Positions 1 through 64,000 of a DNA stretch of 64,000 nt are shown one piece after another. The stretch comes from an uncultured Methylomonas sp. (GTDB lineage Bacteria; Pseudomonadota; Gammaproteobacteria; Methylococcales; Methylomonadaceae). The translations under genes and the position numbers were made by a program. The notes below the pieces were generated by a model. That model searched no databases, was not told where the DNA came from, and saw only the letters and a list, made by a program, of their open reading frames with translations. The stretch is from contig CAKZJE010000089.1 of NCBI GenBank assembly GCA_936941155.1, positions 1-64,000 on the forward strand, in the 5' to 3' direction. Every line of letters starts with the position of its first letter. Positions within the stretch are counted from its first letter, which is position 1.

Positions 1-211
1 CAACAATCACACGCTTTTTAATATCTTCTGCAAACAAATCAAAACGCGATTTCACTCGACCTATTTTTGAGTCAAATTTTTTTTCCATATCTACATTGGT
101 TATTTCTAACTCAATGCCTAACACTGCTTTTACAAACGCTTTAAATATTTCAGGTTTAGAAAAAGCTTTTTTAAAAATCACATCATACTGTAGTGATGCG
201 ACTTGTTTCAT
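1..211 (-). CDS. Rpn-family recombination-promoting nuclease, N-terminal part (cut by window edge)
   Basis: The 70 visible residues begin MKQVASLQYDVIFKKAF and run off the left edge of the window. They align almost residue for residue with the start of the complete gene at 390-1193, including the SRFDLFA motif that in Rpn/PD-(D/E)XK proteins carries the active-site Asp. The two genes are therefore tandem paralogues. The ribosome binding site (AGGAG, 217-221 on the minus strand) lies inside the 3' end of the truncated DUF1566-type ORF, so the gene abuts or was inserted into it. Rpn proteins are DNA nucleases related to transposase_31 and are linked to recombination in E. coli; function here is inferred from family only. 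Confidence 0.8.
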   Translation of the reverse strand, partial: MKQVASLQYDVIFKKAFSKPEIFKAFVKAVLGIELEITNVDMEKKFDSKIGRVKSRFDLFAEDIKKRVIV

Positions 212-387
212 GATAAAACTCCTACCAACTTATGTATTACCGTGCCATCGCCATTGTCAATAAAATCGCTGGTGGGGGTGGTGGGCGTGGCAAAGGCGGG
301 TTGAAAACAACAGAGCATTAGCAACATCAACGCTGTAGAGACGTTGCAATGCAACGTCTCTACGATGGTTTTTAAAAATCTATTCAT
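208..387 (-). pseudogene. Truncated N-terminus of a DUF1566-type secreted protein
   Basis: A 59-codon ORF with a good ribosome binding site (AGGAG just upstream of 387). It encodes a signal-peptide-like start (MNRFLKTIVETL, then a Leu/Met-rich core and PAFATP) followed by SDFIDNGDGTVIHK. That last motif is the typical opening of DUF1566 (Lcl C-terminal) domains, which normally run for another 100 or more residues. Here the frame closes after about eight more codons, overlapping the ATG of the Rpn gene at 211. A perfect palindrome (335-363) sits in frame in the signal-peptide region and encodes VETLHCNVST. I read it as a gene remnant truncated by arrival of the adjacent Rpn gene. It could still make a short secreted peptide. 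Confidence 0.6.
335..363. repeat. 29-bp palindrome inside a signal-peptide coding region
   Basis: GTAGAGACGTTGC and its exact reverse complement are separated by AAT. It lies in frame within the truncated ORF at 208-387, so it is translated rather than intergenic. Similar GTAGAGACGTTGC palindromes are, from memory, widespread in repeat-rich genomes such as cyanobacteria. Confidence 0.85.
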
Positions 388-389
388 GT

Positions 390-1193
390 TTATTTCTCCT
401 CATCATTTAAAAGTGGCACACCTAATTTCTCAATTTCGGAAATTGACAAGCCGGTTGCTTTCACAATTGCTTCAATTTCTAAACCCATTATTAGTAGATT
501 TTTGGCAACTTCTTTTTTACTGTCTTGCCTTTCTGTCTCCACAAATAATTGATCTTCATATTCCTCAATCATATTATAGCGGTCTCTAGGCGTAAGCCCA
601 TCTTCCTCAATTGCCTCAAATACTTTTTGAATCATCACATTATGGTAATCAGTTTCCTCAACTGCTTTATCTAGCGTATCCGCAATCGCGGTCATCCATT
701 CCCGATAAGCGATAGGTGTATTCTCATTCACACATTTCGGACACAAATAAATCACCTTATGTGGAATTTCATTAATCCCTTTGCCTTGTAAATCTTTCGG
801 GTCAAAATCAATGGTTAAAACATCTTTTTCGTATTTATCCATTGAGGTTAATACCACAATCGTATAAACAGCCAAAGGTGGGCGATAACTTTGCTCACCG
901 CGTGGCATTTGTTCCAAAATGGCTGCACAGTGATAATGCAAAAAACGGTCGTAATGACTGTCTTTTTTTCGATGTTGAATATCCACAATCACGCGATTTT
1001 TTTCATCTTGCGCAAATAAATCAAACCGCGAGTCAACATTGCCGATAGAAGGTCGAAAGGATTTCTCGGTTTCAACTTTATCGCAGGAAAATTGAATTCC
1101 TAAAACAGCTTTTACAAAAGCTGTAAATATATCCGGCTGTGAGAAAGCTTTTTTAAAAATAACGCCATATTGTAGTGATGCCACTTGTTTCAT
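390..1193 (-). CDS. Rpn-family recombination-promoting nuclease/putative transposase
   Basis: A full-length protein of about 267 residues. The N-terminus MKQVASLQYGVIFKKAF and the motif SRFDLFAQDEKNRVIVDIQH give the Asp and Gln-type pattern of the Rpn/transposase_31 PD-(D/E)XK fold. The C-terminal third is helical and contains the SISEIEKL segment common in these proteins. The frame also allows a Met one codon earlier (1196). The paralogue at 1-211 begins MKQ, so I chose 1193. A sigma-70-like promoter, a candidate 24-residue leader ORF and a strong terminator hairpin lie directly upstream, which suggests expression may be attenuated. Rpn nucleases cleave DNA and promote RecA-independent transfer in E. 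coli. They are abundant in accessory regions and are not proof of transposition. Confidence 0.85.
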   Translation of the reverse strand: MKQVASLQYGVIFKKAFSQPDIFTAFVKAVLGIQFSCDKVETEKSFRPSIGNVDSRFDLFAQDEKNRVIVDIQHRKKDSHYDRFLHYHCAAILEQMPRGEQSYRPPLAVYTIVVLTSMDKYEKDVLTIDFDPKDLQGKGINEIPHKVIYLCPKCVNENTPIAYREWMTAIADTLDKAVEETDYHNVMIQKVFEAIEEDGLTPRDRYNMIEEYEDQLFVETERQDSKKEVAKNLLIMGLEIEAIVKATGLSISEIEKLGVPLLNDEEK

Positions 1194-1222
1194 CATTAAT
1201 TCCTTCTGTAAATTTTAGGCAA

Positions 1223-1262
1223 TAAAAAACCCACCGAAGCTTTAAGCACCAGCGGGTTTTGT
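1223..1262 (-). terminator. Strong intrinsic terminator between a leader ORF and the rpn gene
   Basis: Read on the minus strand, ACCCGCTGGTGCTT pairs with AAGCTTCGGTGGGT across a short loop. This gives about 14 pairs with some G-U and one mismatch, followed by six T. It sits between the promoter at 1355-1384 and the rpn start at 1193, so rpn transcription must read through it. Confidence 0.7.
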
Positions 1263-1316
1263 TGTTTGAAAAAAACCTAACGCAACTGTCAGGAAAAAAT
1301 CACTTTTTTGCATCAT
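1242..1316 (-). CDS. Candidate leader peptide upstream of rpn
   Basis: A 24-codon ORF with a purine-rich AAGGTG seven bases upstream, encoding MMQKSDFFLTVALGF then FQTTKPAGA. Four Phe residues occur in two FF pairs. The stop codon lies in the loop of the terminator hairpin at 1223-1262. This layout (promoter, short ORF, terminator, gene) resembles amino-acid attenuators of the Phe-leader type, but the downstream gene is a nuclease, not a biosynthetic or tRNA-synthetase gene. Alternatives are a relic leader whose original operon was replaced, or chance. Confidence 0.4.
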   Translation of the reverse strand: MMQKSDFFLTVALGFFQTTKPAGA

Positions 1317-1354
1317 TATTTTCACCTTGATTTTATCGTTAGAACTCAAAGCGA

Positions 1355-1384
1355 ATTATATTTTTAGTTAATCAAACCTGCAAA
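1355..1384 (-). promoter_or_regulatory. Sigma-70-like promoter for leader/rpn
   Basis: On the minus strand there is a perfect TATAAT at 1360-1355, preceded by TTTGCA (1384-1379, 4 of 6 matches to TTGACA) with an 18-base spacer. It is correctly placed for the leader ORF at 1316. Confidence 0.5.
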
Positions 1385-1422
1385 ATATTTATTTTTTCTT
1401 AATTCCATTGTCAGAAACTTGT

Positions 1423-1442
1423 CAAGACGACCAGTCGTCTTG
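1423..1442. repeat. 20-bp palindrome
   Basis: CAAGACGAC and its reverse complement flank CA. It is intergenic, between the ribF terminator and the rpn promoter, and belongs to the general class of short palindromes scattered through the window. Confidence 0.7.
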
Positions 1443-1470
1443 AAAAATTTCAGCAGAAAAACAAGCAAAA

Positions 1471-1505
1471 AAAACCGCCGTTAGGCAAATTCTAACAGCG
1501 GTTTT
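1471..1505 (-). terminator. Intrinsic terminator of ribF
   Basis: AAAACCGCTGTTAG pairs with CTAACGGCGGTTTT (minus strand, one G-U or mismatch), with a T-run of eight. It lies about 45 bases past the ribF stop. It is near-symmetrical and could act in both directions. Confidence 0.8.
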
Positions 1506-1547
1506 GTTTTTCAAAGTGATTGCTGCAATCGACTCAACACACTAAAT

Positions 1548-2477
1548 TCAAAGAGCAAAAAACCGTTTAGCCGCCACTGCATCCTGCTCAATCTGATTTT
1601 TAAGCAGCTCGATTGAATCAAACCGAACCTCATCCCTGATTTTTTCCTTAAAATGCACCTCAACATAACGCCCGTAAATTTCTTTATTAAAATCAAACAA
1701 ATGCACTTCTAAAACCGCTTTGTGATTGCCATCCACCGTCGGACGAGTGCCCACATTTGCCACGCCATGCAGCTCACGATTGCTCACTCCCGTCATCGTC
1801 ACCGCAAACACACCATTCACCGGCGTATTTTTTCGCAATAACTGAATATTCGCCGTCGGAAAACCCAGCGTCCGCCCCAATTTATTGCCATGCGCAACCC
1901 GCCCACAAATAGAATAAGAACGCCCTAACAATTTTTTCGCAAGCTTTAAATCCCCCTCGCCCAGCGCGTCACGAATCAAAGTACTACTCACCCGCAGCCC
2001 TTGCACCTGAAAAGATTGGGTATTTTCCACTTTAAAACCAAAGACTTTGCCTTTTTCACGCAACATTGCAAAATTGCCGCGCCGCGCTTTGCCAAAATGA
2101 AAATCATCGCCAATCACCAAATGTTTCACATTCAGTTTTTTCACCAAAATTTGCTCAATAAAATCTTCCGCATTCACATTGGCAAAATAGCGGTTAAAAC
2201 GCAAAATCAACAATTCATCCACAGGCAAGGTGGCGAATTGAATCACTTTTTCTCGCAACCGCGTCAAGCGTGAGGGCGAGTTTGTGCCCAAAAAATATTC
2301 TAGCGGCTGGGGTTCAAAAACAATCACCACTACAGGCAAACCAAATAACTTTCCCTGCTGTGCGACTTTTTCAATCACGGCTTTATGCCCCAAATGCAAG
2401 CCGTCAAAATTGCCAATGGTTAAAACGCAACCTTGTTCCAACCGTTCTAAGTGGGCTAATCCTCTGATAATGTGCAT
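1548..2477 (-). CDS. ribF: Bifunctional riboflavin kinase / FAD synthetase
   Basis: At 309 residues it has the normal RibF length. It phosphorylates riboflavin to FMN and adenylylates FMN to FAD in the cytoplasm. The N-terminal nucleotidyltransferase domain shows the GNFDGLHLGH motif near residue 22 (HxGH-like ATP site) and later VSSTLIRDAL, the ISSTxIR-type signature. The C-terminal flavokinase domain shows GRVAHGNKLGRTLGFPTAN near residue 195 with its PTAN motif. ribE, ribBX and ribH at 44.6-47.0 kb make its substrate. In many gammaproteobacteria ribF sits by ileS/lspA; here it stands alone, with a good terminator after it and a palindrome before it. Confidence 0.95.
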   Translation of the reverse strand: MHIIRGLAHLERLEQGCVLTIGNFDGLHLGHKAVIEKVAQQGKLFGLPVVVIVFEPQPLEYFLGTNSPSRLTRLREKVIQFATLPVDELLILRFNRYFANVNAEDFIEQILVKKLNVKHLVIGDDFHFGKARRGNFAMLREKGKVFGFKVENTQSFQVQGLRVSSTLIRDALGEGDLKLAKKLLGRSYSICGRVAHGNKLGRTLGFPTANIQLLRKNTPVNGVFAVTMTGVSNRELHGVANVGTRPTVDGNHKAVLEVHLFDFNKEIYGRYVEVHFKEKIRDEVRFDSIELLKNQIEQDAVAAKRFFAL

Positions 2478-2510
2478 TAATAAAACTTAAAAATGAGAAG
2501 TGATGTTTTT

Positions 2511-2543
2511 AAACCTTTCAGGTCTTAAAGACCTGAAAGGTTT
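2511..2543. repeat. ACCTTTCAGGT-class palindrome
   Basis: AAACCTTTCAGGTCT and its reverse complement flank TAA. It is intergenic between ribF and the AlkD-like gene. The same class occurs at 6888-6920, 9679-9711, 35363-35395, 42311-42346 and 48257-48286. Confidence 0.85.
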
Positions 2544-2586
2544 GGAAGGTTTGAAATGTTTGAGTAATTCTAAAAATGATACGCGC

Positions 2587-3318
2587 TTAATTTTTTTGTG
2601 AAAAAAGCTTTTTAATACTTTCCGCCTCTGCTTTTTCCTCTGCTGAAACGCGAAAAGATTCTTTGATTTTTTGAATGGCTTTATTGCGCGTCCAATTATC
2701 TAAGCGATTATTTTTTAATAAATCTAACGTTTCTATTGGCATTTCTACATAAAGCACACTAATTAACCACGCTGCTGCCATTCGGACATAATATTCTTGA
2801 CTGGTGAGATTTAAAATAATGTCTTGTATTTGCGCAAAATAATCACGTTCTTTGAAATAGCTAAGAAATATCACTAAACCAAAACGAATTTCCCAAGGGT
2901 TTTCAGAAATTGCGTAAAACTTTGCTTTTTCATAAAACCATGCTTTATTGTGTTTGACCTTGGTTTTTAAACTGCTGACAAAACAATCACATAACGCCCA
3001 ATTATTAATTCTATTTTCGACAAAGTTTTCAATAAAAGCGGTTAATTGATTGTTATCGACTTTAATAAGACCAATTAACATGCCTTCAATCATTCTTAGC
3101 TCATATAAATTCTGCTGCGCAATGATGTTGAGCATTTCTAAATCATTTTCTGATTGACTAATTTGTTTGGCAATATTTCTTAAATCAGGCACACGCACGC
3201 CAATACTTTCACCTACGCCATTGACAACTTTATCGTTAAATTCTTTATATTTTAAATCCTGTTTTTGATACAGGATTTGCATAAAATCATTAAAGGTTTC
3301 TTGGTTAAATTCAAGCAT
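2587..3318 (-). CDS. DNA alkylation repair protein (AlkD-like HEAT-repeat)
   Basis: A protein of about 243 residues with the family pattern KEFNDKVVNGVGESIGVRVPDLR near the start, then repeated amphipathic helices (WALCDCF, WEIRFGLVIFLSYF, YYVRMAAAWLISVLY, NWTRNKAIQKI). This is the arrangement of the AlkC/AlkD-type HEAT-like DNA glycosylases, which remove N3- and N7-alkylated purines without base flipping. The ATG at 3318 starts one base after the glmS stop codon, so translation is probably coupled. A TTG nine bases earlier would overlap glmS and is less likely. The physical link to glmS looks like simple operon packing. Confidence 0.8.
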   Translation of the reverse strand: MLEFNQETFNDFMQILYQKQDLKYKEFNDKVVNGVGESIGVRVPDLRNIAKQISQSENDLEMLNIIAQQNLYELRMIEGMLIGLIKVDNNQLTAFIENFVENRINNWALCDCFVSSLKTKVKHNKAWFYEKAKFYAISENPWEIRFGLVIFLSYFKERDYFAQIQDIILNLTSQEYYVRMAAAWLISVLYVEMPIETLDLLKNNRLDNWTRNKAIQKIKESFRVSAEEKAEAESIKKLFSQKN

Positions 3319-3319
3319 T

Positions 3320-5149
3320 TTATTCAACAGTTACAGATTTTGCCAAATTACGCGGTTGATCGACATCCGTGCCTTTTAATACCGCAACGTGATACGCCAA
3401 CAATTGCAATGGAATCGTATAAATAATCGGTGAAATTTCATTTTCTACAGTAGGCACACTCATAATTTGTACATTTTCATCATCATGCGCTTGCAAAGTT
3501 TCATCCATAAAAACAATCAGTTGCCCACCACGCGCACTTACTTCCTGCATATTGGATTTTAACTTTTCCAATAAGGAATTATTCGGGGCAACGGTAACAA
3601 CCGGCATATCAGCATCAATTAAAGCCAGCGGCCCGTGTTTTAATTCTCCCGCAGGATAGGCTTCGGCATGAATATATGAAATTTCTTTTAATTTCAACGC
3701 CCCTTCCATTGCCACCGGATAATGTGAACCACGCCCTAAAAATAACGCATGATGTTTATCGGCAAATTGTTCGGCTAATGTTTCAATTTGAGTATCTAAT
3801 TTTAAAACCTCATTAATTTTTGCAGGCAAGGTGAATAAATCGTGCGAGATTTTTTTCTCTAATTCAGCATCTAATGAAAAACGTCTACCAATTGCAATCA
3901 CTAGCAATAATAAAGCGACTAATTGCGTGGTAAAGGCTTTTGTGGAAGCCACGCCAATTTCTGCACCGGCGCGTGTCATTAACACTAAATCGGATTCGCG
4001 CACTAAGGAACTTTCCGGCACATTGCAAATCGCTAAGGAATAGCTAACGCCTAATCTTTTTGCTTCTTTTAATGCGGCTAACGTATCAGCTGTTTCACCG
4101 GATTGCGAAATCGTTACAATCAAAGTATCGGCAGCAATCACAGGGCTTCTGTATCTAAATTCGCTGGCGACATCAATATAACAAGGCACTCGCGCTAAGC
4201 GTTCAAACCAATACCGCGCCACTAATCCTGCATGATAACTTGTGCCACAGGCAATAATTTGAATCGCTTTAATATTGTCAAAAATTTCAGCGGCATTATG
4301 TCCAAACGCATTGTCTTGTAAGCGATGTTCAATAAAGCGACCTTCTAAAGTTTCAGCAATGGCAGCAGGCTGTTGATAAATTTCTTTCAGCATATAGTGC
4401 CGATATTCGCCTTTATCAATGGATTCGGCTTTTAACAGGCTTTCTTTAATCGGGCGGCTGACTAATTGCTGATTTTGGTCATAAATATGTAATTGATTAC
4501 ATTTGATTTCGGCAATATCGCCTTCTTCCAAGAAAATAAACCGTTGCGTGACAGGCAATAATGCGGCGACATCGGAGGCAATAAAATATTCGCCAATTCC
4601 CACGCCAATCACTAGCGGGCTGCCTTGCCGACAAGCAATTAAGGTATCAGGATATTCTTTACAAATAATCCCTAAAGCATACGCACCTTCAAGTTTGTTT
4701 AACGTGTTTTTAACGGCAGCTAATAAACTATCTCTGTGTTGTAATTGAAAGTGAATTTCATGGGCAATCACTTCGGTGTCGGTTTCAGAACTGAATTGAT
4801 AACCATCTTGAATATGCGCCGCTTTTAATTGTTGATAATTTTCAATAATGCCGTTATGCACCACTGCAACTTTATTATCACTCACATGCGGATGCGCATT
4901 TTCGCGGCTAGGTTTGCCATGCGTTGCCCAGCGTGTGTGCGCAATGCCGAGCATTCCAGAAATCGGTTCGTTATGAATTAAGGTTTCTAAACCACTGACT
5001 TTGCCTAATTCACGATGCCGTTGGATTTGGCTTTCTGAAACCACCGCTAATCCGGCTGAATCATAACCTCGATATTCAAGGCGTTTTAAACCTTCAATTA
5101 AAATAGGGACTACATTACGTTGGGCGATACCGCCGACGATTCCACACAT
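3320..5149 (-). CDS. glmS: Glutamine--fructose-6-phosphate aminotransferase (isomerizing)
   Basis: At 609 residues this is full length. It makes glucosamine-6-phosphate from fructose-6-phosphate and glutamine, the first step to UDP-GlcNAc for peptidoglycan and LPS. MCGIVGG places the nucleophile Cys at position 2 after Met removal. The glutaminase domain contains HTRWATHG and HNGIIENY. The two SIS domains contain CGTSYHAG and SQSGETADT, and the protein ends LAKSVTVE as usual. In many gammaproteobacteria glmU precedes glmS; here a small inverted-repeat element and nudF lie upstream instead. No GlmY/Z site or glmS ribozyme was recognised. Confidence 0.97.
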
Positions 5150-5189
5150 TTTTTGCTCCTAAAATACTGCTATTCGCCGTTTAGAACCG

Positions 5190-5296
5190 TAGGGTGGGCA
5201 CGCTTTTTTGCCCACCACAGAATTCAACGTTAGCTGTTGAGAAAACTATCTCACGTTTGAAATTGAAAAGGTGGGCAAAACAGCGTGCCCACCCTA
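5190..5296. repeat. MITE-like inverted-repeat element, 107 bp
   Basis: The outer arms TAGGGTGGGCACGCTTTTTT and its near reverse complement (ending GTGCCCACCCTA) close on a 50-base centre. Each arm also holds a smaller GTGGGCA/TGCCCAC hairpin. There is no ORF. It lies between nudF and glmS. GGTGGGCACGC repeats of this kind are common non-autonomous elements in environmental bacteria. Confidence 0.8.
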
Positions 5297-5307
5297 GATA
5301 AGATGGA

Positions 5308-5934
5308 TTAATTATTTAACCATTTTGCTCTGAGTTTATCTCGGTTTAATGCCAACCATTGAATTGCAATGATTGGAATGGCGGATTCAATCCGTCCTTG
5401 TTCTAGTAAATTAAATGCTTCAGAAAAACTAATAGCGGTGACTAAAATATCTTCATTTTCTTCCGCTAATCCATAAACGCCATTGACATTCGAGCTATCC
5501 ACTTTGCCGCAAAACAAGCTCAATCGCTCTGACGCGCCGCCGGGCGAGGTGTAAAACTCATTGATTAACATTAACTTTTCAATTTTGCAGCCGGCTTCTT
5601 CTTCTGCTTCACGATAAGCGACTTGTTCGGCGGTTTCGCCTTCTTCAATGCCGCCTGCCACAATTTCTAGTAGCCATGCTTGTTCAGCGGTGGCGTGTAA
5701 GATTGCGCCGACCCGAAATTGTTCTAATATCACGATTTCGTCACGATTAGGATCATAGAGCAAAACACCTACACAATTATTGCGTCGGAATAGTTCGCGC
5801 TGTATGGGTTCACTCCAGCCGCCCTCAAATAAAGTATGTGTCAGTTGATAGCTTTCTAGTTTAAAAAAAACATTGTAAACCGTCTGCTGATTTAGAATTT
5901 TAAATTGTTTGTTCATCTGTGTTTCTGGGGTCAT
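5308..5934 (-). CDS. nudF: ADP-ribose pyrophosphatase (Nudix)
   Basis: A 208-residue protein. It hydrolyses ADP-ribose to AMP and ribose-5-phosphate. The Nudix box is complete: GGIEEGETAEQVAYREAEEEAGC (residues about 95-117) matches GX5EX7REUXEEXGU. The preceding WLLEIVAGG and following FYTSPGGASE segments are characteristic of the NudF/TrgB type rather than other Nudix groups. Met7 is an alternative start. It is transcribed leftward towards glmS, separated by the 107-bp repeat element. Confidence 0.88.
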   Translation of the reverse strand: MTPETQMNKQFKILNQQTVYNVFFKLESYQLTHTLFEGGWSEPIQRELFRRNNCVGVLLYDPNRDEIVILEQFRVGAILHATAEQAWLLEIVAGGIEEGETAEQVAYREAEEEAGCKIEKLMLINEFYTSPGGASERLSLFCGKVDSSNVNGVYGLAEENEDILVTAISFSEAFNLLEQGRIESAIPIIAIQWLALNRDKLRAKWLNN

Positions 5935-6038
5935 ATTAAAATTGTTTCTGCGATTTTTTGAGTTAAACAGTTCAAAGTTAGTATTTTTTTCCTATGTTTC
6001 GCTGTTAGAATGCTAGTTTCTTAAATCAGGAGAATACA

Positions 6039-6866
6039 ATGAAAATCAAACAATCCATTTTTGCTATTGCACTGGCTTTTAGTGCAAATAGTGTCCAATC
6101 AACACCGATTACAGCTCCTAGCCTGAATATTCCAGGTGGCAGTCATGTTAATGCAGTTTGGCGTGCGCCAACAAATCAATATTACAAAGTCTTTGTTCTT
6201 GTTCCTCGTCATGCCACAACTGCGAATGCTTTGTATCACGTTTATCCAAAAGGCAAAAGACCGCACAGCACTGAGTGTACAACAACCGATTTTAATTATC
6301 CTTGCCATGAAGTGGCTGTTAATCAAGCCTTAAATCAAAACATGTGGGTGCAATTAAAAGTCAATAACAATCCAGACACGGCATGGGATTTTATTGGCGG
6401 CAAAGGTTATGTAACTGTTGCCAGCAATGCACTGAGCAGCACTGAAAATTTAGGTGTTGCTGGGCTGCGTTTTGAGCCGAGTTACTCCCTGCAATTTGCT
6501 GCTGAATGGTCAAGGGCTATCGCCTCTGTTTCTGCAATTAAATTGGCTATTAGTGAATGTATAAACGATACCGCAGGTGATGTCGCACCTTGTGATTCAA
6601 CATCCCCATCAGAGTTAGAAAAGTATGGTATTACAGCTGATGCTATTGCAACTGTATCTAAATGGGAAAATTATTCGGTCTCGATAGTGCCACTAACAGC
6701 TGCTATTCAAATGGTTGGTAATGAAACACTTGGCGGTTGCACTTTTCAAGTACAGCCTATTGTCGCCATTAATACTGGTAGCGTAACCTGGCAAGCCAAA
6801 GCAATCGCAGCAACTACTGGCAGCGTTGCAGATTGTGCAAAATATGTTAAATACTCCATCTATTAA
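6039..6866 (+). CDS. Secreted protein of unknown function
   Basis: A 275-residue protein with a clear start: AGGAG ends five bases before the ATG. A signal peptide MKIKQSIFAIALAFSAN with probable cleavage after SVQS is followed by a Thr/Ser/Asn-rich body. Six Cys occur in local pairs (STECTTTDFNYPC, ISECINDTAGDVAPC, GGCTFQ and VADCAKY), suggesting disulphides in the periplasm or outside the cell. I do not recognise the family. It stands alone and faces the DUF2959 gene convergently, with a palindromic terminator between them. Confidence 0.7.
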   Translation: MKIKQSIFAIALAFSANSVQSTPITAPSLNIPGGSHVNAVWRAPTNQYYKVFVLVPRHATTANALYHVYPKGKRPHSTECTTTDFNYPCHEVAVNQALNQNMWVQLKVNNNPDTAWDFIGGKGYVTVASNALSSTENLGVAGLRFEPSYSLQFAAEWSRAIASVSAIKLAISECINDTAGDVAPCDSTSPSELEKYGITADAIATVSKWENYSVSIVPLTAAIQMVGNETLGGCTFQVQPIVAINTGSVTWQAKAIAATTGSVADCAKYVKYSIY

Positions 6867-6887
6867 ATAAACGAATTTTTATAAAAA

Positions 6888-6920
6888 AAACCTTTCAGGT
6901 TTTTAAAACCTGAAAGGTTT
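6888..6920. terminator. Palindromic repeat acting as terminator between convergent genes
   Basis: AAACCTTTCAGGTTTT and its reverse complement form a 16-bp stem. On the minus strand it is followed by eight T, so it should terminate the DUF2959 operon; on the plus strand the T-run is short. Same sequence class as 2511-2543. Confidence 0.75.
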
Positions 6921-6933
6921 CGTGGCAAAAAAA

Positions 6934-7608
6934 TCACAGTTTTGCCAACGTTTTTTGTTCTGCTAAAACTGACACAAATTGATTCGCCTCGCCAATCGTT
7001 TTTTCCATAAATTCAATTAGTTGAGAAATATCTAAACTAATTTCTACAAACTCATGCTGCAACGCCGCAATCGCTTGCGCATTCAGATTATGTTTTAAAA
7101 ATAACACTTGATCGCGAAACGCCGCCAACACAGGCGAAATTTTCGCCTCCGCTTTCGATAAACTTTTAATCAATCGCGCATAATGTTGACGCGAAGCTTT
7201 CAATTGTTGACTGCTGCGACTCCGCAAAGCGCGGCTTTCATAGAGTTTTAATTCCGCTTCCCACTCCGCAAACAACGCCTCGCTCACGGTGGTAATCGCC
7301 ACAATCCGATGCCCGACTTCCTCCGCGCGTAATTCGCAAAAATCATAATGCCGCTTTAATAATTTATATTTATGCTCCAACGATGTTTCCGGCACACAAA
7401 TCACGGTTTTAAATTTATCCAACGTATCTTCAAACTGGTCGCGGCTGCGTTCTAAACTTGAACAGGCTTGCTCCACATGCAGCACCACTAAATCGCGCTT
7501 GTGCTGCCCCATTGATTCTTTGGTGTTGTAATAAGCGGATTTGAATTTTTGCTTGAAAAACTCACTGAGAACTTCAAACAATTTCGCGGTTAAACTCTGA
7601 TTGCTCAT
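6934..7608 (-). CDS. DUF2959 family protein
   Basis: A protein of about 224 residues from MSNQSLTAK. A longer frame begins at 7680, but that extension lies deep in the preceding gene, so I chose 7608. It is almost entirely helical and rich in Glu, Lys, Ala and Leu, with predicted coiled coil (LERSRDQFEDTLDKFK, SLSKAEAKISPVLAAF). This matches the DUF2959 family of uncharacterised gammaproteobacterial proteins. There is no signal peptide or membrane segment. It overlaps the 3' end of the MfnE-like gene by about 35 bases, so it belongs to that transcription unit, although no C1 role is known for it. Confidence 0.7.
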   Translation of the reverse strand: MSNQSLTAKLFEVLSEFFKQKFKSAYYNTKESMGQHKRDLVVLHVEQACSSLERSRDQFEDTLDKFKTVICVPETSLEHKYKLLKRHYDFCELRAEEVGHRIVAITTVSEALFAEWEAELKLYESRALRSRSSQQLKASRQHYARLIKSLSKAEAKISPVLAAFRDQVLFLKHNLNAQAIAALQHEFVEISLDISQLIEFMEKTIGEANQFVSVLAEQKTLAKL

Positions 7609-8155
7609 AAAAACGCTCTTGGTTGAGAATGTGAATAGAAAAAGTGGCGTGCGCAACAAATCCGGCAAACGCGCTATCAATAATACCTTGTTGGCTTAAC
7701 TGTGCAAGATTGCAGGTGGCAACGGGAGCGGCTTTCACCAAGGTTAATTTGTTCGCGGCAAGCTGTGTGGCTAACCATGCGGCAAGGCTGTCAGAAGTAA
7801 TTTCCCAACTTGCGCAAACTCCGGCTTGATTTAATTCAGCAATAGTTGGCGACCAGATAATTGGTGTTGCATGAGGCAAATTTTGCTTTATTTCTGCAAG
7901 CGTATGGCTAAGAATAAACTGCGGTTGCAAGCCTTTGAAAACTAACGCCATTTGCTGCATCGCTAAAATCGCCATTTCATGCGCAATCACATCATTAAAT
8001 TGCCATTGTTGTTGGGCGAGACGAACTTGATCGGCAAAATCGCCGCCACCCGGCACAATCACGGTTGTTTCTGTTGCATTGTCAGCAATTTTTTTTAAAC
8101 AGTCAGATAAACTCTGAGACTTACTCAAGCTGCCGCCTAATTTAATCACTTGCAT
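7574..8155 (-). CDS. Amino-acid-kinase-family protein, MfnE-like (C1 cofactor biosynthesis)
   Basis: A 193-residue protein. MQVIKLGGSLSKS is the nucleotide-binding start of the amino acid kinase fold and VIVPGGGDFADQVR is the second glycine motif; a later ITSDSLAAWLA matches the AAK nucleotide-site region. Members of this length in methanopterin/methanofuran clusters resemble archaeal MfnE, which converts aminomethylfuran phosphate to the diphosphate. Assignment rests on fold plus neighbours: the HisA-like gene upstream and the divergent ATP-grasp/H4MPT gene/pabB operon. A 295-bp inverted-repeat element now separates it from the HisA-like gene. The exact substrate is inferred. Confidence 0.72.
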   Translation of the reverse strand: MQVIKLGGSLSKSQSLSDCLKKIADNATETTVIVPGGGDFADQVRLAQQQWQFNDVIAHEMAILAMQQMALVFKGLQPQFILSHTLAEIKQNLPHATPIIWSPTIAELNQAGVCASWEITSDSLAAWLATQLAANKLTLVKAAPVATCNLAQLSQQGIIDSAFAGFVAHATFSIHILNQERFYEQSEFNREIV

Positions 8156-8167
8156 GAATCATCCCCA

Positions 8168-8462
8168 CGACTGCCAGTCCTCAAAGGCATAGTTATCTAC
8201 ACATCTTTAGTTTAAAAAAGTGTTTATATATCAATTGGATATTGAAATATGTAGGTTGGGTTAGCTGCTTTTTTCGTCAGAAAAAAGAGCGTAACCCAAC
8301 AAAGTGCGTCTATTTTAACGCTGAATGTTGGGTTACGCTTATCTCGCTTCGCTCAATAATGCTAACCCAACCTACAAAAAATTCTTTATTATCAATGCTT
8401 TTGTTATAAAAACCATCAAACTATCTTGTGTAGATACCTATGCCTCAAAGGACTGGCAGTCG
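8168..8462. mobile_element. Composite nested inverted-repeat (MITE-like) element in the C1 operon
   Basis: The outer arms, 8168-8202 and 8428-8462, are about 35 bp inverted copies with four mismatches, starting CGACTGCCAGTCCT and ending TATCTACAC. Nested inside are GTAGGTTGGGTTAGC (8251-8265) with its complement (8361-8375) and GCGTAACCCAAC (8289-8300) with its complement (8327-8338). No ORF is present. It looks like one element inserted within another. The right arm supplies the last five codons (RLPVL) and the stop codon of the HisA-like gene. Confidence 0.8.
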
Positions 8463-9140
8463 TAAATCCTCCGCACCAATTACACCCGAATGCAGCGCAC
8501 TTGCACACAGCGCGTACTTAATACCGATATTCTGCAAGCTGACTAAATCCGCTTTATCCTTAATGCCACCCGCAGCAATCAGAGTGTGATTTTGGCTGAT
8601 TTTTTGATAGCTTAATAGTTTTTCCACATCCACACCTGCATGACTACCGACCCGCGCCAGCGTCATCAAAATCACTTTTTCAGGCCACAAACGAGTATTG
8701 CTAAATAATTCTTTTGAACCTAAAGGTTGTTGATGTGCAGAAAAATCCAGCGACAAAATAAAATTTTTCTTAAAAAAATTCAGCGCGTCCAGTGTGTCAT
8801 CCTCATAACATTCGCTCCCTAGCACGGCTTGATAATTAGTAAAGCCAGAAAATTTGCTAGGTGCAGCTTGATAACCGCTGTCCACCCAAAAGGTAATCTC
8901 AGGATATTGCGTTAATAACGCGCTAATCAAAAAATCATTATCACTGTTTTCAGTAATCGCATTCAAATCTGCTAAGTAAATGATTTTAAAAGGATGAATG
9001 CTTAAAAATGCGGCAATCACTTCCGCAACAACAGGGCTGTGACACAACGGAGTTTGAATGGGGGAATAATGAGCGCGTAGTCCCAATTTTGCATGAACTG
9101 CCACGCCATCTTTGAGGTCAATAACCGGAATTAAGTGCAT
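8445..9140 (-). CDS. HisA-like TIM-barrel protein of the H4MPT/methanofuran gene cluster
   Basis: A 231-residue protein. MHLIPVIDLKDGVAVHA resembles the HisA/HisF start, and the C-terminal AAGGIKDKADL is the barrel phosphate-binding loop. It diverges from true HisA elsewhere (LADLNAITENSDNDF, LSLDFSAHQQ), matching the COG1411-type proteins found in methylotroph C1 cofactor clusters. The reaction is unknown. The protein ends in RLPVL, encoded by the right arm of the repeat element, so the original C-terminus was probably altered. It starts 74 bases from the divergent ATP-grasp gene, suggesting a shared regulatory region. Confidence 0.75.
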   Translation of the reverse strand: MHLIPVIDLKDGVAVHAKLGLRAHYSPIQTPLCHSPVVAEVIAAFLSIHPFKIIYLADLNAITENSDNDFLISALLTQYPEITFWVDSGYQAAPSKFSGFTNYQAVLGSECYEDDTLDALNFFKKNFILSLDFSAHQQPLGSKELFSNTRLWPEKVILMTLARVGSHAGVDVEKLLSYQKISQNHTLIAAGGIKDKADLVSLQNIGIKYALCASALHSGVIGAEDLRLPVL

Positions 9141-9214
9141 AAGAAAAGCAAGGGAATAAAACTATGAAATGATACAATACTTTGCTTTTTAACAGCGCGT
9201 GTTATTTAAGTTAA

Positions 9215-10279
9215 GTGAAAATTCTGATTTTTGAATACATTACTGGTGGCGGATTTTCTGGCGGTGACTTGCCCGTTTCCTTAACGCGTGAAGGCGGTTT
9301 GATGTTGAATGCCTTGCTGAATGATTTTTCCAAATTGCCAGCGCACGCTATTACGGTGATGGTGGATGAGCGTTTATCAACCAATGCGCGGTGGGCAGAA
9401 AATTTTGCACAGATTCCGAATATCAAGATGATTTCAGTGACAGCAGACGATGATGTGTTTGCCGTGTTTGAAAATGCGTTGCAAGATTGCGAAGCGGCTT
9501 GGATTATTGCCCCAGAAACAGACAATATTTTGTTTGATTTCACTCAACGAGTCGAAACAGCGCGTAAGTTATTATTATCAAGCCCCAGTTCTGCGATTAC
9601 AAAAACAGCAGATAAACTACAAACTTTTCAAATACTTGATAAAAATAATATTCCAACAATTTCAACGCAACGTTTATCAGACCTTTCAGGTTTTAAAAAA
9701 CTGAAAAGTCTTACGCATGTAATTAAACCGATTGACGGCGTGGGCTGCGAAAATAGTTTTTTCATTGAAAATCAAACAGAATTCACTCAAATTCTCGAAA
9801 AAATCACCGCACCGCAACGGTATATTATTCAACCGTTTATTGCTGGCGATGCGTTAAGTGTTTCTGCAATCTTTAAGCATGGACAGGCGCAATTGATTTG
9901 CGTGAATCGGCAAAATTTAAAAGTAAAAAATAAACAATTTCAATTACTTGCTTGTGAGGTAAATATCAAGCAACTTATGACTGCCAGTCCTTTAGAGAAC
10001 TGGCAGTCATGCGATTTTCAAAACGTACTCAATGAAATTGCCGCTGCATTTCCAGACTTATTCGGCTATGTCGGAATTGATGTGATTGTTTCTGATAAAA
10101 TTTATGTTGTGGAAATTAATCCGCGTTTAACCAGCTCATACACGGGCATTTATCCAGCATTAGGCATAAATATTGCTGATTGCGTTTTACAATCACACAC
10201 CGGCACAGCCTTAATCGCACCATCACGCAATCAAACGATTTGCGTGGATTTAACACAGGATGCAAACAATGACGTTTAA
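9215..10279 (+). CDS. ATP-grasp ligase, MfnD-like (C1 cofactor cluster)
   Basis: A 354-residue protein starting at GTG. MKILIFEYITGGG is the hallmark start of the ATP-grasp proteins in H4MPT/methanofuran clusters. THVIKPIDGVGCENSFF, RYIIQPFIAGDALSVSAIF and VGIDVIV followed by YVVEINPRLTSSY are the ATP-grasp lysine, hinge and Mg-binding (ExNPR) segments. Archaeal relatives (MfnD) ligate tyramine to glutamate; the bacterial substrate is not known. Two palindromic repeats lie in frame, encoding DLSGFKKLKSL (about residues 156-166) and MTASPLENWQS (about 255-265). The stop overlaps the next gene by 20 bases. Confidence 0.8.
   Translation: MKILIFEYITGGGFSGGDLPVSLTREGGLMLNALLNDFSKLPAHAITVMVDERLSTNARWAENFAQIPNIKMISVTADDDVFAVFENALQDCEAAWIIAPETDNILFDFTQRVETARKLLLSSPSSAITKTADKLQTFQILDKNNIPTISTQRLSDLSGFKKLKSLTHVIKPIDGVGCENSFFIENQTEFTQILEKITAPQRYIIQPFIAGDALSVSAIFKHGQAQLICVNRQNLKVKNKQFQLLACEVNIKQLMTASPLENWQSCDFQNVLNEIAAAFPDLFGYVGIDVIVSDKIYVVEINPRLTSSYTGIYPALGINIADCVLQSHTGTALIAPSRNQTICVDLTQDANNDV
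9679..9711. repeat. ACCTTTCAGGT-class palindrome inside the ATP-grasp gene
   Basis: AGACCTTTCAGGTTTT faces a diverged reverse complement ending AAAAGTCT. It is translated as DLSGFKKLKSL. It is the same class as the intergenic terminator-like copies, here within a coding region and with decayed arms. Confidence 0.7.
9977..10010. repeat. GACTGCCAGTC-class palindrome inside the ATP-grasp gene
   Basis: A 34-base palindrome, ATGACTGCCAGTCCTTTAGA then GAACTGGCAGTCAT. It is translated as MTASPLENWQS in the gene's frame, in the same phase and almost the same sequence as the copy in pabB at 11844-11877. Confidence 0.9.
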
Positions 10280-11315
10280 TATCGTGGGTTGGGACATCGG
10301 CGGCGCACATTTAAAAGCGGCATTGTTGAATACTGAAGGCGAAATTATCCAAGTTTATCAACAACCTTGTCCGCTTTGGAAAGGCTTATTGGAATTAGAA
10401 ACCGCGTTAGAATTTATCTTAGCCGCGTTGCCTGAGGGTGAAAAAAAACACGCCATTACGATGACAGGCGAATTGGTCGATTTTTTTAGCTCGCGAGATG
10501 AAGGCGTTGCAGAAATTATTGCCACTGTGCAGCGTCATCTTGCAAATCAATCGCTATGGATTTACGCAGGCATTTCTGGCTTTATTCAAGTTGAAAAGAT
10601 TCAAGCAGAACATTATGCAGCCATTGCATCAGCGAATTGGTTGGCAAGTGCTTCATTAGTGGCGCAAAAAACGGAAGCCGCTCTATTTGTGGATATTGGC
10701 AGCACCACCACAGATATTTTGTGGTGTGAAAATGGCGCAGTACAAGCGATGGGACTAACCGATTATCAACGTTTGCAATCACAAGAGTTGATTTATACCG
10801 GCATTGTGCGCACCGCAGTGATGGCATTGAGTCAATCCGTGTTTTTCAAAGGGCACGCTGTCGGCTTAATGGCAGAATATTTTGCGACAACGGCAGATAT
10901 TTATCGGCTCACGGGCGATTTAAATGAGGCGCACGATCAAACTGACACCGCCGATGGTACAGAAAAATCTGTGCTTGCCAGCGCGAAACGATTATCTCGG
11001 ATGATAGGTTACGAATTTGAAAACGACGATTTAAATCAATGGCGTTTTGTCGCTTTTCAATTGAAACAACAGCAAAAACAACAGATTCAACTTGCCTGTT
11101 TGCGGCAACTTTCTCGTCAACACCGCGCGAATTCCCCTTGTTTTGTTGGCGCAGGGATTGGGCGATTTTTAGTGCAACAAATTGCGACTGATTTAGGCTG
11201 TGCTTATCAAGATTTTGAGGATTTTTTTAGCCCTTTATTATCAGACTCCTCGTTGTCTATTGCAGATTGCGCTCCCGCAGTCGCGGTGGCTTATTTGAGT
11301 CGAAAACTTTATTAA
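10260..11315 (+). CDS. H4MPT-linked C1 transfer pathway protein (hydantoinase/ASKHA-like kinase fold)
   Basis: A 351-residue protein. NIVGWDIGGAHLKAALL is an ASKHA phosphate-1 loop, ALFVDIGSTTTDILW a phosphate-2 loop, and CFVGAGIGRFLVQQIA the adenosine-type segment. This is the COG1548-type protein found in methylotrophic and methanogenic H4MPT clusters; its substrate is not established. It overlaps the ATP-grasp gene by 20 bases and is followed 12 bases later by pabB, so the three form one operon. Confidence 0.82.
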   Translation: MQTMTFNIVGWDIGGAHLKAALLNTEGEIIQVYQQPCPLWKGLLELETALEFILAALPEGEKKHAITMTGELVDFFSSRDEGVAEIIATVQRHLANQSLWIYAGISGFIQVEKIQAEHYAAIASANWLASASLVAQKTEAALFVDIGSTTTDILWCENGAVQAMGLTDYQRLQSQELIYTGIVRTAVMALSQSVFFKGHAVGLMAEYFATTADIYRLTGDLNEAHDQTDTADGTEKSVLASAKRLSRMIGYEFENDDLNQWRFVAFQLKQQQKQQIQLACLRQLSRQHRANSPCFVGAGIGRFLVQQIATDLGCAYQDFEDFFSPLLSDSSLSIADCAPAVAVAYLSRKLY

Positions 11316-11327
11316 ACCTACTTTGTA

Positions 11328-12731
11328 ATGTCATCACCCACACAACTTCAACACGCTTTGCCCTATTTTTCGGATAGTGCACCTGTATTTGCCGCCCTTG
11401 CAGAACAACCTTGGGCGGTTTTTTTAGATAGTGGTTATCCGCATAGCCAACAAGGTCGTTACGATATTTTTGCCGCTGAACCGATTTGCACGTTAGTCAC
11501 GCATGGACAAAAAACTACGATAAGCAAAAATGGTGCGGTCACAATTTCAGAAGCAGATCCATTTTTATTGTTAAAACAAGAACTTGCTTTAACGCAATTA
11601 CCTGCAATCACGGATTTACCCTTTAACGGTGGTACGTTAGGTTATTTTTCTTACGATTTAGCGAGACGCTTAGAAAAACTACCCAATCTTGCGACAGATG
11701 CAGAACAGATTGCAGAAATGGCAGTGGGGATTTATGAATGGGCGGTGATTGTTGATCACGAAAAACAACTCAGTTATTTAGTCGGCGTGGATTCTGTTTC
11801 AGAACAACGTTGGCAAAGTTTAATCGCGCAGTTTAGTAATTTCAGGACTGCCAGTCCTTTAGAGGACTGGCAGTCCTACTCTAAGTTTGAAGTTTTAGCA
11901 GAACCGCAGTCCAATATGACGCAACAACGTTATGCACAAGCCTTTGATAAAATTAAATATTATTTAAAAGAAGGCGATTGTTATCAGGTGAATCTCACGC
12001 AACGCTTTTCCAGTCCTTGTGTTGGTAATCCTTGGACAGCCTATCAAGCGTTGCGCAAAATCAACGCCGCGCCTTTTAGTGCCTATTTGAATTTGCCAGA
12101 AGTGCAGATTTTAAGTTCTTCCCCTGAACGTTTTTTAAAACTGCATAATCGCATTGTTGAAACTAAACCAATTAAAGGTACACGCCGCCGCCGAGCAGAA
12201 CTTGCTGAAGACTCCGCGCAAATTCACGACCTCCGCACCAGCAGCAAAGACCGCGCCGAAAATGTGATGATTGTTGATTTATTGCGCAATGACATCAGCA
12301 AAAGCTGCGAAGATGGCTCGGTGCGCGTGCCAAAATTGTTTGATATTGAAACCTACACCACCGTGCATCATTTGGTGAGTACGGTGACAGGCAAATTGGG
12401 AAAAAATCAACACGCGCTGGATTTGCTACGCAGTTGTTTTCCCGGTGGTTCAATTACCGGTGCGCCGAAAATTCGCTCAATGGAAATTATTGAAGAACTC
12501 GAACCGAATCGGCGTGGTATTTATTGTGGTTCAATCGGTTATATCGGATTTGACGGCAATATGGACACCAATATCGCGATTCGTACTCTTGTGCATTCGC
12601 ATGGCACGATTCGATTTTGGGCTGGCGGCGGCATTGTGAATGATTCGGTGATGCTGGATGAATATCAAGAAAGTTTTGATAAAGCCGCCGCGTTATTGCA
12701 ATTATTAAAGCAATTTATCCGCAATGAATAA
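11328..12731 (+). CDS. pabB: Aminodeoxychorismate synthase component I
   Basis: A 467-residue protein. It converts chorismate with ammonia (from PabA) to aminodeoxychorismate, the precursor of p-aminobenzoate for folate and, here, probably H4MPT. The chorismate-binding domain shows PIKGTRRRR (the PIKGT Lys marks PabB rather than TrpE), ENVMIVDLLRND, and the SITGAPKIRSMEIIEELEP and GSIGYIGFDG segments. The N-terminal lobe is normal except for RTASPLEDWQS at about residues 173-183, encoded by a 34-base palindrome. Position after the H4MPT-associated genes fits cofactor supply. Confidence 0.93.
   Translation: MSSPTQLQHALPYFSDSAPVFAALAEQPWAVFLDSGYPHSQQGRYDIFAAEPICTLVTHGQKTTISKNGAVTISEADPFLLLKQELALTQLPAITDLPFNGGTLGYFSYDLARRLEKLPNLATDAEQIAEMAVGIYEWAVIVDHEKQLSYLVGVDSVSEQRWQSLIAQFSNFRTASPLEDWQSYSKFEVLAEPQSNMTQQRYAQAFDKIKYYLKEGDCYQVNLTQRFSSPCVGNPWTAYQALRKINAAPFSAYLNLPEVQILSSSPERFLKLHNRIVETKPIKGTRRRRAELAEDSAQIHDLRTSSKDRAENVMIVDLLRNDISKSCEDGSVRVPKLFDIETYTTVHHLVSTVTGKLGKNQHALDLLRSCFPGGSITGAPKIRSMEIIEELEPNRRGIYCGSIGYIGFDGNMDTNIAIRTLVHSHGTIRFWAGGGIVNDSVMLDEYQESFDKAAALLQLLKQFIRNE
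11844..11877. repeat. GACTGCCAGTC-class palindrome inside pabB
   Basis: A perfect 34-base palindrome apart from its centre (AGGACTGCCAGTCC, TTTAGA, GGACTGGCAGTCCT). It is translated as RTASPLEDWQS, in the same reading phase as the copy at 9977-10010, between the N-terminal lobe and the chorismate-binding domain of PabB. Confidence 0.92.
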
Positions 12732-12803
12732 GCTGAAAAATAACCTACTACTTTACTTGGTAAATAAACAGCACTAGAATAGTCCTAAATAGTAGGAGAC
12801 TTT

Positions 12804-13259
12804 ATGTTACGGCTGAGTAAATTAACAGATTATGCAATGGTGATTTTGACCTGCATGGCAAAAAACCAAGACAATTTGCACACAGCTGTTGATATTGCCA
12901 AAGCCACAGGTGTCGCGTTGCCGACCGTCAGTAAAATTTTAAAAGCTTTATTAAAAGCCAATGTATTAGTTTCCATGCGCGGTGCAAAAGGCGGTTATCG
13001 ACTCGCCAGAACTGCCGAAAAAATCACCATTGCCACTGTGATTAGTGCTTTAGAAGGCCCAATTGCCCTCACCGAATGCAGCATTTCCCATCAAGATTGC
13101 GGACAAGTGTCCGGTTGTGAAATTGGCGGCGTGTGGGGACGCATTAATCAAACTGTTTTCAATGCGTTGGAAGCGATTACCTTGGCAGATATGGTTTTTC
13201 CGGCACATACGCCGCAAGAAATTAGTATTCCCCTTTCCAGTTTATATCGACGAGTGTAG
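12804..13259 (+). CDS. sufR: SUF Fe-S assembly regulator, Rrf2 family
   Basis: A 151-residue Rrf2/IscR-type transcription factor. MLRLSKLTDYAMVILTCMA begins the winged helix-turn-helix, and VALPTVSKILKALLKANVLVSMRGAKGGYRLAR is the recognition helix and wing. Three Cys occur in CSISHQDCGQVSGC (residues about 92-105), the site that in this family ligates an Fe-S cluster. It stands seven bases before sufB, the arrangement of the SUF-system regulator subgroup. It has AGGAGA before the ATG. It presumably adjusts suf expression to cluster supply; no operator could be defined with confidence. The symbol is functional shorthand, not orthology to cyanobacterial SufR. Confidence 0.85.
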   Translation: MLRLSKLTDYAMVILTCMAKNQDNLHTAVDIAKATGVALPTVSKILKALLKANVLVSMRGAKGGYRLARTAEKITIATVISALEGPIALTECSISHQDCGQVSGCEIGGVWGRINQTVFNALEAITLADMVFPAHTPQEISIPLSSLYRRV

Positions 13260-13265
13260 AGTTTT

Positions 13266-14714
13266 ATGTCAACAAGTGCAGAAGAAATTAAAAACCTGAT
13301 TGGTCAGGAATACAAACAAGGCTTTATTACCGATGTTGATGCGGATACTTTCGCGGCGGGCTTGAATGAAGAAGTTATTGCTAAATTATCTATCGTCAAA
13401 AATGAACCTGAATGGATGCTAGAGTATCGCCTGAAAGCGTTTGCGCATTGGAAAACCATGACCGAACCGAACTGGCAACAGCTCAAAATTGATCCGATTG
13501 ATTATCAATCCATTAGTTATTATTCCGCACCGAAAGGTAACAAAGATAAGCCAAAAAGTTTGGATGAAATTGATCCGCAAATTTTGGAAGCGTATAAAAA
13601 ACTCGGTATTCCCTTAGATGAGCAAGAGCGGTTAGCGGGTGTGGCAGTAGATGCAGTTTTCGATAGCGTTTCTGTGGCGACTACTTTTAAAGGCAAATTA
13701 AAAGATGCGGGCGTGATTTTCTGTCCGATTTCTGAGGCGATTCGCGAGCATCCTGAATTGGTGAAACAATATCTCAGCTCCGTTGTGCCAGTGGGCGATA
13801 ACTTTTTCGCCGCACTGAATTCAGCCGTGTTTACTGATGGCTCATTTGTTTATATTCCCAAAGGTGTGCGTTGCCCGATGGAGTTATCAACCTATTTCAG
13901 AATCAATGCCAGCAATACCGGACAGTTTGAACGCACCTTGATTATTGCCGATGAAGGCTCGTATGTGTCTTATTTAGAAGGGTGCAGTGCGCCACAACGT
14001 GATGAAAATCAACTCCATGCGGCGGTTGTTGAATTGGTGACATTAAAAGATGCACAAATCAAATACTCTACCGTGCAAAATTGGTATCCAGGCGATAAAG
14101 ACGGCAAAGGTGGGATTTACAATTTCGTAACGAAACGTGCCGATTGTCGTGGTGAAAATTCTAAAGTGTCATGGACGCAAGTGGAAACTGGCTCGGCGAT
14201 AACGTGGAAATATCCAAGCTGCGTGTTGACAGGCGATAATTCGGTGGGTGAGTTTTATTCCGTTGCATTAACGAATAATCTGCAACAAGCCGACACCGGC
14301 ACAAAAATGATTCATATCGGCAAAAACACCAAAAGCACGATTGTGTCGAAAGGTATTTCCGCAGGTCGGGCGCAAAATACTTATCGCGGCTTGGTGAAAG
14401 TGTTGAAAAGTGCCGAAAATGCGCGGAATTATACCCAGTGCGATTCGTTGTTAGTCGGTGATAAATGCGGAGCGCATACGTTTCCTTATGTCGAAGTAAA
14501 GCAGCCCAGCGCACAGGTTGAGCATGAGGCAACCACTTCAAAAATCAGTGAAGATCAGTTGTTTTTCTGTCAGCAGCGCGGGCTTTCTGCCGAAGATGCG
14601 GTGTCAATGATTGTGAATGGTTTTTGTAAGCAGGTGTTTAAGGAATTGCCGATGGAGTTTGCAGTGGAAGCGCAGGCGTTGTTGGGGTTGAGTTTGGAAG
14701 GGTCGGTTGGGTAA
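13266..14714 (+). CDS. sufB: Fe-S cluster assembly scaffold SufB
   Basis: A 482-residue protein of standard length. It forms the SufBC2D scaffold on which [Fe-S] clusters are built. Seen in sequence: [73 protein letters not shown] and the C-terminal core [21 protein letters not shown] with [15 protein letters not shown]. The Cys in KCGAHT is the conserved SufB catalytic Cys. sufC would normally follow at once, but here it is about 8.4 kb downstream beyond accessory genes. Confidence 0.97.
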
Positions 14715-14719
14715 ATAGT

Positions 14720-14959
14720 ATGATTTATAATCCTGATGACCTTGATTCAGTAGAAAATTTTTGGGAAGGTTCTCGAATTGAGCATCAGGGTAAAGTGATT
14801 GGCACTAGCCGCAGCATGAAAGAGTGTGAATTGGCAAAAGTGCAAGTGACATTAACCTTATCGCCGCGTGTTGTGGAGTTTTTTAAAAACACAGGCAAAG
14901 ATTGGCAAACGCGGGTAGATGAGGCTTTGATTGAATACATTGAAGCGCATCATGTTTAA
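14720..14959 (+). CDS. BrnA-type antitoxin, apparently orphan
   Basis: A 79-residue protein. The C-terminal half (KVQVTLTLSPRVVEFFKNTGKDWQTRVDEALIEYI) is the ribbon-helix-helix-like BrnA antitoxin region. No BrnT toxin lies beside it; the only recognisable BrnT is at 39633-39917. It starts six bases after the sufB stop, so it is probably transcribed from the suf promoter. It marks the left edge of the segment inserted in the suf operon. Confidence 0.7.
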   Translation: MIYNPDDLDSVENFWEGSRIEHQGKVIGTSRSMKECELAKVQVTLTLSPRVVEFFKNTGKDWQTRVDEALIEYIEAHHV

Positions 14960-14989
14960 TATCAAATAACTGACAGTAAAGGTCAAAAA

Positions 14990-15238
14990 ATGCGCGCGAT
15001 TTTACAAATTAATCAACACGATATTAACGAAATGCTGTTGCAAACGATTAGGCAGTTATTGTTGCAAAATAGTGAGATTTTGATTCAGTCTGCGGTGCAT
15101 TTGGAAGAATTTGATGCAACAAAATCAGTGGATGATGTTATGCAGGCTTTATCTGCACAAGGACATAACGCGGCTTTTTTGCAAGATATTGAAAAAGGTT
15201 TAAAAGGTTCGAGTGTGTATGCCGAAAATGAACATTAA
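14990..15238 (+). CDS. Putative antitoxin of a RelE/ParE-type pair
   Basis: An 82-residue protein with AAAGG before the ATG. Sequence features are a helical N-terminal half (INEMLLQTIRQLLLQNSEILIQS), the segment SVDDVMQALSAQGHNAAF and an acidic C-terminus. The family was not recognised with certainty. The antitoxin role is inferred from size and from overlap with the RelE-like gene that follows. Confidence 0.55.
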   Translation: MRAILQINQHDINEMLLQTIRQLLLQNSEILIQSAVHLEEFDATKSVDDVMQALSAQGHNAAFLQDIEKGLKGSSVYAENEH

Positions 15239-15473
15239 ACCACTTAAAGTCGATGTTGAAGATTACCTGAAAAAGCATCAATTAGTTAAAAAGTTTGAAA
15301 AAGCCAAAGCGTTATTTAAAGAAGATACACAACATCCTTCGTTAAATGTTGAGGTTTTAGAGCCAAAGCATTTGAAAATTTATTCTTTTCGTTTGGATAA
15401 AAAATATCGAGCTGTTTTTATTGTGGTTAATGGCGAAGCGGAAATTATCGCGGTAAGTAACCATTATCAATAA
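15219..15473 (+). CDS. RelE/ParE-superfamily toxin-like protein
   Basis: A protein of 84 residues from the ATG at 15219 (15213 GTG and 15228 ATG are alternatives). The pattern KKFEKAKALFKEDTQHPSLNVEVL, then KIYSFRLDKKYRAVFIV and AEIIAVSNHYQ, matches RelE-fold mRNA interferases: basic helices, a central strand with the R-x-x-K-x-R-A-x-F core and a C-terminal strand. It overlaps the upstream antitoxin-like gene by 20 bases, typical of a toxin-antitoxin pair. Cleavage specificity cannot be told. Confidence 0.65.
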   Translation: MPKMNIKPLKVDVEDYLKKHQLVKKFEKAKALFKEDTQHPSLNVEVLEPKHLKIYSFRLDKKYRAVFIVVNGEAEIIAVSNHYQ

Positions 15474-15480
15474 ATGTTTA

Positions 15481-15533
15481 TTTTGCAAAAGAATTAGGGC
15501 GTGACATTCCTGAACCTAAAGGACGGTTGTTGT
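15481..15533 (+). pseudogene. Fragment resembling the end of a coding region
   Basis: In one frame this stretch reads FAKELGRDIPEPKGRLL before running into the next gene's start. The xLGRDIPEPKGR-type string resembles antitoxin segments of the HicB kind. There is no start codon or upstream partner, so I read it as a scrap of a displaced gene. Weak evidence. Confidence 0.3.
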
Positions 15534-16037
15534 ATGTTTAAAAAAATATTAATTTGGATGGAAGAAAATATAATAATTGCTATCACTTTAATAGCTCTCA
15601 CTGTCATGTCTTCCTATGTAATTAATTTTTCCAATTTTAGTTTTTGCCATCTTAATTTTTCAACAAAGAATGATGATTGGGGAACTTTTGGTGATTATAT
15701 TGGAGGAGTTCTTAATCCTATTATTGCTTTTTGTGCTTTGTATTGGGTAGTAAAAACATATAATTTACAAAAAGGAGAATCAAAGAAGCAAGTAGAAATA
15801 GCAGCTCTTACAGCTCTTCTTAATACAGACCATTCTTTATTTGACTATTTAAACAATGAAATTCAAATAACAAAAAAAACAGAAGCAGATTTACATACCT
15901 GTCAGTTTGTAAACCCTCATGACTTCAATAGTACAAAGTTAGAATTAGAAAATAGAATAAAAGAGTTAATTAATAATAGAAATAATTTAGAATCTGAAAT
16001 TAAAAATTTACGAGGTAAGTTAAATGGCTATTTCTAA
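15534..16037 (+). CDS. Membrane protein, putative AbiC-like
   Basis: A protein of about 167 residues starting MFKKILIWMEEN, with GGACGG upstream. It has two predicted membrane segments (IIIAITLIALTVMSSYVI and IIAFCALYWVVKTY) separated by the DDWGTFGDYIGGVLNP loop, then a long charged coiled coil (LELENRIKELINNRNNLESEI). The WGxFGDYIGGxLNP loop is characteristic of putative phage abortive-infection membrane proteins (AbiC-type) and relatives. The coding region is visibly richer in A+T than sufB or sufC, consistent with transfer. A defence role is only inferred. Confidence 0.55.
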   Translation: MFKKILIWMEENIIIAITLIALTVMSSYVINFSNFSFCHLNFSTKNDDWGTFGDYIGGVLNPIIAFCALYWVVKTYNLQKGESKKQVEIAALTALLNTDHSLFDYLNNEIQITKKTEADLHTCQFVNPHDFNSTKLELENRIKELINNRNNLESEIKNLRGKLNGYF

Positions 16038-16069
16038 ATATTCTATCAATTAGTGCAAGGAGAATAAAA

Positions 16070-16543
16070 ATGCTAACTGTTACAGAAATTAAACAAGAAA
16101 TTAATCATCTCAGTATAGATGATAAGCTATTATTAATTGATGAGTTATGTAATTCAATGAATAAAGATTTATCTAATACTGAATCACAGGATAAAAAAAC
16201 AAACTTGTCATCTTTAGCAGCAGTAACAGGTGTGGGATGTTTTTTGGCAGGTGGTATGGCTTCTGGTGTTGCCACGTCTTCTTTAGTTATGACTTCTCCT
16301 GTCGTTGATTTAGTAGTCGCTATAGAAACAGCAATAAAAGATTTCAGAAAAAACCTAAAAAAATCTAAATTATCCACAATACAAAAAAGTGAAAATTGGA
16401 AAGAAACTAAACGCCAACCCACTATTACAAAAGGCGATAAAACCATTGACCCTACTGAATTTTTTGGAATGTGGAAAGAACAGCCTAAAAACTTAGCGGA
16501 TATTAGAAAAAAAGCATGGCATCGCTCAGGGTTTAATCAATGA
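16070..16543 (+). CDS. VapB-like antitoxin with an inserted hydrophobic segment
   Basis: A 157-residue protein. The first 35 residues (MLTVTEIKQEINHLSIDDKLLLIDELC) look like the N-terminus of addiction-module antitoxins. The last 35 (DPTEFFGMWKEQPKNLADIRKKAWHR) are the usual toxin-binding tail of antitoxins paired with PIN toxins. Between them is a Gly/Ala/Val-rich stretch (LAAVTGVGCFLAGGMASGVA, then SSLVMTSPVVDLVVAI) that antitoxins normally lack and that could be membrane-associated. AGGAG precedes the ATG. The next gene (PIN toxin) overlaps by four bases. Confidence 0.65.
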   Translation: MLTVTEIKQEINHLSIDDKLLLIDELCNSMNKDLSNTESQDKKTNLSSLAAVTGVGCFLAGGMASGVATSSLVMTSPVVDLVVAIETAIKDFRKNLKKSKLSTIQKSENWKETKRQPTITKGDKTIDPTEFFGMWKEQPKNLADIRKKAWHRSGFNQ

Positions 16544-16914
16544 TTTTGTGCGATACCAATGTTTTTATTCATGCTTTTAATGAAAACCAAACGACAATTG
16601 CACAACTCAATTTAATAGGCATCAAAAATATAGCTATTTCTGCAATTACGCTAATGGAACTTTATCAAGGCATGGGTAATAAATCAGAATTGGCACGAAT
16701 GAAAAAAGCAATGCGCTATTATGATGTGGTACAAATTGACAACGATATTTCAAAAATGGCGATTGAATTAATCGAAAAATTTAATTTAAGTCACGGCTTG
16801 CAAATTCCTGATGCGATTATTGGCGCAACTGCAATTATTTATGAAATTCCGCTTTATACTTATAACGTTAAAGATTTTAAATTCATGCCTAATATCAAGC
16901 TTTACCAAAATTAA
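16540..16914 (+). CDS. PIN-domain ribonuclease toxin (VapC-like)
   Basis: A 124-residue protein. The PIN acidic residues are present: DTN at residues 5-7, Glu in ITLMELYQG, Asp in IPDAIIGATA and Asp in NVKDFKF. VapC toxins cleave tRNA or rRNA when freed from their antitoxin. The start overlaps the antitoxin's stop (ATGA), so the pair is translationally coupled. Confidence 0.82.
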   Translation: MILCDTNVFIHAFNENQTTIAQLNLIGIKNIAISAITLMELYQGMGNKSELARMKKAMRYYDVVQIDNDISKMAIELIEKFNLSHGLQIPDAIIGATAIIYEIPLYTYNVKDFKFMPNIKLYQN

Positions 16915-16985
16915 CTAATTAAAGAGCTTTTTTAATTTTTACGTCTAATTGATTAATAGTCCAACTAATTTTTTAGTTTAAAACC

Positions 16986-17705
16986 ATGCCACGCCATAAA
17001 AAATTCCTTCCGTTTTCAAAACTCTCCCGCCACAAACAACGGGATTTATATGTGCGGTTAAGAGCAAAAATTAAAAACACCGCATCACAATATGGACAAA
17101 ATTTTACCAGCTGCTTGCTGCTCAACGAACCAGACCGACCTGCCTTATTTAACCAATGGTTCGATTTTTATTTTCTAGGACTGGACGGCGTAACGATATG
17201 GAACGCCGCATTATGCACGGCAAACCAAGCCTATTGGGACGCTATCCGCGATTTGGCATTTACAGAAGCAGACAGACTCTGCCCTAAAAATCACGATGAC
17301 TTTAATATTAAAGACTGGCTTATTCCAGTGTACGACAAAATCACAGGAAAAAAACTCCATTATGTGATGCGAGAACCGGAAATCAAGGCAGAATTAGGCA
17401 ATCAAACCTTTCATCAATTCGTGGAAGAGTACAGTTCAAAGCTTATTCGCGCAGACATAGGTGAAACAGCACCTGTTTTTGAGTCCTTTAGCATAGATAA
17501 AGGTTATCAATATGGAATTGGACTCCATGCGGTTATAGACGTGCCATACATCAACGCTGAGGTAATTGAAACCATGATTGAAAAATTTCGTTCACTCGGT
17601 GAACAAAACTGGACAAGCTCTATCCCTGTTGAGCGTTCCAAATTGCCTAACGATACTTTTTCAGAGCTGGCAAAAAAGTTAAACATCGCTTTTACTGGAG
17701 AATAA
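16986..17705 (+). CDS. Unrecognised protein between two VapBC modules
   Basis: A 239-residue protein. The N-terminus is strongly basic (MPRHKKFLPFSKLSRHKQRD, then LYVRLRAKIK). The middle is rich in Trp, Phe and Tyr (FNQWFDFYFLGLDGVTIWNAA, YWDAIRDLAFTEAD). The end is mixed and charged. There is no signal peptide or membrane segment. I cannot place it in a family. It directly precedes a second antitoxin-PIN pair by two bases, so it may share that transcript; it could be a module component or a passenger. Confidence 0.6.
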   Translation: MPRHKKFLPFSKLSRHKQRDLYVRLRAKIKNTASQYGQNFTSCLLLNEPDRPALFNQWFDFYFLGLDGVTIWNAALCTANQAYWDAIRDLAFTEADRLCPKNHDDFNIKDWLIPVYDKITGKKLHYVMREPEIKAELGNQTFHQFVEEYSSKLIRADIGETAPVFESFSIDKGYQYGIGLHAVIDVPYINAEVIETMIEKFRSLGEQNWTSSIPVERSKLPNDTFSELAKKLNIAFTGE

Positions 17706-17707
17706 TA

Positions 17708-18001
17708 ATGACTCAATTAGTTTTAAATATAGAAAATCAAGAACTAACAGATACATTGCAAGAGTTTTCTCTAAAACAAAAAAAAACAATGGAAGAAATC
17801 GCCATTGAAGCAATAAAAATTTTCATAGAAACTTCTAAGAAAAAATACAAGCCTATTTATGCCAAAAAAGATGTCACAAAAAATATGCAGGTCATTAAAA
17901 AAGATTTTGATGAAAACTTGTGTGATGACATAGCATTAACGCATATTCAAAACAGTGCAGATTATATTTATAACCTGAGAAGACAAAGCTCAATAGAATG
18001 A
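17708..18001 (+). CDS. Putative antitoxin of a PIN-toxin pair
   Basis: A 97-residue protein with GGAG before the ATG. The N-terminus (TQLVLNIENQELTDTLQEFS, then KKTMEEIAIEAIKIFIE) reads like a ribbon-helix-helix or ParD-like DNA-binding unit, followed by a basic linker and an acidic tail. The toxin gene overlaps by four bases. Confidence 0.6.
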   Translation: MTQLVLNIENQELTDTLQEFSLKQKKTMEEIAIEAIKIFIETSKKKYKPIYAKKDVTKNMQVIKKDFDENLCDDIALTHIQNSADYIYNLRRQSSIE

Positions 18002-18372
18002 TATTTTTAGATAGTTGTATTGTTATTGACTATATCAATGGCAAATTAGATATAGACGAATTGGCAAAGAAAGATTATTGCTTTAATTCTATTGTTGATA
18101 TGGAAGTTTGTGTAGGCGCACGGAATAAAAGAGAATTAAATACCATTAATAAAAAATTATCGAATTTCGCATCTGTCCGTGTAGACCAAGATATTTTGGA
18201 TTTAGCCTCTTTGCTGATTAACAATTATGCTTTATCCCATAATATGGCTATTTATGATGCAATTATTGCCGCAACTTGCATGGTATATGATTTACCTTTA
18301 TGCACTCACAATCAAAAAGATTTCAGATATTTAGATGAGTTAAGTTTATTAAGTCCACCCTTCTCTCTGTAA
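17998..18372 (+). CDS. PIN-domain ribonuclease toxin (VapC-like)
   Basis: A 124-residue protein. MIFLDSCIVIDYING carries the first PIN Asp, VDMEVCVG the Glu, IYDAIIAATC the third acidic residue and NQKDFRYLD the last. It is about the length of the PIN protein at 16540 but differs strongly in sequence, so this is a separate module rather than a duplicate. The ATGA overlap with the preceding gene indicates coupling. Confidence 0.82.
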   Translation: MIFLDSCIVIDYINGKLDIDELAKKDYCFNSIVDMEVCVGARNKRELNTINKKLSNFASVRVDQDILDLASLLINNYALSHNMAIYDAIIAATCMVYDLPLCTHNQKDFRYLDELSLLSPPFSL

Positions 18373-18537
18373 AAAATGCAAACACTTCATAAACATACCA
18401 ATAAAGAAGAATCAAATAACTTTCTACGCGGCGCATAAAAATAATTTTTTGCAGGTTTGAATTTTGAAAGCCATCAGAAAGCTTTAGCGGTTATTGTTTG
18501 TCAAATTATCCAAACGTTTCACCGATACATCAATTTT

Positions 18538-20187
18538 ATGAATTCTTCTAATCAGTCTTCGTTGCAATTAATTAAACAACTTATCATCTTGGAAAAAGAG
18601 GATGTCATTACGCTGATTGCCTATGGTTTAGGCATTGGTTTGATGTCGCTGGCAACGCCGATTGCAGTACAAACCTTAGTGAGTACAGTTGCATTTGGTG
18701 CTTTATTTCAACCTTTGATTGTTCTTTCTTTGATTCTGTTGGTGCTGGTCGGTTTTAGCAATGCTCTATCCGCGTTACAGTTTTATGTGATGGATATTTT
18801 GCAACGCCGCTTGTTTGTTAGAATTTTGGGTGAAACAGCTTCCCGCCTGCAAAAAGCCCATATTGAAAACAGCGATCATCATCATTTGCCCGAACTGGTC
18901 AACCGCTTTTTGGATGTGGTGAATCTGAATAAATCAGCCGCCACCATTTTGCTAGAAACCTTAGGCTATGTGCTGCAAACCTTTATCGGCATGATTTTAC
19001 TGGCGTTTTATCATCCGTTATTACTGGCTTTTGATTTCTTTTTGTTGATTTTTGTCAGTATTATTTTGTTCGGCTTAGGCAAAAACGGTATTAAAACCGC
19101 TATCGCCCAATCAAAAGCTAAATACGAAGTATTAGCCTGGCTGGAAAATATTGCCGCAACGCAAATCATTAACAAATCGGCAATGGCGCAAACTTTTTTA
19201 GAGCGCAAAACCGAACAGGTGTCGCAAAATTATCTCAATGCCTGCGACAAACATTTTACTATTTTGGCGCGGCAAAACACGGGCGGTCTGGTGTTGCACA
19301 CCGTGGCGAATACCTTGTTATTGGGCATGGGCGGCTGGATGGTGATTGAGCGGCAGCTTAGTTTAGGGCAACTTATCGCGGCGGAATTGATTGTCAGTAA
19401 TATGATGTATGGCTTGACTCGTTTGGGTAAAACCTTGAGCAGTTTCTATGCCCTGATTGTCAGCGGTGACAAGCTTGAGCATTTATTGCATATTCCACTG
19501 GAAACCGTGCAAGGACATCTGGTTGAATCAGAAAAAAATCCTTATCAGATTGAAATTAATAACGTTTTTTTACCGAAAAGTCCCAATTTAGATGTGCTAC
19601 AAGGCTTTAGCTTACGCTTATCTGCGGGTGAAAAACGGGTTTTGATTGGCGATGTGGAAAGAGGCAGTGTGCTGGATATGTTGTTCGGTTTGCGCCTGCC
19701 TAGTTCGGGTTATGTGCGAATTGAGAGCCATGATTTACGCGACTTAAATCTGCATACTTTGCGCGACAGCGTTTGTTTGGTGCGCGATGCGGAAATTCTG
19801 GAGGGCAGCGTCTTGGATAATTTACGTTTTAATCGTGAGATTGAGTTATCGCAAATTTGGGATAGTTTGGAAAAAGTCGGACTGCGTGAAACCGTTGCTG
19901 CACTCAGTCAAGGCTTAAATCACGTTTTATCGGCTAACGGCGCACCGCTGACACCGGAGCAGTGTTTGCGTTTGTCTTTGGCTCGTGCAATCGTGGCAAA
20001 ACCACGTCTGCTGTTGCTGGACGGTACATTGGATAAAATTGATGCGCGGGTATTACCCACTTTGTTGGATGATTTGTTTGATGAAAAAGCCCCTTGGACT
20101 TTGCTCATCACCAGTCAAGATCCTGAAATCATTGCCCATTGTAAACAGCCTATCCGTATTAAAAACGGCGTATTGGTTGAAAGTTAA
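18538..20187 (+). CDS. ABC exporter-type protein with a degenerate (pseudo-)ATPase domain
   Basis: 549 residues from MNSSNQSSLQ. A TTG at 18457 would add 27 residues that do not resemble the family. The N-terminal 300 residues form an exporter membrane domain of about six helices. The C-terminal nucleotide-binding domain is recognisable in outline but has lost its catalytic motifs: Walker A reads GDVERGSV (about 371-378, no GKS/T), the Q-loop Gln is Arg416, the signature is LTPEQ (471-475) instead of LSGGQ, Walker B is LLLLDG (no Glu after Asp495) and the switch His is Ser526. It forms an operon with HlyD-like and TolC-like genes. It has no peptidase domain. It probably cannot hydrolyse ATP. 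Confidence 0.85.
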   Translation: MNSSNQSSLQLIKQLIILEKEDVITLIAYGLGIGLMSLATPIAVQTLVSTVAFGALFQPLIVLSLILLVLVGFSNALSALQFYVMDILQRRLFVRILGETASRLQKAHIENSDHHHLPELVNRFLDVVNLNKSAATILLETLGYVLQTFIGMILLAFYHPLLLAFDFFLLIFVSIILFGLGKNGIKTAIAQSKAKYEVLAWLENIAATQIINKSAMAQTFLERKTEQVSQNYLNACDKHFTILARQNTGGLVLHTVANTLLLGMGGWMVIERQLSLGQLIAAELIVSNMMYGLTRLGKTLSSFYALIVSGDKLEHLLHIPLETVQGHLVESEKNPYQIEINNVFLPKSPNLDVLQGFSLRLSAGEKRVLIGDVERGSVLDMLFGLRLPSSGYVRIESHDLRDLNLHTLRDSVCLVRDAEILEGSVLDNLRFNREIELSQIWDSLEKVGLRETVAALSQGLNHVLSANGAPLTPEQCLRLSLARAIVAKPRLLLLDGTLDKIDARVLPTLLDDLFDEKAPWTLLITSQDPEIIAHCKQPIRIKNGVLVES

Positions 20188-20201
20188 GCTAGAGATTGAT
20201 T

Positions 20202-21602
20202 ATGCACAACACAAATTCTGATTCTGAGCCTCATTATTTTTCTGCATCAACCTTAATCACCTTACCTCATGCCGTGACTGCACCGTTAGCAGGCAAACTG
20301 GCACGGTCACTGGTGTGGCTGTTTTTGTTGTTGATGCTGTTTTTAACGCTGACTCCTTGGCAACAGAATATTCGTGGTGTCGGACGGGTAGTGGCTTATT
20401 TACCCGCCGAAAGGCAACAGGCGGTGAGTGCGCCAGTGGAAGGGCGGATTGCGCAATGGCTGGTGAAAGAAGGTACGGTGGTTAAGAAAGGACAAATCAT
20501 CGCCCGTTTGCTGGATAATGACCCGCTGATTCTGGAACGCTTGCAGAGTGAACAAACCGCGTTATTGGAGCGGCAAACAGCGGTCAATAGTCGGGTAGAA
20601 ACGTTTAAAGAACAATTACGGATGAGCGAAATGGCGCGTCCGCAAGCTTTATCCGCTGCGCAATCCCGGATTATGATGGCAAAACAGCGTGAACAAGCGG
20701 CTCGACAATCTTTATTAGCAAGTGAGGCTGCCGCAAAAACTGCAAAACTGAATTTAGCGCGACATAGCCAGTTGCAAAGCAAAGGTTTGTCATCCGATAG
20801 AACTTTAGAACTTAGTCAACTTGATGCCGCCCAGCGTCAGGCTGAGGTGATGCGCTCTCAAGCGGGTTTAGAATCGGCTAGCAGTGAAATTGCCGCGTTG
20901 AAAGCGGATTTTCAGAAATTAACCGCCGATACTGCCGCTTCGGTGCAAAAAGCCCGCGCTGAATTGAATAAAGCCATTGAAGATCAAAATTATGTGAAAG
21001 CGGATTTATTAAAATTGCAATCAAAGTTAGCGAGGCAACAAAATCTGACCATTGTTGCCCCGCGTGATGGCACAGTTTTACGCTTGTTAGTCAATCCGAA
21101 TGCTGAAATGGTTAAAGGTGGGCAAGCCATCGCAATTTTAATTCCACACACTAATGAACGCGCTGTGGAATTGTGGGTGGATGGCAACGATTTACCATTG
21201 GTGATTAACGGCAGTCCGGTGCGCTTGCAGTTTGAAGGTTATCCTGCCATTCAGTTTGGTGGCTGGCCGGAGTTTTCAATGGGTTCATTTGCTGGCAAAG
21301 TCGCATTAATTGATGCAACCGATGATGGCAAAGGTCATTTTCGCTTGCTTGTTACCCCTGATGCGAAAGATTTGCCTTGGCCATCGGAACGCTTTTTGCG
21401 CCAAGGTGTGCGCACTAATGGCTGGGTGTTGTTAGGGCGAGTGACTTTAGGTTACGAGCTATGGCGAATTTTTAACAACTTCCCGCCATTGGTGTTACCG
21501 GAACATTCGCTCGATAAAGAAGGCAAAGATAAAGACAAAGACGGCGGTTATGATGCCGATAAGAAAAAAGACGAGGATAAAAAGGGCGATGAAAAATACT
21601 AA
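20202..21602 (+). CDS. HlyD-family membrane fusion (periplasmic adaptor) protein
   Basis: 466 residues from the ATG at 20202. There is one N-terminal membrane anchor (LVWLFLLLMLFLTLTPW). Next comes the lipoyl/barrel-sandwich half VSAPVEGRIAQWLVKEGTVVKKGQIIARL, a long coiled coil (about residues 105-270), the second half LTIVAPRDGTVLRLLVNPNAEMVKGGQ, and a beta-barrel. The C-terminus is a highly charged Lys/Asp tail. It would link the inner-membrane ABC-type protein to the TolC-like channel. It follows the ABC gene by 14 bases, and the TolC-like gene overlaps its 3' end by 14 bases. Confidence 0.88.
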   Translation: MHNTNSDSEPHYFSASTLITLPHAVTAPLAGKLARSLVWLFLLLMLFLTLTPWQQNIRGVGRVVAYLPAERQQAVSAPVEGRIAQWLVKEGTVVKKGQIIARLLDNDPLILERLQSEQTALLERQTAVNSRVETFKEQLRMSEMARPQALSAAQSRIMMAKQREQAARQSLLASEAAAKTAKLNLARHSQLQSKGLSSDRTLELSQLDAAQRQAEVMRSQAGLESASSEIAALKADFQKLTADTAASVQKARAELNKAIEDQNYVKADLLKLQSKLARQQNLTIVAPRDGTVLRLLVNPNAEMVKGGQAIAILIPHTNERAVELWVDGNDLPLVINGSPVRLQFEGYPAIQFGGWPEFSMGSFAGKVALIDATDDGKGHFRLLVTPDAKDLPWPSERFLRQGVRTNGWVLLGRVTLGYELWRIFNNFPPLVLPEHSLDKEGKDKDKDGGYDADKKKDEDKKGDEKY

Positions 21603-23028
21603 ACTTATTTGTTTTTTTGCAATCACGCTTAACCTTATTTCGACAGTTTCGGCACAGGAAAATCAGCCTTTAACGCTGGAAAAAGTGGTCAATTCCGCAG
21701 TGCAGGCTTTTCCCACCTTATTAGCAAGTGAACAGCGCATTGCTGCCGCGCAAGGTGAATATCTGAGTGCAGAAGGCGGTTTTGATACGGTTTTAAAATC
21801 GCAAAATCGCTGGTCAATTGCCGGATTATATGAAAATCAAAATAATGATGTTAGCTTAGAACAGCCTACTGCGTTGGGTGGGACGACTTTTTTTGGTGGC
21901 TGGCGGCGTGGCGTGGGAGATTATCCTGTTTATGACGGCAAAAATCTCACCGCCAGTGATGGCGAAGTCAGAGTTGGGGTTAATATTCCCCTGTGGCGTA
22001 ACCGTGAGATTGACCGCCGCCGCGCCACTTTAAAACAAGCAGAACTAGGACAAAATATTAGCCAACATGACTATGACCAGATGCTGTTGGATGTGCAACG
22101 GCAAGCTTCACACCGTTATTGGGATTGGGTGTTGGCAGGACAACGTTTAAAAATTGCCGAACAATTGCTGTCCATTGCCGAACAACGCGATAACGGAGTC
22201 CGTCAACGGGCTGCGGCGGGCGATATTCCCAAAATTGAAATCATGGATAACCAACGCGCTATTATTGAACGTAAAGAGCGGCAAATTGCCGCGCTGCGTT
22301 TTTTGGAACAAACCGCGATTCAGCTTTCGTTATTCTGGCGTAGTGCCCAAGGTGAGCCGTTGCTGCCTCGAAAAGAGCAGTTGCCCGCTAATTTTCCCTT
22401 GCAAGAACCTAAACTTTTACCCGCTGCGGCGGCATTGGAAGCTGCCAAACAGGAACGCCCTGAGCTTAAACGTCTAGCCTTGCAAATTGAACAACTGCAA
22501 ACCGAGCAAGAACTTCAGCAAAATCAGGCAGCCCCTGGTATTGACCTGTCAGTTTCAGCCGCTAACGACATAGGTGACAATAGCAATAAAAAAGACAAAC
22601 CGAACCGCAATGAACTGTATGTGGGGGTAAATATTGACATCCCATTACAAAGACGGGTAGCAACAGGGCGGGCGCAAGTGGCAAATGCCAATAAACAACG
22701 TTTGACATGGGAACGTAATTTGCTGGAAAACCGCGTTGCCGCAGAAGTTAAAGATGTGTTATCGGCTTTAACCGCCAGTCAAAAACGCTTAACACTCAGT
22801 CAACAACAGCAACAAGTCGCACAACAATTAGAAGAAGGGGAACGTACCCGCTTTGCACTAGGAGACAGCACGTTGTTATTTGTCAATTTGCGCGAAATTG
22901 CCAATGGCGATGCCAAAATGCAGATAGCCGAAGCCGCCACGTCCCTTTTTAAAGCCTATGCGGATTATCAAGCGGCACTTGCTATTTTTTCAGCTAAAAA
23001 ACCGCTGCTGGATAAAATGTCAGAATAA
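21589..23028 (+). CDS. TolC-family outer membrane efflux protein
   Basis: About 479 residues from MKNTKLICFF, which gives a clean signal peptide ending VSAQ. The longer frame from 21550 lies inside the HlyD gene. The body shows the two-fold repeated helical hairpins of outer membrane efflux proteins (LTLEKVVNSAVQAFPTLLAS early, and RVATGRAQVANANKQRLTWERNLLENRVAAEV late). It completes a tripartite envelope system with the two upstream genes. No obvious protein substrate gene lies nearby. Confidence 0.85.
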   Translation: MKNTKLICFFAITLNLISTVSAQENQPLTLEKVVNSAVQAFPTLLASEQRIAAAQGEYLSAEGGFDTVLKSQNRWSIAGLYENQNNDVSLEQPTALGGTTFFGGWRRGVGDYPVYDGKNLTASDGEVRVGVNIPLWRNREIDRRRATLKQAELGQNISQHDYDQMLLDVQRQASHRYWDWVLAGQRLKIAEQLLSIAEQRDNGVRQRAAAGDIPKIEIMDNQRAIIERKERQIAALRFLEQTAIQLSLFWRSAQGEPLLPRKEQLPANFPLQEPKLLPAAAALEAAKQERPELKRLALQIEQLQTEQELQQNQAAPGIDLSVSAANDIGDNSNKKDKPNRNELYVGVNIDIPLQRRVATGRAQVANANKQRLTWERNLLENRVAAEVKDVLSALTASQKRLTLSQQQQQVAQQLEEGERTRFALGDSTLLFVNLREIANGDAKMQIAEAATSLFKAYADYQAALAIFSAKKPLLDKMSE

Positions 23029-23049
23029 GCGGCTATTACTATTCAAACT

Positions 23050-23107
23050 GGAGTGCAAGCTTTGCTTGCTTGATAACTTATCGCGTGGCAAGCAAAGCTT
23101 GCACTCC
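23050..23107. repeat. Inverted repeat between the TolC-like gene and sufC
   Basis: The 20-base arm GGAGTGCAAGCTTTGCTTGC (23050-23069) recurs as an exact reverse complement at 23088-23107, with an 18-base centre. It marks the right junction of the accessory segment inside the suf operon. A related GGAGTGCAA palindrome is at 47279-47306. Confidence 0.9.
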
Positions 23108-23138
23108 TTAAACTACTTTTTAAGAATCGGAAAAAACA

Positions 23139-23885
23139 ATGCTCTCTATTCAAAACTTAACGGTCAACGTTGAAAACAAACACATCCTGAAAGGCTTAAA
23201 TCTTGAAGTCAAAGCGGGAGAAATTCACGCCATTATGGGGCCAAACGGCGCGGGGAAAAGCACCCTCTCACACGTTCTGTCAGGCAAAGCTGGCTACACC
23301 GTCACAGGTGGCACAGTCAGTTATAACGGCAAAGACTTGCTCGACATGCCTGCCGAAATGCGTGCGCGTGAAGGCGTGTTTTTAGCCTTTCAATATCCGG
23401 TAGAAATTCCAGGGGTCAGCAATATTTACTTATTAAAAGCCGCGTTAAATGCGATTCGCAAACATCGCGGACTTTCAGAAGTAGATGCGATGGATTTTTT
23501 AACGATGGTAAAAGCCAAAGTAAAAGCCTTGGATATGGACGAAAAATTCCTTTATCGCGCAGTGAATGAAGGTTTTTCAGGCGGCGAAAAGAAACGTAAC
23601 GAAATTTTGCAAATGGCAATGCTCGAACCGCAACTGTGTATTTTGGATGAAACTGATTCCGGACTCGATATTGATGCGTTAAAAATTGTGGCTGAAGGCG
23701 TTAATTCACTGCGTTCTGAAAATCGCGCCTTTGTAATGATTACCCATTATCAACGCTTGCTCGATTACATTAAACCAGATTTCGTGCATGTATTGGCAGA
23801 CGGCAAAATTGTGAAATCCGGCGGCGCGGAACTGGCTTTGGAATTGGAAGAAAAAGGCTATAGCTGGTTGGAACAGGGAGTTTAA
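23139..23885 (+). CDS. sufC: Fe-S assembly ATPase SufC
   Basis: A 248-residue ABC-type ATPase of the SufBC2D complex. Walker A GPNGAGKST, a signature region GFSGGEKKRNEI and Walker B LCILDETDSGLD are all intact, in contrast with the exporter protein upstream. FLAFQYPVEIPGVSN is the usual SufC Q-loop region. It is the first suf gene after the 8.4-kb interruption and is followed two bases later by sufD. Expression from the sufB promoter is doubtful, so a local promoter may serve it. Confidence 0.97.
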   Translation: MLSIQNLTVNVENKHILKGLNLEVKAGEIHAIMGPNGAGKSTLSHVLSGKAGYTVTGGTVSYNGKDLLDMPAEMRAREGVFLAFQYPVEIPGVSNIYLLKAALNAIRKHRGLSEVDAMDFLTMVKAKVKALDMDEKFLYRAVNEGFSGGEKKRNEILQMAMLEPQLCILDETDSGLDIDALKIVAEGVNSLRSENRAFVMITHYQRLLDYIKPDFVHVLADGKIVKSGGAELALELEEKGYSWLEQGV

Positions 23886-23887
23886 TC

Positions 23888-25102
23888 ATGGCAAGCGAAA
23901 ATTTAATTGCTTTAAAATCGCAAGCCTTAGAAAAATTTAATGCGTTTGTTGCTAATTCCGTGCGGGAAGAAGAATGGCGATACACCAATGTTTCTGTTTT
24001 GGCAAAAAAGAAATTTCCTTTAGCGATCTCTGAATCAGAAATTAATCTTCATGTATTGGCAGACTGGAAACTCGAAAACTGTTATCACTTTGTTTTAGTG
24101 AATGGTTTTTTTAATCCTGAAGCTTCTTATTTACCAACAGCCGTTGATATTTGCGCTCTGTCTTTGGAATCAGAATCAGAAGAAGATGATGATTTTGAGT
24201 CTGTGCTTGAAGATGAAAAAAATGGCTTTTTGATTTTAAACTTTTTCCATTCCAATAATGGCTTATATTTAAACTTAGAAGAAAATGAAGTTTTAGATAA
24301 ACCTTTGCAAATTATTCACTTAACTACGCAAGAAGTGATGGTGAATACTTATCACACGGTGATTTTAGAAGAAAATGCCCAAGCGACTATTATTGAAACG
24401 TTTATTAATAATGGCAATCAAAGTTATTTATCCAATTCAGTATTAGAATGTTCACTTGAAAATAATGCTGAATTAACGTTATATAAATTACAAAATGAAT
24501 CCGAAAAAGCCTTTCATTTTGGTGGTGCGTATATTCAACAAGCTGAAAAATCAAAATTCACTCATCATAATTTTGCTTTAGGCGGTTTATTAGCGCGTTC
24601 TGAAATTCATTGTGATTTAGAAACAGGCGCAGAATGTGAATTAAACGGTTTGTATTTAGGAAAAAATCGTCAGCATTTGGATAATCATACCCGCATTAAT
24701 CACAATAAACCTAATGGGGTTAGCCGCGAATTTTATAAAGGGATTTTAAACGATAGAGCGCGAGGTGTATTTCAAGGGCGCGTGGTTGTTGCAAAAGATG
24801 CCCAAAAAACCGATTCGCAAATGAATAATCGCAATTTATTGTTATCAGCGGATGCAGAAATTGACACGAAACCGCAATTAGAAATTTATGCCGATGATGT
24901 GAAATGTGCGCACGGCATGACGATTGGACAATTGGAAGAAAAATCTATTTTCTATTTGCAATCACGCGGCATTGATGAAGAAACAGCAAAACATATTTTG
25001 ACTTTTGCTTTTGCGAATGAAATGGTGGATAAAATCAGTTTTGAACCGTTGAAAGTTTTGTTGCAAAAACAACTCTTAAATATATTACCGATTGAATTCT
25101 AA
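23888..25102 (+). CDS. sufD: Fe-S assembly protein SufD
   Basis: A 404-residue protein. It pairs with SufB in the scaffold. It shows REEEWRYTNVSVLAKKKF at the start and the C-terminal core RGVFQGRVVVAKDAQKTDSQ, NRNLLLSADAEIDTKPQLEIYADDVKCAHGMTIG with the conserved CAHG motif, then YLQSRGIDEETA. The N-terminal half contains an acidic insert (ESEEDDDFESVLEDEKN, about residues 98-114), which is more variable in this family. Confidence 0.95.
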   Translation: MASENLIALKSQALEKFNAFVANSVREEEWRYTNVSVLAKKKFPLAISESEINLHVLADWKLENCYHFVLVNGFFNPEASYLPTAVDICALSLESESEEDDDFESVLEDEKNGFLILNFFHSNNGLYLNLEENEVLDKPLQIIHLTTQEVMVNTYHTVILEENAQATIIETFINNGNQSYLSNSVLECSLENNAELTLYKLQNESEKAFHFGGAYIQQAEKSKFTHHNFALGGLLARSEIHCDLETGAECELNGLYLGKNRQHLDNHTRINHNKPNGVSREFYKGILNDRARGVFQGRVVVAKDAQKTDSQMNNRNLLLSADAEIDTKPQLEIYADDVKCAHGMTIGQLEEKSIFYLQSRGIDEETAKHILTFAFANEMVDKISFEPLKVLLQKQLLNILPIEF

Positions 25103-25117
25103 ATAAATTAATATTTT

Positions 25118-25594
25118 ATGCTAACAAAATTAGAATTATTCCAAGCTTTTGTTGCCCCTGCGATTTTTATTTCGGCATCTGGACTATTTGTTTTAACCCT
25201 GAATGCTCGGTTAATGGCAATGGTTTCACGTTTGCGCGTTTTTCATAAAGAAAAACATTTAGCGGCACAGGCAGGAAAAAAGCAGGAAGTTTTGACTCTG
25301 CAATCACAAATTGAATCTATCGAATTACGATCTGGAAAAATTAAAAACGCCTTTTTTTATAGTCTGCTTGGCACAATTGGCGTAATGATTACTTGTTTGC
25401 TATTAGGTTTAGGTCTTTATGTATATGAAGCCTTAACCATTGCGGTAATTTTATTTGTGATTTCGGTATTATCCATGTTAATTGGCATGGTGTTTTTTAT
25501 TTCAGAAGTATCTATTGCTTTAACTTCAGTTAAAGAAGAAGAAACATTGTATAACCTGATAGATTTAATTGACCTGACTAGCGGCGAACAATAA
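25118..25594 (+). CDS. DUF2721 membrane protein
   Basis: A 158-residue protein. ELFQAFVAPAIFISASGLFVLTLNARL is the DUF2721 start. Two further hydrophobic segments follow (FFYSLLGTIGVMITCLLLGLG and LTIAVILFVISVLSMLIGMVF), with a charged loop after the first. Function is unknown. It sits between sufD (15 bases) and sufS (31 bases), an unusual place. Confidence 0.8.
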   Translation: MLTKLELFQAFVAPAIFISASGLFVLTLNARLMAMVSRLRVFHKEKHLAAQAGKKQEVLTLQSQIESIELRSGKIKNAFFYSLLGTIGVMITCLLLGLGLYVYEALTIAVILFVISVLSMLIGMVFFISEVSIALTSVKEEETLYNLIDLIDLTSGEQ

Positions 25595-25625
25595 CCGCTC
25601 ACGATAATATGACTAATTTCAAAAT

Positions 25626-26846
25626 ATGAATTATCCAATAGAGAAAATCCGCGCCGATTTCCCAATTTTAGAACAAAAAATTCGCAATAAACCGTTAATT
25701 TATTTTGATAACGCCGCCAGTTGCCAAAAACCAAATCAGGTGATTGATTGTATCAGTAATTTTTATCGGCAAGATTATGCGAATGTGCATCGCGGTGTGC
25801 ATACTTTAAGCCAACGCGCGAGTGATAAATATGAAGCAGTGCGCGAAAAGCTGAAAAGTTTCATTAATGCCGCTAACGAAAAAGAAATTGTGTTTGTGCG
25901 TGGTGCAACCGAGGCAATTAATTTGGTTGCGCAAACTTACGGGCGGGCGAATATTAAAGTCGGTGATGAAATTTTAATCACCGCAATGGAGCATCACGCG
26001 AATATTGTGCCTTGGCAAATGTTGTGTCAACAAAATGGTGCGGTTTTGAAAGTTGCGCCGATGGATTTGAATGGCGAGTTGATTTATGCCGAATTTGAAA
26101 AATTATTAACCGATAAAACCAAATTAGTTGCAGTCACGCACATGTCTAACGCGCTGGGTTCGGTTAATCCAGTGAAGAAAATGATTGCCGCCGCTCATGC
26201 GAAAAACATTCCGGTGTTAGTTGATGGCGCACAGGCGATTCCGCATACCAAAGTGGATGTGCAAGATTTGGATTGTGATTTTTATGTGTTTTCAGGGCAT
26301 AAACTTTACGCGCCGTCAGGCATTGGTGCGTTGTATGGTAAACAGGCGTTTTTAGAAGCCATGCCTCCGTATCATGGTGGTGGCGATATGATTCGTACTG
26401 TGACGTTTGAAAAATCCACTTACGCGGGCTTGCCGCATAAATTTGAGGCAGGAACTCCGAGTATTGCTGATACGGTCGGTTTTGGTGCGGCGATTGATTA
26501 TATTAATGCGATTGGGATTGAGGCGATTGCCGCGCATGAGCATGAGTTATTAGTGTATGCGACTGAAAAAGCCATGCAAATTAAAGGCTTGAATATTATC
26601 GGGCAAGCGGCTGAAAAAGGCGGAATTTTGTCATTTACGCTCGACCGCATTCATCCGCACGATATTGGCACGATGTTGGATAGTCAAGGGATTGCGATTC
26701 GTGCCGGACATCATTGTGCAATGCCGGTGATGGATTTTTTTAACGTTCCAGCTACTGCGCGGGTTTCGTTTGGCATGTACAACACTAAAGCAGAAGTGGA
26801 TGTGTTGATATTGGCTGTGACGGAATTGATAAAAATTTTTGGCTAG
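25626..26846 (+). CDS. sufS: Cysteine desulfurase SufS
   Basis: A 406-residue group II desulfurase. It takes sulfur from Cys for cluster assembly, using PLP. Seen: YFDNAASCQKP, VHRGVHTLSQRA, FVRGATEAINLVA, the PLP Lys in FSGHKLYAPSGIGALYG, and the catalytic Cys in RAGHHCAMPVM. The short Cys loop and RAGHHC mark SufS rather than IscS. No SufE or SufU gene is seen in the window. Confidence 0.96.
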   Translation: MNYPIEKIRADFPILEQKIRNKPLIYFDNAASCQKPNQVIDCISNFYRQDYANVHRGVHTLSQRASDKYEAVREKLKSFINAANEKEIVFVRGATEAINLVAQTYGRANIKVGDEILITAMEHHANIVPWQMLCQQNGAVLKVAPMDLNGELIYAEFEKLLTDKTKLVAVTHMSNALGSVNPVKKMIAAAHAKNIPVLVDGAQAIPHTKVDVQDLDCDFYVFSGHKLYAPSGIGALYGKQAFLEAMPPYHGGGDMIRTVTFEKSTYAGLPHKFEAGTPSIADTVGFGAAIDYINAIGIEAIAAHEHELLVYATEKAMQIKGLNIIGQAAEKGGILSFTLDRIHPHDIGTMLDSQGIAIRAGHHCAMPVMDFFNVPATARVSFGMYNTKAEVDVLILAVTELIKIFG

Positions 26847-26926
26847 TCTTATTGTACTGGCAAGATCGAAAACTCTGGTGTCAACAAACCATTAAGCATA
26901 TCTTATAGTGTTTTAATTCTACGGCA

Positions 26927-27961
26927 TTGTTTATGTTATCCAGAGATAAGTTAAAAGAAAAGATAGTTGAGCTATATGAAACAACAAAAAACTTTACTTT
27001 GGAGTGTTTTGATAAAGCTTATAAAAAAGCTAAAAAAGCTAAAAAAGCTAAAGAAGTTTTATTAGCTATTTTTAAAACTATAAAAAAAATTTTTTTATTT
27101 TTCTTTGTCACATTAAGCGTCATAGTTGTTTGTCTTACATACTATTTGATATATTTAGACACATTTGTATGGAAAAAAGACAATACATCATTAAATAACA
27201 TTTCTTCAAAACTAATTGATATTGATAAGAAAATATCAAAAGCTGATGCTGGCAATGATTATATAGAAATAAATAAGATGAAAGATTCTTTCATTACAGT
27301 TGAGGCAAAATTTTGTTCATCTTATAAGCTGGTATTGAGAGATTCAAAGCTTTTATATAAACAGCCATTTAAATCTATGAAGTACACAAGAGATTTACTG
27401 GATTATAAAAAAACAGACAGTATTGCTTGGGGAAAACTTTGCGATTCTTTCAATAATTTGAATCAGGGAGTTCCATCTTCTATTTTAATCAATCAATTTG
27501 GTGAAAGTGAAAAAGATATTGTTAATACAGTAACCGTTATTAATGAAGTTTTAGCCCAAATAAAAGAAGATACAGATGAAATTCATATCTATGTAAAAGG
27601 CTATGCAGATAAAGAAGATGATTTTTGGGAACGCAAACTTGATTCTAAGTTTCCTTATAAAGAAATAGAATATTATAAAGCAAACAATTATTTAAAGAAT
27701 GTTTATTCAATCAACAACGCTAATTTACTGAAAGCGAAAATTCCTTCAAGCAAAATTATAGATGCGGGTAATTACAGCAATAAAGACCTTCCGCTATTGA
27801 GAGCAAAGTTCGTATTTGATAACTATTTTAAGGATTACTTGAAAGAATGTCTTAAAATAAAATCGAAAGGCGGTATTTTGGAAGGTGATGTAGTTGAAAG
27901 TAATTCACCTGACATTAGAAATACAGAAATTTATGTAACCGTTTGTGCAAGCGAATATTAA
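26927..27961 (+). CDS. Membrane-anchored protein with a divergent OmpA-like C-terminal domain
   Basis: 344 residues, very A+T-rich. A basic N-terminus has a short Lys-Ala repeat (KKAKKAKKAKE, residues about 34-44), then one membrane helix (IFLFFFVTLSVIVVCLTYYLIYL). The large outer region ends with IHIYVKGYADKEDD, DLPLLRAKFVFDNYF and RNTEIYVTV. These correspond in order to the OmpA/MotB elements (GHAD, LSxxRAxxV, NRRVEI), though divergent. This suggests peptidoglycan or envelope attachment. Codon use unlike sufS suggests transfer. Confidence 0.55.
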   Translation: MFMLSRDKLKEKIVELYETTKNFTLECFDKAYKKAKKAKKAKEVLLAIFKTIKKIFLFFFVTLSVIVVCLTYYLIYLDTFVWKKDNTSLNNISSKLIDIDKKISKADAGNDYIEINKMKDSFITVEAKFCSSYKLVLRDSKLLYKQPFKSMKYTRDLLDYKKTDSIAWGKLCDSFNNLNQGVPSSILINQFGESEKDIVNTVTVINEVLAQIKEDTDEIHIYVKGYADKEDDFWERKLDSKFPYKEIEYYKANNYLKNVYSINNANLLKAKIPSSKIIDAGNYSNKDLPLLRAKFVFDNYFKDYLKECLKIKSKGGILEGDVVESNSPDIRNTEIYVTVCASEY

Positions 27962-28027
27962 AATATAAACACCAATAAGATGTACTGAACGAAGAGAAGT
28001 GCATCGGTACACATAAAGTAGCGCAAA

Positions 28028-28165
28028 ATGTCATCCCTATTACTGAATCATAAATTACAGGAAGAAATTGACCACATCCCTGAAGACACACTATTATCTT
28101 TTGTCAGCTGTTGGAAAAATATGAACAATCAAATATTTCAAGATATTTGCAGAACGAAAAAATAA
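28028..28165 (+). pseudogene. Short antitoxin-like fragment
   Basis: A 45-codon ORF, MSSLLLNHKLQEEIDHIPED followed by TLLSFVSCWKNMNNQIF. The string LQEEIDHIPEDTLL is typical of the N-terminus of small DUF2281/addiction-module antitoxins, normally 70-80 residues. No toxin follows. It is probably a remnant. Confidence 0.4.
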
Positions 28166-28182
28166 TTTAGTCGATTTTTAAA

Positions 28183-28587
28183 ATGAAGCAACAGAACGAC
28201 TATCTATTTGTTTACGGCACATTGCGACAAAATAGCAATCACAAAATGTCTGAATTTTTAAGACGTTATGCGAATTTTGTTGGAAATGGCAGCTATCAAG
28301 GGAAACTTTATCAAGTGGATTATTATCCGGGCGTTGTGCCATCGGATAGCCCGCAGGATCATGTGCAAGGGGAAGTTTATCAGCTGATTGATGCGGATAA
28401 ACTCTTTGCACAATTGGATGAATATGAAGAATGCAGTCGCCATTTTCCACGGCCGACTGAATATATTCGCTGCAAGCAAAACGTCACACTCACAACCGGT
28501 GAAATCATGTCGGTTTGGATTTATCTGTTTAATCGCGCAACCACAGGTTTACAACTCATTGAATCAGGAGATTTTTATCAACACTAA
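28183..28587 (+). CDS. Gamma-glutamylcyclotransferase-family protein
   Basis: A 134-residue protein. LFVYGTLRQNSNHK is the GGCT/AIG2 nucleotide-like loop (YGTLR), and the Glu in LDEYEECS is in the place of the catalytic acid. This fold acts on gamma-glutamyl amines; bacterial members are mostly uncharacterised. It starts soon after the antitoxin fragment and precedes dusA. Confidence 0.8.
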   Translation: MKQQNDYLFVYGTLRQNSNHKMSEFLRRYANFVGNGSYQGKLYQVDYYPGVVPSDSPQDHVQGEVYQLIDADKLFAQLDEYEECSRHFPRPTEYIRCKQNVTLTTGEIMSVWIYLFNRATTGLQLIESGDFYQH

Positions 28588-28693
28588 CTTGTTTTTGCTT
28601 ACGTCAAAAATCTAAATTAGCCGCTAAAAAAACAGCTATCACCCGCAAAAATCAACGCTTTAAACCAAATCCCCCGCCACAAAAATTTCTTAC

Positions 28694-29665
28694 ATGAATA
28701 AAATCAATCGCTTATTTTCAATTGCCCCGATGCTAGATTGGACGGATAAACATTGCCGTTATTTTCATCGCATTTTATCACAACATGCTGTTTTATATAC
28801 TGAAATGGTCACAACCGGAGCATTAATTTATGCTGATTCGCACCGTTTTTTGCAATTTAATTCTGAAGAACAACCAGTCGCTTTTCAATTAGGCGGCTCA
28901 AATCCTGCTGATTTGGCGAAATGTGCAAAAATGGTGGAGGATTATGGCTATGCGGAAGTGAATTTAAATGTCGGTTGCCCTAGCGATAGAGTGCAAAATG
29001 GGCAATTTGGCGCGTGTTTAATGCTAGAGCCTGCGAGAGTTGCCGAGTGTGTTGCCGCCATGAAAAATGCGGTGAAAATCCCAGTGACGGTGAAATCACG
29101 CATAGGCGTGGACGAGCGCGATTCTTATCCTGAATTAGTTGAATTTATGGGGCTTTGTGCCAGCGCGGGTTGTGAAACGTTTATTGTTCATGCGCGTAAA
29201 GCGTGGTTAAGTGGTTTGTCGCCGAAACAAAATCGCGACGTGCCGCCGTTGCGTTACGACGTGGTTTATCAATTAAAACAAGACTTTCCGCAGCTAGAAA
29301 TTATTTTAAACGGCGGTGTTACCAGTTTAGAACAATCTGCGAAAATTTTGCAGCAGGTTGACGGGGTGATGGTAGGTCGAGAGGCTTATCAAAATCCGTA
29401 TCTGTTGGCGCAAGTTGATATTCAGATTTTTGGGCAGAATCAACCGCTTAAAACCAGAGAAGAAATTGTGCTGGCGTTGATACCTTATATTCAACAACAG
29501 TTAGCGCAAGGTGTACGTTTTAATAGTATCACGCGCCATATTTTGGGCTTATTTCATGGCGAAAATGGCGCGAGAGGTTGGCGACGTTATTTAAGTGAAA
29601 ACGCCACAAAAAACGGCGCGGATGAACGTGTGCTGTTGCAAGCCTTAAGTTTTACGCAACGATAG
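28694..29665 (+). CDS. dusA: tRNA-dihydrouridine(20/20a) synthase
   Basis: A 323-residue flavoenzyme that reduces U20/U20a of tRNA with NADPH. Seen: [19 protein letters not shown] (FMN-site start), [20 protein letters not shown] with the catalytic Cys in the usual DusA position, [32 protein letters not shown] and [13 protein letters not shown]. The LDWTDxHCR and GLSPKxNR motifs identify DusA among Dus types. Confidence 0.95.
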
Positions 29666-29703
29666 TGGTATACTGCACAACTATTTTTTTAAGAGATGAA
29701 ACG

Positions 29704-30246
29704 ATGGAAGAATACTTTTCCAAAATTATTGCCGCCATTGGCGAAGATGTAACCCGTGAAGGTTTAATTGATACGCCAAAACGTGCGGCGAAAGCCTTTA
29801 AGTTTTTAAATAATGGCTACGAAAAAACCTTGGAAGAAGTGCTAAATGGAGCAATTTTCGAGGCGGATACTGAAGATATGGTGATTGTAAAAGATATCGA
29901 ATTGTATTCTTTGTGCGAGCATCATTTGCTGCCTTTTGTTGGTAAATGTCATATTGCGTATTTGCCGCAAGGAAAAGTGCTAGGTTTGTCAAAATTAGCC
30001 CGCATTGTTGATATGTATGCGCGGCGGTTGCAAATTCAGGAAAAACTCACCAAACAAATTGCCGATGCAGTTGAAACAGCAGTGAATGCCAAAGGTGTGG
30101 CGGTTGTGATTGAAGCGAAACACATGTGCATGATGATGCGTGGCGTGGAAAAGCAAAATTCGGTGATGACAACTTCAGTGATGACCGGCATTTTTAGAAA
30201 AGAATTAAGCACTCGCGCTGAGTTTTTAAGTTTAATTAATCGCTAA
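29704..30246 (+). CDS. folE: GTP cyclohydrolase I
   Basis: 180 residues from [15 protein letters not shown]; the ORF extends 13 codons upstream but without a family match. It makes 7,8-dihydroneopterin triphosphate, the pterin for folate and, in H4MPT organisms, possibly methanopterin. The zinc Cys and His lie in [12 protein letters not shown], with the second zinc Cys in [27 protein letters not shown] and TSVMTGIFR complete the signature. Its presence beside pabB-type genes elsewhere in the window fits a C1-active metabolism. Confidence 0.95.
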
Positions 30247-30263
30247 AACCTTAGAGTTGAGTT

Positions 30264-31223
30264 ATGCAAAAAAAGACCGGCGTGTTATTTGTTAATTTAG
30301 GTTCACCTGCCTCCCTCAAAACCTCGGCGGTAAGAGCTTTTTTAAGAGAGTTTTTGTGGGATAAACGGGTTGTTAATTTACCCAGACCTTTGTGGTGGCT
30401 GATTTTAAATTTTGTGGTTCTGCCATTTAGACCCCGCAAATCCGCTGAGGCTTATCACAAAATTTGGCACAAAGACGGCTCTCCGCTCATTGTGTTCACC
30501 AAAGCCTTAACTGAAAAAGTTGCCGCTGTTTTTGCAAATACCGAAGTGAGTGTGGATTACGCCATGAGTTATGGGCATCCTCACATTGCAGATAAATTAG
30601 CGAGTTTTAAAGCGCAACAAGTTGATGAAATTGTGATTGTGCCGTTGTATCCGCAATATTCATCCACCACTACCGCTTCGGTTTTTGATGCCTGTGCGCA
30701 AGAAATGATGAGTTGGAGGCATATTCACAACCTGCGTTTTATTAGCGATTACCATCAGCATCCTTTGTATATTAAAGCGATTGCAGATTCCATAAAAACA
30801 GCTTGGCAATCGCAAGGCAAAGGCAAATTATTGCTGATGTCTTTTCATGGTTTACCTGCACAATTGACAGAATGGGGCGATCCTTATTTTTATCAATGTC
30901 AAAAAACTGCACAATTAATTGCAGACGAACTACAACTACAACCCGCGCAATGGCAGCTCGTGTTTCAATCACGATTTGGACGAGCAAAATGGTTGCAACC
31001 TTATTGTGTGGAAACGTTAGAAAACTTACCACAACAAGGCATTAAAGATATTGATGTAGTTTGTCCGGGCTTTGCAGTTGATTGTTTGGAAACATTGGAA
31101 GAAATTGCGATGACAAATCAGGAGATTTTTATAGCGGCGGGTGGTGAGTCTTATCGCTATATTCCCGCGCTGAATGATTCTGATGCTCAAGTTACTCTGC
31201 TAGCCGCGCTTATTAAAGCGTAG
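30264..31223 (+). CDS. hemH: Ferrochelatase
   Basis: A 319-residue protein. It inserts Fe2+ into protoporphyrin IX. VLFVNLGSPASLKTSAVRAFLREFL is the usual bacterial start; the metal-site His lies in MSFHGLPAQLTEWGDPY and the conserved Glu in CPGFAVDCLETLEEI. VPLYPQYSSTTTAS is also present. It follows folE by 17 bases, so it is probably co-transcribed. The heme supports the Ccm genes at 52 kb. Confidence 0.95.
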   Translation: MQKKTGVLFVNLGSPASLKTSAVRAFLREFLWDKRVVNLPRPLWWLILNFVVLPFRPRKSAEAYHKIWHKDGSPLIVFTKALTEKVAAVFANTEVSVDYAMSYGHPHIADKLASFKAQQVDEIVIVPLYPQYSSTTTASVFDACAQEMMSWRHIHNLRFISDYHQHPLYIKAIADSIKTAWQSQGKGKLLLMSFHGLPAQLTEWGDPYFYQCQKTAQLIADELQLQPAQWQLVFQSRFGRAKWLQPYCVETLENLPQQGIKDIDVVCPGFAVDCLETLEEIAMTNQEIFIAAGGESYRYIPALNDSDAQVTLLAALIKA

Positions 31224-31319
31224 AATCGTTAATCTGCAATATCCCTACGAAGCGGCAATTATTTTTAAACCAACTATAATTTACATCACGATGCAAAATA
31301 ACGATTGGACAGATTCAAA

Positions 31320-32513
31320 ATGAAAATAGGAACACCACTAACTAGCACTGCAACAAAAGCTTTACTATTGGGGAGTGGCGAATTAGGCAAAGAAGTCGCA
31401 ATTTCTCTACAACGCTACGGTGTTGAAGTGATTGCAGTCGATCGTTATCCAAATGCGCCGGCTCATCAAGTTGCACACCGTAGTCATGTGATTGATATGA
31501 CAGATGCAGCAGCGGTAAAAAACTTAATTGCCGCCGAACAACCTGATTTTGTGATCCCTGAAATTGAAGCGATTGCAACAGCGGCTTTGTTAGAAATTGA
31601 AGCGGCTGGCGGATGCACGATTGTTCCAAACGCCAGAGCTATTCAATTAACTATGAATCGCGAAGGAATTAGAACGTTAGTAGCAGAAACATTGGGTCTG
31701 CCTACGTCAAAATATGCGTTTGCAACCAATTTTGCAGAATTAAAAACTGCGGTTGATAGTGGAATTGGCTATCCCTGTTTTGTAAAGCCGACCATGTCTT
31801 CTTCTGGCAAAGGTCAATCAATGGTGAAAAATCCAGAGCAATTGGAATCTGCATGGAATTATGCAAATGAAGCAGGACGCGCGGCAACCGGAAAAGTCAT
31901 CGTTGAAGCAGGCATTGATTTTGATTTTGAAATCACGTTATTAACAGTGCGTGCTTTAAATGAAAATGGCGAAGTGGAAACACATTTTTGCGCACCGATA
32001 GGTCACAGACAGGAAAATGGTGATTACCGCGAAAGTTGGCAACCACAAGCAATGACAGAGACTGCATTGCGCTTATCAGAAGAAATTGCAGAAAAAGTAA
32101 CAACTGAAATAGGTGGCTTAGGCTTATTTGGGGTAGAATTGTTTGTCAAAGGTGAACAAGTGTGGTTTAGTGAAGTCAGCCCCAGACCTCACGATACAGG
32201 AATGGTGACAATGGTAACGCAGCGGCAAACGGAATTTGATTTGCATGTTCGGGCTATTTTAGGTTTACCAGTGTCTACAACCATGCAATTCTTAGGTGCA
32301 AGTGCTGTCATTTTAGGAGGAATTGATAAAGCAGCCGTCACTTACACAGGACTGGATAAAGCGTTAGCAATTCCACAAACGGAGATTCGTTTATTTGCCA
32401 AACCGGAAGCTTTTGTGTCTCGACGGATGGGCGTTGCATTAAGTGTCGCTGATACGATTACTGAAGCACGAACAAAGGCAGTAAAAGCCGCCAGTTTAGT
32501 AGAAATTCAATAA
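31320..32513 (+). CDS. purT: Formate-dependent phosphoribosylglycinamide formyltransferase
   Basis: 397 residues from MKIGTPLTS; a TTG start 15 bases earlier is less likely. An ATP-grasp enzyme, it uses formate and ATP for the third step of purine synthesis in place of 10-formyl-H4F. Seen: [51 protein letters not shown], and the Mg site [25 protein letters not shown]. Formate use connects it to C1 metabolism. Confidence 0.96.
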
Positions 32514-32536
32514 ACTAGAAGGAGAATGGGTAAGAA

Positions 32537-33184
32537 ATGATAAGAATTCTAGTCGGTTTTTTAAGTGCGTTAGTGGTTTCTAATGTTGCTTTGGCTGATG
32601 TGTATAAATATACCGCGCCTGATGGCAGTGTTTATTACACGGATGAACCACCTAATCAAAAATATACGCGGATTATTCGCACAAAAGTGATTGTACGGAC
32701 GCGAAATAATGAGTTAGCAGAAGCGAGTGATATTTCTGAGGAGAGAAATTATATTCGTACAACACGTCATAAATCGTCACACGGTTCAAAATTGAACAGA
32801 GAAAAGTACAGTGCTTTGATTGCACAAGCGGCTTTAGATTATGGTGTGGATGAAAAATTGTTACATGCAGTGATTCAAGCAGAATCAGGTTATAACCCTG
32901 AAGCAAGATCGCCTGTTGGAGCTGTTGGATTAATGCAGTTGATGCCTGATACCGCATTGCGTTATGGCGTGAGAGTTGAAGATCGCACAGACCCTGCTGA
33001 AAGCATTAGCGGGGGCGCACGTTATTTACGCGATTTGCTGAAAATGTTTAATTCTGACGTAAAACTAGCCGTTGCAGGATATAACGCAGGGGAAAATGCA
33101 GTGAAAAAATATAAAAACTCGATTCCACCTTATCCTGAAACACAAAATTATGTGGCGCAAGTTTTAGATTTTTATGAACGTTAG
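32537..33184 (+). CDS. Lytic transglycosylase with DUF4124 N-terminal domain
   Basis: A 215-residue protein. Signal peptide MIRILVGFLSALVVSNVALA, then a DUF4124 segment (DVYKYTAPDGSVYYTDEPP), a basic linker and a C-terminal SLT domain. LHAVIQAESGYNPEARSPVGAVGLMQLMPDTA carries the catalytic Glu, and AVAGYNAGENAV is the usual GYNAG motif. It cleaves peptidoglycan glycan strands in the periplasm. The AAGGAGAATGGG before the ATG is a strong binding site. Confidence 0.9.
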   Translation: MIRILVGFLSALVVSNVALADVYKYTAPDGSVYYTDEPPNQKYTRIIRTKVIVRTRNNELAEASDISEERNYIRTTRHKSSHGSKLNREKYSALIAQAALDYGVDEKLLHAVIQAESGYNPEARSPVGAVGLMQLMPDTALRYGVRVEDRTDPAESISGGARYLRDLLKMFNSDVKLAVAGYNAGENAVKKYKNSIPPYPETQNYVAQVLDFYER

Positions 33185-33366
33185 GATGTTCGTAAAATAA
33201 TTGAAAGTAGAAAAAATGATTATCACTTGCAGGCTTTTTTAGAAGTTAAGTCTGCATTTCAATTGCAAAAAATAAAATTTCACTCAAAAGCGAATATAGA
33301 TTTATAACTTAAAATTTGAAACAAAGTAGATTTTTGAAATTTAGAGGTAAAACGAGGATTTTTTAA

Positions 33367-33443
33367 TGGGGTGAACGACGGGGATCGAACCCGCGACAAC
33401 AGGAATCACAATCCTGTACTCTACCAACTGAGCTACGCTCACC
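33367..33443 (-). tRNA. tRNA-His (GTG)
   Basis: The minus strand folds as a full cloverleaf. The acceptor stem GTGAGCG pairs with CGTTCAC, with an extra 5' G (G-1) opposite C73 as in all tRNA-His. The anticodon loop TTGTGAT contains GTG, the T arm is GGGTTCGATCCC, and CCA is encoded. It is third in a tRNA-Pro, tRNA-Arg, tRNA-His array. Confidence 0.97.
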
Positions 33444-33476
33444 ATAATGTATGGTGTAAAGAGGAATTTTTTGAAG

Positions 33477-33553
33477 TGGTACGCTTGGCAGGACTCGAAC
33501 CTGCTACCCTCGGCTTAGAAGGCCGATGCTCTATCCAGATGAGCTACAAGCGC
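33477..33553 (-). tRNA. tRNA-Arg (TCT)
   Basis: The acceptor GCGCTTG pairs with CAAGCGT (first pair G-U). The anticodon stem CGGCC/GGCCG-type holds a loop with TCT, the T arm is AGGTTCGAGTCCT, the discriminator is A and CCA is encoded. The D arm is normal (GTAGCTCATCTGGATAGAGC). Confidence 0.96.
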
Positions 33554-33559
33554 GTAGTG

Positions 33560-33636
33560 TGGTCGGGGAAGAGGGATTCGAACCCCCGACATCCTGCTCC
33601 CAAAGCAGGCGCGCTACCAGACTGCGCTATACCCCG
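33560..33636 (-). tRNA. tRNA-Pro (TGG)
   Basis: The acceptor CGGGGTA pairs with TTCCCCG. The anticodon stem CCTGC/GCAGG encloses TTTGGGA with anticodon TGG. The T arm is GGGGGTTCGAATCCC and CCA is encoded. It is first in the three-tRNA array, with seven bases to tRNA-Arg. Confidence 0.97.
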
Positions 33637-33829
33637 ACTGACCTTCTTAAGTTGACTTCTTTTAATGACTCCCTGAAAGAAGGAGCTATAATATAGCTAA
33701 TCACTAAATCTGTCAAACACTTTTTAAAAAATAAAGCGTATTTTCATGCTTTATTTTATAGTTCTCTTTGAAATCAAATAGATAGTATTTTTTATTTTTA
33801 CAGCTAAGGCGCAAGCTTGCCGCCATATT

Positions 33830-34555
33830 TTACAGTTCAAATGTATAAAAATGCTTGTTATTCCATCCTAATAAATGTACGGGCTGTTTTTTCCATTCCG
33901 TAAGTACAAAACGCTGCACGGCTTGATTATCTAAATTGAAATCATGTATGGCAGGACGATGTGTATGTCCATGAATTAAGCGTAAAACGTGATATTCACG
34001 CATCACGGATTCAACAGTTTGTTGATTTACATCCATAATTTTGGCGGATTTATTTTTCTTATGAAAAAAACTGCGGATACGATACCAACGTGCAACTAAT
34101 AGTCGTAACAACAAAGGTTTAGATAACACATTTTCTTGCCATTCAACGGTGTGCGATTTTTGCCGAAACGCTTGATAAGGCAAATCATCCGTACAGAGCA
34201 AATCACCATGCGTTAGCAACGTTTTTACGCCATTTAATTCAATTACCGCATAATCGCTTAATAAAGTAATTCCTGTTTCAGTGCAGAATTTGCTGCCTAA
34301 TAAAAAATCACGATTTCCCGCCTGTAAAAAAATCTCTGTTCCGTTTAATGTAAGTCTTTTAAGTTCTTGTTTTAGCTTATTAATCGGCGGAGTAAAATCA
34401 TCATCCCCTACCCAAACATCAAATAAATCCCCTAATATATAAAGTGCTTTGGCATTTGTGGCGTGATGTTGCAAAAAATAAAGGAATTTAGTCGTTATTT
34501 CAGGTTTTTCTAACGCTAAATGTAAATCAGAGATAAAAAAGATTTCAGTTTTCAC
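33830..34555 (-). CDS. lpxH: UDP-2,3-diacylglucosamine diphosphatase
   Basis: A 241-residue calcineurin-like phosphoesterase making lipid X for lipid A. The metal-site motifs are in order: FISDLHLALEKPE, YILGDLFDVWVGDDD, LQAGNRDFLLGSKF, LLTHGDLLCTDD and LIHGHTHRPAIH. Full length. It confirms a Gram-negative envelope. It lies between the tRNA array and the divergent NlpE-like gene. Confidence 0.95.
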   Translation of the reverse strand: MKTEIFFISDLHLALEKPEITTKFLYFLQHHATNAKALYILGDLFDVWVGDDDFTPPINKLKQELKRLTLNGTEIFLQAGNRDFLLGSKFCTETGITLLSDYAVIELNGVKTLLTHGDLLCTDDLPYQAFRQKSHTVEWQENVLSKPLLLRLLVARWYRIRSFFHKKNKSAKIMDVNQQTVESVMREYHVLRLIHGHTHRPAIHDFNLDNQAVQRFVLTEWKKQPVHLLGWNNKHFYTFEL

Positions 34556-34828
34556 AATATTAAATTACTTATAGTTTATGTTGTATATGCGAATTAGCTA
34601 ATTTTAATTGATTAATATCAATAATTAACATAAATTGGCTCGCTTTTGTAATAGCGATGTTAAGTGAGAATCTGCATTTTAAACTCTAATAAAAGCCTTT
34701 ATAAACATTTCTAGGTCTTTATCAGATTGCAGGTTACTGTGTAAAATCCACATCGTTATTTAAAATAGGTGGAAACTGGTTATTTAAACCTTAACACAGC
34801 CATCGTTACTTTTCTTAAGGAACTCAAT

Positions 34829-35353
34829 ATGCAAGCATTAAAAAAACAATTAAAACACAGTCTGGCTTTGTGTCTTTTCAGCAGTCTATTTTCAGCGAAT
34901 GCTGTAATGGCGGAATCAGACCAAGAAATGTTCCTCAAAGCGCGTGAAATGCAGCAGCAGGGCGCAGACCATTCGGCTCATGGCCAACACATTGATAAAA
35001 GTTTAGAGTTTCATGGTGTTTTTTATGGCTATGTACCCTGCAATGACTGCGCGGGAATTAAAACAACGCTGTCTTTAAAACAAAATAAAAATTATCTGCT
35101 TGTCACTCAGCCAGCTAGAGATTCCTCGCGCGAGTTTTATGAAAAAGGCAAGTATCAATGGGATGAGTTAAACAAAGTTTTGGTGTTAACACCCAAAAAG
35201 GGCGGAACAGTCCCACATCGTTATCAGATTGAAAATGACGAGACGTTAATTCAGTTGAATGAAGATGGCTCTAAAAAACAGGGCGATTTGGCAGAAAAAT
35301 ATGCGTTGCGCAGAAGCGATTCAGTGAAAACTCGGCAAGTTCATATTCACTAG
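34829..35353 (+). CDS. NlpE-like copper/envelope stress protein
   Basis: About 174 residues from MQALKKQLKHSLAL, with TAAGGA upstream; the frame extends 20 codons further but without coding character. Signal peptide ends VMAES. FHGVFYGYVPCNDCAGIKTTLSL is the NlpE N-terminal domain signature with its CxxC. The protein lacks a lipobox Cys, so it is probably soluble in the periplasm rather than a lipoprotein. A His-rich segment (DHSAHGQHID) precedes the domain and might bind metal. Confidence 0.8.
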   Translation: MQALKKQLKHSLALCLFSSLFSANAVMAESDQEMFLKAREMQQQGADHSAHGQHIDKSLEFHGVFYGYVPCNDCAGIKTTLSLKQNKNYLLVTQPARDSSREFYEKGKYQWDELNKVLVLTPKKGGTVPHRYQIENDETLIQLNEDGSKKQGDLAEKYALRRSDSVKTRQVHIH

Positions 35354-35362
35354 CCCATAAAA

Positions 35363-35395
35363 AAACCTGTCAGATTTTAAAAACCTGACAGGTTT
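35363..35395. terminator. ACCTGTCAG-class palindrome between convergent genes
   Basis: AAACCTGTCAG and CTGACAGGTTT form an 11-bp perfect stem around an A/T-rich loop, lying 10 bases past the NlpE-like stop and 40 bases past the stop of the opposing cyclophilin gene. On the minus strand it is followed by a T-run, so it should end the cyclophilin transcript. Confidence 0.7.
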
Positions 35396-35434
35396 ATACA
35401 AACTTAAAGACGCAACATTCTGCGCCGCTATTTT

Positions 35435-36016
35435 TTATTCTAAAACTTCTGCTTTTTCAATCACGATGTCTGTTTTTGGCACATCACCATGATAACCGCG
35501 ATTACCGGTTGGCACTTTTGCCATCGCATCGACCACGTCCATCCCTTCAACCACTTCTGCAAAAACAGCATAACCCCAACCGCTAGCATTTTTGCCAGTG
35601 TGGTCTAAAAAGCTATTGTCTTTATAGTTGATAAAAAATTGTGAACTCGCAGAGTGTGGAGCATTGGTTCGCGCCATTGCTAATGTGCCGCGTTTGTTTT
35701 TCAAGCCGTTATCCGCTTCATTTTGAATTTCCGCATGAGTTCTTTTTTGCTCAAAATCAGTGTCAAAACCACCACCTTGCGCCATAAAACCTGGAATCAC
35801 ACGGTGAAAAATTGTGCCGCTGTAAAAACCTTCCTTTACATAACTTAAGAAGTTTGCAGCAGAAATCGGAGCTTTCTCGCTGTTCAATTGCACGACAATC
35901 GCGCCTAATGAAGTGGTTAATTTAACTTTTGTTGCTGTCTCTGACATTTTGTGTTCCTTGGCAAATAAAAAAGGGGTAAACGAAAAAAGCATCAGAGCAA
36001 GAATAATATGTCGCAT
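35435..36016 (-). CDS. Periplasmic cyclophilin-type peptidyl-prolyl isomerase
   Basis: A 193-residue protein. A signal peptide (MRHIILALMLFSFTPFLFA) is followed by the cyclophilin domain. FHRVIPGFMAQGGGF and ARTNAPHSASSQFFINYKDN carry the catalytic Arg, Gln and Phe. Internal Met in KMSETATKV could give a cytoplasmic form. It is a PpiA/PpiB-type enzyme that speeds proline isomerisation in folding. In many genomes the ppiB gene neighbours cysS and lpxH, as here. Confidence 0.92.
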   Translation of the reverse strand: MRHIILALMLFSFTPFLFAKEHKMSETATKVKLTTSLGAIVVQLNSEKAPISAANFLSYVKEGFYSGTIFHRVIPGFMAQGGGFDTDFEQKRTHAEIQNEADNGLKNKRGTLAMARTNAPHSASSQFFINYKDNSFLDHTGKNASGWGYAVFAEVVEGMDVVDAMAKVPTGNRGYHGDVPKTDIVIEKAEVLE

Positions 36017-36135
36017 GTTTTTCCTATCATTAATGATGCAAAGGAAACGATTTTATGTGTTTTTAGCTTGAAAGAAAAGCGCACACTTGATAGATTGAAT
36101 GGTTTTGTAGCTTATCGGTCAATAATCTAATCAAA

Positions 36136-37527
36136 ATGTTAAAAATATATAACACCTTAACCCGAAAAAAAGAGACGTTTACCCCCAGAATCGCAGGGAA
36201 AGTGGGCATGTATGTGTGCGGCATGACAGTTTACGATTATTGTCACGTCGGACATGCACGGGTGATGGTGGTTTTCGACACGGTAGCACGTTATTTTCGC
36301 CAGCAAGGGTATGAATTAACGTATGTTCGCAACATCACCGACATTGACGATAAAATTATTTATCGTGCCAATGAAAACGGCGAAGAATTTAACGCCTTAA
36401 CGGAGCGTTTTATTGATGCAATGCACGAAGACGAACGCGCATTAAACGTGTTGCCAGTTGATATTGAACCCAAAGCCACAACGCATATCGCTGAAATTAT
36501 TGCCATTATTGAAAAATTGATTGCGAACGGTTTTGCTTATGTGGGTAAAAATGGCGACGTGTTTTATGCGGTGACTAAGTTTGAGAATTATGGGCAATTA
36601 TCCGGTAAAAAACTGGATGAATTGCAAGCCGGTGAGCGCGTTGACGTGGATGAGGCGAAAAACAATCCACTGGATTTTGTCTTATGGAAAATGGCGAAAG
36701 AAAACGAGCCGTTTTGGGAATCGCCTTGGGGCAACGGTCGTCCGGGTTGGCATATTGAATGCTCGGCGATGTCCACTTGCTGCTTAGGCAATCATTTTGA
36801 TATTCACGGCGGCGGGATGGATTTGCAATTTCCGCATCATGAAAATGAAATTGCCCAATCCGAAGGCGCGACCGGTGAAAAGTTTGTCAATTTGTGGATG
36901 CACAACGGTTTTGTGCGAATTAATGAAGAAAAAATGTCGAAATCGCTGGGCAATTTTTTCACCGTGCGCGAAGTGTTGAAACAATATCGTCCTGAAATTA
37001 TTCGATTTTTTATTCTCTCCAGTCATTATCGCAGTCCGTTAAATTATTCCGATGAACAATTAAACGAAGCACATGCCGCTTTAACACGGCTTTACACGGC
37101 ATTGCGCGGTGTTGAAATCGTTGATTCTGATATTGATACGGATTATAAAACTCGTTTTGAAGATGCAATGAATGATGATTTTAATACGCCAGTTGCGTTA
37201 GCGGTTCTGTTTGATTGTGCAAGAGAATTGAATAAAGTTAAAGATTCTGATGCTACGCAAGCGGCTGTTTTAGCAAAAACTTTAACTGCGCTGGCAAGTA
37301 TTTTGGGATTGTTGCAAGATGATTCTGAAAACTTTTTAAAAGGTGGCGAAATTTCGAATAATGGCTTATCGAATGAAGAAGTTGAACAACAAATTCAGGC
37401 GCGTTTGGATGCGAAAGCGGCTAAAAACTGGGCAGAAGCGGATAGAATCCGTGAAAATTTGAAACAGCAGGGCGTGATTTTGGAAGATATGCCAGGCAAT
37501 AAAACCAGTTGGCGGCGGGAAGGTTAA
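36136..37527 (+). CDS. cysS: Cysteinyl-tRNA synthetase
   Basis: A 463-residue class I synthetase. [23 protein letters not shown] contains the first zinc Cys and the HIGH-like [24 protein letters not shown] and [12 protein letters not shown] (KMSKS) follow. It ends [10 protein letters not shown]. Two further copies of its 3' end lie downstream: a 76-bp direct repeat pair at 37496-37571 / 38165-38240 and a degraded tail at 38931-39020. The site seems to have received toxin-antitoxin modules repeatedly. Confidence 0.97.
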
Positions 37528-37571
37528 GTCTAAAAATTCAGAGGTATTATTATGTTGCACAATCAAACGCG
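37496..37571 (+). repeat. Direct repeat copy 1: cysS 3' end plus start of an antitoxin gene
   Basis: 76 bases, repeated at 38165-38240 with three mismatches. It covers the last codons of cysS (KTSWRREG) and, after a 23-base spacer with AGAGG, the first codons of a truncated antitoxin (MLHNQTRRR, ending at a stop 13 codons on). HicAB lies between the two copies. Confidence 0.9.
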
Positions 37572-37585
37572 CCGCCGAATAGTTA

Positions 37586-37768
37586 ATGAATAGCAAAACG
37601 CTGATTAAATTGTTGGAACAAGATGGCTGGGTACTGGTGCGAATTAAAGGTTCGCATCATCAGTTCAAGCATGAGACTAAAAAAGGATTAGTGACAATCA
37701 AGCATCCCGATAGTGATATTCCCAAAGGCACACTCCATAGTATTTATAAACAGGCAGGTTGGAAATGA
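37586..37768 (+). CDS. hicA: HicA toxin (mRNA interferase)
   Basis: A 60-residue dsRBD-like toxin. MNSKTLIKLLEQDGWVLVR then GSHHQFKH contains the conserved Gly-Ser-His-His catalytic motif, and HPDSDIPKGTLHSIYKQAG completes the family pattern. It inhibits translation by cutting mRNA until neutralised by HicB. Its stop overlaps the hicB start (ATGA). Confidence 0.92.
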   Translation: MNSKTLIKLLEQDGWVLVRIKGSHHQFKHETKKGLVTIKHPDSDIPKGTLHSIYKQAGWK

Positions 37769-38157
37769 AATTTACGGTTGTATTACACTCAGATGATGGT
37801 CAACATTATGGTGTCACTGTTCCTGATTTAGCCGGTTGTTTTTCAGCAGGCGATAGCATAGAAGAGGCATTGGATTCTGTGAAAGAGGCGATTGAGCTGC
37901 ATTTAGAAGGTTTGCTGGAAGAAGAGCTGGCGATGCCGTCAATCAGTCCGATTTATCAGCATCAGGCTAATCCTGATTATGCTGAGGGTATTTGGGCGAT
38001 TGTTGAAGTGGATACGGCTGTTTTTGAGGAGGGTATCGAAGAGGTGGCTATCGCTTTGCCTAAGTCGTTGTTAAAGCGGATTGATGATTATACTCGCTTG
38101 AAACATGTTACCCGTTCCGGTTTTTTAGCAGAAGCAGCTCGGATTGCCATGCGTTAA
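37765..38157 (+). CDS. hicB: HicB antitoxin
   Basis: 130 residues from the ATG at 37765; a TTG six bases earlier is possible. The N-terminal partial RNase H-like domain is seen in FTVVLHSDDGQHYGVTVPDLAGCFSAGDSIEEALDSVKEAIELHLEG. The C-terminal ribbon-helix-helix (IALPKSLLKRIDDYTRLKHV then TRSGFLAEAAR) would bind the hicAB operator. Confidence 0.92.
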   Translation: MKFTVVLHSDDGQHYGVTVPDLAGCFSAGDSIEEALDSVKEAIELHLEGLLEEELAMPSISPIYQHQANPDYAEGIWAIVEVDTAVFEEGIEEVAIALPKSLLKRIDDYTRLKHVTRSGFLAEAARIAMR

Positions 38158-38164
38158 AAATAGT

Positions 38165-38240
38165 GCAATAAAACCAGTTGGCGGCGGGAAGGTTAAGTCT
38201 AAAAATTCAGAGGTATTATTATGCTGAACAATCAAACCCG
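38165..38240 (+). repeat. Direct repeat copy 2 at the right edge of hicAB
   Basis: The second copy of the 76-base repeat. The cysS-tail codons are present but detached from any synthetase frame. The antitoxin start in this copy (MLNNQTRWTV) leads into an intact gene. Confidence 0.9.
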
Positions 38241-38493
38241 ATGGACAGTTTCTGTTTCAAAGGAAACAGATAGAGCTTTGCGAGGTTTTTTAACTGAGCG
38301 CGGCATGAAAAAAGGCGATATTTCTAAGTTTATTGAGGAAGCGGTAAAAAAGAGGATTTTTGAGCAAACTTTAGCGCAGACGCGGGAAAAACTTGCGGAT
38401 ATACCTTGCGATGATTTGCAAGCTATGATTGATGAAGCCAGTCAAGTTGTGCGCAATGAAATGCACGGTGAATTTGTTGGAGGCGTTGCCTAA
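38221..38493 (+). CDS. Ribbon-helix-helix-type antitoxin
   Basis: A 90-residue protein. RWTVSVSKETDRALRGFLTERGMKKGDISKFIEEAVKKRIFEQ is a CopG/RHH-type DNA-binding fold, and the C-terminal LADIPCDDLQAMIDEAS would bind the toxin. Its first codons and binding site lie in direct repeat copy 2, and a truncated duplicate of its start is in copy 1. Its stop overlaps the PIN gene start. Confidence 0.8.
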   Translation: MLNNQTRWTVSVSKETDRALRGFLTERGMKKGDISKFIEEAVKKRIFEQTLAQTREKLADIPCDDLQAMIDEASQVVRNEMHGEFVGGVA

Positions 38494-38906
38494 TGTTGGT
38501 GGTATTGGATACGAATATTCTTATCAGTGCCTTGTTGATTCCAACCTCACAGCCAGCGCAGCTTGTTACGCACTGGCAAAATGACCGATTTAGTCTTTTA
38601 ACAGCTCTTCCGCAAATAGAAGAGATGATGCGAGTGACTCGTTATCCTAAAATTAAAGAGCGCATTTCTCCTGCGCTAACTGGACGTTTGATTAATCAGT
38701 TACGCGATTTAGCTGTTATCGTGAAACAGTTACCTGTGGTTGATGTTTCACCTGACCCTTACGACAATTATTTGTTGTCAATTGCAGTAGGTGGACAGGC
38801 GGATTATTTGGTGACAGGCGATAAGCGGGATTTATTATTTATCAAAAAATATGCAGGAACTGCGATTGTTTCAGTAAGCGATTTTTTGATGCAAACAAAA
38901 TTATAA
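38493..38906 (+). CDS. PIN-family toxin (COG1569 type)
   Basis: A 137-residue protein. LVVLDTNILISALLIPTSQPAQL is the start typical of this PIN subgroup. The acidic set continues with Glu in LPQIEEMMRV, Asp in DPYDNYLLSIAV and Asp in LVTGDKRDL. It pairs with the RHH antitoxin by a TAATG overlap. It is a ribonuclease by family. Confidence 0.88.
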   Translation: MLVVLDTNILISALLIPTSQPAQLVTHWQNDRFSLLTALPQIEEMMRVTRYPKIKERISPALTGRLINQLRDLAVIVKQLPVVDVSPDPYDNYLLSIAVGGQADYLVTGDKRDLLFIKKYAGTAIVSVSDFLMQTKL

Positions 38907-38930
38907 ACAAAAAAAGTGATAGAAAAACGG

Positions 38931-39020
38931 AAGCTGATAGGATTAGAGAAAGTTTGAAATAGCAAGGTGTCGTTTTATAAAATATTGCTGATGGAAAAAT
39001 CACTTGGCGGCGGGAATAAC
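38931..39020 (+). pseudogene. Degraded duplicate of the cysS C-terminus
   Basis: Thirty codons read EADRIRESLK, stop, QGVVL, stop, NIADGKITWRRE, stop. This aligns without gaps to the true CysS end ([30 protein letters not shown]) but is diverged and carries two internal stops. It is the third copy of the cysS tail in 1.6 kb and is probably the oldest, displaced when toxin-antitoxin DNA arrived. Confidence 0.85.
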
Positions 39021-39027
39021 TCAAATG

Positions 39028-39056
39028 ACTGGAAATCTTTTAAGAACTTCCAGTCG
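39028..39056. repeat. GACTGGNAGTC-class palindrome
   Basis: GACTGGAAATCTT and a near reverse complement ending CCAGTC. Intergenic, between the cysS-tail pseudogene and the next minus-strand gene. Its arms are diverged. Confidence 0.65.
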
Positions 39057-39068
39057 TGAAAAGGGAAA

Positions 39069-39410
39069 TTAGTTAGCATCCCAAGATTTTTGGTCGTAAC
39101 CTAATGCGCTTGCCGCATCTTGCTCAGCTTTACTTAATTGCGCCCAGTTTTTATTTTCTGATGCAGGTTCTTGAGCTTTGTCACCGTGCCATTTTTTAGC
39201 ATCCCAACCCAGCACAGCCCACAGTTTTTGTTCATCAGCGGACATTTTATTCCAGTCCTGAGCATTCCAGAACTTTTCTACATCACCTGTAGGTTTACGA
39301 ACACCGGCCTTAGCGTCAGCAGCAGCGGGGGCGGTAGGAACTGCCGCAGGTGCTGCAAAAGCCCAAGAAGCAGTCATTGATAATACAAATGCAAGAGCTA
39401 GTTTTTTCAT
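39069..39410 (-). CDS. Small secreted protein with a repeated W-x-LGW/LGY motif
   Basis: A 113-residue protein. The signal peptide ends AFAAPA and is followed by an Ala/Pro-rich linker. Two tandem units follow: NKMSADEQKLWAVLGWDAKKW and AQLSKAEQDAASALGYDQKSW, each about 21 residues with Ser-x-x-Glu-Gln, Leu-Gly-Trp/Tyr and a final Trp. GGAGAA lies just upstream of the start. Function is not known. The motif resembles short helical repeats found in diverse secreted proteins. Confidence 0.7.
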   Translation of the reverse strand: MKKLALAFVLSMTASWAFAAPAAVPTAPAAADAKAGVRKPTGDVEKFWNAQDWNKMSADEQKLWAVLGWDAKKWHGDKAQEPASENKNWAQLSKAEQDAASALGYDQKSWDAN

Positions 39411-39632
39411 AAAGTTCTCCGTTATTGATTAAAAATTAACGCTGTTTTACATGCACAGCGGTGATTAATTACATGGTTTTTTTATGTGTTTGTAAATAGT
39501 TACAAATGTTTAATACGTTACAATACATAACGAACTCCACTCAATCACATGACAATATAAATTCACTTTTTTTGACAATTAATATCTTGCAAGCCATCAA
39601 GCCATAAAATCAACAGCATAAGATAACCTGAC

Positions 39633-39917
39633 ATGAAATTTGAATGGGATGAAAACAAAAATCAACTCAACATTCGCAAACACGGAATCAACTTTCGTGA
39701 TGCAGCCTATGTATTTTCAGACCCATTTGCGTTAAACATTCCCGATGACGAACATTCCAACAATGAAGAACGCTGGCTGCTATTGGGACAAAATCTAAAT
39801 GAACAAGTGTTATTAGTCGTGCATACTTTTCGTTGCGGCGATGTCATTAGAATCATTTCAGCCAGAAAAGCAACTGCCAACGAAAAAGCAACTTACTTAA
39901 AGAGATTACGAAAATGA
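39633..39917 (+). CDS. brnT: BrnT toxin
   Basis: A 94-residue ribonuclease toxin. KFEWDENKNQLNIRKHGINFRDAAYVFSDP is the BrnT signature (WDxxKxxxNxxKHGxxF), and RIISARKATANEKATY the conserved end. The gene ends in ATGA, overlapping the antitoxin start. Confidence 0.92.
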   Translation: MKFEWDENKNQLNIRKHGINFRDAAYVFSDPFALNIPDDEHSNNEERWLLLGQNLNEQVLLVVHTFRCGDVIRIISARKATANEKATYLKRLRK

Positions 39918-40117
39918 AAGAAGAATACGACTTTTCTAATGCAGAACAAGGCAAGTTCTATACTCCAATTGAAGAAATTGAATTACCGATTTATTTAGAT
40001 AAAGATATACTCGACTTCTTAAGTCAAAAATGCCAATTAACGCAAATTAATCTACAAACGTTGGTGAATGATTTAATTCGTAAAGACATTGAAATTGCTC
40101 GGCGTGTAGCTTTATAA
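39914..40117 (+). CDS. BrnA-like antitoxin
   Basis: A 67-residue protein. IELPIYLDKDILDFLSQKC then QLTQINLQTLVNDLIRKDI is a ribbon-helix-helix-like segment suited to operator binding. Assigned as the BrnT partner from the four-base overlap. It differs from the orphan BrnA at 14720. Confidence 0.78.
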   Translation: MKEEYDFSNAEQGKFYTPIEEIELPIYLDKDILDFLSQKCQLTQINLQTLVNDLIRKDIEIARRVAL

Positions 40118-40227
40118 ATTGGCTTTTTTAAGAATTAACACCCTGCAAACCATCAAATCACAAAATCAACGCATTGTTGGAAAATAAGACGAGCATTCTC
40201 ACGCTTGCAGCGAAATAGGAAAAACTT

Positions 40228-40818
40228 ATGATTACCCAACTTTCCCAACTTGATTTAAACAAAACCTACAGTTACGCCGATTATTTAACTTGGCAACTTG
40301 ATGAAATGGTCGAACTAATCAAAGGTAAAATCATGCTGATGCCACCTGCGCCCAATTTAAAACACCAACGCATTTCGGCAGATATAAATGGCATGTTTTA
40401 TAATTTTTTTAAAACTAAGAAATGTCAGTTTTTTGCCGCGCCGTTTGATGTGCGATTATATGACCGTAAAAAGTCCATTTTAGCCAATAAAGAAATTTTC
40501 ACGGTTGTCCAACCAGACTTATGCGTTATATGTAATCCTGAATTTTTAGATGAGCAAGGCTGTAACGGCGCACCGGATTGGATTATTGAAATTTTGTCGA
40601 AAGGCAACTCAAAAAGAGAACTGCAAACCAAATATGAACTTTATCAGGAAACAGGCGTGATGGAATATTGGCTGGTCTATCCTTATGAACAAACTGTGCA
40701 TCAATTTGTTTTAGAAAACGGTTTGTATCAACTTAAAAAAATGTACACCACTGACGATATTGCCGTGCCTTTTCTATTTCCCACTTTAGCGATTGAAGTG
40801 AACGAAATATTTTCATAA
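40228..40818 (+). CDS. Uma2-family (DUF820) putative endonuclease
   Basis: A 196-residue protein. VELIKGKIMLMPPAPNLKHQRISADI is the Uma2 start. VVQPDLCVICNPE, GAPDWIIEILSKGN and the later EYWLVYPYE give the PD-(D/E)XK-type core (Asp, then Glu-x-Leu/Ser). The family is common in cyanobacteria and filamentous sulfur bacteria; biochemical activity is unproven. Confidence 0.85.
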   Translation: MITQLSQLDLNKTYSYADYLTWQLDEMVELIKGKIMLMPPAPNLKHQRISADINGMFYNFFKTKKCQFFAAPFDVRLYDRKKSILANKEIFTVVQPDLCVICNPEFLDEQGCNGAPDWIIEILSKGNSKRELQTKYELYQETGVMEYWLVYPYEQTVHQFVLENGLYQLKKMYTTDDIAVPFLFPTLAIEVNEIFS

Positions 40819-40867
40819 ATTGAAGACAAAATTGTGCTATGCAACAGCGGGTTGTGAAAATTTAAAA

Positions 40868-40937
40868 GCGCGACATGCAATTGCAGAAACATATTAAACA
40901 CATTACCTGACGATTCACTGTTAAAAGAGAAATTATT
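40868..40937 (+). pseudogene. Frameshifted antitoxin-like remnant
   Basis: MQLQKHIKHIT in one frame, and LPDDSLLKEKLLW in the next frame directly after, together resemble the antitoxin string LQEEIDHIPEDTLL at 28058-28100. The break looks like a small indel. Short and degraded. Confidence 0.3.
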
Positions 40938-41504
40938 ATGGCAGCAGCATTTCCACAAAAACATTCTATTACTGTCAACGAATGGCAAAAAATGGTAGCG
41001 GCAAACGTTTTTTCACCCAAAAGCCGTATTGAATTAATTAACGGAGAAATTTTAGAAATGCCCCCGATTGGATTTAATCATGCAGGTCATGTAAAACGAT
41101 TAACGCGGTTATTTGCTCCTTTAGTCATGGAAAAAGCCATTATCAGCGTACAAGACCCGCTACAACTGGGCGATTTATCTGAACCCCAGCCCGATTTCAT
41201 GTTGCTACGTCCTGATGCAGATTTTTATACTACCCGTCATCCGCAAGCCGAAGATGTGTTGTTGCTGGTAGAGGTTGCAGAGAGTTCTTTAAATTATGAC
41301 CGTGAACGAAAACAACGATTCTATGCCATGTTTGGGATTCCTGAATATTGGTTGATTAATTTAAATAATGAAAGCTTGGAAGTTTATCGGCAACCGTTGG
41401 CAGAAAGTTATGCAGAAAAATCAACATTATATTATGGTGAAACACTGATTTTGTCACAGCTTGACGATATTGCGGTGAATACAGCTGCTATTTTGAGTCA
41501 ATAG
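40938..41504 (+). CDS. Uma2-family (DUF820) putative endonuclease
   Basis: A 188-residue protein. SRIELINGEILEMPPIGFNHAGHVKRL, then EPQPDFMLLRPDADFY and VLLLVEVAESSLNYDRERKQRFYAMFGIPEYWLINL give a complete Uma2 core (PDxxL, VEVAxSS, YDRxxK). It is a paralogue, not a recent copy, of the gene at 40228. Confidence 0.88.
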   Translation: MAAAFPQKHSITVNEWQKMVAANVFSPKSRIELINGEILEMPPIGFNHAGHVKRLTRLFAPLVMEKAIISVQDPLQLGDLSEPQPDFMLLRPDADFYTTRHPQAEDVLLLVEVAESSLNYDRERKQRFYAMFGIPEYWLINLNNESLEVYRQPLAESYAEKSTLYYGETLILSQLDDIAVNTAAILSQ

Positions 41505-41672
41505 TGCAGTATTTATAAAAAGCAAAAACGGAAGAGCGTAATAAAGCAGTAAAAGCATTTCGGCAATATGTGGTACAACAACTTAACTGTAAGCTTTCAA
41601 TTTATAAAAGTTGATGTCAAAGATGACGACATTGACGAACACCTCAAATTTTTAATCAGAATAGAATAAGCA

Positions 41673-42299
41673 ATGGAAATCAAAGACAAATCAATCGACG
41701 TTTTTTTAAACGAACTCGCCAGCAAATCAGCAACACCCGGCGGCGGCAGCGCGGCAGCCGTGATGGGCGCACAATCCGCAGCTCTAACAAGCATGGTGTG
41801 TAACTTAACCATCGGCAAGCCTAAATACGCCGAAGTTGAAACGCAAATGCAGGATTTATTAGCAAAATCTGAAAACTTACGGCAGGTTTTAATTGGCATG
41901 ATTAAAGCCGATGTCGATGTTTTTGACCGCTTAATGGCGTGTTATGGCATGGCAAAAGAAACCGATGAGGAAAAAACCGCGCGAAGTGCCGCGATTCAAA
42001 GTGTTTTAAAAGAAGCCACAGAAGTGCCGTTAGCCTGTGCAAAAGCGTGTGCCGAGGCGATTACCTTAAGTCGGATTGCAGCAGATAAAGGCAACACGGC
42101 GGTAATTAGCGATGCGGGCGTGGCGGTGATGGCAGGTTATGCGGGTTTAAAAAGTGCAGCTTTGAATGTTTACATCAATGCAGGTAGCTTAAAAGACAGA
42201 GAGTTTGCCGAAACCAAGTTAGCGCAACTGGCTGAAATTCTTCACAATGCAGATGTTTCCACTGAAGAAGTTTATCAGTTGGTTAAAAACAAGTTATAA
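41673..42299 (+). CDS. fchA: Methenyltetrahydrofolate cyclohydrolase (FchA/FTCD cyclodeaminase family)
   Basis: A 208-residue, mostly helical protein. FLNELASKSATPGGGSAAAVMGAQSAALTSMVCNLTIGK is the family signature (PGGGSAAA), and ADKGNTAVISDAGVAVMAGYAGLKSAALNVYIN is the second core region. In methylotrophs such as Methylobacterium FchA interconverts methenyl- and formyl-H4F. Present here without mtdA or fhs beside it. The formimidoyl-THF cyclodeaminase activity is the alternative. Confidence 0.82.
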   Translation: MEIKDKSIDVFLNELASKSATPGGGSAAAVMGAQSAALTSMVCNLTIGKPKYAEVETQMQDLLAKSENLRQVLIGMIKADVDVFDRLMACYGMAKETDEEKTARSAAIQSVLKEATEVPLACAKACAEAITLSRIAADKGNTAVISDAGVAVMAGYAGLKSAALNVYINAGSLKDREFAETKLAQLAEILHNADVSTEEVYQLVKNKL

Positions 42300-42310
42300 A
42301 GTTCGCTTTC

Positions 42311-42346
42311 AGACCTGACAGGTTTTTAAAGCCTGTCAGGTTTTTT
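42311..42346 (+). terminator. ACCTGACAGG-class palindrome acting as terminator of fchA
   Basis: AGACCTGACAGGTTTTTAAA followed by GCCTGTCAGGTTTTTT: a stem of about 11 pairs with six T, starting 12 bases past the fchA stop. It overlaps the leader of the lipoprotein gene, 21 bases before its start. Confidence 0.7.
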
Positions 42347-42366
42347 CTTTTGAGAAAAACGCCACC

Positions 42367-43626
42367 ATGTTAAAAAAAGCGGTTCTGATTTCCACTTGTG
42401 CTTTTCTGTTGTCCGGCTGTTTCGGATTAGGCAAAGGTGTAACCGAAGCTTTTTTAGAAAGCCAAACCAAAAACGATACGCGCTTGTGTGAGGTTTGGGG
42501 CACGGAATTCAGCGGCATCGAGCCTTATCTGCACAAAGATAATGGCAAAATGAAAGTGCTGATGATTCACGGCGTGGGCGAGCATTTACCCGGCTATGCC
42601 ACTGAATTTGCTGAAAAATTGGCGAAAGTGCTGAATTTAACCGTGATGTCGAAACAGCATAAAAATATTGCTTTGACGGATTCTGCGGATAAATCGAAAA
42701 AACTGGGAAATTTGCGAATTGAGCGTTTTTTGGATAAATCGCAAACTAAAGAGCTGTTATTTTATGAATTAACGTGGTCAGAAATCACTGCCAAGCAAAA
42801 GGAAGTGCTGGCGTATGATAATTCGGGTGAATATTCGTTTCGGCGGGCGAAAATCAATGATTTGATGAAGAAGTTTTCCAATGACACCGGCCCCGACCCG
42901 ATTATTTATTTAGGCGATAGTAAAAACGCTATTTTAGCGGCATTTGTACAGGCTTTTTGCTGGATGACTAGCGGCGGTTGGGAGCAATTGCCGAAAGAGG
43001 GGGCGCAAAGTTGCAGTTTAAATTCGCTTGCGCCTGTGCAAACCATTGCGCATGACCATTATGCGTTTGTGGCGCATAGTTTAGGCAGTCGGATTACCAT
43101 TGATGGCTTGCAATTTATTGCGGAAAAATTGGGTTCTGCGCAACAGCAAAGTCATTCTGAGGAACAAAAACAGTTGGCGGCGGTGCTGAAAGAGAAGCAT
43201 ATTCCGATTTATATGTTGTCGAATCAGTTGCCGATGTTGCAATTGGGGCGAAAATTGCCGCAGTTGTATGGAAAAACGGTGGAATATTGTCAGCGCAGTG
43301 GGGCGCATTATGCGGAGCGGATGTTGGCGAAAACGTCGATTATTGCCTTTAGCGATCCGAATGATTTGTTGAGTTATGCGATTCCTGAGAGTTTTGCGGA
43401 AAAATATTTAGATTCGCGCCTTTGTGTTGAGGTGACGAATATCAATATTAATGTGGCGCGGGTGTTTGATGTGTTTGGTTTGGGTGAGGTGGCTAATCCT
43501 TTGGATGCGCATATTGGTTATGATACCGATGATCGGGTGGTGGGGTTGATTGCGAAAGGGATTGGCAATGAAAATACGGCGGATATTGTGAAACAGCGGT
43601 GTCGCTGGATTGAGACGATTGATTAA
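42367..43626 (+). CDS. Lipoprotein with alpha/beta-hydrolase (lipase-like) motifs
   Basis: A 419-residue protein. The signal and lipobox CAFLLSGC place lipidation at Cys18. KVLMIHGVGEHLPGYA resembles the oxyanion His-Gly region, and YAFVAHSLGSRITIDGL supplies a GxSxG-like nucleophile (HSLGS). DSRLCVEVTNININ and DAHIGYDTDDRVV supply possible Asp/His. Probably an envelope esterase or lipase; substrate unknown. Codon use resembles the core genes. Confidence 0.65.
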   Translation: MLKKAVLISTCAFLLSGCFGLGKGVTEAFLESQTKNDTRLCEVWGTEFSGIEPYLHKDNGKMKVLMIHGVGEHLPGYATEFAEKLAKVLNLTVMSKQHKNIALTDSADKSKKLGNLRIERFLDKSQTKELLFYELTWSEITAKQKEVLAYDNSGEYSFRRAKINDLMKKFSNDTGPDPIIYLGDSKNAILAAFVQAFCWMTSGGWEQLPKEGAQSCSLNSLAPVQTIAHDHYAFVAHSLGSRITIDGLQFIAEKLGSAQQQSHSEEQKQLAAVLKEKHIPIYMLSNQLPMLQLGRKLPQLYGKTVEYCQRSGAHYAERMLAKTSIIAFSDPNDLLSYAIPESFAEKYLDSRLCVEVTNININVARVFDVFGLGEVANPLDAHIGYDTDDRVVGLIAKGIGNENTADIVKQRCRWIETID

Positions 43627-43654
43627 ATATTGAAAAATAAACAGGCTGAGATTT

Positions 43655-44554
43655 ATGTCTATCAGAATATTTCGTTATAAATATGTTCCATTTAATGAAG
43701 GCTCGCTTGCAATTATCAAAGATGGAACAATGAAATTTACGAATCCAAAAGATTTTAATGACCCTTTTGATTGTTATCCAGAATTAGATATAAAAGCAAG
43801 TTTGAAGTTTGTAAGGAAAACAATAACAGCAGATGAAAAAAGTAAAGTAGATAATATTCTTAAACAGAAGAAAGGAAGGCTATCACCTGCGAAAAAATTG
43901 TTAGAACGTCAGAAGTATCTAAATAAACCCAAATATACCTCAGAAGAGTATTTTGAAAAATTTAATAATGTTGGCATTTGCTGTCTATCAAGAAACCCAC
44001 TGAATTTACTCATGTGGGCACATTATGCAAGTGAACATAAAGGATTCGTTGTAGAGTTTTCCATTCCTGTTAGAACTGATAACGAATTAACTGAGTTTGC
44101 AAAGTCAATTACTAAAGTTATTTTATCGAACGAAGTGCGGCTTGATGATATTCGAAAACTTCGTTTTGATGGTATTCAGAAACTTTTACCTTCAAAAGTT
44201 GTGTATAAACAAGATAAACCGATAATTAATTCTCCAGACGCATTTCAAAAACAGTTTCTAACCAAGTCATTGGATTGGAAATATGAACAGGAAGAGAGAG
44301 TTATTGATGATATAAGAAAAGCAGGAATACATTTTTATAACAGAGAACAAATTCTAAAATCAGTTATTGCTGGTATGCGAATGAGTGATGATAATTTTGA
44401 GATATTAAAAAAAACAATTGATGCTGTAAATAAAGAGCTTGGAATTAATGTAACGATTCACAAAGCGCAAGCCGTAAAAGGAAAGTTCGCGCTTTTTGTT
44501 CCTGATAGGGATGATTTGAATATCCATAATGATGACAATATAACGTTATCTTAA
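43655..44554 (+). CDS. DUF2971 family protein
   Basis: A 299-residue protein. RYKYVPFNEGSLAIIKDGTMKFTNPKDFNDPFDCYPEL is the DUF2971 start, then GICCLSRNPLNLLMWAHYASEHKGFVVEF and DWKYEQEERVI. Family function is unknown, and members are frequent in defence and accessory loci. It is visibly more A+T-rich than its neighbours, so probably acquired. Confidence 0.85.
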   Translation: MSIRIFRYKYVPFNEGSLAIIKDGTMKFTNPKDFNDPFDCYPELDIKASLKFVRKTITADEKSKVDNILKQKKGRLSPAKKLLERQKYLNKPKYTSEEYFEKFNNVGICCLSRNPLNLLMWAHYASEHKGFVVEFSIPVRTDNELTEFAKSITKVILSNEVRLDDIRKLRFDGIQKLLPSKVVYKQDKPIINSPDAFQKQFLTKSLDWKYEQEERVIDDIRKAGIHFYNREQILKSVIAGMRMSDDNFEILKKTIDAVNKELGINVTIHKAQAVKGKFALFVPDRDDLNIHNDDNITLS

Positions 44555-44581
44555 CCTTCACAAAAACTAACAGAGTTTTTT

Positions 44582-45238
44582 ATGTTCACCGGAATCATTT
44601 TAGCCATCGGCAGCATTGCCGCCATTCAACCCAAAGGCGGCGACGTGCGCCTCACCATCAACACAGGCAAACTCTCTTTGCGCGATGCCAACTTAGGCGA
44701 CAGCATTGCCGTAAATGGCGTATGTTTAACCGCAGTCGAACTCGGCAACCAGCACTTTTGCGCCGATGTATCGAATGAAACCCTCTCCTGCACCACGCTC
44801 AATCACGCCACCATCGGCACACCGGTGAATTTAGAACTCGCCTTAACGCCCACCACCCGCTTAGGCGGTCACATCGTCAGCGGACACGTTGACGGCATCG
44901 GCACACTGATTGAGAAAAAAAATGACGGACGCTCGATTCGCTTATCATTCAAAGCCCCCGACACGCTGGCAAAATACATCGCCGAAAAAGGCTCAATCTG
45001 CATTAACGGCATCAGTTTAACCGTCAACAGCATCAACGGCGCGGTATTTAGTGTTAATATTGTGCCCCACACTTTGCAAGAAACCACGCTCGGCATAGCA
45101 GAAGTGGGCAATCAGGTGAATTTGGAAGTCGATTTATTAGCGCGATACATGGAACGCTTAATGAAAGGCGAAAAAGCCGCGCATCCCACCTCAAATGTGA
45201 CGTTAGATTTATTGCAACAATCGGGATTTATTAAATAG
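44582..45238 (+). CDS. ribE: Riboflavin synthase, alpha chain
   Basis: A 218-residue protein with two repeated lumazine-binding domains. MFTGIILAIGSI with NGVCLTAVELG and GGHIVSGHVDG form the first; KGSICINGISLTVNSING with VNIVPHTLQETTLG form the second. It dismutates two 6,7-dimethyl-8-ribityllumazines into riboflavin. First gene of the ribE-ribBX-ribH operon. No FMN riboswitch was seen upstream. Confidence 0.95.
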   Translation: MFTGIILAIGSIAAIQPKGGDVRLTINTGKLSLRDANLGDSIAVNGVCLTAVELGNQHFCADVSNETLSCTTLNHATIGTPVNLELALTPTTRLGGHIVSGHVDGIGTLIEKKNDGRSIRLSFKAPDTLAKYIAEKGSICINGISLTVNSINGAVFSVNIVPHTLQETTLGIAEVGNQVNLEVDLLARYMERLMKGEKAAHPTSNVTLDLLQQSGFIK

Positions 45239-45372
45239 GTGACTTATTGAATTATCTGCGCCTAATAATCGGTTTTACAAAAGTATTGAAACAATAAATA
45301 TAGTTAGAACTGATTAATTTAACCGTATTGCCTAAAAGCGTTTAAAACCTATCTCATTGATTTTAAAAAACT

Positions 45373-46473
45373 ATGAACACAACGGAAGAAATTATTGCTG
45401 ATATTCAGCAAGGCAAAATGGTCATTATTATGGATGATGAAGACCGCGAAAACGAAGGCGATTTAGTGATGGCGGCATCTTTTACCCGCCCTGAAGATGT
45501 TAATTTTATGGCGCGATACGGACGCGGTTTAATTTGTTTGACGTTGACCAAAGAACGCTGTCAGCAATTAAAATTGCCGTTGATGGTGGACGAAAATAAA
45601 ACCCCGTATTCCACGAATTTCACCGTCTCCATTGAAGCGGCAAGTGGCGTAACGACTGGCATTTCAGCAGCCGACCGCGCACGAACCATTCAAGCAGCGG
45701 TGGCGAAGGATGCAAAAGCCGATGATTTAGTGCAACCGGGACATATTTTCCCGTTAATGGCGCAAGCCGGTGGCGTGTTAAATCGTGCTGGACACACCGA
45801 AGCGGGCTGTGATTTTGCACGTCTTGCAGGCGTTGAACCGGCGGCGGTGATTGTGGAAATTTTGAATGAAGACGGCTCAATGGCGCGTCGTCCTGATTTG
45901 GAACGTTTTGCCCTGCAACATAATCTGAAAATTGGCACGATTGCGGATTTAATCCATTATCGCATTGCGCATGAAAACACCTTGGAGCGCGTCAGCGAAT
46001 GTGCGTATCCCACTGAATTTGGTGAGTTTCGCTTGTATGCTTATCAAGATCGCAACGACAACAATTTGCATTTGGCTTTAGTGATGGGGCAAGTATCGGG
46101 TGATGAGCCTGTATTAGTTCGCGTTCATGCACGGAATTGGCTCGATGATATGTTTGCCTCAAAACGCAGCGATTGCAGTATGCCGATTCGGTTGGCGATG
46201 CAAAAAATTGCTGAAGAAGGACGCGGCGTGTTGGTGCTGATTCGGCAAAACGAGAACAATAAAGACTTGGCAGAATTAATTTATTCTTACCAATTGGCAG
46301 ATAACGGCGTGCCACAAAATCATTCCAGTGATACCGCCGATTGGCGCACCACAGGCACAGGAGCGCGAATTCTGGCTGATTTAGGTGTGCATAAATTGAA
46401 AGTGCTGGGAACGCAGAAAAAATATATCGGCTTGTCGGGTTTTGATTTGGAAGTCGCCGAGCATGTGGGCTAA
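45373..46473 (+). CDS. ribB: 3,4-Dihydroxy-2-butanone-4-phosphate synthase with a degenerate GTP cyclohydrolase II domain (RibBX type)
   Basis: A 366-residue protein. The N-terminal RibB half is intact: IIMDDEDRENEGDLVMAA (acidic active site), FMARYGRGLICL, and GHIFPLMAQAGGVLNRAGHTEA. The C-terminal half keeps the GCHII outline but lacks its zinc Cys set: where a functional enzyme has a CLTGDxFxSxRCDC pattern this reads NWLDDMFASKRSDC. GTP cyclohydrolase II activity is therefore unlikely and a separate ribA is needed. RibBX proteins of this kind are known in Proteobacteria. Confidence 0.92.
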   Translation: MNTTEEIIADIQQGKMVIIMDDEDRENEGDLVMAASFTRPEDVNFMARYGRGLICLTLTKERCQQLKLPLMVDENKTPYSTNFTVSIEAASGVTTGISAADRARTIQAAVAKDAKADDLVQPGHIFPLMAQAGGVLNRAGHTEAGCDFARLAGVEPAAVIVEILNEDGSMARRPDLERFALQHNLKIGTIADLIHYRIAHENTLERVSECAYPTEFGEFRLYAYQDRNDNNLHLALVMGQVSGDEPVLVRVHARNWLDDMFASKRSDCSMPIRLAMQKIAEEGRGVLVLIRQNENNKDLAELIYSYQLADNGVPQNHSSDTADWRTTGTGARILADLGVHKLKVLGTQKKYIGLSGFDLEVAEHVG

Positions 46474-46530
46474 CGTCAAAACTATCAGTTTAAAAAATTT
46501 TGTAATACTATTTAGATTAAGAGAAAAACT

Positions 46531-47007
46531 ATGTCACAAATAAAAACCTTTGAAGGTCATTTTTCCGCGCAAGGCGGTAAGTTTTGTATTGTTGCTTCGC
46601 GCTTTAATAGCTTTATTGTCGATCAGTTGGAAAACGGCGCAATTGATGCGTTAGTGCGGCACGGAGCTAATAAAGACGATATTACGTTGGTGAGAGCTCC
46701 GGGCGCATTTGAATTGCCGATTGTGATTCAACGTGTGGCTGCCACTAAAAAATACGATGCAATTATTGCAGTGGGCGCGGTGATTCGTGGCGGCACACCG
46801 CATTTTGATTATGTAGCCGGTGAATGTGTAAAAGGTTTATCGCATGTATCTTTGCAATATGATGTGCCCGTGACGTTTGGCGTATTAACTGTTGATACGA
46901 TTGAGCAAGCGATTGAGCGAGCTGGCACAAAAGCAGGGAATAAAGGCGCGGAAGCGGCTCTTTCTGCAATTGAAGTGGTGAGTTTGTTTAAAAGCATGGA
47001 AAGTTAA
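46531..47007 (+). CDS. ribH: 6,7-Dimethyl-8-ribityllumazine synthase
   Basis: A 158-residue protein. [51 protein letters not shown] with the catalytic His, and [30 protein letters not shown] are all present. It condenses the RibB product with the aminopyrimidine. A terminator follows. nusB, the usual next gene, is missing and the following 690 bases carry no gene. Confidence 0.96.
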
Positions 47008-47046
47008 TTCGTTTAGCGAAACTTTTTGAGTGCTGATTTGATTGAG

Positions 47047-47081
47047 AAGCCCTTGCTGCGAAAGTAGTGAGGGCTTTTTTT
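47047..47081 (+). terminator. Intrinsic terminator of the rib operon
   Basis: AAGCCCT pairs with AGGGCTT with an extended imperfect inner stem, followed by seven T. It lies about 40 bases past the ribH stop. Confidence 0.85.
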
Positions 47082-47203
47082 ATACAAAGTAGGTTGTGCT
47101 TTGTGTATAGAAAATCTCTTTACATGACAAAAAATAACTCATTGAAAAGCTGACAAAATACTGACTTTTTGCGAAAGAAGATACAGAGTGCAGCAAATCA
47201 ATG

Positions 47204-47338
47204 AGCTATAGAGGCTGTGAAAGTATTCAAAAAAACATCAAAATGTTATTTTTAAATTATTGATTTATCTATGATCCTGGAGTGCAAAACCTAGGTTTTG
47301 CACTCCAAAATGACAATACTTTCACAGCCTCTATAGCT
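47204..47338. mobile_element. 135-bp inverted-repeat element (MITE-like) with an internal palindrome
   Basis: A 24-base terminal arm, AGCTATAGAGGCTGTGAAAG plus TATT (47204-47227), recurs exactly inverted at 47315-47338. Inside, at 47279-47306, is a perfect palindrome (GGAGTGCAAAACC, TA, and the complement). No ORF. It lies in the gene-free stretch after ribH. Confidence 0.85.
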
Positions 47339-47387
47339 AACGCACTATAAAGTGATTATAAAATACCAGATGAAAAAAGCTTCTCAA

Positions 47388-47652
47388 CCAGCAATTCTCA
47401 TTATGAACTTCTGTTAAGTAACTAATTGAAAAATAAACAATTATTTTTTAATCTTAGCCTTTAAAGTGAGTTTTTAGAATGAAATATATTCGCCAAAATA
47501 ACTCATTTTTTGAATAAAGAGACTTTTTTGTTCAGAACTTAATCAATGCAAACATAATTTAAGCATTGATTGCGGTTGAAAATGGCTAAATTAAAAATCC
47601 CATTGTCTTATCTATTTGATTTTAAATGAGTTGCCATAATGAGAATTGCTGG
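47388..47652. mobile_element. 265-bp inverted-repeat element (MITE-like)
   Basis: Terminal arms CCAGCAATTCTCATTATG (47388-47405) and its exact reverse complement (47635-47652). The centre is A+T-rich with no ORF. Together with the element at 47204 it fills most of the 690-base gap between ribH and epmC; nothing else was recognised there. Confidence 0.8.
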
Positions 47653-47697
47653 GCTTATGCGGAGTTGTAAAATTTAAGGACTGCGTAACTCAGTTAA

Positions 47698-48240
47698 TTA
47701 ATCTAGTTTTTCTAAGCGCAAATATTGATATAAATCATCTTTGTTGAGACCTGTCAGGTCTGTTCTCGCTTGATAAACCACTTGCAGCAAAGCCTCCGTC
47801 CGCGCTGGAAAGCCATTGTGCAAATAACTTTGTAATTTCTCACGCACGGCCTGTTTAAACTCATCTGCACCCGATGTCGTGTTGCTTAAATTATCAACGC
47901 TAACATCAAATTTAATGCCACTGGCTAATGACAATGCCCATTCAAAAGCCTGAGGCACAACTTCACAACTAAAAAACAATTCTTGTTGCGCTTGCGTTCT
48001 GCCATCTGGCGCGTACCAATAGCCATAATCAGGCAATTTGCGCCGCTCTTCCCCTGCCACACACCAATGCGCCAGTTCATGCAAAGCACTGCGAAAATAG
48101 TCGTGCGTAAATTGAATTTGGGCAGGCTCGCCCAGTTGTGCGGGTTGATAGAAAGGCTCAGAAAAACCACCAATTAACACGGTGTGATAATTTTTCAGAT
48201 AATGCTGATTAATAACAGAGATAAAATCGGATAAATTCAT
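47698..48240 (-). CDS. epmC: Elongation factor P hydroxylase
   Basis: About 180 residues from MNLSDFISVINQHY; a GTG start 15 bases earlier is possible. It hydroxylates the beta-lysylated Lys of EF-P. The HELAHW metal motif with FRSAL before it, PDYGYWYAPDGRTQAQQELFFSCEVVPQAFEW, and FPARTEALL are typical. Near its C-terminus the string TDLTGL is encoded by a perfect 15-bp palindrome (47747-47761) of the ACCTGTCAGGT class. epmA and epmB are not in the window. Confidence 0.9.
   Translation of the reverse strand: MNLSDFISVINQHYLKNYHTVLIGGFSEPFYQPAQLGEPAQIQFTHDYFRSALHELAHWCVAGEERRKLPDYGYWYAPDGRTQAQQELFFSCEVVPQAFEWALSLASGIKFDVSVDNLSNTTSGADEFKQAVREKLQSYLHNGFPARTEALLQVVYQARTDLTGLNKDDLYQYLRLEKLD
47747..47761. 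repeat. ACCTGTCAGGT core palindrome inside epmC
   Basis: AGACCTGTCAGGTCT is a perfect palindrome with one central base, translated as part of RTDLTGLN near the EpmC C-terminus. It is a short core of the class found at 42311 and 35363. Could be a coincidence of codons. Confidence 0.5.
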
Positions 48241-48256
48241 GTGTGGAACTAACACT

Positions 48257-48286
48257 GGCTTTTCAGGTTTAAAAACCTGAAAAGCC
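48257..48286. repeat. Palindrome between cpoB and epmC
   Basis: GGCTTTTCAGGTTT and its reverse complement flank AA. It lies 12 bases past the cpoB stop (minus strand) and just before epmC. It could end cpoB transcription, but there is no T-run. Confidence 0.75.
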
Positions 48287-48297
48287 TTAGATTGTTT

Positions 48298-49005
48298 TTA
48301 AAGTCTTGCTGCGATTTTTTTCTTAGCCGCTAAATTTGCACCGTTGGTATTAGGATAATTTTGAATAACATAATCAAAATATTCTTTCGCTTTCGGTTTA
48401 TTGTTCAGAACCAACAAAGTGTCACCCATTTTGAACATCGCATCAGGAATTTTGTCACTTTTCGGGTAATTGCGAGCGACGAGGTCAAATGCTCGCACTG
48501 CCCCTGTTTTATCGCCTTTATTCAGCAATGCTACGCCTATCCAATATTGCGAATTATCCGCATAATCACCGTTAGGATAAGTGGTTATAACACTTTGAAA
48601 GCCTTGTTGTGCTTGTGTGTAATCACCTACTTTTAACGCATTAGAAGCATTGTTATAACGCGTTTTTTCGTCAGCAAGAGCACCTGCGGGTACTGAGGCA
48701 ATGAACGCTGGCGCAGCATTAGCAACTTTGCCACCGCCTAAATCGGCAACTCGTTTTTGCAAATCTGCATTAACACGTTGCAAATAATCAATTGCGTTGC
48801 TTTGTTCTTGAACTTTATTTTTTAAATCATTAACGTCTGATTGCACTTTGTTCAAGTTAGTCACTTGATCATAGCTAGGAATCGTTTGTGCAGGAACATT
48901 CGCAGGCGGAACTGAATTGCTATTCGTTGAACTGTCTAATACAGGAGGTCCTGCATATACATTAGTAACACACGCAGTTAAAAGAAGAAAGTAAGGTATT
49001 TTCAT
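48298..49005 (-). CDS. cpoB: Cell division coordinator CpoB (YbgF)
   Basis: A 235-residue protein with an N-terminal signal (MKIPYFLLLTACVTNVYA). A coiled coil follows (VQSDVNDLKNKVQEQSNAI, DYLQRVNADLQKRVADL) and then three TPR units from YNNASNALKVGDYTQAQQGF onward. It tunes PBP1B with the Tol system. It is usually the last gene of tol-pal; here it stands alone, so tol-pal is elsewhere. Confidence 0.88.
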   Translation of the reverse strand: MKIPYFLLLTACVTNVYAGPPVLDSSTNSNSVPPANVPAQTIPSYDQVTNLNKVQSDVNDLKNKVQEQSNAIDYLQRVNADLQKRVADLGGGKVANAAPAFIASVPAGALADEKTRYNNASNALKVGDYTQAQQGFQSVITTYPNGDYADNSQYWIGVALLNKGDKTGAVRAFDLVARNYPKSDKIPDAMFKMGDTLLVLNNKPKAKEYFDYVIQNYPNTNGANLAAKKKIAARL

Positions 49006-49108
49006 TGTAAATTCTCTGTGGTTAAAGAAAGGTATCAGTTAAGGATAGTTTATCCAACGAATTCTGGGGAGTTTTTTTTAATAAAATTGTGCAAAAATAC
49101 GACTACGT

Positions 49109-49447
49109 TTAGCGTTTGTTTTTTTCAGCACAATGAATACACGTTCCGATAAATGGCAGAATTTTTAAGCGTTCAGGGTTTACAGGCTCGCCACATTCCA
49201 CACACATTCCATAGTCGCCTTCATCAATTCTTTTAATGGCTTGTCTAACTTGCGCTATTTCATCGCGAGTGAAATTTCCTAAAAAATCAACGACTTCACT
49301 ATTTTCAAGCTCGGTTGCTTGTTCTTCAAAATCATGTGATAACGGCTCATTAGCGTGGGTGATGTTGTCGGTTATTTTATGGAAGCGTTGTTCTAATTCA
49401 GCTAATAATGCCACTAATTGACTGCGCACTTCGGTATAGTTATCCAT
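49109..49447 (-). CDS. DksA/TraR-family C4 zinc-finger protein
   Basis: A 112-residue protein. An acidic coiled coil is followed by CVECGEPVNPERLKILPFIGTCIHC, a C4 finger (CxxC-17-CxxC), and DEGDYGMCVECGEPV is the usual DksA/TraR pattern. It is shorter than DksA (about 150) and lacks the DxxDxA coiled-coil tip, so it is more like the small TraR/YbiI-type proteins. It may bind the RNA polymerase secondary channel. Confidence 0.85.
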   Translation of the reverse strand: MDNYTEVRSQLVALLAELEQRFHKITDNITHANEPLSHDFEEQATELENSEVVDFLGNFTRDEIAQVRQAIKRIDEGDYGMCVECGEPVNPERLKILPFIGTCIHCAEKNKR

Positions 49448-49646
49448 GTTTTTAGTTTTGTTTTGAGTTGTGACCAGTGCGTTATTGTAGCAAAGTTCCG
49501 CTGAAATCGCTGTGCGGATAAAGATGACGGCTTCAAGATAAAACCATTAAAATGGCGATGTTTGCGGTTTGTGGCTCATCATTAAACCGAGTTTTTACTG
49601 ACGGTAACTATCTCATTCCAAAAATTTAACAAACAATCCCAACATA

Positions 49647-52043
49647 ATGACCACTACTAATCTCTATACCAAATTAAAACAAGCCAAAACCGAAGAAGAT
49701 GTAAAAGATATTTACATCAAGGCTCTTAATCTCAAAAGCTATAACAAAGGCGTTTTCAATGTTGACCTCAGCACCGAAGAAATTTGGTTTGAAGCTAAAA
49801 ACAACAGCAAACATTCTTTTTATAAAATGTTCACGCAATTGCTGGCTTATGTTCAAGATGCGTTAAACAAAGGCGAAACTGTACCGCCGTTATTAGCGGT
49901 GATTGACACAGAAAAAGCAGCATTAATGAAAACAGAGGATGTATTGCCGTTTTTAGAAAAAAAGACAATCAAATGGGGACAATCTGCCAGCCGCGTTACG
50001 CCCGAAGCCTTAACCGAAGTTTCGGCACACATCGGCGCGTATTTTGTTTCATTCTATCTGGAAGCGCATGAAGACGAATTTATTAACATCGTTAGAGAGG
50101 CGATTGAGTCGCGTGAAATTATTGGCAGGCAAATTACGCCCTATAATTTAAAACAAGTGTTTGATAAATGGGTTGCAATGATTGGGCGCAACCTTGTTGG
50201 CGCAGAAGAAAAAGATTACAACGCGCTGTTTTTTGCCGACATTATGCACGATGGCAAATGCGCTACGCATGATAATTTAACCGCGCGATTATTGCAGGAT
50301 TGTTACAAGCCCGTTTTTGCTTTGCAGGGTCAGTTGTACGAGTTAAATCAGCAAAAAACTTATCGTGAATTTTGGCGCATTTATGTTAAACCGCCCAAAC
50401 AAGAATACCGCGATAAATTATTAGAACGCCGTGATACGTTAATTCCAATTAACGAGCGCAGTTTTAAAGGCGCGTTTTATACGCCACTCAATGTGGTGGA
50501 TAAAGCTTACGACAAACTCAGTGAAATTTTAGGCGAGAGCTGGCAAGAGGATTATATTATTTGGGATATGTGTTGCGGTGTCGGTAATTTGGAAGTGAAG
50601 CATTCCAATCCGCGCAATATTTATATGTCCACGTTAGACCAAGCGGATATTGATGTGATGAAATCGACTAAAACTTGTTCCTCTGCGTATCGTTTTCAAT
50701 ACGATTATTTGAACGATGATATTAGCGATAATGGCAAGATTGATTACAGCCTGACCAACAAAATCCCTGAGAGTTTGCGCAAGGCTATAGCTGAGGGGAA
50801 AAAGATTTTAGTTTTGATTAATCCTCCGTATGTGGAGGCTGGAAATCGGGGAAATATTGCTGTTGATGAAGATGATACTGATACAAAAGGGGGAGTTTCT
50901 AAAACTAAAGTTTCTAAAATAATGACAGCATACGGCAAAGCAAGTAACGAACTTTTTGCCCAATTTGTAGCACGAATTGCTCAAGAAATACCTAACGCAA
51001 CATTAGCCATGTTTAGCACCATGAAATATGTCAACGCGCCCAATTTTGAAAAATTTAGACAGGCTTGGAATGCGCAATATTTAGGTGGCTTCGTAGTTCA
51101 CAATCAAGCTTTTGATGGAATGAGTGGGGAGTTTCCGATTGGCTTTTTGTGTTGGAAAACAAACGAAAACATTAAAAATACAATTTCTGAAGTGCGTGTT
51201 GACGTATTTGATAAAAGGGTACAGCCAATGGGTGAAAAGCTTTTTTATAACTTACCCAGCAGCTCTTTTCTTAATGTTTTTGCTGTTCGCCCAAGAGCCA
51301 ACAAAGAGCTTGTATTGCCATTAAAAAATGCAATTTCGCCATCAACAGCAAGCCCAAGAGTTAAAACATGGGCTGACAATGCAATTGGTTATATGCACTG
51401 TGATGTCAATGATTTGCAACATGCTGAACAAGGAACAACGATTTATTCATCTGTTTTTGGTGGAGGTAATGGATTTTATTTAACACCTGAGAATCTTTGG
51501 CAATCGGCAGTTGTTTTTTCTGTTCGCTGCCTTGTTAAACCCACTTGGTTAAACGACCGCGACCAGTTCTTACAGCCGACAAAAGAACTTAATGATGAGT
51601 TTAAAAATGATTGTTTAGTCATGATGCTTTTTAACAGGAAAAATAGAGCCGCCAGCGCAAACGATTTGGAATGGAACGGCAAAAAGTGGGCGATTGTGAA
51701 TCACTTTATTCCCTTTACAGAAAATGAAGTTAATGCAAATGGACGCTTTGAATCGGATTTTATGGTGTGCTATTTAAAAAACAAACAAATTTCTAAAGAA
51801 GCCATAGCCGTTTTGGATGCAGGGCGGGAATTATGGAAGGCTTATTTCTCACAAACCGATGATTATAAAACACAGGAAGAATTGAAATTAAATCGCCCTG
51901 ATGTGGGCTGGTATCAAATCCGCAACGCTTTGAAAAAACGCATTGAAACGCCAGTTGATTTTGCTGATTTTGAAACGGCTTACAAAATTTTGAGCGACAA
52001 ATTACAACCGCAAGTGTTTGAATTAGGTTTTTTGCGAGCTTAA
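49647..52043 (+). CDS. N6-adenine DNA methyltransferase, possibly a one-protein restriction-modification enzyme
   Basis: A 798-residue protein. The methyltransferase core is clear: DMCCGVGNLEVKH (SAM motif I, residues about 305-317) and VLINPPYVEAG (motif IV NPPY, about 390). The N-terminal 110 residues contain FNVDLSTEEIWFEAKN, a possible PD-(D/E)XK site (Asp, then Glu-x-Lys), so nuclease and methylase may be fused, as in Type IIG enzymes. The C-terminal 250 residues probably hold target recognition. It lies directly upstream of ccmDEF, where ccmABC would be expected. Confidence 0.75.
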   Translation: MTTTNLYTKLKQAKTEEDVKDIYIKALNLKSYNKGVFNVDLSTEEIWFEAKNNSKHSFYKMFTQLLAYVQDALNKGETVPPLLAVIDTEKAALMKTEDVLPFLEKKTIKWGQSASRVTPEALTEVSAHIGAYFVSFYLEAHEDEFINIVREAIESREIIGRQITPYNLKQVFDKWVAMIGRNLVGAEEKDYNALFFADIMHDGKCATHDNLTARLLQDCYKPVFALQGQLYELNQQKTYREFWRIYVKPPKQEYRDKLLERRDTLIPINERSFKGAFYTPLNVVDKAYDKLSEILGESWQEDYIIWDMCCGVGNLEVKHSNPRNIYMSTLDQADIDVMKSTKTCSSAYRFQYDYLNDDISDNGKIDYSLTNKIPESLRKAIAEGKKILVLINPPYVEAGNRGNIAVDEDDTDTKGGVSKTKVSKIMTAYGKASNELFAQFVARIAQEIPNATLAMFSTMKYVNAPNFEKFRQAWNAQYLGGFVVHNQAFDGMSGEFPIGFLCWKTNENIKNTISEVRVDVFDKRVQPMGEKLFYNLPSSSFLNVFAVRPRANKELVLPLKNAISPSTASPRVKTWADNAIGYMHCDVNDLQHAEQGTTIYSSVFGGGNGFYLTPENLWQSAVVFSVRCLVKPTWLNDRDQFLQPTKELNDEFKNDCLVMMLFNRKNRAASANDLEWNGKKWAIVNHFIPFTENEVNANGRFESDFMVCYLKNKQISKEAIAVLDAGRELWKAYFSQTDDYKTQEELKLNRPDVGWYQIRNALKKRIETPVDFADFETAYKILSDKLQPQVFELGFLRA

Positions 52044-52053
52044 GCGTTGCATA

Positions 52054-52086
52054 ACGACTAGCAGTCCTTTGAGGACTGCCAGTCGT
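52054..52086. repeat. GACTGCCAGTC-class palindrome after the methyltransferase
   Basis: ACGACTAGCAGTCCTTTGAG then GACTGCCAGTCGT: 15-base arms with one mismatch. It is intergenic, 11 bases past the stop. Same class as the coding copies in pabB and the ATP-grasp gene and as the ends of the 8168-8462 element. Confidence 0.85.
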
Positions 52087-52157
52087 GAAAACTTATATTG
52101 AACTGGAAGACAACTAAAATAGTCTTTTTGATTTAAAAATGTAGAAGGAAAACTTTA

Positions 52158-52337
52158 ATGGGACAATTTGCATCATTCGCCGATTTCTTAGAAATGGGCA
52201 AACACGGACTCTACGTCTGGTTAAGTTACGGTATTGCCTTAGTCATTATCCTATACAATGTCATTGCCGTAATCTTAAACAAACGGCGATTTTTTAACGA
52301 AGCCAAACGTCGCTTAAGACGTGAGCAACAACTATGA
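52158..52337 (+). CDS. ccmD: Heme exporter protein CcmD
   Basis: A 59-residue protein. [30 protein letters not shown] is the single membrane helix with the conserved GKHGxYVWxxY motif, followed by a basic tail ([18 protein letters not shown]). It helps CcmABC release holo-CcmE. AGAAGGAAAAC precedes the ATG. It overlaps ccmE by four bases. ccmABC is not adjacent. Confidence 0.92.
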
Positions 52338-52774
52338 CTCCAAAACGCAAAAAACGCTTAACGATTATCTTAGCGATCGTGCTTGGCAGCAGCATTGCTG
52401 TGGGCTTAACGCTGTACGCACTGAAACAAAACATCAATTTATTTTATTCCACCACTCAAGTTGCGAAAGGCGAAGCTCCCCAAGATGCGCGGATTCGCGT
52501 CGGCGGGATGGTGATAAAAGGCAGTTTGAAACGCTCGCCCAACTCGTTGCGGGTTGAATTTAAAATCACTAATTATGAACACGATGTCACCGTCGTTTTC
52601 ACCGGAATTTTGCCGGATTTATTCCGCGAAGGACAAGGGATTATTGCGCAAGGTAAATTAGACGCAAGCGGCATTTTTCAAGCCGATGAAGTGCTAGCCA
52701 AACATGATGAGAATTATATGCCACCGGAAATTAAAGACAGTTTGAAACACAAACCCGCCGAGGTCGCCAAATGA
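52334..52774 (+). CDS. ccmE: Cytochrome c maturation heme chaperone CcmE
   Basis: A 146-residue protein. An N-terminal anchor ([23 protein letters not shown]) and an OB-fold domain with [11 protein letters not shown], then the covalent heme His124 in [12 protein letters not shown] with Tyr128. It carries heme to CcmF in the periplasm. Its start overlaps ccmD and its stop overlaps ccmF. Confidence 0.97.
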
Positions 52775-54714
52775 TTCCTGAAATGGGTGAATTCGCGCTA
52801 ATTTTAGCGTTTTGTTTTTCGGTGTTATTAGCCACTATCCCGCTCTACGGCGCGACGGTGAACAATGCTGTGTGGATGAGTTTTGCCAAACCGTTGGCAC
52901 GCGGACAATTTTTGTTTGTGGCGATAAGTTTTGTTTGCCTCGCTTATGCGTTTTCGCAAGATGATTTCACGGTGAAATATGTCGCCGAGCATTCCAACAG
53001 TCAATTACCGATGCAGTTTAAACTCAGTGCGGTGTGGGGCGGACACGAAGGCTCGTTATTACTGTGGGCGTTTATTCTTAGCGGTTGGACGGTAGCGGTC
53101 AGCTTATTTAGCCGCGCTTTGCCGCTGGATATGCTGGCGCGTGTGTTAGCGGTGATGGGGATTATTGCCGTCGGTTTTGACTTGTTTTTATTGGAAACCT
53201 CCAGCCCATTTTTACGCCTATTACCTGAAGCACCTGCCGATGGCGCGGATTTAAACCCGCTGTTGCAAGATTTTGGCTTAATCGTGCATCCACCGATGTT
53301 ATATATGGGCTATGTCGGCTTTTCCGTTGCGTTTGCGTTTGCGATTGCCGCGTTACTGTCAGGGCGTTTAGATGCGGCGTGGGCGCGTTGGTCACGTCCT
53401 TGGACAAATTTGGCATGGGCGTTTTTAGGGATGGGCATCACGCTGGGCAGTTGGTGGGCGTATTACGAACTCGGTTGGGGCGGTTGGTGGTTTTGGGATC
53501 CGGTTGAAAATGCTTCGTTAATGCCTTGGCTGGTCGGCACGGCGTTGATTCACTCTTTAGCAGTAACGGAAAAACGCGGCGTGTTTAAAAGTTGGACAGT
53601 GTTGCTGGCGATTTTCGCCTTTTCTTTGAGCTTGCTCGGTACGTTTTTAGTGCGCTCCGGTGTGCTCACTTCGGTTCATGCGTTTGCTTCAGACCCCAAA
53701 CGCGGCTTATTTATTTTGGTGTTATTAGCAATTACAATTGGTGGCTCGCTAACGTTGTATGCGTTCAAAGCTCCGAATGTGAAAAGCGAAGCGTTATTTT
53801 CCTGGGCTTCGCGCGAAACTTTTTTACTCATCAATAACTTGTTGTTAACTGTGATGGCAGCAACGGTGTTATTAGGTACGCTGTATCCGTTGTTATTAGA
53901 TGCAATGGGCGGCGGTAAAATTTCGGTGGGGCCGCCGTATTTTAACGCGCTGTTTGTGCCGATTATGGGCACAATGGCTGTCGCATTAGGGATTGCCACT
54001 GCCGCACGCTGGCGGGAAACTTCGCTGGCATTATTTATCAATACTTTATGGAAACCTGCCGCAGCCAGCGTATTGTTTGCACTGGTTTCTGCATTCACCT
54101 ACGGCAAAGAATTTCATTTTGCCGTTTTCATCGGCATGTTTTTAAGTTTTTGGGTGATTTTTACCGTTACACAAGATTTTCTGCATAAATTCAATAACGC
54201 TAACAGTATCTTAGAAAAATTAAGCAAATTATCCTTAAGCTATTACGGAATGATGGTTGCGCATTTCGGCGTAGCGGTGGTGGCAATAGGAATTACGCTG
54301 GTTTCCCATTACAGTGAAGAGCGTGATATTCGGATGGCAGTGGGTGATACTTTGGATTTAGCAGGCTATCATTTTGAATTTAAAGGCTCAACGCATGTCG
54401 AAGGTGAAAATTATGTTGCAGAACGTGGGGCTTTATTAATATCAAAAAATGGTACGGAAGTAACAACGTTAAATCCTGAAAAGCGCAATTATAATGCGCA
54501 ACGCTCCATGATGACGGAGGCAGCGATTGATCCGGGGTTGTGGCGTGATTTATATGTCGCGTTGGGCGAGCCTTTGGACAATGGCGCGTGGGCAGTGCGC
54601 ATTCAGTATAAACCGTTTGTGCGCTGGTTGTGGTTGGGAGGGATTTTGATTGCAGCGGGTGGATTATTGACGGTGGCGGACAAGCGGTATCGGAAAAAAT
54701 CCGCCGTTATTTAA
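52771..54714 (+). CDS. ccmF: Cytochrome c heme lyase subunit CcmF
   Basis: A 647-residue, multi-pass protein. The heme-handling WWD motif [19 protein letters not shown] is intact, and [12 protein letters not shown] and [19 protein letters not shown] carry the conserved His. It attaches heme from CcmE to apocytochrome. ccmG and ccmH do not follow, so the usual operon is broken on both sides. Confidence 0.97.
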
Positions 54715-54866
54715 TTAAAATCTCACATTTTTATTATCGAAATGGTTAAGTAAAACCGACACGTTTTTTATGAGAAACCTGTTTTAGTCGCAAAAAATGA
54801 GAGAAAAGCCTGTATTAAAACGTTTCTTAGGAATGAGAACGAAACAACTTATGCAAGTTTATTTTG

Positions 54867-54913
54867 TGTAGGTGCGGATTTATCCGCACTGTACGAATGA
54901 GTTCGTACCTACA
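54867..54913. repeat. Nested inverted-repeat element after ccmF
   Basis: The outer pair TGTAGGT/ACCTACA encloses two small hairpins, GTGCGGA/TCCGCAC and GTACGAA/TTCGTAC. It lies in the 273-base gap between ccmF and the DUF4160 gene, where nothing else is evident. It resembles known short palindromic dispersed elements. Confidence 0.7.
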
Positions 54914-54987
54914 GTTGTCGATCTTATTTCATGCACGTTGCTTAGCTACTGAGTGATTGAAATTATTGAATAGAAATAGGAAAAAAA

Positions 54988-55248
54988 ATGCAAACAATTA
55001 GCCAATTTTACGGAATTACTATTAGCATGTCTTTTGAAGAAAATGAGCCGCCGCATTTTTACGCACAATATAATGAACACATAGCGGCAGTTAATATTCT
55101 CTCACTTGAAATAATCAAAGGAAAAATAACACGCAGAGCACTGAATTTAATTTTGGAATGGACGGAATTGCGTCAAAAAGAATTACTTAAGAATTGGGAA
55201 AAATGTTCCTTAAATCAAGAGCCGGATAAAGTGAAACCTTTGCATTAA
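54988..55248 (+). CDS. DUF4160 family protein
   Basis: An 86-residue protein. FYGITISMSFEENEPPHFYAQYNEHIAAVNI is the DUF4160 pattern (HxFHAxY-like), then RALNLILEWTELRQKELLKNWE. Members are often paired with a DUF2442 gene; none is present here. AGGAAAAAAA precedes the start. A toxin-antitoxin link has been suggested for such pairs but is not shown here. Confidence 0.8.
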   Translation: MQTISQFYGITISMSFEENEPPHFYAQYNEHIAAVNILSLEIIKGKITRRALNLILEWTELRQKELLKNWEKCSLNQEPDKVKPLH

Positions 55249-55258
55249 GGATGCAGTC

Positions 55259-55834
55259 GTGAATTATAAAAGTATTGAAATGCCAATCATATCTTCAAAA
55301 AAAACGAAAATTACAGCACGTTATCAGGTCTTTCTTAGCATTGTGTTTTGCTTAATCAGTACGCATTTACACGCAGAAACTAAAATTGCTATTTTGGATT
55401 TTGAATTAAATGATGTGACACTTGCACCACGCATTCCTGCGGAAATTGAAAGAACTGCCAGTATTAAAGGCATGTTAGAAGGGGAATTGAAAAAAGCCGA
55501 TTACAAAATAATCGCCATTGATTTAAGCAAACAGCAGCAAGCGAATGCAGGTTTTGGCTATCTTTTTGATCACAATGACGTTGCTGCTGCTCTGGCTAAA
55601 AAATCCGGCGCAGATTATGTGTTAGTCGGCAGATTGCATAAACCCAGTTTTTTATTCGCTTACATCATCGGGCATTTAGTGAATGCCCATAACGGCACGT
55701 TGCTAGGCAATTACACCGTAGAAACCAAAGGGGGCGACAAAAAACTCACCTTGAAAGCAGTGGAAACTTTTGCCGACAACATCGACAACGATTTAGATAA
55801 TAAATATACCCCGCCACCACCTGTCAGCAGATAA
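55259..55834 (+). CDS. Secreted DUF2380/DUF3280-type protein
   Basis: 191 residues from a GTG; Met8 (55280) is an alternative start. An N-terminal signal segment ends THLHAE, then TKIAILDFELNDVTLAPRIPAEIERTASIKGMLEGEL and ADYVLVGRLHKPSFLFAYIIGHLVNA match the family. Such proteins occur near methanol/alcohol-oxidation and related periplasmic genes in methylotrophs. Function unknown. Confidence 0.7.
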   Translation: MNYKSIEMPIISSKKTKITARYQVFLSIVFCLISTHLHAETKIAILDFELNDVTLAPRIPAEIERTASIKGMLEGELKKADYKIIAIDLSKQQQANAGFGYLFDHNDVAAALAKKSGADYVLVGRLHKPSFLFAYIIGHLVNAHNGTLLGNYTVETKGGDKKLTLKAVETFADNIDNDLDNKYTPPPPVSR

Positions 55835-55923
55835 ATGCTGCGTATATCATAGAAATATGCAGTGCGTGTCAGCGACAATTCTTGTTTTTAATTCCTACAT
55901 CACATTCATTTTTGGAGTCAATC

Positions 55924-56841
55924 ATGCGTAAATTATTATTTTCACTTTTAGGCAGTTCGCTGCTGCTATCTGCTGGCAGTATTCAGGCAGCGGCTACGCC
56001 AAGTGTCGTGGAATTGCAAACAAACCTAGGCACAATAGCAATTTCACTGGATTATCAGCACGCGCCAATCAGTGCTAATAACTTTATAACTTATGTCAAT
56101 GCTGGTTTTTATAAAGACACGATTATTCATCGCATGATTAAAGGGTTTATGATGCAGGGCGGTGGCGTGAATAAAGCTGATGGGGTGTTTAAAGCGGCTC
56201 TGGCTGCGCCAATTACCTTGGAATCAACCAATTTGACAGGTTTGAGCAATGTGGCAGGCTCGGTGACAATGGCTCGCACCAATGATCCTAACTCTGCAAC
56301 TTCGCAGTTTTTTATTAACTTTGTGGATAATAAAAGTTTAGATTACGCCAGCGCGACCAGCCCAGGCTATGCCGTTTTTGGAAAAGTTGTTGTGGGTATG
56401 CCACTGGTAAAAAGGATTGAAACCTTTGTGACACCAACGACAGCATTTACCATGCTAGGTAAATTAGGCAACAAATTAAGTTTAGGTTGCAGTACAACCA
56501 CGCCGTGCAGCACTTTTCCTGATCTGCCTTTTGTGAATGCGACTGATTTTGTAAGCATAGATGCGGTTTACACAAATGATGTTTGGGATACCACTGTTTC
56601 TAAAACCAGAGTGAGATTAAGTGGCTCAGGTAGTCTGACGAGTTGGCCTGTGGGAATAAATTGCGGAACAAGCTGCCAACTTTCTCAAACCGTAGGTTCT
56701 ACATTAAAGTTGGTGGCAAAACCGGCTATAGGTTACGGTTTTACGGGGTGGAGTGGTGATTGTGTCGGGATAAATAAAAGTATTTCAATTAATACTAAAC
56801 TTGGAAATCACAACTGCACGGCAATTTTTACTAAATTGTAA
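55924..56841 (+). CDS. Secreted cyclophilin with a C-terminal beta-repeat-like domain
   Basis: About 305 residues from MRKLLFSLLGSS, after AATTCC-rich leader; the frame extends 14 codons upstream without family match. Signal peptide ends SIQAAA. The cyclophilin domain (residues about 25-220) has HRMIKGFMMQGGGV and ARTNDPNSATSQFFINFVDN. The last 85 residues (VRLSGSGSLTSWPVGINCG, AKPAIGYGFTGWSGDC) match bacterial InlB/Listeria-Bacteroides-type repeats with GWSGDC. It is the second cyclophilin in the window. Confidence 0.85.
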   Translation: MRKLLFSLLGSSLLLSAGSIQAAATPSVVELQTNLGTIAISLDYQHAPISANNFITYVNAGFYKDTIIHRMIKGFMMQGGGVNKADGVFKAALAAPITLESTNLTGLSNVAGSVTMARTNDPNSATSQFFINFVDNKSLDYASATSPGYAVFGKVVVGMPLVKRIETFVTPTTAFTMLGKLGNKLSLGCSTTTPCSTFPDLPFVNATDFVSIDAVYTNDVWDTTVSKTRVRLSGSGSLTSWPVGINCGTSCQLSQTVGSTLKLVAKPAIGYGFTGWSGDCVGINKSISINTKLGNHNCTAIFTKL

Positions 56842-56851
56842 AAACCGTTAA

Positions 56852-56881
56852 AACTGGCAGTTTTTTTAAAGGCTGCCAGTT
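56852..56881. terminator. Palindrome after the cyclophilin gene
   Basis: AACTGGCAG and CTGCCAGTT pair around a TTTTTTTAAAGG loop, 10 bases past the stop. It is likely a terminator and is related to the CTGCCAGTC class. The following 330 bases hold a second element (57081-57187) and no gene. Confidence 0.65.
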
Positions 56882-57080
56882 GTTCAAAACAGCCGATTAA
56901 TCACTGAGGTTATGCAAAATTAAGTGATTGTTGTCGATACAATCTTCTGAAATTTACAAAACGAGAGGTCGTCTTTAAAAATTTTTTGCTTAACTTACAT
57001 CTGAATTTTTTGCGCCGCTACGATTAATATTTTCTGTGTAAAGTGCATAACATTCATGTTATGCAGACTGCTTGAGTTGT

Positions 57081-57187
57081 CCACGAAAAGCACGAAAGAC
57101 ACGAAAAATAGGCGGTTAAAATTTAGGGGGGCTGTCGAAAAAGTCAAATACAGCACTGCCTATTCGTGATTTTTGTGTTTTTCGTGG
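57081..57187. repeat. Inverted-repeat element of CACGAAAA type
   Basis: CCACGAAAAGCACGAAAGAC (57081-57100) continuing to AATAGGC, and an inverted diverged copy at 57158-57187 (GCCTATTCGTGATTTTTGTG then TTTTTCGTGG). CCACGAAAA-type repeats are common in environmental bacteria. It carries no ORF. Confidence 0.75.
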
Positions 57188-57214
57188 CAAAATGGGTTTC
57201 ATGCCTAACATTAG

Positions 57215-57955
57215 TTAATCAGTTATCGCTTTGTCCTTTTGCTTGTAAAACCACATTTGATAAATGCTGACAACAATCTGCATTCCCATTGAAAACCCCA
57301 TTAACGCACCGCAACCTACCACTACATAAGCAAATTCTGGAATGCTTTTGGTGATAAACCAAGATAATACGTCCAACAACATCGCAACAAAAGGAATAAC
57401 GACCGCTATTCGTTTTACATAAACATTCATGTGACACAGAATAAAAATTTTGCCGACAAAAAACAAAATAAAGGCAATTCCAAATAAATGAATATGCGAG
57501 ACTCTAATTAAGGCGGGAATTGGTTTTCCATCACTATGCGCAACTTCAGCAACTCCGGCATAGTTGGTTAAATCAGGCAAAGAGGCGTTGATGCTCGGCG
57601 TGTGACACAAAATACAATCGCGGTTTAAAATCGGCGCAATTTTTTCTTTATAAGCATCTTCCTCCGCGCCTTCATAAACCCATTTTAAAATCACTTCTTT
57701 ATCCGATTTATATTTCAAGTTTGCTTCCATAATGCCATTAATCGCAGCTCCTAGCCGAGTTTGACTGTTTGAGCCATGATACATTGCCACTATGTCATTT
57801 ACAGACAAACCTGCTACGCCGTCGCGACCTTGATAGGTGTAATACAAATTCGCTAGAGCAGTTAAATACCCTAAACCGATGGTTAATAAAAAAACGGTGT
57901 TTAAAATTTTTTCACTGATAGAAATGTCAGCAAAACGACTGTAATGTTTGACCAT
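57215..57955 (-). CDS. Membrane protein with a c-type heme motif
   Basis: A 246-residue protein. A first helix (VFLLTIGLGYLTALANLYYTY) is followed by a periplasmic domain carrying CILCHT, a CxxCH heme site (residues about 128-132), then three helices (LFGIAFILFFVGKIFIL, IAVVIPFVAMLLDVLSWFI, YVVVGCGALMGFSMGMQIVV). His in VSHIHLFGIAF may ligate. It looks like an electron-transfer or quinol-linked cytochrome of a poorly known family. The CcmDEF proteins would mature it. Confidence 0.65.
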   Translation of the reverse strand: MVKHYSRFADISISEKILNTVFLLTIGLGYLTALANLYYTYQGRDGVAGLSVNDIVAMYHGSNSQTRLGAAINGIMEANLKYKSDKEVILKWVYEGAEEDAYKEKIAPILNRDCILCHTPSINASLPDLTNYAGVAEVAHSDGKPIPALIRVSHIHLFGIAFILFFVGKIFILCHMNVYVKRIAVVIPFVAMLLDVLSWFITKSIPEFAYVVVGCGALMGFSMGMQIVVSIYQMWFYKQKDKAITD

Positions 57956-58228
57956 AGCGTCACCTTGAAATGATATGTTTAACTACAATGTTGAAATAAG
58001 CATAAATAGTAGCGTAGAGTATGGATTAATGGCGACTGAATGTGTGGGTTTTAGAAAAAACAGAGGTTAAAAACTTATTCCTAAGCAAAAAGTGTGTTTT
58101 TTCGATAAGATTTCTATCTCAACAGTCTCTTATTCATTGCTTGATGTATCATATAAGCTATTCTTAAATCTCGTGATCCTAATGCTGTTCATTAAAAATA
58201 ATTAAACTTCACTATACGGCAAAACATA

Positions 58229-58696
58229 ATGGTTTCTTCTAAAATATCAGGTTTTACACTACTTGAGTTGGTCATAGTCATGGTTATTGTTGGGGGCTAT
58301 ATGCTGTTTCATTCGCCAGCGCATGAAAAATATTTAATGCGAACTAAACGTGTTGATGCTAAAAAAGCCTTGGTTAATCTTTGGCATGAACAAGAAGTCT
58401 ATCAACAAACTTGTGGTCGCTATGCTGCCATTATTGCTGCAAACACCACCTGCGTCACAGGTAGCACGAAAGAGAGTGATTTCACGCTAAAGGCAAGTAA
58501 TATTTCACCCAAAGGTTATTACCAACTGAGTGTTGTTTCAGCAACAGCAACAACCTATACATTACAAGCAGTACCTATGGCGGATAAACAACAAGCTAAA
58601 GATATTAATTGCGCTAAGCTAACGCTGGATAATGTAGGAACTAAACAATCTTTTAATCATCAGAATCAACCAACCGCTGAATGTTGGCAAAAATAA
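58229..58696 (+). CDS. Type IV pilin-like protein (PilE/minor pilin)
   Basis: A 155-residue protein. KISGFTLLELVIVMVIVGGYML is the prepilin signal: Gly before Phe, Glu at +5 of the mature chain, then a hydrophobic helix. The body contains two Cys pairs typical of a disulphide-closed head (QQTCGRY, NTTCVTG, DINCAKL, TAECWQK), similar to PilE/GspH minor pilins. It stands alone rather than in a pilVWXYE cluster. Confidence 0.85.
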   Translation: MVSSKISGFTLLELVIVMVIVGGYMLFHSPAHEKYLMRTKRVDAKKALVNLWHEQEVYQQTCGRYAAIIAANTTCVTGSTKESDFTLKASNISPKGYYQLSVVSATATTYTLQAVPMADKQQAKDINCAKLTLDNVGTKQSFNHQNQPTAECWQK

Positions 58697-58783
58697 CACA
58701 CAGTTGCTATAAAAAGCCTCATTTTAGTTTTATATTTTTATGTGCAACCGCTAAAAACATTATCATTTTTCAATAACTTATTA

Positions 58784-59725
58784 ATGAATCCCCCCGCATT
58801 CCCTCCTGCCATTTTTTTAATGGGCCCTACTGCCTCAGGAAAAACTCAATTATCCGTGCAACTTGCTCAGGCTTTAAATGCTGAAATTATCAGCGTGGAT
58901 TCGGCGTTAGTTTTTAAAGGCATGGATATTGGTACGGCAAAACCTACGCTAGAAGAACGCGGCGGCATTCCGCATTATTTGATTGATATTCTTGATCCTA
59001 GCGAATCGTATTCCACAGGACAATTTAGAAATCAAACGTTGACATTGATGGCGGACATCAGTGCTCGCGGAAAAATACCGTTGTTAGTGGGCGGTACAAT
59101 GTTGTATTTCAATGCCTTATCTCAAGGCTTAGCCACTCTGCCTGAAGCCAGCCCTGAAATTCGGGCAAAATTAGAACAAGAATTAGCCGAGCACGGCAAA
59201 CAAGCGCAATATGAAAGATTATTGCAAGTTGACCCACAAGCTGCTGCAAGAATTCACCCAAACGACCCACAACGGATTCAACGCGCTTTAGAAGTTTATG
59301 AAATCAGTGGTAGACCTTTGACAGATTTTTTTCAAGAAACAGACAATGATTTACCCTACAACGTGATTAAATTAGTGATAGCTCCTGAAGATAGAGCGAT
59401 TTTGCATAAAAAAATTGCGCTGCGGTTTCAGCAAATGCTGGCAAATCATTTTATGGATGAGGTTGAATCGCTTTACCAACGTGGTGATTTAACGCCAGCA
59501 CTCCCCGCGATTCGTGCGGTTGGTTATCGTCAAGCATGGTCTTATTTGGAAGGTGAATATGATTTACCGACGATGACCGAAAAAGCGATTATAGCGACTC
59601 GGCAATTAGCTAAACGCCAATTTACATGGCTTAGAAGAGAAACTCAGGCGCATTGGCTGCAAACCGGCTCTGAAAACTTACCTACTCAGGCGTTAGAAAA
59701 AATAAACTTCGCAATTGAGGATTGA
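58784..59725 (+). CDS. miaA: tRNA dimethylallyltransferase
   Basis: 313 residues from MNPPAFPPAIF; a GTG 42 bases earlier adds a non-family leader. It isopentenylates A37 of UNN-reading tRNAs. Seen: FLMGPTASGKTQLS (P-loop), ISVDSALVFKGMDIGTAKP, LVGGTMLYFNAL and IRAVGYRQAWSYLEG. It precedes hfq as in most gammaproteobacteria, with a 166-base gap. Confidence 0.96.
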   Translation: MNPPAFPPAIFLMGPTASGKTQLSVQLAQALNAEIISVDSALVFKGMDIGTAKPTLEERGGIPHYLIDILDPSESYSTGQFRNQTLTLMADISARGKIPLLVGGTMLYFNALSQGLATLPEASPEIRAKLEQELAEHGKQAQYERLLQVDPQAAARIHPNDPQRIQRALEVYEISGRPLTDFFQETDNDLPYNVIKLVIAPEDRAILHKKIALRFQQMLANHFMDEVESLYQRGDLTPALPAIRAVGYRQAWSYLEGEYDLPTMTEKAIIATRQLAKRQFTWLRRETQAHWLQTGSENLPTQALEKINFAIED

Positions 59726-59891
59726 AATGAGCGTGATAACCTTGTAAATTGAGAATTAGCCCCCAGTTTACCCACTTGAATCATCTAGCTGCGGTTCAGC
59801 TTCTGAATGCTAAAGTTGGAAACAGATTTTTTAATCTATCGTTATGGCGGATAAATGTACGCACAAATGCTAAATAACAAGGAGAAATAGG

Positions 59892-60131
59892 ATGTCGAAA
59901 AGCCAAAATTTGCAGGATACTTTTTTAAATAACCTCAGAAAAGACCATATTCCTGTATCAATATTCTTAGTGAATGGAATTAAATTACAAGGAAAAGTCG
60001 ATTCGTTTGACCAATATGTCATCATGCTGAAAAACACTGTCAGCCAAATGGTCTATAAACACGCAATTTCTACAATTGTGCCCGGCAAACCCGTGAAAAT
60101 GTCAGATTCTGACGAAGATGGCGATGAATAA
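59892..60131 (+). CDS. hfq: RNA chaperone Hfq
   Basis: A 79-residue protein. [40 protein letters not shown] and [15 protein letters not shown] are the Sm1 and Sm2 motifs with the conserved Gln8, Asp9-type and YKHA. It binds small RNAs and mRNAs as a hexamer. AAGGAG precedes the ATG. The C-terminal tail is short and acidic. Confidence 0.98.
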
Positions 60132-60157
60132 AATATCGTTCACTTTGGAGATTATTT

Positions 60158-61426
60158 TTGTTTGAGCGTCCAGATGCGGGTGAGCGAGCTGTCCTTGTTC
60201 ATCTTACCTTTCAAGCAGATAGCGAAGATTTGTTTGAACTCAAAGAGCTGGCTAAATCCGCAGGTGCGGAGCCCGTTTTTGTTTTAACAGGCAATAGACG
60301 CAGCCCTGATCCTAAATATTTTATCGGCACAGGCAAACTTGATGAACTTAAAGCGGCTGTTGCCAGCTATGAAGCCGATTGTGTGCTGTTTAATCACCCT
60401 TTATCCCCTAGCCAAGAGCGCAATTTAGAACAAGCGTTAGAAGTTCGCGTGGTGGATAGAAATGGCTTGATTTTAGATATTTTTGCGCAACGGGCACAAA
60501 CTTTTGAGGGCAAATTGCAAGTTGAATTAGCCCAGTTAAAACATTTATCAACGCGCTTAATTCGCGGCTGGACGCATTTAGAACGGCAAAAAGGCGGTAT
60601 TGGTTTACGCGGCCCTGGCGAAACCCAATTAGAAACCGATAGACGCTTAATTGGCGTGCGAATTGATTTAATCCAACGTCGTTTGGAAAAAGTCGAAAAG
60701 CAACGTCATCAAGGTCGCAGTAAACGTAAAAAAGCAGAAGTTCCCACCGTTTCGCTCGTTGGTTACACCAATGCTGGCAAATCAACGTTGTTTAATCGTC
60801 TGACAGGCGCGGATATTTATGTTGCCGATCAATTATTTGCTACGTTAGACCCCACCTTACGTCTGTGCGCTCTTCACGATGGCACGCAATTAGTCTTGGC
60901 GGATACTGTCGGATTTATTCGTCATTTACCACATGAATTAGTTGCCGCTTTTCGCTCTACGCTTCAAGAAGCCAGTGAAGCAGATTTGCTTCTGCATGTC
61001 ATTGACGCAAATAGTGAAGATAGAGACGAAAAAATCACGCAAGTTAATCACGTTTTAAAAGAAATCTCCGCCGATAAAATTCCGCAGTTACAAGTTTTTA
61101 ATAAAATTGATGGCTTAGAAAACGTAGAGCCTCATATCGACCGTGATGAGCACGGCAAACCACAAAGAGTTTGGATCTCAGCGCAAACTGGAGCGGGCAT
61201 TGATTTGTTATATCAAGCCTTAGCAGAATTATTTGCCAATACGAAAACAACGATTAATTGCCGATTATTGGCACATCAAGGTGATGTGTATGCCAAATTA
61301 TTTGTGTTCACCAAAATTTTAACCGAACACGTTAATGATGACGGTAGCCGAGATTTAACTATTGAAATGGATAAAAAACATTTAGGCTTATTAAAAACTG
61401 TGCAAATTAAAAGCGAATTAATTTAA
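60158..61426 (+). CDS. hflX: Ribosome-associated GTPase HflX
   Basis: 422 residues from TTG, with GGAG eight bases upstream. The N-terminal nucleotide-binding half ends in GGIGLRGPGETQLETDRR. The GTPase domain shows VSLVGYTNAGKSTLFN, DTVGFIRHLPHELV, and VFNKIDG. It splits stalled 70S ribosomes. It follows hfq by 26 bases. Confidence 0.96.
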   Translation: MFERPDAGERAVLVHLTFQADSEDLFELKELAKSAGAEPVFVLTGNRRSPDPKYFIGTGKLDELKAAVASYEADCVLFNHPLSPSQERNLEQALEVRVVDRNGLILDIFAQRAQTFEGKLQVELAQLKHLSTRLIRGWTHLERQKGGIGLRGPGETQLETDRRLIGVRIDLIQRRLEKVEKQRHQGRSKRKKAEVPTVSLVGYTNAGKSTLFNRLTGADIYVADQLFATLDPTLRLCALHDGTQLVLADTVGFIRHLPHELVAAFRSTLQEASEADLLLHVIDANSEDRDEKITQVNHVLKEISADKIPQLQVFNKIDGLENVEPHIDRDEHGKPQRVWISAQTGAGIDLLYQALAELFANTKTTINCRLLAHQGDVYAKLFVFTKILTEHVNDDGSRDLTIEMDKKHLGLLKTVQIKSELI

Positions 61427-61582
61427 ATGCCTAGCTGTGCTGTTTTTAGAAAAATATTGCCTAACTGCTCATAAACGCCATGATTTACGATAGAATATAC
61501 CGTTTAAACAAAAACGCACTTTCAAACCTATTAATATTGAAAGTGCGTAAAATTTTTGAAGAACCCCAACTGGAGTATGTAT

Positions 61583-62809
61583 ATGTCCTGGAATAAACCC
61601 GGTGGCGATGATAAGGATCCCTGGAGCGATCGAGAAGATCAGAATGCGCCTCCTGATTTGGATGAGGCAATTCGCTCTTTGCAAAAAAAAATAGCTAGTA
61701 TTTTTGGCTCTAATAATGGCGGAGAGGGTGGTGATTCTAACAATGGCGACAGCAACAACTCTTCTACTGATCCAGTAAAAAGTTTGGGGATTCTCGCAGC
61801 AGGTGCTGTGGTATTGTGGGCAGCCAGCGGCTTTTACATCGTTGATGAGGGTAATCATGGTGTGGAAACTCGATTTGGGAAATACGTTGCCACGACACAA
61901 GCGGGTTTAAATTGGCATTTTCCAGCTCCCATTGAACAAGTGGATATTGTTAATGTTAAAAAACAACAATTTATCGAAATTGGTTATCGCTCAGCTGGGG
62001 ATAGACAAAGCGCGGATGGTGGTATTCCTAAAGAAGCGTTAATGCTAACGCAAGATGAAAATATTATTGATGTGCGCTTAGCAGTGCAGTATCAGGTTAA
62101 AGATGCCAAACAATTTTCATTTAATTTGGTTGATCCTGCTGGAACTTTAATACAAGTGACTGAAAGTGCTGAACGTGGCGTGATCGGTAGCAATAAAATG
62201 GACTTTGTATTAACAGAAGGCCGTAGTGAAATCGTGTCGCAAATTAAACAAGAAATCCAAACAGTGATGGATTCTTATCAATCGGGTATTCAAATTACCA
62301 GTGTAAACTTGCAAGATGCGCAACCGCCTGAACAAGTTCAAAGTGCATTTGAAGATGCCATTAAAGCGCGTGAAGACAAACAGCGTTTAATCAACGAAGC
62401 AGAAGCTTATTCTAACGATGTCGTTCCTAAAGCACGCGGCGCGGCAGCTCGAAAAATCCAAGAAGCAGAAGGCTATAAAGAACAAGTCATTGCACAAGCA
62501 ACCGGTGAAGTCAGTCGTTTTTCGCAACTCTTAAGTGAATATAAAAAAGCACCTGATGTCACTCGCCAACGCATGTATGTTGAATCAATGGAATCCATAC
62601 TGAGCAAATCGAATACAGTGATGGTTGATGTAAAAAGCAACAATCTGTTTTTACCGCTGGATAAAATGATTCAAAAAGCAGCGACAACGCCAGAGAATGA
62701 AACGGCTGAAACAGCGATTGCAACGCCACCGCCAGTTGTAGAAAAAAAGGTGGTTGAACCGATAGTCAGAACATCGTCACGCGGACGTGAAGAAAGGGGT
62801 CGGGAATGA
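61583..62809 (+). CDS. hflK: FtsH protease modulator HflK
   Basis: 408 residues from MSWNKPGGDDKDPW, the usual HflK start; the frame extends nine codons upstream. One membrane helix (LGILAAGAVVLWAASGFYIV) is followed by the SPFH/band-7 domain (DEGNHGVETRFGKYV). The rest is a coiled coil. The C-terminus is Pro/Thr-rich. It forms a complex with HflC that shields FtsH. Its stop overlaps hflC. Confidence 0.95.
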   Translation: MSWNKPGGDDKDPWSDREDQNAPPDLDEAIRSLQKKIASIFGSNNGGEGGDSNNGDSNNSSTDPVKSLGILAAGAVVLWAASGFYIVDEGNHGVETRFGKYVATTQAGLNWHFPAPIEQVDIVNVKKQQFIEIGYRSAGDRQSADGGIPKEALMLTQDENIIDVRLAVQYQVKDAKQFSFNLVDPAGTLIQVTESAERGVIGSNKMDFVLTEGRSEIVSQIKQEIQTVMDSYQSGIQITSVNLQDAQPPEQVQSAFEDAIKAREDKQRLINEAEAYSNDVVPKARGAAARKIQEAEGYKEQVIAQATGEVSRFSQLLSEYKKAPDVTRQRMYVESMESILSKSNTVMVDVKSNNLFLPLDKMIQKAATTPENETAETAIATPPPVVEKKVVEPIVRTSSRGREERGRE

Positions 62810-63663
62810 TTCAAAATAAGATATTCGTAGCCGTTGCCACACTTATTTTCCTTAGTATGATGAGTGTCTTTACTGTTAGCGAAACTGAAAAAGCGATTAA
62901 ATTTCGACTCGGCGAAATTGTAAAAGATGATTACGAGCCCGGAATTCACTTTAAATGGCCATTTATTAACAACGTTAAAAAATTTGATGCACGGATTCAA
63001 ACGATGGATTCGCAGCCAGAACGTTTTTTGACGGCAGAAAAGAAAAATGTCATCGTTGATTCTTATGTAAAATGGCGTATTGGCAATGTCAAAACGTTTT
63101 ACACTGTTGTAGCAGGCGATCCTAGTCAGGCAAATTTACGTTTAGATCAAATTATTAAAGATGCGTTTCGCAGCGAATTTAGCAAACGTACCATTAAGCA
63201 ATTAGTCTCTACTGACAGAAAAGTGATTCGGGAAATTTTAATTAAAAACTCGAAACAAATTTCTGCGGATTTAGGCTTGCAAATTATTGATGTGCAAGTC
63301 AAACGGATTGATTTACCGCCTGATGTGAGTAATTCAGTCTTCTTGCGTATGGAAGCAGAGCAAGCAAAGGTAGCGCGTAAACTGCGTTCAGAAGGTGTTG
63401 AAAAAGCAGAGGGAATTCGCTCTGATGCTGACCGGCAAAGGGTTGTTGCTTTAGCAGAATCGTTTCGAGATGCAGAAAAATTACGCGGTGAAGGCGATGC
63501 CAAATCCTCTGAAATTTATGCAACCGCTTACGGTGCAGATGTGGAATTCTTTTCCTTTTATCGAAGTATGAATGCTTATAAAAATATTTTTTCAGATGCG
63601 AATAGGATGATAGTTGTAGAACCTAATTCTGACTTCTTTAAGTATTTTAAGAAACAGCAATAA
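62806..63663 (+). CDS. hflC: FtsH protease modulator HflC
   Basis: A 285-residue protein. A membrane helix near the start (VATLIFLSMMSVFTV) is followed by SETEKAIKFRLGEIVKDDYEPGIHFKWPF and EILIKNSKQISADLGLQIIDVQVKRIDLP, a band-7/SPFH domain. It overlaps hflK by four bases, indicating coupled translation. Confidence 0.96.
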   Translation: MIQNKIFVAVATLIFLSMMSVFTVSETEKAIKFRLGEIVKDDYEPGIHFKWPFINNVKKFDARIQTMDSQPERFLTAEKKNVIVDSYVKWRIGNVKTFYTVVAGDPSQANLRLDQIIKDAFRSEFSKRTIKQLVSTDRKVIREILIKNSKQISADLGLQIIDVQVKRIDLPPDVSNSVFLRMEAEQAKVARKLRSEGVEKAEGIRSDADRQRVVALAESFRDAEKLRGEGDAKSSEIYATAYGADVEFFSFYRSMNAYKNIFSDANRMIVVEPNSDFFKYFKKQQ

Positions 63664-63707
63664 CAGATAACTTAACAGGGCGCGTCCCTTTTAAAATGTA
63701 TCGCAAC

Positions 63708-63743
63708 ATCAAAAACGCTCCGCTTTGTCGGGGCGTTTTGTGT
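63708..63743 (+). terminator. Candidate terminator after hflC
   Basis: AACGCTCC and GGGGCGTT form an 8-pair stem (one T-G) with GCTTTGTC in the loop, followed by a short T-run (TTTT). It lies about 45 bases past hflC and before hisZ. Confidence 0.6.
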
Positions 63744-63759
63744 GAATGGACTATAAGAA

Positions 63760-64000
63760 ATGTTACAGAAAGACCCTTGGTTATTGCCCGATGGCATTGA
63801 AGAAGTTTTACCTGATGATGCTAAATATTTGGAAGATTTACGTCGAAAAATATTAGATGTGTTTGCAACGTGGGGTTATCAACTTGTCATCCCGCCGTTT
63901 ATTGATTATTTGGATTCTTTGCTCACAGGCTCAGGGCATGATTTGGAATTACAAACCTTTAAACTAACAGATCAATTAAGTGGTGAAATGTTGGGGGTGC
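63760..64000 (+). CDS. hisZ: ATP phosphoribosyltransferase regulatory subunit (cut by window edge)
   Basis: The first 80 residues are visible. WLLPDGIEEVLPDDAKYLEDLRRKILDVFATWGYQLVIPPFIDYLDSL is the HisZ start, a class II histidyl-tRNA synthetase-like catalytic domain that lacks aminoacylation and activates short-form HisG. LLTGSGHDLELQTFKL continues the family pattern. It follows hflC as in many gammaproteobacteria (hflC-hisZ-purA). Confidence 0.9.
   Translation, partial: MLQKDPWLLPDGIEEVLPDDAKYLEDLRRKILDVFATWGYQLVIPPFIDYLDSLLTGSGHDLELQTFKLTDQLSGEMLGV

Follow-up and report, generated by a model that had tools for sequence, protein, structure and literature searches.

In the textbook view, tripartite ABC systems run on ATP. 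Among the described systems, the trio of genes examined here most resembles the T1SS of HlyB, PrtD, LssB and LapB, which share with it a Type IV ABC-exporter fold, an ABC-HlyD-TolC gene trio, the order of membrane domain (TMD) and nucleotide-binding domain (NBD), a HlyD-type adaptor with an RLS or RLT motif, a TolC-type duct and, in their ABC proteins, the TMD segment LSLGQLIAxE. In ABC proteins each nucleotide site is formed by the Walker A and Walker B motifs of one NBD and the signature of the opposite NBD, and the NBDs are, as a rule, conserved better than any other part (PMC7756269). Loss of part of the NBD motifs is also familiar, from Pdr5, TAP1/2, TmrAB and TM287/288. For instance, NBD1 of Pdr5 lacks the Walker A Lys, the Glu and the His, while NBD2 carries LNVEQ for LSGGQ (PMC7756269). 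Degenerate-site heterodimers are common (PMC7756269, PMC8277102), and the second of these sources, a Chem. Rev. survey, mentions degeneracy, in the portion covered here, only as a one-site condition.

The present locus lies in a 64,000-nucleotide stretch of DNA from an uncultured Methylomonas sp. (GCA_936941155.1, contig CAKZJE010000089.1, positions 1 to 64,000), referred to here as the window; all of its features discussed below are on the plus strand. The ABC gene (18538..20187) encodes 549 residues in a frame that is intact from ATG to stop, as a preliminary description of this DNA had claimed, with an alternative in-frame TTG start possible at 18457. Its product comprises a TMD (approximately residues 1-325) and an NBD (approximately residues 336-549), and matches Pfam ABC_membrane (3.4e-10) and ABC_tran (3.2e-08) over cut-off; alignment and Foldseek likewise place it with the ABC exporters. 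There follow a HlyD/EmrA-like periplasmic adaptor of 468 residues (20196..21602; TTG at 20196, ATG alternative at 20202; HlyD_3, 9.9e-15), related in the PDB to EmrA (7e-15) and to the chain of hemolysin complex 8dck that is a HlyD-family adaptor, and a TolC-family outer-membrane factor of 479 residues with an ATG start and a signal peptide-like beginning (21589..23028; OEP, 1.4e-33). The TolC-like frame overlaps the HlyD-like frame by 14 nt, and the ABC-to-HlyD gap is 8-14 nt, depending on the start; coordinates and Pfam matches thus agree with the earlier remark that these partners overlap or closely follow the ABC gene. The adaptor contains the pattern RxxxLxxxxxxS (RHSQLQSKGLSS, 20760..20795), the RLS motif defined at the adaptor tip as needed for TolC docking (PMC3391258), and 53 of 59 adaptors retain it. 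Where the locus parts from T1SS is in its degraded catalytic motifs, a TMD more conserved than the NBD, the absence of a nearby RTX-type substrate gene and the linkage to bicarbonate genes in relatives. Scores against T1SS subfamily models also fall under cut-off (TIGR03375, 120/693 bits; TIGR01846, 115/726; TIGR01842, 113/510).

The trio sits between sufB and sufC, downstream of PIN-domain genes. The suf operon of the window appears split: sufB (13266-14714) and the sufC side (23139-26846) are about 8.4 kb apart, and the interval holds two PIN-domain genes, other small genes and the trio. The PIN-domain genes (16540-16914 and 17998-18372, by Pfam) each have a small ORF upstream and look like VapBC-type toxin-antitoxin pairs. 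Between the tolC-like gene and sufC, positions 23050-23107 form a perfect inverted repeat (20-nt arms, 18-nt spacer), which may be a mobile palindrome or an element like a terminator. In the nearest relative of the window ABC protein (L070, 75% identity), sufB and sufC clusters likewise flank the trio, which is placed as in the window but among other filler genes.

The NBD motifs were read by alignment with canonical ABC exporters of the same genome, and then with orthologues. Walker A, GxxGxGKS, has become IGDVERGS, two residues shorter and with Arg in the Lys column (IGDVERGSVLD, residues 370-380; 19645..19677). The Q-loop (CLVRDAEIL, 19774..19800) has Arg for Gln within LVRD, of which LVR is kept across orthologues, and the signature is LTPEQ for LSGGQ (19948..19962), resembling the LNVEQ of Pdr5 NBD2. 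In the Walker B/D-loop segment (LLLLDGTLD, 20008..20034) the Asp, D495, is retained and the catalytic Glu is replaced by Gly (LLLLDG), while in the switch region (TSQDP, 20110..20124) the His is replaced by Gln (TSQD). All five losses asserted in the preliminary description therefore stand by alignment, with the refinements that the Walker B Asp is kept and that the family varies at the switch His, with SH in many orthologues; because of this variability, the switch His is the weakest of the five. That functional motifs had simply been overlooked was rejected, since alignment with the genome's own canonical exporters shows degeneration, and chance as the source of the loss is ruled out because the degenerate pattern recurs in every orthologue. 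Judged by its motifs, the window protein is very probably a pseudo-ATPase.

Degeneracy of this kind extends well beyond the window. Within the window's taxonomic family, 68 of the 201 sampled genomes carry the trio, and both other sampled members of the genus (n=2) lack it. It occurs also in other Gammaproteobacteria, Alphaproteobacteria and Bacteroidota; ABC, HlyD and TolC genes co-occur in essentially all loci having enough flank. Fourteen relatives in named genomes come from Methylomonas, Methylovulum, other Methylococcaceae/Methylococcales, Methylocucumis, Candidatus Nitrotoga and unclassified proteobacteria. In the short form (about 550 residues, 50-75% identity), every aligned member is degenerate at the same places. 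A long form (about 700 residues, 37-41% identity) has some 150 additional N-terminal residues, perhaps C39-like, at the position of HlyB's C39-like domain; it retains GKS/GKT in Walker A, with which ATP binding could still be possible, and lacks the Q-loop Gln, the signature GG and the switch His, with the Glu mostly gone and kept in a few. Relatives at about 25-34% identity, from other Gammaproteobacteria, Sphingomonadaceae plasmids and plasmids of the Bacteroidota Persicobacter, Aureibacter and Riemerella, are degenerate too. Across the whole range of about 25-41% identity the signature and Q-loop Gln are missing, and the Glu and His nearly always so; the least degraded relative among them (L108) still has GKT and a switch His, and its signature is absent. 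A full catalytic motif set occurs in none of the relatives aligned, and the existence of homologues with intact motifs was rejected accordingly. The search suggested earlier, for homologues with the same degenerate motifs beside HlyD and TolC genes, thus found them family-wide and beyond. On a TMD-only tree the Walker A Lys state changes four times, by a quick method with long outgroup branches and a weak root.

A conventional T1SS or efflux pump, with an unusual NBD that still hydrolyzes ATP, would be consistent with the preserved NBD fold, the Walker B Asp, the GKS/GKT of long-form relatives and the Glu of a few among them. It is nonetheless highly improbable given that the short form lacks Lys, Gln, signature GG and Glu all together, that no RTX-type substrate gene lies in the vicinity, and that the genome has a separate canonical PrtD-like T1SS ABC (L002, so named from its sequence), a type assigned to the S-layer in M. 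album BG8 (PMC13274458). A role for the trio itself as an S-layer/RTX exporter was rejected on the same absence of RTX genes nearby and presence of a separate PrtD-like gene; among trio-locus ORFs, none has at least three GGxGxD repeats, and two have two.

Selection has maintained the NBD despite its losses. In close pairs (dS < 0.9), dN/dS is 0.07-0.31 for the NBD and 0.03-0.20 for the TMD: the NBD is under purifying selection, though constrained less than the TMD, and is not free to decay, which answers the check that the preliminary description had proposed. Recent decay of the window copy was rejected on the identical motif losses in all orthologues together with this selection. Alignment and dN/dS also support the earlier claim that a full-length, inactive NBD is retained in a tripartite operon. 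Mean identity is 70% in the TMD and 51% in the NBD, the TMD being higher in 171 of 171 short-form pairs, whereas MsbA from the same genomes shows the opposite trend (64% and 74%, respectively). In essence, the family reverses the rule that NBDs are most conserved, and constraint has shifted to the membrane domain. Across 68 family members, residues conserved in 85% or more fall mainly in the TMD, examples being R90, R95, K132, Q147, Y158, H159, K195, W201, Q246, G277, Q278, E283 and Y304. AlphaFold models the NBD confidently (pLDDT about 80-92) and the TMD poorly, from a 13-sequence alignment, and Foldseek matches ABC exporters, including HlyB at a TMq of 0.57-0.60. Calling the membrane part that of an ordinary exporter understated a domain that is the best conserved part of the protein.

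Known degenerate-site exporters suggest one source of energy, which the preliminary description had also raised: the pseudo-ABC protein may pair with an unlinked active ABC subunit that powers export through HlyD and TolC, as in TAP1/2, TmrAB or TM287/288. Several canonical ABC exporters are encoded in the genome, and the frequency of degenerate-site heterodimers noted above is in keeping with such pairing. The known cases, however, keep part of a canonical composite site in each NBD, and Pdr5-type proteins split their losses such that one canonical site survives, whereas the trio ABC protein loses Walker A, the Glu and the signature in the same NBD, leaving neither site canonical. Because Walker A and the signature are both lost here, an intact partner could not restore a canonical ATP site. 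Moreover, neither a second ABC exporter gene nor a linked active ABC partner gene recurs in trio neighborhoods. Partnership with HlyD and TolC is a further difference of the trio ABC protein from degenerate-site exporters. The joint loss of Walker A and signature disfavors the heterodimer, which we regard as quite improbable.

We instead envisage that the operon product would be a T1SS-like complex running from the inner membrane through the periplasm to the outer membrane, in which an ABC dimer, to judge from its motifs, would not hydrolyze ATP. The work would be done by the membrane domain, and the NBD may persist in folded form as a structural or regulatory part, keeping the dimer together. 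The RLS motif and fold suggest that the adaptor would dock normally on the exit duct formed by the TolC-like protein. With no canonical composite ATP site available, the complex may be an ATP-independent conduit or draw on another gradient; transport, if any, would be passive, gated or driven by such a gradient through the conserved membrane domain. Of the earlier suggestions, a structural role or another energy source does fit the finding that constraint now lies mainly on the TMD. A complex without transport can also be imagined, a nucleotide-free regulatory or scaffolding assembly that tethers both membranes or senses envelope state, such as pH, under NhaR-like control. The dead NBD would suit it, as would the NhaR-type LysR gene that many relatives carry divergent to the locus, but the TMD is highly conserved throughout, as is the motif for docking on the exit duct; this suggests that passage is still in use, and we consider a pure scaffold unlikely. 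The LysR neighbor was rejected as one conserved regulator: NhaR-type genes (for example that of L013, 223.5 bits against NF008284, cut-off 219) are confined to the window's family, L022 and the f140 relatives, and LysR neighbors in other distant loci are OxyR- or LrhA-like.

What might pass through an ATP-independent complex is suggested by its neighbors in relatives, where Pfam verified PEP carboxylase (PEPC, PF00311), beta-carbonic anhydrase (beta-CA, PF00484) and DabA (PF10070) with DabB. Linkage, defined as location within 10 kb, was scored for 80 trios in 78 trio-bearing genomes with genome-wide gene counts: PEPC lies near 24/80 trios (0.25 expected), beta-CA near 8/80 (0.75 expected), DabA near 2/80 (0.48 expected, P=0.08) and a small membrane protein family near 29/80 (0.75 expected), the expected values being upper bounds derived from a single mean genome size (4.1 Mb) with contig breaks ignored, and the counts not being phylogenetically independent because the NhaR-PEPC-trio layout, common to short and long forms, is probably a single ancestral locus. 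The DabA linkage is weak on its own. Other arrangements look like separate events. DabB-DabA lies immediately upstream of the trio in L013, an operon order repeated on the Sphingobium plasmid pHAL16 (L137), and DabA is divergent to the trio in L040, these three loci being unrelated; beta-CA directly precedes the trio in G340/G410 and G459, lies on its downstream side in G386/G356 and at the second G459 copy, and stands together with PEPC at the trio in G374; and in L103 a biotin carboxylase and PYC_OADA, a two-subunit pyruvate carboxylase, occupy the position that PEPC holds in its relatives. A DUF6671 protein adjoins DabA-DabB in L013 (6580-7443) and L040 (1985-2821), and in L093 is also near the trio.

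No inorganic-carbon genes lie next to the window's own trio, and many distant trio loci have no carbon genes among their neighbors. In the window's genome, beta-CA is on contig C34, where its neighbors are a SulP transporter and one of the small membrane protein copies, while DabA (C83) and a divergent PEPC (C109) are both off the window's contig.

The small membrane protein family (alignment A2; about 145 residues, motif HxLHxxxExxExxxEHxLExxFxLSxxQAExIVFW) has no match in Pfam and, across the window's taxonomic family, 1-8 members per genome. Those in the window's own genome (G000) are at C34:16374-16760 and at C89:89040-89414, the latter near 89 kb on the window's contig, by pyruvate carboxylase subunit B. 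The family is strongly linked to beta-carbonic anhydrase, including ORFs of SulP-CA length; away from the trio, its copies are beside beta-CA in 20/120 cases against 0.65 expected. It is a candidate new inorganic-carbon membrane protein, and was rejected as an obligate fourth subunit, being multi-copy and absent from distant trio genomes.

Judged from gene linkage only, a tie between the trio and inorganic carbon in the methanotroph clade is mildly favored. In methanotrophs and relatives the job of the complex is most likely tied to the supply or balance of dissolved inorganic carbon (bicarbonate/CO2) for anaplerotic carboxylases, with bicarbonate or CO2 as the putative species handled. Oxaloacetate is the product of both PEPC and pyruvate carboxylase, and L077 has a CitMHS-family carrier after TolC; the trio might on this evidence export a C4-dicarboxylate- or citrate-like anaplerosis metabolite, or another organic product, rather than bicarbonate. 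Yet beta-CA and DabAB indicate bicarbonate itself, dicarboxylate genes do not recur at trio loci, and metabolite export is accordingly unlikely.

CFTR (ABCC7) is an ABC exporter turned anion channel through which bicarbonate permeates. It serves as a descriptive analogy for the conduit; unlike the trio ABC protein, CFTR retains one ATP site, is gated by ATP, and has no adaptor or outer-membrane duct. DabAB and beta-carbonic anhydrases adjoin the trio in several unrelated loci, but are separate proteins, and the paper on DAB (PMC13144422) mentions neither HlyD nor the outer membrane, placing the trio outside any described DAB system. Overall, we tentatively put forward the reading that the trio forms an envelope complex of ancient origin, derived from a T1SS, independent of ATP and, in methanotrophs, tied to inorganic carbon. 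Its boldest form is speculative and rather unlikely: an ABC exporter would have become an ATP-independent trans-envelope conduit for bicarbonate/CO2-related species between cytoplasm and outside, in at least two phyla, and would work together with carbonic anhydrase, DabAB and anaplerotic carboxylases.

A search of the open-access literature found no description of a HlyD/TolC-linked ABC family without catalytic motifs, in agreement with the earlier statement that no characterized system with this trio is known. Some caution is warranted, as annotation pipelines label such proteins "ABC transporter ATP-binding protein." A widespread family that retains the architecture without its motor would show that a complex spanning the envelope can use the ABC-exporter fold for a channel or scaffold. 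Should the bicarbonate link hold, the trio would be an unrecognized envelope component of inorganic-carbon handling in methanotrophs and other bacteria, in which CO2/bicarbonate balance bears on carbon yield.
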